In this document: positions 1-9,297 of the stretch, piece after piece
How positions within the stretch are numbered: position 1 is the stretch's first letter
Layout: every line of letters begins with the position of its first letter
From: an uncultured Panacagrimonas sp.
Lineage (GTDB): Bacteria > Pseudomonadota > Gammaproteobacteria > Nevskiales > Nevskiaceae
DNA: 9,297 nucleotides
Reading direction: 5' to 3'
Assembly: GCA_946481265.1 (NCBI GenBank)
Contig: CAMLNE010000161.1
Coordinates: 1 to 9,297 of the forward strand
Translations under genes and position numbers: made by a program
Notes under the pieces: generated by a model
Databases searched by the model: none
What the model saw: only the letters and a program-made list of their open reading frames with translations
Told to the model about the DNA's origin: nothing

Positions 1-39
1 GCCTGCCCGGGTCGGCTGTCGCGTGGAGACGGCGCATGA
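1..39 (+). CDS. 3' end of upstream gene, possibly FdhD/FdsC-type accessory protein (partial)
   Basis: Frame 1 is open from the window edge and encodes only twelve residues (ACPGRLSRGDGA) before TGA at 37-39. The stop overlaps the ATG of the next gene in an ATGA arrangement, which is typical of translationally coupled operon genes. In many fds operons the order is fdsG-B-A-C-D, where fdsC is an FdhD-type sulfurtransferase/chaperone for the molybdenum cofactor. By position this stub would be the end of such a gene. The residues themselves are too few and too featureless to confirm the family, so the identity is inferred from context only. Confidence 0.35.
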   Translation, partial: ACPGRLSRGDGA

Positions 40-260
40 ACATCAAGCTGCTGGTGAGCATGGCCAACGACATCGGCCGCTTCTTCGGTTCCGAGCCGAC
101 CGCCGAAGCGCGCGTGACGGGCGTCTTCGATCACCTGCGCCGATTCTGGGACCCGCGCATGCGCCGGCAGATCGCCGCCTACGTGCGCGATGGCGGCACG
201 GGTTTGGCCGATCATGTGCACGCCGCGGTACTGCGGCTGGATCCACCGCCCGCAACCTGA
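36..260 (+). CDS. fdsD: Formate dehydrogenase delta subunit FdsD
   Basis: A complete 74-residue protein whose length and motifs fit the FdsD family. These are LVSMANDIGRFF near residues 6-18, HLRRFWDPRMRRQIAAY near 33-49, and a GGTGLADHV stretch before the C-terminus. FdsD is the small, cofactor-free subunit of cytoplasmic molybdenum-containing NAD-dependent formate dehydrogenase (FdsABG plus accessory proteins), which oxidises formate to CO2 while reducing NAD. The ATG is fixed by a 4-base ATGA overlap with the preceding stop, so translation is probably coupled to the upstream gene, and fdsGBA(C) should lie just left of the window. The gene downstream starts 43 bases later after a pyrimidine-rich spacer with no terminator hairpin, so readthrough is possible. 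The family call is firm; the rest of the complex is not visible here. Confidence 0.9.
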   Translation: MNIKLLVSMANDIGRFFGSEPTAEARVTGVFDHLRRFWDPRMRRQIAAYVRDGGTGLADHVHAAVLRLDPPPAT

Positions 261-303
261 GTCCCTGCGGTCTTCTTCGCGTTCCTTCTTCCCTGACCTT
301 CCC

Positions 304-711
304 ATGCAAGACGCCACCCGCACCCTGCTGCAGGACTACTACGCCGCCTTCAACAAGGGCGACTGGCACGCGTTCCTGGACATGCTCACCGAGGATGTCG
401 TCCACGACATCAACCAGGGCAGTCGCGAGGTCGGCCGGGCGGCGTTCGGCGCCTTCATGCAGCGCATGAACCGCTGCTATTCGGAACAGATCACGGACAT
501 CACGGTCATGACCGCGGCGGACGGCAGCCGCGCGGCGGTGGAATTCACCGTGCTCGGCACCTACCTGAACTCCGACGAAGGCCTGCCCGCGGCCACCGGG
601 CAGACCTACCGGCTGCCGGGCGGCGCGTTCTTCGAGATCCGCGGCGGCAAGGTGGCGCGGGTCACCAACTACTACAACCTGCAGGACTGGCTCGAGCAGG
701 TCGGGGCCTGA
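304..711 (+). CDS. NTF2/SnoaL-like ketosteroid isomerase-related protein
   Basis: The product is 135 residues, the normal size of a single NTF2-like cone-shaped domain. It starts with the typical helix TLLQDYYAAFNKGDWHAFLDML (about residues 7-28), followed by a TEDVVHDINQG strand-turn. It ends with FFEIRGGKVARVTNYYNL, the usual closing strands of SnoaL-like and ketosteroid-isomerase-like proteins. It resembles the protein group named 'ketosteroid isomerase-related protein', whose reaction is not established, so a steroid substrate should not be assumed. The ATG at 304 gives the family-like N-terminus. No Shine-Dalgarno is visible because the preceding 43 bases are C/T-rich, and an in-frame extension to 190 would overlap fdsD and adds unrelated sequence. 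The stop overlaps the next start (TGATG), so the gene is coupled to the acetyltransferase and nitrilase downstream. Confidence 0.8.
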   Translation: MQDATRTLLQDYYAAFNKGDWHAFLDMLTEDVVHDINQGSREVGRAAFGAFMQRMNRCYSEQITDITVMTAADGSRAAVEFTVLGTYLNSDEGLPAATGQTYRLPGGAFFEIRGGKVARVTNYYNLQDWLEQVGA

Positions 712-1301
712 TGTCCGGACTGCGCATCGAGCTGCTGCGGGGCGAGGCGATCGCCGCGCAACTGGATGCACTGGCGCGGCTGCGCATCGCCGTCTTTCGC
801 GAGTGGCCCTACCTCTACGCGGGCACGCTGGCCTACGAGCAGCAGTATCTCGACACCTACCTGCGCTGCCCGCGCAGCCTGGCGATCCTCGCCTGGGACG
901 GCGAGCGTTGCGTGGGTGCGTCCACCGCGCTGCCGCTGGAGGACGCCGGGGCCGCGGCGCAGGCGCCCTTCCTGGCCCGCGGGCAGGCGGTCGCGCCGAT
1001 CGACTACTTCGGCGAGTCGATCATCCTGCGGCCCTGGCGGGGGCGCGGCCTGGGCGTGACGTTCTTCGAACTGCGCGAGGCGCATGCACGGGAGCTGGGC
1101 CTGTCGATCTGTGCGTTCTGCGCCGTCGAGCGGCCTGCGGACCACCCTGCGCGGCCGGCGGACCACGTGACCAACGACGCCTTCTGGAGCCGGCGTGGGT
1201 ACCAGCGCCAGGACGACATGCACACCTCCTTCGACTGGCCGGACATCGGCCAGGAGCAGTCCACGGCCAAGACGATGGGCTTCTGGATGTGCCGGCTGTG
1301 A
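711..1301 (+). CDS. GNAT-family N-acetyltransferase
   Basis: The protein has 196 residues. The acetyl-CoA binding motif A is clear: strand SIILRPW (103-109) runs into R110-G-R-G-L-G115, matching the RxxGxG/A pyrophosphate-binding loop, followed by the helix VTFFELREAHARELG. An upstream strand, SLAILAWDGERCVGASTALP (56-75), is the usual GNAT beta hairpin before the catalytic core. The acceptor substrate cannot be read from the sequence. The start ATG at 711 shares one base with the upstream stop, and the stop overlaps the GTG of the nitrilase by four bases, so the three proteins are probably made together. Some bacteria, such as those with Bacillus YhcX-type proteins, carry a GNAT domain fused to a nitrilase domain. 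The adjacent genes here look like an unfused version of that pair, which suggests one shared pathway. Confidence 0.85.
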   Translation: MSGLRIELLRGEAIAAQLDALARLRIAVFREWPYLYAGTLAYEQQYLDTYLRCPRSLAILAWDGERCVGASTALPLEDAGAAAQAPFLARGQAVAPIDYFGESIILRPWRGRGLGVTFFELREAHARELGLSICAFCAVERPADHPARPADHVTNDAFWSRRGYQRQDDMHTSFDWPDIGQEQSTAKTMGFWMCRL

Positions 1302-2185
1302 GTGCGTTCATCGCCGCCGTCGCGCAGTACCCGGTGAGCCGGCCCGCGTCCTGGGCCGCCTTCGAGGCGGGACTGGCGCACTGGGTGGAGCAGGCCGCCA
1401 CCCGGGAGGCGAGGCTGCTGGTGTTCCCGGAATACGCCTCGATGGTGCTGCCCGCGCTGTTCGACGCTGCAGTGCAGGCGGACCTGCACGCACAGCTGGA
1501 GGTGATGCAGTCGCTGCGCGAGGACTACCTGGCGCTGCATCGCCGCCTGGCCGTCGAACACGGCGTGTATCTGCTCGCCGGCAGCTTTCCCTGGCGTCTG
1601 GATGACGGCCGTGCCGTGAACCGGGCCTGGCTGTGCGCGCCCTCCGGCGCGACCGCCTTCCAGGACAAGCAGGTGATGACGCGCTTCGAGCGCGAGCAGT
1701 GGGGAATCGTCGCCGGCGAGCCGCCGCGGGTGTTCGATACCGCGCTGGGCTGCCTGGGAATCGCCATCTGCTACGACGCCGAGTTCCCGCTGCTGGTGCG
1801 GGCCCAGGTCGAGGCGGGCGCCGACCTGCTGCTGGTGCCATCCTGCACCGACGCCGCCGCCGGCTATCACCGGGTGCGGGTGGCGGCCTGCGCGCGGGCG
1901 CTGGAAAGCCAGTGCCCGGTGCTGATGTCGCCGCTGGTGGGCGAGGCGGCCTGGTCCCCGGCGATCGACGTGAACGTGGGGGCGGCCGGTGTCTACGGTC
2001 CACCCGATCGCGGTTTCCCGGACGATGGCGTGATGGCCCAGGGCCGGATCGGCGATCCGGGCTGGGTCTACGCGCGGATCGATCCCGCGCTCACCCGCCG
2101 GGTGCGTCGCGACGGGCAGGTGCTGAATCTCGAACACTGGCCCGAGCAGGCGCGAGCCGCCGTCGCGACGCGGGTGGCCGTCTGA
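1298..2185 (+). CDS. Nitrilase-superfamily carbon-nitrogen hydrolase
   Basis: Starting from GTG at 1298, the product is 295 residues with the full catalytic triad of the nitrilase superfamily. Glu45 lies in LLVFPEYASM, Lys124 in FQDKQVMTRFE, and Cys158 in LGIAICYDAEFP. These enzymes hydrolyse or condense amide or nitrile C-N bonds through a cysteine thioester. The motif after the cysteine (YDAEFP) points to an amidase-type rather than an aromatic nitrilase member, but the substrate is unknown. The GTG start overlaps the acetyltransferase stop by four bases (GTGA) and gives the expected short N-terminus MSAFIAAVAQYPV. A much longer open frame beginning at 803 runs inside the acetyltransferase gene and lacks family resemblance upstream of 1298. 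An imperfect hairpin spans the stop codon but has no T-run. A 229-base spacer follows. Confidence 0.87.
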   Translation: MSAFIAAVAQYPVSRPASWAAFEAGLAHWVEQAATREARLLVFPEYASMVLPALFDAAVQADLHAQLEVMQSLREDYLALHRRLAVEHGVYLLAGSFPWRLDDGRAVNRAWLCAPSGATAFQDKQVMTRFEREQWGIVAGEPPRVFDTALGCLGIAICYDAEFPLLVRAQVEAGADLLLVPSCTDAAAGYHRVRVAACARALESQCPVLMSPLVGEAAWSPAIDVNVGAAGVYGPPDRGFPDDGVMAQGRIGDPGWVYARIDPALTRRVRRDGQVLNLEHWPEQARAAVATRVAV

Positions 2186-2209
2186 AGGCGGGAGCACCCG
2201 GAGAAACAC

Positions 2210-2276
2210 GAAGGCAAGACAGGCGAAGGCAAGGGACGCGAAGCAAGACAGAGGCACAAGGCAGAGCAAGGCAGGC
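2210..2276 (+). repeat. Purine-rich degenerate short repeat in the nitrilase-adhC spacer
   Basis: The spacer 2186-2414 begins with a low-complexity purine-rich stretch. GAAGGCAAG occurs exactly at 2210-2218 and 2225-2233, with a one-base-deleted copy GAAGCAAG at 2240-2247, giving a 15-base period. CAAGGCAG then occurs at 2257-2264 and 2267-2274 with a 10-base period. No open frame here looks coding. The remainder of the spacer up to the AGGAG before adhC is less GC-rich (a CATTTTTTCAA stretch at 2376-2385), but I could not identify a convincing -35/-10 pair. Function is unknown; it could be decayed repeat DNA or a slippage-prone spacer. Confidence 0.5.
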
Positions 2277-2414
2277 GTGGGCTCCAACCGGGAGCGGACC
2301 GACGTGCCTTCGCCGCCGCGAGAATCAGCCAGCCCTGCCTGCGTTCCCGTTGGCGTCTTGCGGTATTGCAGAAGTCATTTTTTCAACTCCAACCCAAGGA
2401 CAAGGAGAAGGTCG

Positions 2415-3524
2415 ATGGACGTACGCGCTGCGATTGCGCTGGAAGCGGGCAAGCCGCTGGTGGTGGACACGGTGCAGCTGGAGGGCCCGAAGGCGGGCGA
2501 GGTGCTGGTCGAGATCAAGGCCACCGGCCTGTGCCACACCGACAAATACACCCTGTCGGGCGCCGATCCGGAGGGCCTCTTCCCGAGCATTCTCGGACAC
2601 GAGGGTGCGGGCATCGTCGTCGACGTCGGGCCGGGCGTGACCACCTTGAAGAAGGGTGACCACGTGATCCCGCTGTACACGCCCGAATGCCGGCAGTGCA
2701 AGAGCTGCACCTCGCACAAGACCAACCTGTGCACGGCGATCCGCGCCACGCAGGGCAAGGGCCTGATGCCGGACGGGACCAGCCGCTTCTCGTACAAGGG
2801 CAAGCCGGTGATGCACTACATGGGCTGCAGCACCTTCGCCAACTACACGGTGATGCCGGAGATCGCGCTGGCCAAGGTCCGCGAGGACGCCCCGTTCGAC
2901 AAGATCTGCTACATCGGCTGCGGCGTGACCACCGGCATCGGCGCGGTGCTGTTCACGGCCAAGGTGGAGGCCGGCGCGAACGTGGTGGTGTTCGGGCTGG
3001 GCGGGATCGGCCTGAACGTGATTCAGGGCGCGAAGATGGTTGGCGCCAACATGATCATCGGCGTCGACGTCAATCCGGGGCGCGAGCAGATGGCGCGCGA
3101 CTTCGGCATGACGCACTTCGTGAATCCCAAGCAGATCGAGGGCGACTTGGTCGCGCACCTGGTCGAATTGACCGGCGGCGGGGCCGACTACAGCTTCGAG
3201 TGCGTCGGCAACACCACCCTGATGCGCCAGGCCCTGGAGTGCTGCCACCGCGGCTGGGGCGTGAGCACGATCATCGGCGTGGCGGCGGCCGGGCAGGAGA
3301 TCTCGACCCGGCCGTTCCAGCTGGTGACCGGTCGTCGCTGGCAGGGCACGGCCTTCGGCGGCGCCCGCGGCCGCACGCAGGTGCCGCAGATCGTCGACTG
3401 GTACATGGACCGCAAGATCGAGATCGACTCGCTGATCACGCACGTGATGCCGCTGGAAAAGATCAACGAGGGCTTCGACCTGATGACACGCGGCGAATCG
3501 ATCCGCGGCGTCGTGGTGTTCTGA
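2415..3524 (+). CDS. frmA: S-(hydroxymethyl)glutathione dehydrogenase / class III alcohol dehydrogenase
   Basis: The enzyme has 369 residues, the standard length. It oxidises S-hydroxymethylglutathione, formed spontaneously from formaldehyde and glutathione, to S-formylglutathione with NAD. Catalytic zinc ligands are Cys40 (GLCHTD), His62 (GHEGAG) and Cys169 (YIGCGVTTG). Structural zinc ligands are Cys92, Cys95, Cys98 and Cys106. The NAD-binding loop is GLGGIG at 194-199. The class III signatures GADPEG (Asp51) and the Arg110 region with GKGLMPDGTSRF match the residues that hold the glutathione carboxylates. The ATG at 2415 is preceded by AGGAG at 2403-2407; in-frame codons upstream to 2277 are spacer. 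No S-formylglutathione hydrolase gene sits beside it in this window, and a strong terminator follows. It is often called adhC. It probably serves formaldehyde detoxification, and fdsD upstream belongs to the later formate step. Confidence 0.95.
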   Translation: MDVRAAIALEAGKPLVVDTVQLEGPKAGEVLVEIKATGLCHTDKYTLSGADPEGLFPSILGHEGAGIVVDVGPGVTTLKKGDHVIPLYTPECRQCKSCTSHKTNLCTAIRATQGKGLMPDGTSRFSYKGKPVMHYMGCSTFANYTVMPEIALAKVREDAPFDKICYIGCGVTTGIGAVLFTAKVEAGANVVVFGLGGIGLNVIQGAKMVGANMIIGVDVNPGREQMARDFGMTHFVNPKQIEGDLVAHLVELTGGGADYSFECVGNTTLMRQALECCHRGWGVSTIIGVAAAGQEISTRPFQLVTGRRWQGTAFGGARGRTQVPQIVDWYMDRKIEIDSLITHVMPLEKINEGFDLMTRGESIRGVVVF

Positions 3525-3559
3525 GGTCCGGGCGGCCGCTGGCGGCGCCGTGTCGACCG

Positions 3560-3588
3560 GGCCGGCTCCTTCGGGAGCCGGCCTTTTT
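3560..3588 (+). terminator. Intrinsic (rho-independent) terminator after adhC/frmA
   Basis: A perfect 10-base-pair stem, GGCCGGCTCC (3560-3569) with GGAGCCGGCC (3574-3583), is closed by a TTCG tetraloop (3570-3573) and followed at once by five Ts (3584-3588). It lies 35 bases past the dehydrogenase stop. It should end that transcript and separate it from the carboxylase operon downstream. Confidence 0.95.
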
Positions 3589-3757
3589 CGTGGCGCGCCG
3601 GGATCGGCCGGAGACAGGGGCATGCCGTGCGAGGACCCCTCTCTTTTCCTTTGCGTCCCGTGCGCCCTTGGCCGGGCTGGCCTGGCGGCCTCTCAGCGCG
3701 CCGGCTGCAAGATTGTCGGGCAATCCCGCTCGAATGTAGGACAGTTCAAGCCCGAGT

Positions 3758-3794
3758 CGAGGGTGTCCGCACTAGTGCCAACCCTCGCGAGGGG
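3758..3794 (+). promoter_or_regulatory. Clustered palindromes, candidate operator/activator site
   Basis: Three copies of the same half-site are arranged in alternating orientation: CGAGGGT at 3758-3764, its reverse complement ACCCTCG at 3781-3787, and CGAGGGG at 3788-3794. The last two form the perfect 12-base palindrome CCCTCGCGAGGG (3782-3793). Between the first two lies another perfect palindrome, GCACTAGTGC (3769-3778). The cluster ends about ten bases before the putative -35 box, a position suited to an activator. That proteins bind here is inference from symmetry and position alone. Confidence 0.55.
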
Positions 3795-3803
3795 ACGCCC
3801 TGA

Positions 3804-3831
3804 TTGCCGCTATTTGGGCCGAATTTATAGT
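3804..3831 (+). promoter_or_regulatory. Putative sigma70-type promoter of the carboxylase operon
   Basis: TTGCCG (3804-3809, four of six matches to the -35 consensus) and TATAGT (3826-3831, five of six matches to the -10) are separated by 16 bases. The -10 lies in the only AT-rich patch of the region. Transcription would start near 3838 and give a leader of about 60 bases. The placement is prediction only. Confidence 0.55.
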
Positions 3832-3852
3832 GCGCGGACGTCTCCCACCCAA

Positions 3853-3867
3853 GCCGGGTGACCCGGC
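3853..3867 (+). promoter_or_regulatory. Leader dyad GCCGGGT-G-ACCCGGC
   Basis: A perfect 7-base inverted repeat with one central base lies just downstream of the predicted transcription start and 29 bases before the start codon. As DNA it could be a repressor operator. As RNA it could fold only with a shortened stem and a wider loop. It is distinct in sequence from the upstream CGAGGG cluster, so two regulators are possible. Confidence 0.45.
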
Positions 3868-3896
3868 GCATCCATCTACTAAAAGAGGCGGGCTCT

Positions 3897-5834
3897 ATGT
3901 CCATGCTGATCAGTATCGATAACGGCGGAACTCTCACCGACGTCTGCGTGATCTACGGCGCGAAGGTGTTCCGCGCCAAGACGCTCACCACACCGCACGA
4001 TCTCACCCAGTGCTTCGTGCAGGTGCTCAAGGAAGCTTCCAAGCGCGTCTACGGAGAGGAGCGGCTCTCCGCACTGCTCGAGGAAGTCGACTACATCCGC
4101 TATTCCACCACCCAGGGCACGAATGCGGTCGTGCAGCGCAAGGGGCCCCGTCTGGGGCTGATCCTGCGCAAGGGCCAGGATCCCAAGAAGCTGGCCCGCA
4201 ACCAGGACGAGCGCGATCTGTTCGAGGCCACCGTCGCCGACCGCATCGCCTTCGTCGATCCCTCGCTGTCCGGCGAAGAACTGGAATCGAGCATGACCCA
4301 GGTCATCAACCAGCTGATGTCGGCCGGCGCGAACCGCGTGGTCGTCAGCCTGGGTGGCGCGCAGATCGCCGCCGACGAGCAGAAGGTCAAGAGCGTGGCC
4401 CTGCGGCGCTATCCGCGCCACCTGCTCGGCGCCGTGCCGATCCTGTATTCGCACCAGCTCTCCGACGATCGCGACGATGCCCGGCGCACCTGGAGCAGCC
4501 TGCTCAACGCCTTCCTGCATCCGGCGATGGAGCGCTTCCTCTACAACGCGGAAAACGTGCTGCGTGAGGCCCGCGCCCGCAATCCGCTGCTGATCTTCTG
4601 CAACGACGGCAGCTCCTCGCGCGTGGCCAAGACCGTTGCGCTCAAGACCTGGGGCTCGGGTCCGCGTGGCGGCATGGAAGGCGCCCGCGCCATCGCGCAG
4701 CACTACGGCAAGAACACGCTGCTGACCATGGACATCGGCGGCACCACCACCGACATCGGCGTGGTCGACCGCGGTGAAGTGCGCGAGCAGCGCTGGGGCG
4801 CGCTCGAGGACATCCAGATCTCGTTCCCGCTGTGCGAGGTCGAGAGCCTGGGCGCCGGCGGCAGCTCGGTGTTCAAGGTCGTCGGCGGCAAGCTGCAGGT
4901 CGGCCCCGAGTCGGTGGGCAGTGCGCCGGGGCCCGCCTGCTTCGGCTACGGCGGCAAGGAGGCGACGATCACCGACGCCTACCTGCTGCTGGGCATCCTG
5001 GACGGCGACTCCTACTTCGGCGGCAGCCTGAAGCTCGACGCCGAGCGCGCCAAGGCGGCCATCACGGAGAACGTTGCGACGCCGCTCGGGGTGAGCCTGG
5101 AAGAGGCGCTGATGCGCATGGAGCAGGCCTACACCACCAAGATCGCCGAGGCCATGAAGACGCTTGCGCCCGACCTCAAGGACGCCGCGCTGCTGGCCTT
5201 CGGTGGCGCCGGCCCGATGACGGCCTGCCGCGTCGCCGAGGCGCTGGGCGTCAACGAGATCATCGTGCCGCGCATGGCGGCCGTCTTCAGTGCCTTCGGC
5301 ATCGGCTTCTCGGACATCGCGCACAACTACGATGCCGCGCTGACCGATACCGGTGACAAGGGCCTGGCCAATGTGATCGAGCGCCTGACCCAGCGTGCCG
5401 CCCGCGACATGTTCGCCGAGGGCTTCGATCTGTCCGAGTGCGCGATCGAAAAGACGCTGACCTTCTCGCAGAACGGCGAGCAGGCCACGCGTCGCCTGAA
5501 CGGCGAACAGAAGGTGCCCGAGGGCCTCAAGTCCGCGCAGGACCTGCGCGTGCAGCTGCGCGCGACCAAGTCGATCCCGCACTACGCCCTCAAGCAGGAC
5601 GACATCAAGGGCGGCAAGGTGGCGACGGCCAAGCTCAGCCGCCAGGTGCGCCTGAGCGACAGCGGCAAGCTGAACGACACCAAGCTGCCCCTGTTCCGCC
5701 ACGAGGAACTGACCCCCGGACAGGGTGCTGCCGGGCCCGCGGTGGTGGAAGAGGAGTACTTCACCTGCCTGGTGCCCCCTGGCTGGAAGTTCAGCGTCAA
5801 CGACAACCACGACCTCGTGCTGACAAGGGGCTGA
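3897..5834 (+). CDS. apcA: HyuA-like ATP-binding subunit of acetophenone carboxylase-type enzyme (ApcA-like)
   Basis: The protein has 645 residues (about 70 kDa), in the hydantoinase A/oxoprolinase ASKHA family. It shows the first phosphate loop IDNGGTLTD (7-15), the second phosphate loop MDIGGTTTDIG (288-298), the family signature GPESVGSAPGPACFG (346-360), the adenosine-side loop AFGGAGP (434-440), and a C-terminal GPAVVEEEYFT domain (613-623). In acetophenone carboxylase two such subunits are proposed to phosphorylate ketone and bicarbonate at the cost of two ATP. Which role this one has cannot be read here. The first phosphate loop differs from the usual DIGGTFTD. ATG 3897 is chosen because AGAGG lies eight bases upstream; another ATG follows at 3903. 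The size and first position match ApcA. Alternatives are a HyuA relative with another substrate, or an acetone-carboxylase-like enzyme, but the gene order argues against the latter. Confidence 0.72.
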   Translation: MSMLISIDNGGTLTDVCVIYGAKVFRAKTLTTPHDLTQCFVQVLKEASKRVYGEERLSALLEEVDYIRYSTTQGTNAVVQRKGPRLGLILRKGQDPKKLARNQDERDLFEATVADRIAFVDPSLSGEELESSMTQVINQLMSAGANRVVVSLGGAQIAADEQKVKSVALRRYPRHLLGAVPILYSHQLSDDRDDARRTWSSLLNAFLHPAMERFLYNAENVLREARARNPLLIFCNDGSSSRVAKTVALKTWGSGPRGGMEGARAIAQHYGKNTLLTMDIGGTTTDIGVVDRGEVREQRWGALEDIQISFPLCEVESLGAGGSSVFKVVGGKLQVGPESVGSAPGPACFGYGGKEATITDAYLLLGILDGDSYFGGSLKLDAERAKAAITENVATPLGVSLEEALMRMEQAYTTKIAEAMKTLAPDLKDAALLAFGGAGPMTACRVAEALGVNEIIVPRMAAVFSAFGIGFSDIAHNYDAALTDTGDKGLANVIERLTQRAARDMFAEGFDLSECAIEKTLTFSQNGEQATRRLNGEQKVPEGLKSAQDLRVQLRATKSIPHYALKQDDIKGGKVATAKLSRQVRLSDSGKLNDTKLPLFRHEELTPGQGAAGPAVVEEEYFTCLVPPGWKFSVNDNHDLVLTRG

Positions 5835-5874
5835 GGCGAGAAGAACGTATCTGCCGCGCGAGCGCGCCACGACC

Positions 5875-5909
5875 GGATGAGAACCACAGGCCCCAGGCCG
5901 TTCTCCTCC
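5875..5909 (+). promoter_or_regulatory. Intercistronic hairpin in the 118-base gap between the first two carboxylase genes
   Basis: The gap 5835-5952 is much larger than the other gaps of this operon (12 and 29 bases). It contains an imperfect hairpin: GAGAAC (5879-5884) pairs with GTTCTC (5900-5905), an inner GGCC/GGCC pair (5889-5892 with 5896-5899) closes a 3-base loop, a 4-base bulge lies on the left arm, and GGA/TCC extends the base past one mismatch. No T-run follows, so it is not an intrinsic terminator. It could be an mRNA processing or stability element. Confidence 0.45.
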
Positions 5910-5952
5910 ATCTGCGCGAACCGCGGCAACTGAAATCTTGAGAGGAATCCGA

Positions 5953-6378
5953 ATGAAAATCGCAATGACCGAGTACCTGCAGATCGATCTCGACAAGGAA
6001 CGCTGGATGTGTCGCGTCTGCGACCACGATGTCGCCCCGGCCCGCGGCAACTACAAGGAAGGGCTGTTGGTCCACGCGCGTGATCCGCGCGAGATCCACA
6101 AGCCCATCCTGGATACTTCGTACGAGTTCACCTTCGCGCCCGACCCGGACTGGGTGCAGATCGTGGAGTACTACTGCCCGAGCTGCGGCACCCAGATGGA
6201 GGTCGAATACCTCACGCCGGGCCACCCGCCGCTGCACGACATGGAATTCGATATCGATGCGCTGAAGGCGCAGTGGGCCAAGCGGGCCCCGCAGGACACC
6301 AGCAAGCTGGCCGGTCCCGAGCCGCTGGGCGTCGAATACCACTCCCACAAGTCCGGCGGCATGCCGCGCGGGCGCTAA
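5953..6378 (+). CDS. apcB: Small zinc-ribbon-like gamma subunit of acetophenone carboxylase-type enzyme (ApcB-like)
   Basis: The protein has 141 residues (about 16 kDa). Two cysteine pairs, Cys20-RV-Cys23 and Cys75-PS-Cys78, are spaced as in a zinc ribbon. Between them lies the stretch PRGNYKEGLLVHARDPREIH. The C-terminus (SHKSGGMPRGR) is basic and looks flexible. Small metal-binding subunits of this kind occur in both acetophenone carboxylase (ApcB, about 15 kDa) and acetone carboxylase (AcxC), where they are structural parts of the hetero-oligomer. Its location between the two HyuA-like genes is the acetophenone-carboxylase order. The ATG at 5953 has AGAGGA at 5941-5946 in front; an in-frame TTG at 5938 lies before that site and is unlikely. 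Zinc binding is inferred from the CxxC pairs, not shown. Confidence 0.75.
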   Translation: MKIAMTEYLQIDLDKERWMCRVCDHDVAPARGNYKEGLLVHARDPREIHKPILDTSYEFTFAPDPDWVQIVEYYCPSCGTQMEVEYLTPGHPPLHDMEFDIDALKAQWAKRAPQDTSKLAGPEPLGVEYHSHKSGGMPRGR

Positions 6379-6390
6379 GGAGATCCAAAC

Positions 6391-8574
6391 ATGAAAAGAG
6401 TCGCCGTCGATATCGGTGGAACCTTCACCGACTGCTTCATGGTCTGGAACGAACACACGATCCAGTCCAAGGCGTTGACCACGCACCACAACCTCGCGCT
6501 CGGATTCCGCGAGGCGCTGCAGGCGGGTTGTTCCAAGCTCAATCTCGACATGCAGGACGTGCTGTCCGAGGTCGATTCCGTCCGCTACGCCACCACCCTG
6601 GGCACCAACGCGCTGATCGAGCGCAAGGGTCCCAAGGTGGCTCTGCTGGTCACCGCCGGCTACGAGTCCACCGTGCCGCTCGCCCGCGGCCGCGGCTATG
6701 GCGAGGGACTGAGCGAGAAGAGCCAGGCGGACCTCCCGGGCGCCTGCCGGCCGCCGGCACTGGTGCCGATCCCGATGATCGCCGGCGTGCGCGAACGCCT
6801 GGACGCGGTCGGCAACGTGCTGATGCGTCTGGACGAGGACGACCTGCGCGAGAAGATCCGCAATCTCGTCGACCGTGGTGCGCAGAGCTTCTGCGTGGCG
6901 TTGGTCAACTCGGTCGCCAATCCCGTTCACGAACGCCGGATCCAGGAGATCCTGCTCGAGGAGTATCCCGAGCACATGCTCGGCGCGATGCCGATCGTGA
7001 TGTCGCACAAGGTGGCAGGCCGCAAGGGTGAGTACGTGCGCGCCTCGTCGACGATCATCGACGCCTTCCTGCACGACGTGATGTATCACGGCCTGTCGTC
7101 GCTGGAGCTGAACCTGCGCGAATCCAGCTACACCAAGCCGATGCTGGTGATCCACAACTCCGGCGGCATGGCGCAGCTCAACTCCACCGACGCACTGCAG
7201 ACGATCCACTCGGGTCCGGTCGCCGGCGTGTCCGCCTCCGAGCACCTGGCGGCGGAAGCCGACCTGGGCAACGTGATCTGCACCGACATGGGCGGCACCA
7301 GCTTCGACATCGGCCTGGTCGTCGAAGGCGGCGTCAAGCACTACGACTTCAACCCGGTCATCGAGCGCTGGATGGTCAGCGTGCCGATGATCCACCTGGT
7401 CACGCTCGGTGCCGGCGGCGGCTCCATCTGCCGCTACGACCGTCTGTACAACACCGTGCAGGTGGGCCCGGAGTCGGCCGGCTCGAACCCTGGTCCCGCC
7501 AGCTACGACCGCGGCGGCCTGAAGCCGACGGTAGCGGACGCCGACCTGGTGCTCGGCTACCTGGATCCGGCCAACTACGCCGGTGGCGCCATCAAGCTCA
7601 AGCCCAATCGCGCCAAGCAGGCCATCGAGGACGAGATCTGCGAGGCGCTGGACGTGTCGGTGACCGAGGGCGCGCTGATGGTCAAGCGCAAGGTCGACGC
7701 CAACATGGCCAACGGCATCGCCACCGAGCTGCGCGCCCGCGGCTACGACCCGTCGAACTTCACGCTGCTGGCCTACGGCGGCAACGGTCCGCTGCACGGC
7801 TGCGGCATCGCCAACCAGCTCGGCATCGACCGCATGCTGGTGCCGCCGTTCTGCTCGGTCTTCTCGGCGGTGGGTGCGGGCAACATGCACCAGCTGCACA
7901 TCCACGAGAAGTCGCTGTTCATGTGGATCTTCGACAGCAACACCCGCAAGCTCTACAACGACTACGCGGCCTTCAACAAGATCGTCGAGGAGCTGGAGGA
8001 AGCCGGCCGCCAGGACCTGCTGCGCCAGGGCATGAAGCCCTCGGACATCAAGCACAAGCTAGAGCTCGACATGCGTTTCGGAAACCAGCTTGCGCAGACC
8101 ACGGTGGTCGCGCCCAAGCTGCGCTTCGAGAGCATGGAAGACGTGATGGCCATCATCAAGCAGTTCTCGCTCGACTACGGCAACCGCTTCGGCAAGGGAT
8201 CGGAGGCGCCCGAGGCGGGCATCCGCATCAACACGATCCGCGTGCAGAGCTACGTCGAGCTGGAAACGGTGGGACTCGGCAACCTGCGCGCGAAGACCAC
8301 CAAGGCGGCAGGCAAGGCGCCCGGGTCCCGCAAGTGCTACTTCGTCGGCCATGAAGGCGCCGTCGACACCGCGATCTACAACCACGAGGGGCTCGAGGTG
8401 GGATCGGTGGTGACGGGCCCCGCCATCGTCGTATCGACCACCACCACCTACCTGGTTGAACCAGGCTGGACCTGCGAGATCGGCGAACACGGCGCGGCAT
8501 GGTTCACGCGTGGAACCGCAACCGCAGGCGGCAAGGCGATCAAGGCCTCTTCCACGGCCAAGGCAAAGGCCTGA
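6391..8574 (+). CDS. apcC: Second HyuA-like ATP-binding subunit of acetophenone carboxylase-type enzyme (ApcC-like)
   Basis: The protein has 727 residues (roughly 79 kDa), a paralogue of the 645-residue subunit upstream. It has canonical ASKHA loops: VDIGGTFTD at 6-14, TDMGGTSFDIG around Asp299, and AYGGNGPLHG at 461-470. It also has the HyuA signatures LGAGGGS (339-345) and VGPESAGSNPGPA (358-370), and a C-terminal TGPAIVV region. About twenty terminal residues are rich in Ala, Lys, Gly and Thr (ending STAKAKA) and look like a flexible tail. In the acetophenone carboxylase core complex the two HyuA-like chains are thought to handle different phosphoryl acceptors, ketone and bicarbonate; the assignment here is open. 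AAGGAG overlaps the TAA stop of the preceding gene, 12 bases before the ATG, so translation is tightly linked. The third position and larger size fit ApcC. Confidence 0.75.
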   Translation: MKRVAVDIGGTFTDCFMVWNEHTIQSKALTTHHNLALGFREALQAGCSKLNLDMQDVLSEVDSVRYATTLGTNALIERKGPKVALLVTAGYESTVPLARGRGYGEGLSEKSQADLPGACRPPALVPIPMIAGVRERLDAVGNVLMRLDEDDLREKIRNLVDRGAQSFCVALVNSVANPVHERRIQEILLEEYPEHMLGAMPIVMSHKVAGRKGEYVRASSTIIDAFLHDVMYHGLSSLELNLRESSYTKPMLVIHNSGGMAQLNSTDALQTIHSGPVAGVSASEHLAAEADLGNVICTDMGGTSFDIGLVVEGGVKHYDFNPVIERWMVSVPMIHLVTLGAGGGSICRYDRLYNTVQVGPESAGSNPGPASYDRGGLKPTVADADLVLGYLDPANYAGGAIKLKPNRAKQAIEDEICEALDVSVTEGALMVKRKVDANMANGIATELRARGYDPSNFTLLAYGGNGPLHGCGIANQLGIDRMLVPPFCSVFSAVGAGNMHQLHIHEKSLFMWIFDSNTRKLYNDYAAFNKIVEELEEAGRQDLLRQGMKPSDIKHKLELDMRFGNQLAQTTVVAPKLRFESMEDVMAIIKQFSLDYGNRFGKGSEAPEAGIRINTIRVQSYVELETVGLGNLRAKTTKAAGKAPGSRKCYFVGHEGAVDTAIYNHEGLEVGSVVTGPAIVVSTTTTYLVEPGWTCEIGEHGAAWFTRGTATAGGKAIKASSTAKAKA

Positions 8575-8603
8575 GCCTCAACACCAGAATCCGGAGTCAT
8601 CAA

Positions 8604-9297
8604 ATGGGCAAGAACGAAGCTCAAAGCTACACCGAGAAGGAAAAGTCGATCGTCGACCAGTTCCTGGCCGACAACGTGCTGTTCCTGGGTCCCGATCCCG
8701 AGATCATGGAAGAGCATGATTTGTCTGCGCGCACGGAGGTGGAAGAGGCGGCGCTGGCAAACTCCACCGACGCCGCCATGCATGCGCTGGTACGCGACCG
8801 CCTGCAGGCGGGTGCGAACGAATCGTTCGAGATGCTCGAACAGATGGGCGCGGCGCCCGGCGCCAAGTGGGGAGACCTGATCACCGGCGTCTTCACCGCC
8901 AGCGGCGACCTGGCAGTATCCAGCGCCGGCGGCGTGCTGATCTTCTCCGCGGTCGTGCATCACCCGATCAAGTACATCGTCAAGTACTGGACGAACGATG
9001 CGACGGTCGGCGTCAAGGAAGGCGACGGCTTCATCCATAACGACGCACGCTACGGCAACATCCACAACACCGACCAGTCGCTGATGCTGCCGGTGTTCTG
9101 GGAAGGCAGGCTGGTGTGCTGGGCCTGCGCGACCGTGCACGAGGGCGAGAACGGCGCCATCGAGCCGGGTGGCATGCCTTCGCTGGCCGAATCGGTCTAC
9201 GAGGAAGGGCTCAAGATGTCGCCCTTCAAGGTGGTCGAGAACTACGAGCTGAAGAAGGATCTCGTCACCTTCCTGCAGAACTCGGTGCGCGAGCCCA
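8604..9297 (+). CDS. apcD: HyuB-like beta subunit of acetophenone carboxylase-type enzyme (ApcD-like), truncated by window end
   Basis: The first 231 residues of a hydantoinase B-family protein are present and the frame is still open at the window edge; the family is usually well over 500 residues. The family core is clear: EGDGFIHNDARYGNIHNTD (139-157), then PVFWEGRLVCWACATVHEGE (163-182) and GGMP. His154, Asp157 and His179 have a spacing that resembles, from memory, the metal ligands His150/Asp153/His175 of acetone carboxylase. In the acetophenone carboxylase core complex this subunit carries the novel beta-barrel domain and is the likely site of C-C bond formation. The usual AHHxDVGG motif of hydantoinases is replaced by VHEGENGAIEPGG. 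The ATG at 8604 has GGAG at 8593-8596 and follows the previous stop by 29 bases. The remaining apcE-like and CoA-ligase genes, if present, lie outside. Confidence 0.75.
   Translation, partial: MGKNEAQSYTEKEKSIVDQFLADNVLFLGPDPEIMEEHDLSARTEVEEAALANSTDAAMHALVRDRLQAGANESFEMLEQMGAAPGAKWGDLITGVFTASGDLAVSSAGGVLIFSAVVHHPIKYIVKYWTNDATVGVKEGDGFIHNDARYGNIHNTDQSLMLPVFWEGRLVCWACATVHEGENGAIEPGGMPSLAESVYEEGLKMSPFKVVENYELKKDLVTFLQNSVREP

What the first reader, a model, noticed from the sequence alone, without database searches (positions are those of the whole stretch)
3897..9297. Apc-type ATP-dependent ketone carboxylase operon with unknown substrate
Sequence shows the order HyuA-like (645 aa), two-CxxC small protein (141 aa), HyuA-like (727 aa), HyuB-like. 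This matches apcABCD of Aromatoleum acetophenone carboxylase in order and approximate size. It differs from acetone carboxylase (acxABC, one large HyuA-like chain) and from two-gene hydantoinases. Few members of this class have been characterised, and the window contains no ethylbenzene or ketone pathway gene to fix the substrate, so it may act on another aryl or alkyl ketone.
Basis: partly seen in the sequence, partly recalled or inferred. Interest (0 to 1): 0.75.

Follow-up and report, generated by a model that had tools for sequence, protein, structure and literature searches.

The report
Apc-like ketone carboxylase, new branch
These four genes look like most of an ATP-driven enzyme that adds carbon dioxide to a ketone so that a bacterium can use it as food; it is a distant cousin of the one well-studied acetophenone enzyme, with a different predicted binding pocket, so its ketone is probably a different one and still unknown.

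Summary
The window holds apcA-like (3897-5834, 645 aa), apcB-like (5953-6378, 141 aa), apcC-like (6391-8574, 727 aa) and the start of apcD-like (8604 to the window end). All four match acetophenone carboxylase (PDB 5l9w) best, but the three complete ones score far below NCBI's Apc equivalog cut-offs. They belong to a widespread sister branch. Its predicted ketone pocket in ApcC is almost invariant (T, I/V, H, P, I, H, L; both His in 77 of 78 sequences) and differs from Apc (L, F, N, P, I, Q, T), acetone carboxylase and hydantoinase. Relatives sit beside enzymes that activate beta-keto acids (acetoacetate-CoA ligase, FadD-like ligase, 3-oxoacid CoA-transferase): 37 of 56 full-flank loci against 2 of 20 control regions. 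A ~280-aa protein with the uroporphyrinogen-decarboxylase fold, whose best Foldseek match is the solved ApcE, was found in 33 of 33 genomes with this branch and 0 of 339 without. So: an Apc-type, biotin-independent ketone carboxylase of a separate sub-branch, most likely making a 3-oxo acid from a ketone other than acetophenone. The substrate is not fixed, and the window ends before the rest of the operon.

The parts
3559..3584 (+). intrinsic terminator-like hairpin after adhC; would separate the adhC unit from the carboxylase genes
   Evidence: 11-pair stem with T run, 1 found against 0.2 expected
3804..3831 (+). sigma-70-like promoter TTGCCG-16-TATAGT, 65 bases before apcA
   Evidence: consensus match 9 of 12, 0.0 expected in shuffles; not tested
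3884..3888 (+). AGAGG, likely ribosome-binding site of apcA
   Evidence: read from sequence
3897..5834 (+). apcA-like, alpha-prime chain (HyuA-like ASKHA kinase, 645 aa), proposed bicarbonate kinase
   Evidence: Pfam PF01968/PF05378; PDB 5l9w_b 335 bits; NCBIfam ApcA 391 bits against cut-off 1250
5953..6378 (+). apcB-like, gamma chain with two CxxC (141 aa; an earlier TTG start at 5938 is possible)
   Evidence: PF08882; 5l9w_C 121 bits; four Zn-site Cys conserved
6391..8574 (+). apcC-like, alpha chain (727 aa), proposed ketone kinase, altered pocket T/I/H/P/I/H/L
   Evidence: 5l9w_B 542 bits against 298 for acetone carboxylase; pocket; motif GVRERLDAVG
8604..9297 (+). apcD-like, beta chain, first 231 aa only (window ends)
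   Evidence: PF02538; 5l9w_A 106 bits against 69 for acetone carboxylase; Asp-His-Asp-His metal-site residues conserved

Best explanation
The window carries the first four genes of an Apc-type ketone carboxylase of a separate branch. By analogy with Apc, ApcC-like phosphorylates the enol form of a ketone, ApcA-like activates bicarbonate to carboxyphosphate with a second ATP, ApcB-like and ApcD-like form the scaffold with a metal site, and an epsilon-like protein with the uroporphyrinogen-decarboxylase fold (not in the window) completes the enzyme. The product would be a 3-oxo acid, which in relatives would be turned into its CoA ester by acetoacetate-CoA ligase, a FadD-like ligase or 3-oxoacid CoA-transferase and then split by thiolase. 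The ketone is probably not acetophenone; a methyl or other alkyl ketone is the best guess. Shown by computation: genes, order, motifs, pocket change, neighbours, co-occurrence of epsilon. Inferred: activity, division of labour, substrate.
For: All four subunits match Apc best in the PDB. A subunits group with ApcA. ATP motifs read directly: DNGGTLTD, DIGGTTTD and SAPGP in ApcA; DIGGTFTD, DMGGTSFD and SNPGP in ApcC. Metal-site residues in 72 of 72 D subunits aligned (6 of 78 called were too short). Neighbours: acid-activating enzyme in 37 of 56 full-flank loci against 2 of 20 control regions, Fisher p 1.5e-5; epsilon-like in 47 of 56 against 0 of 20. The one 675-aa ligase tested passes the acetoacetate-CoA ligase equivalog cut-off, 794 against 521 bits. 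One CoA-transferase A/B pair tested passes the 3-oxoacid CoA-transferase subfamily cut-offs. Epsilon-like was found in exactly the genomes with this branch: 27 of 58, 3 of 17 and 3 of 297 (105 and 106; 107 and 108). Its predicted structure matches solved ApcE first by Foldseek.
Against: I found no activity or physiology for the clade in the searches. The C-subunit tree does not resolve Apc against acetone carboxylase against hydantoinase. D subunits of relatives (median 758 aa) are nearer in length to the EbN1 acetone carboxylase chain (774) than to ApcD (684). 19 of 56 full-flank loci, among them the window-clade locus L002, show no acid-activating gene by this test. Thiolase alone is not clearly enriched: 15 of 56 against 3 of 20. 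The closest relative fetched (L098) has the window's upstream genes but ends before apcD, so the window's own downstream is unseen.
Confidence: 0.75

Rival explanations
1. It is an acetophenone carboxylase proper, making benzoylacetate from acetophenone.
For: Same four-gene order and best PDB match. Relatives in the window's sub-clade carry a PAS histidine kinase and a LuxR-type regulator, and EbN1 is described as controlling acetophenone degradation with a predicted two-component system (PMC4729919, passages).
Against: Scores of 391, 147 and 587 bits against equivalog cut-offs of 1250, 250 and 1500 (ApcD is cut off by the window end). Five of seven pocket residues differ from EbN1 ApcC. The ligases of relatives match the AMP-binding gene after EbN1 apcE (taken as bal by its place) only weakly: best 27% over 134 aa, E 7e-5.
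Confidence: 0.1
2. It is an acetone (short aliphatic ketone) carboxylase in an Apc-like five-part form.
For: Genes like acetoacetate-CoA ligase (for one representative; 23 of 85 loci by BLAST) and 3-oxoacid CoA-transferase (10 of 85 loci) lie beside relatives. The EbN1 acetone carboxylase genes (L155, identified by a 1133-bit match to 5m45_B) are followed by YCF48-like and MMPL genes 55% and 74% identical to those near relatives of the window. D length in relatives is like the acetone enzyme's.
Against: Two HyuA-like chains instead of one; PDB scores are lower for acetone carboxylase than for Apc in all four subunits. Many relatives also have alcohol dehydrogenases, DUF1302/DUF1329/MMPL sets and in some an esterase-like gene, which could mean larger or varied substrates.
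Confidence: 0.35
3. It is an ATP-dependent lactam or hydantoin hydrolase (HyuAB-like).
For: Same Pfam families, and source databases name homologs N-methylhydantoinase or hydantoinase/oxoprolinase.
Against: HyuAB systems are described as two-gene systems without a gamma chain (PMC5214803, section 3, parts 1-2 read). ApcC has His where the EbN1 HyuA-like chain has Asp, and ApcD has the His where the EbN1 HyuB-like chain has Gln (one Hyu sequence each, taken as hydantoinase-type from its two-gene order).
Confidence: 0.06

Closest known systems
Acetophenone carboxylase ApcABCDE, Aromatoleum aromaticum EbN1 (PDB 5l9w core, 9fou ApcE)
   Same: Gene order, both ASKHA chains, gamma chain with four Cys, metal-site residues of beta; in relatives an epsilon-like protein of the same overall fold
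   Different: EbN1 ApcA is 34% identical to the window's; different ketone pocket and alpha-prime pocket; longer D in relatives; epsilon-like not matched to ApcE with confidence by sequence; other CoA-activating enzymes
Acetone carboxylase AcxABC
   Same: HyuA/HyuB/gamma parts, metal site, beta-keto-acid product logic, similar neighbours in EbN1
   Different: Only one HyuA-like chain, other gene order, lower similarity; no epsilon-like gene in the EbN1 genome by profile
Hydantoinase / 5-oxoprolinase / caprolactamase
   Same: HyuA and HyuB families, ATP motifs
   Different: Two-gene, no gamma, no second HyuA; different pocket residues
Uroporphyrinogen decarboxylase fold
   Different: 8-14% identity; no sequence-level match; function of the epsilon-like protein unknown

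Membership tests
Apc-type ketone carboxylase (apcABCD(E)) | gene order alpha-prime, gamma, alpha, beta | tested here: met
   definition from PMC5214803 section 3
Apc-type ketone carboxylase (apcABCD(E)) | two HyuA-like chains, each with the ATP-site motifs | tested here: met
   motifs in P0001 and P0003; A groups with ApcA in the tree
Apc-type ketone carboxylase (apcABCD(E)) | gamma chain with four zinc-site Cys | tested here: met
Apc-type ketone carboxylase (apcABCD(E)) | R/KERiDsxG fingerprint in alpha, absent from alpha-prime | tested here: met
   GVRERLDAVG in the window ApcC (2 of the 10 relatives shown there, L008 and L082, did not match the pattern); no RER or KER in the printed ApcA
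Apc-type ketone carboxylase (apcABCD(E)) | subunit lengths (beta about 50 aa shorter than in acetone carboxylase) | tested here: inconclusive
   window apcD is cut off; relatives have a median of 758 aa, near the acetone carboxylase chain
Apc-type ketone carboxylase (apcABCD(E)) | epsilon subunit | not testable with these tools
   window ends inside apcD; in relatives an epsilon-fold protein is in 33 of 33 genomes with the branch and 0 of 339 without
Apc-type ketone carboxylase (apcABCD(E)) | ATP- and bicarbonate-dependent carboxylation | not testable with these tools
   needs an assay
Acetophenone carboxylase sensu stricto | NCBIfam equivalog cut-offs | tested here: not met
   391/1250, 147/250, 587/1500 bits for ApcA, B, C; ApcD is truncated
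Acetophenone carboxylase sensu stricto | predicted acetophenone pocket residues of ApcC | tested here: not met
   5 of 7 positions differ; the alternative is kept in 77-78 of 78 at the six fixed sites
Acetone carboxylase | acxABC order with one HyuA-like chain | tested here: not met
   second HyuA-like chain present
Hydantoinase/oxoprolinase | two genes, no gamma chain | tested here: not met
   apcB-like PF08882, 145 bits against cut-off 21

The most novel reading that the evidence does not exclude
The epsilon-like protein is an obligatory fifth subunit of the enzymes of this branch, and its uroporphyrinogen-decarboxylase-like barrel is where the activated ketone and CO2 are joined: a decarboxylase fold run in the carboxylating direction, which would answer how two kinase sites about 50 A apart in the Apc core cooperate. 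The branch, with its two-His pocket, would then be a widespread carboxylation system for non-aryl ketones.
Probability: 0.25. Interest if true: 0.75.

Novelty: new variant of a known kind. Interest (0 to 1): 0.5.

Why it matters
PMC5214803 (2017; [quoted passage not shown] Here a deep, widely spread branch has one almost invariant alternative pocket, points by its neighbours to 3-oxo-acid products, and keeps a divergent epsilon-fold protein even where it is unlinked. That makes ketone specificity and the role of epsilon directly testable, and would correct hydantoinase-type names given to many of these proteins.

Tried and rejected

Limits of my counts. The neighbour genes come from my own codon-usage ORF caller. 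Loci are related to one another and some come from the same genome. Of 121 plasmid records with a match I fetched 5; of 390 genome stretches the best 80 were kept; one search scored only 7997 candidates. The tree used 31 of the 86 operon sequences, hand-picked, plus two more. An earlier pocket count (n = 85) took in 7 extra chains picked with a filter that asked for IH or VH somewhere in the chain, so I replaced it (n = 78, without them; 5 of 83 called C chains dropped for 600 aa or less; 76 distinct). The one exception, L014, has Asn at both His positions. The 20 control regions come from 4 genomes and one of them had a single called gene. Fisher values ignore kinship. In some searches only the top 4 or 8 candidates of each genome were scored and most genomes without a match are not listed. 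The A3 rows come from such operons, so presence of epsilon in linked loci is partly circular; its absence from 339 genomes and the unlinked cases (G005, G011, G012) are not. G063 is taken as EbN1 because the EbN1-named ApcE (P0248) lies on a contig of the same length and its ApcC matches 5l9w over the full length.

Full report
What is there. Four same-strand genes in the order apcA, apcB, apcC, apcD fill 3897 to the window end. Spacing is 118, 12 and 29 bases. Upstream lie a SnoaL-like protein, an ORF with no Pfam or NCBIfam hit, a carbon-nitrogen hydrolase and adhC (class III alcohol dehydrogenase). A terminator-like hairpin at 3559-3584 and a promoter-like site at 3804-3831 suggest that the carboxylase genes start a new transcription unit. 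No whole genome is held for the window. A MAG titled Panacagrimonas (L098 in G002, the genome of L018) has the same upstream order with adhC 97% identical and an apcA relative 90 and 80% identical in two frame-broken pieces, so the host is probably close to Panacagrimonas (Nevskiaceae); this is inference.

Family. Each protein matches the corresponding Apc subunit of PDB 5l9w best, with acetone carboxylase, 5-oxoprolinase and N-methylhydantoinase lower. The NCBIfam Apc equivalogs are the best named matches but under their cut-offs. The 120 best of 3170 listed-or-counted homologs of ApcA are 52-100% identical, with hydantoinase/oxoprolinase-type names where a source names them. A genome scan gave 390 related stretches, of which the best 80 were kept; five plasmid records were added. 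They are mostly Pseudomonadota, with Bacillota and, on plasmids, Rhodococcus. In a tree of 73 HyuA-like chains one branch (99) joins the A subunits with EbN1 ApcA, and the C subunits form one clade (99); the join of that clade with Apc, Acx and Hyu chains is unresolved and has long branches. The window sits in a sub-clade of eight (99) in both halves of the tree.

Pocket. Using the residues named for Apc alpha and alpha-prime in PMC5214803, I aligned the C subunits longer than 600 aa. Positions 81, 282, 285, 333, 344 and 345 read T, H, P, I, H, L: 78, 77, 78, 78, 77 and 78 of 78; position 281 is I, V or M (43, 34, 1). EbN1 Apc has L, N, P, I, Q, T and F at 281. The EbN1 acetone carboxylase chain (identified) reads L, V, P, M, A, M (I at 281) and the EbN1 HyuA-like chain T, L, P, I, D, I (L at 281). 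The single exception, L014 (Neobacillus niacini), has Asn at both His positions, so the two vary together. In alpha-prime, Glu248 is Ser or Gly (71 and 16 of 87) and Lys281 is Asp (87 of 87). The beta-chain Asp-His-Asp-His site is kept in 72 of 72, the window included. The acetophenone pocket assignment itself is tentative in that paper.

Neighbourhood. Among 85 loci the recurrent neighbours are: a ~280-aa protein after apcD, AMP-binding ligases, short-chain dehydrogenases, sigma-54 or LuxR-type regulators, thiolase, 3-oxoacid CoA-transferase, and an MMPL/YCF48/DUF1302/DUF1329 set. One representative long ligase passes the acetoacetate-CoA ligase equivalog. With one BLAST test, an acid-activating enzyme lies in 46 of 85 loci, 37 of the 56 with full flanks, against 2 of 20 control regions; thiolase alone gives 15 of 56 against 3 of 20. 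Of the seven relatives in the window's own sub-clade (L001, L002, L003, L004, L008, G020 copy 1, G027), four have a ligase and three a thiolase nearby; L004 ends after apcD and L001 begins 376 bases before apcA. L001's genome has ligase, thiolase, CoA-transferase and an epsilon-like gene together on another contig. So ketone, 3-oxo acid, 3-oxoacyl-CoA and thiolysis is the most economical reading.

Fifth subunit. The ~280-aa protein has no Pfam or NCBIfam match in the one representative scanned (L002). AlphaFold models of it (pLDDT 92) and of EbN1 ApcE (P0248, pLDDT 94.5) were made. Foldseek's best PDB match for the first is solved ApcE, 9fou (E 8e-8), then uroporphyrinogen decarboxylases; ApcE itself matches 9fou and then the same fold. 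VIA-align ranks decarboxylases above ApcE. At E 1e-150 for ApcA and 1e-10 for the epsilon-like profile, the set of genomes holding the one equals the set holding the other: 27 of 58 in the family of G001 (Panacagrimonas perspica), 3 of 17 in the genus of G003 (Aromatoleum; the two genomes with EbN1-type Apc lack the epsilon-like protein), and 3 of 297 in the family of G105 (Ciceribacter); in all 33 of 33 and 0 of 339 (test). It was also found in 11 of 11 further genomes or plasmids holding the operon, one of them (G003) counted above. In G005, G011 and G012 the gene is not near apcA. This argues that epsilon is part of the enzyme even where it is not in the operon.

Verdict. The enzyme works like Apc and, by the features tested, belongs to the Apc-type architecture, but it is not acetophenone carboxylase as NCBIfam defines it. 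The activity, the substrate and the place of the C-C bond step remain inferences.

Noticed in passing
window 2415-3524: adhC/frmA-like class III alcohol dehydrogenase above its equivalog cut-off, 97% identical to the gene in the same place in L098; a separate unit, not a ketone gene.
   Followed up: partly
window 711-1301: 196-aa ORF with no Pfam or NCBIfam match, conserved (69%) in L098 beside the carbon-nitrogen hydrolase; looks acetyltransferase-like by eye only.
   Followed up: no
L098 and L099: One MAG titled Panacagrimonas has two different partial copies (90-93% nucleotide identity to each other) of the window-type apcA at contig ends; the L099 copy follows a thiolase, OB-fold, CoA-transferase III, GMC oxidoreductase, P450, FMO-like and TetR run that could be terpenoid or steroid breakdown.
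   Followed up: partly
L155 4834-13424 (EbN1 acetone carboxylase): Genes for YCF48-like and MMPL proteins directly follow the acetone carboxylase genes and are 55% and 74% identical to those near window-type operons, so this export-like set may serve ketone carboxylases in general.
   Followed up: no
L081, L042, L043, L076: The operon is followed by CoA-transferase genes, an extra sigma-54 factor (RpoN-like) and a CobW GTPase, an unusual private sigma factor beside a catabolic operon.
   Followed up: no
L014 (Neobacillus niacini): The only ApcC-like chain of 78 with Asn at both pocket His positions; its neighbourhood also lacks an acid-activating gene by the test. It may act on another substrate.
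   Followed up: no
G006: One betaproteobacterial MAG has 10 HyuA-like matches to the window's ApcA at E 1e-60 or better, several of them ApcA-like paralogs.
   Followed up: no
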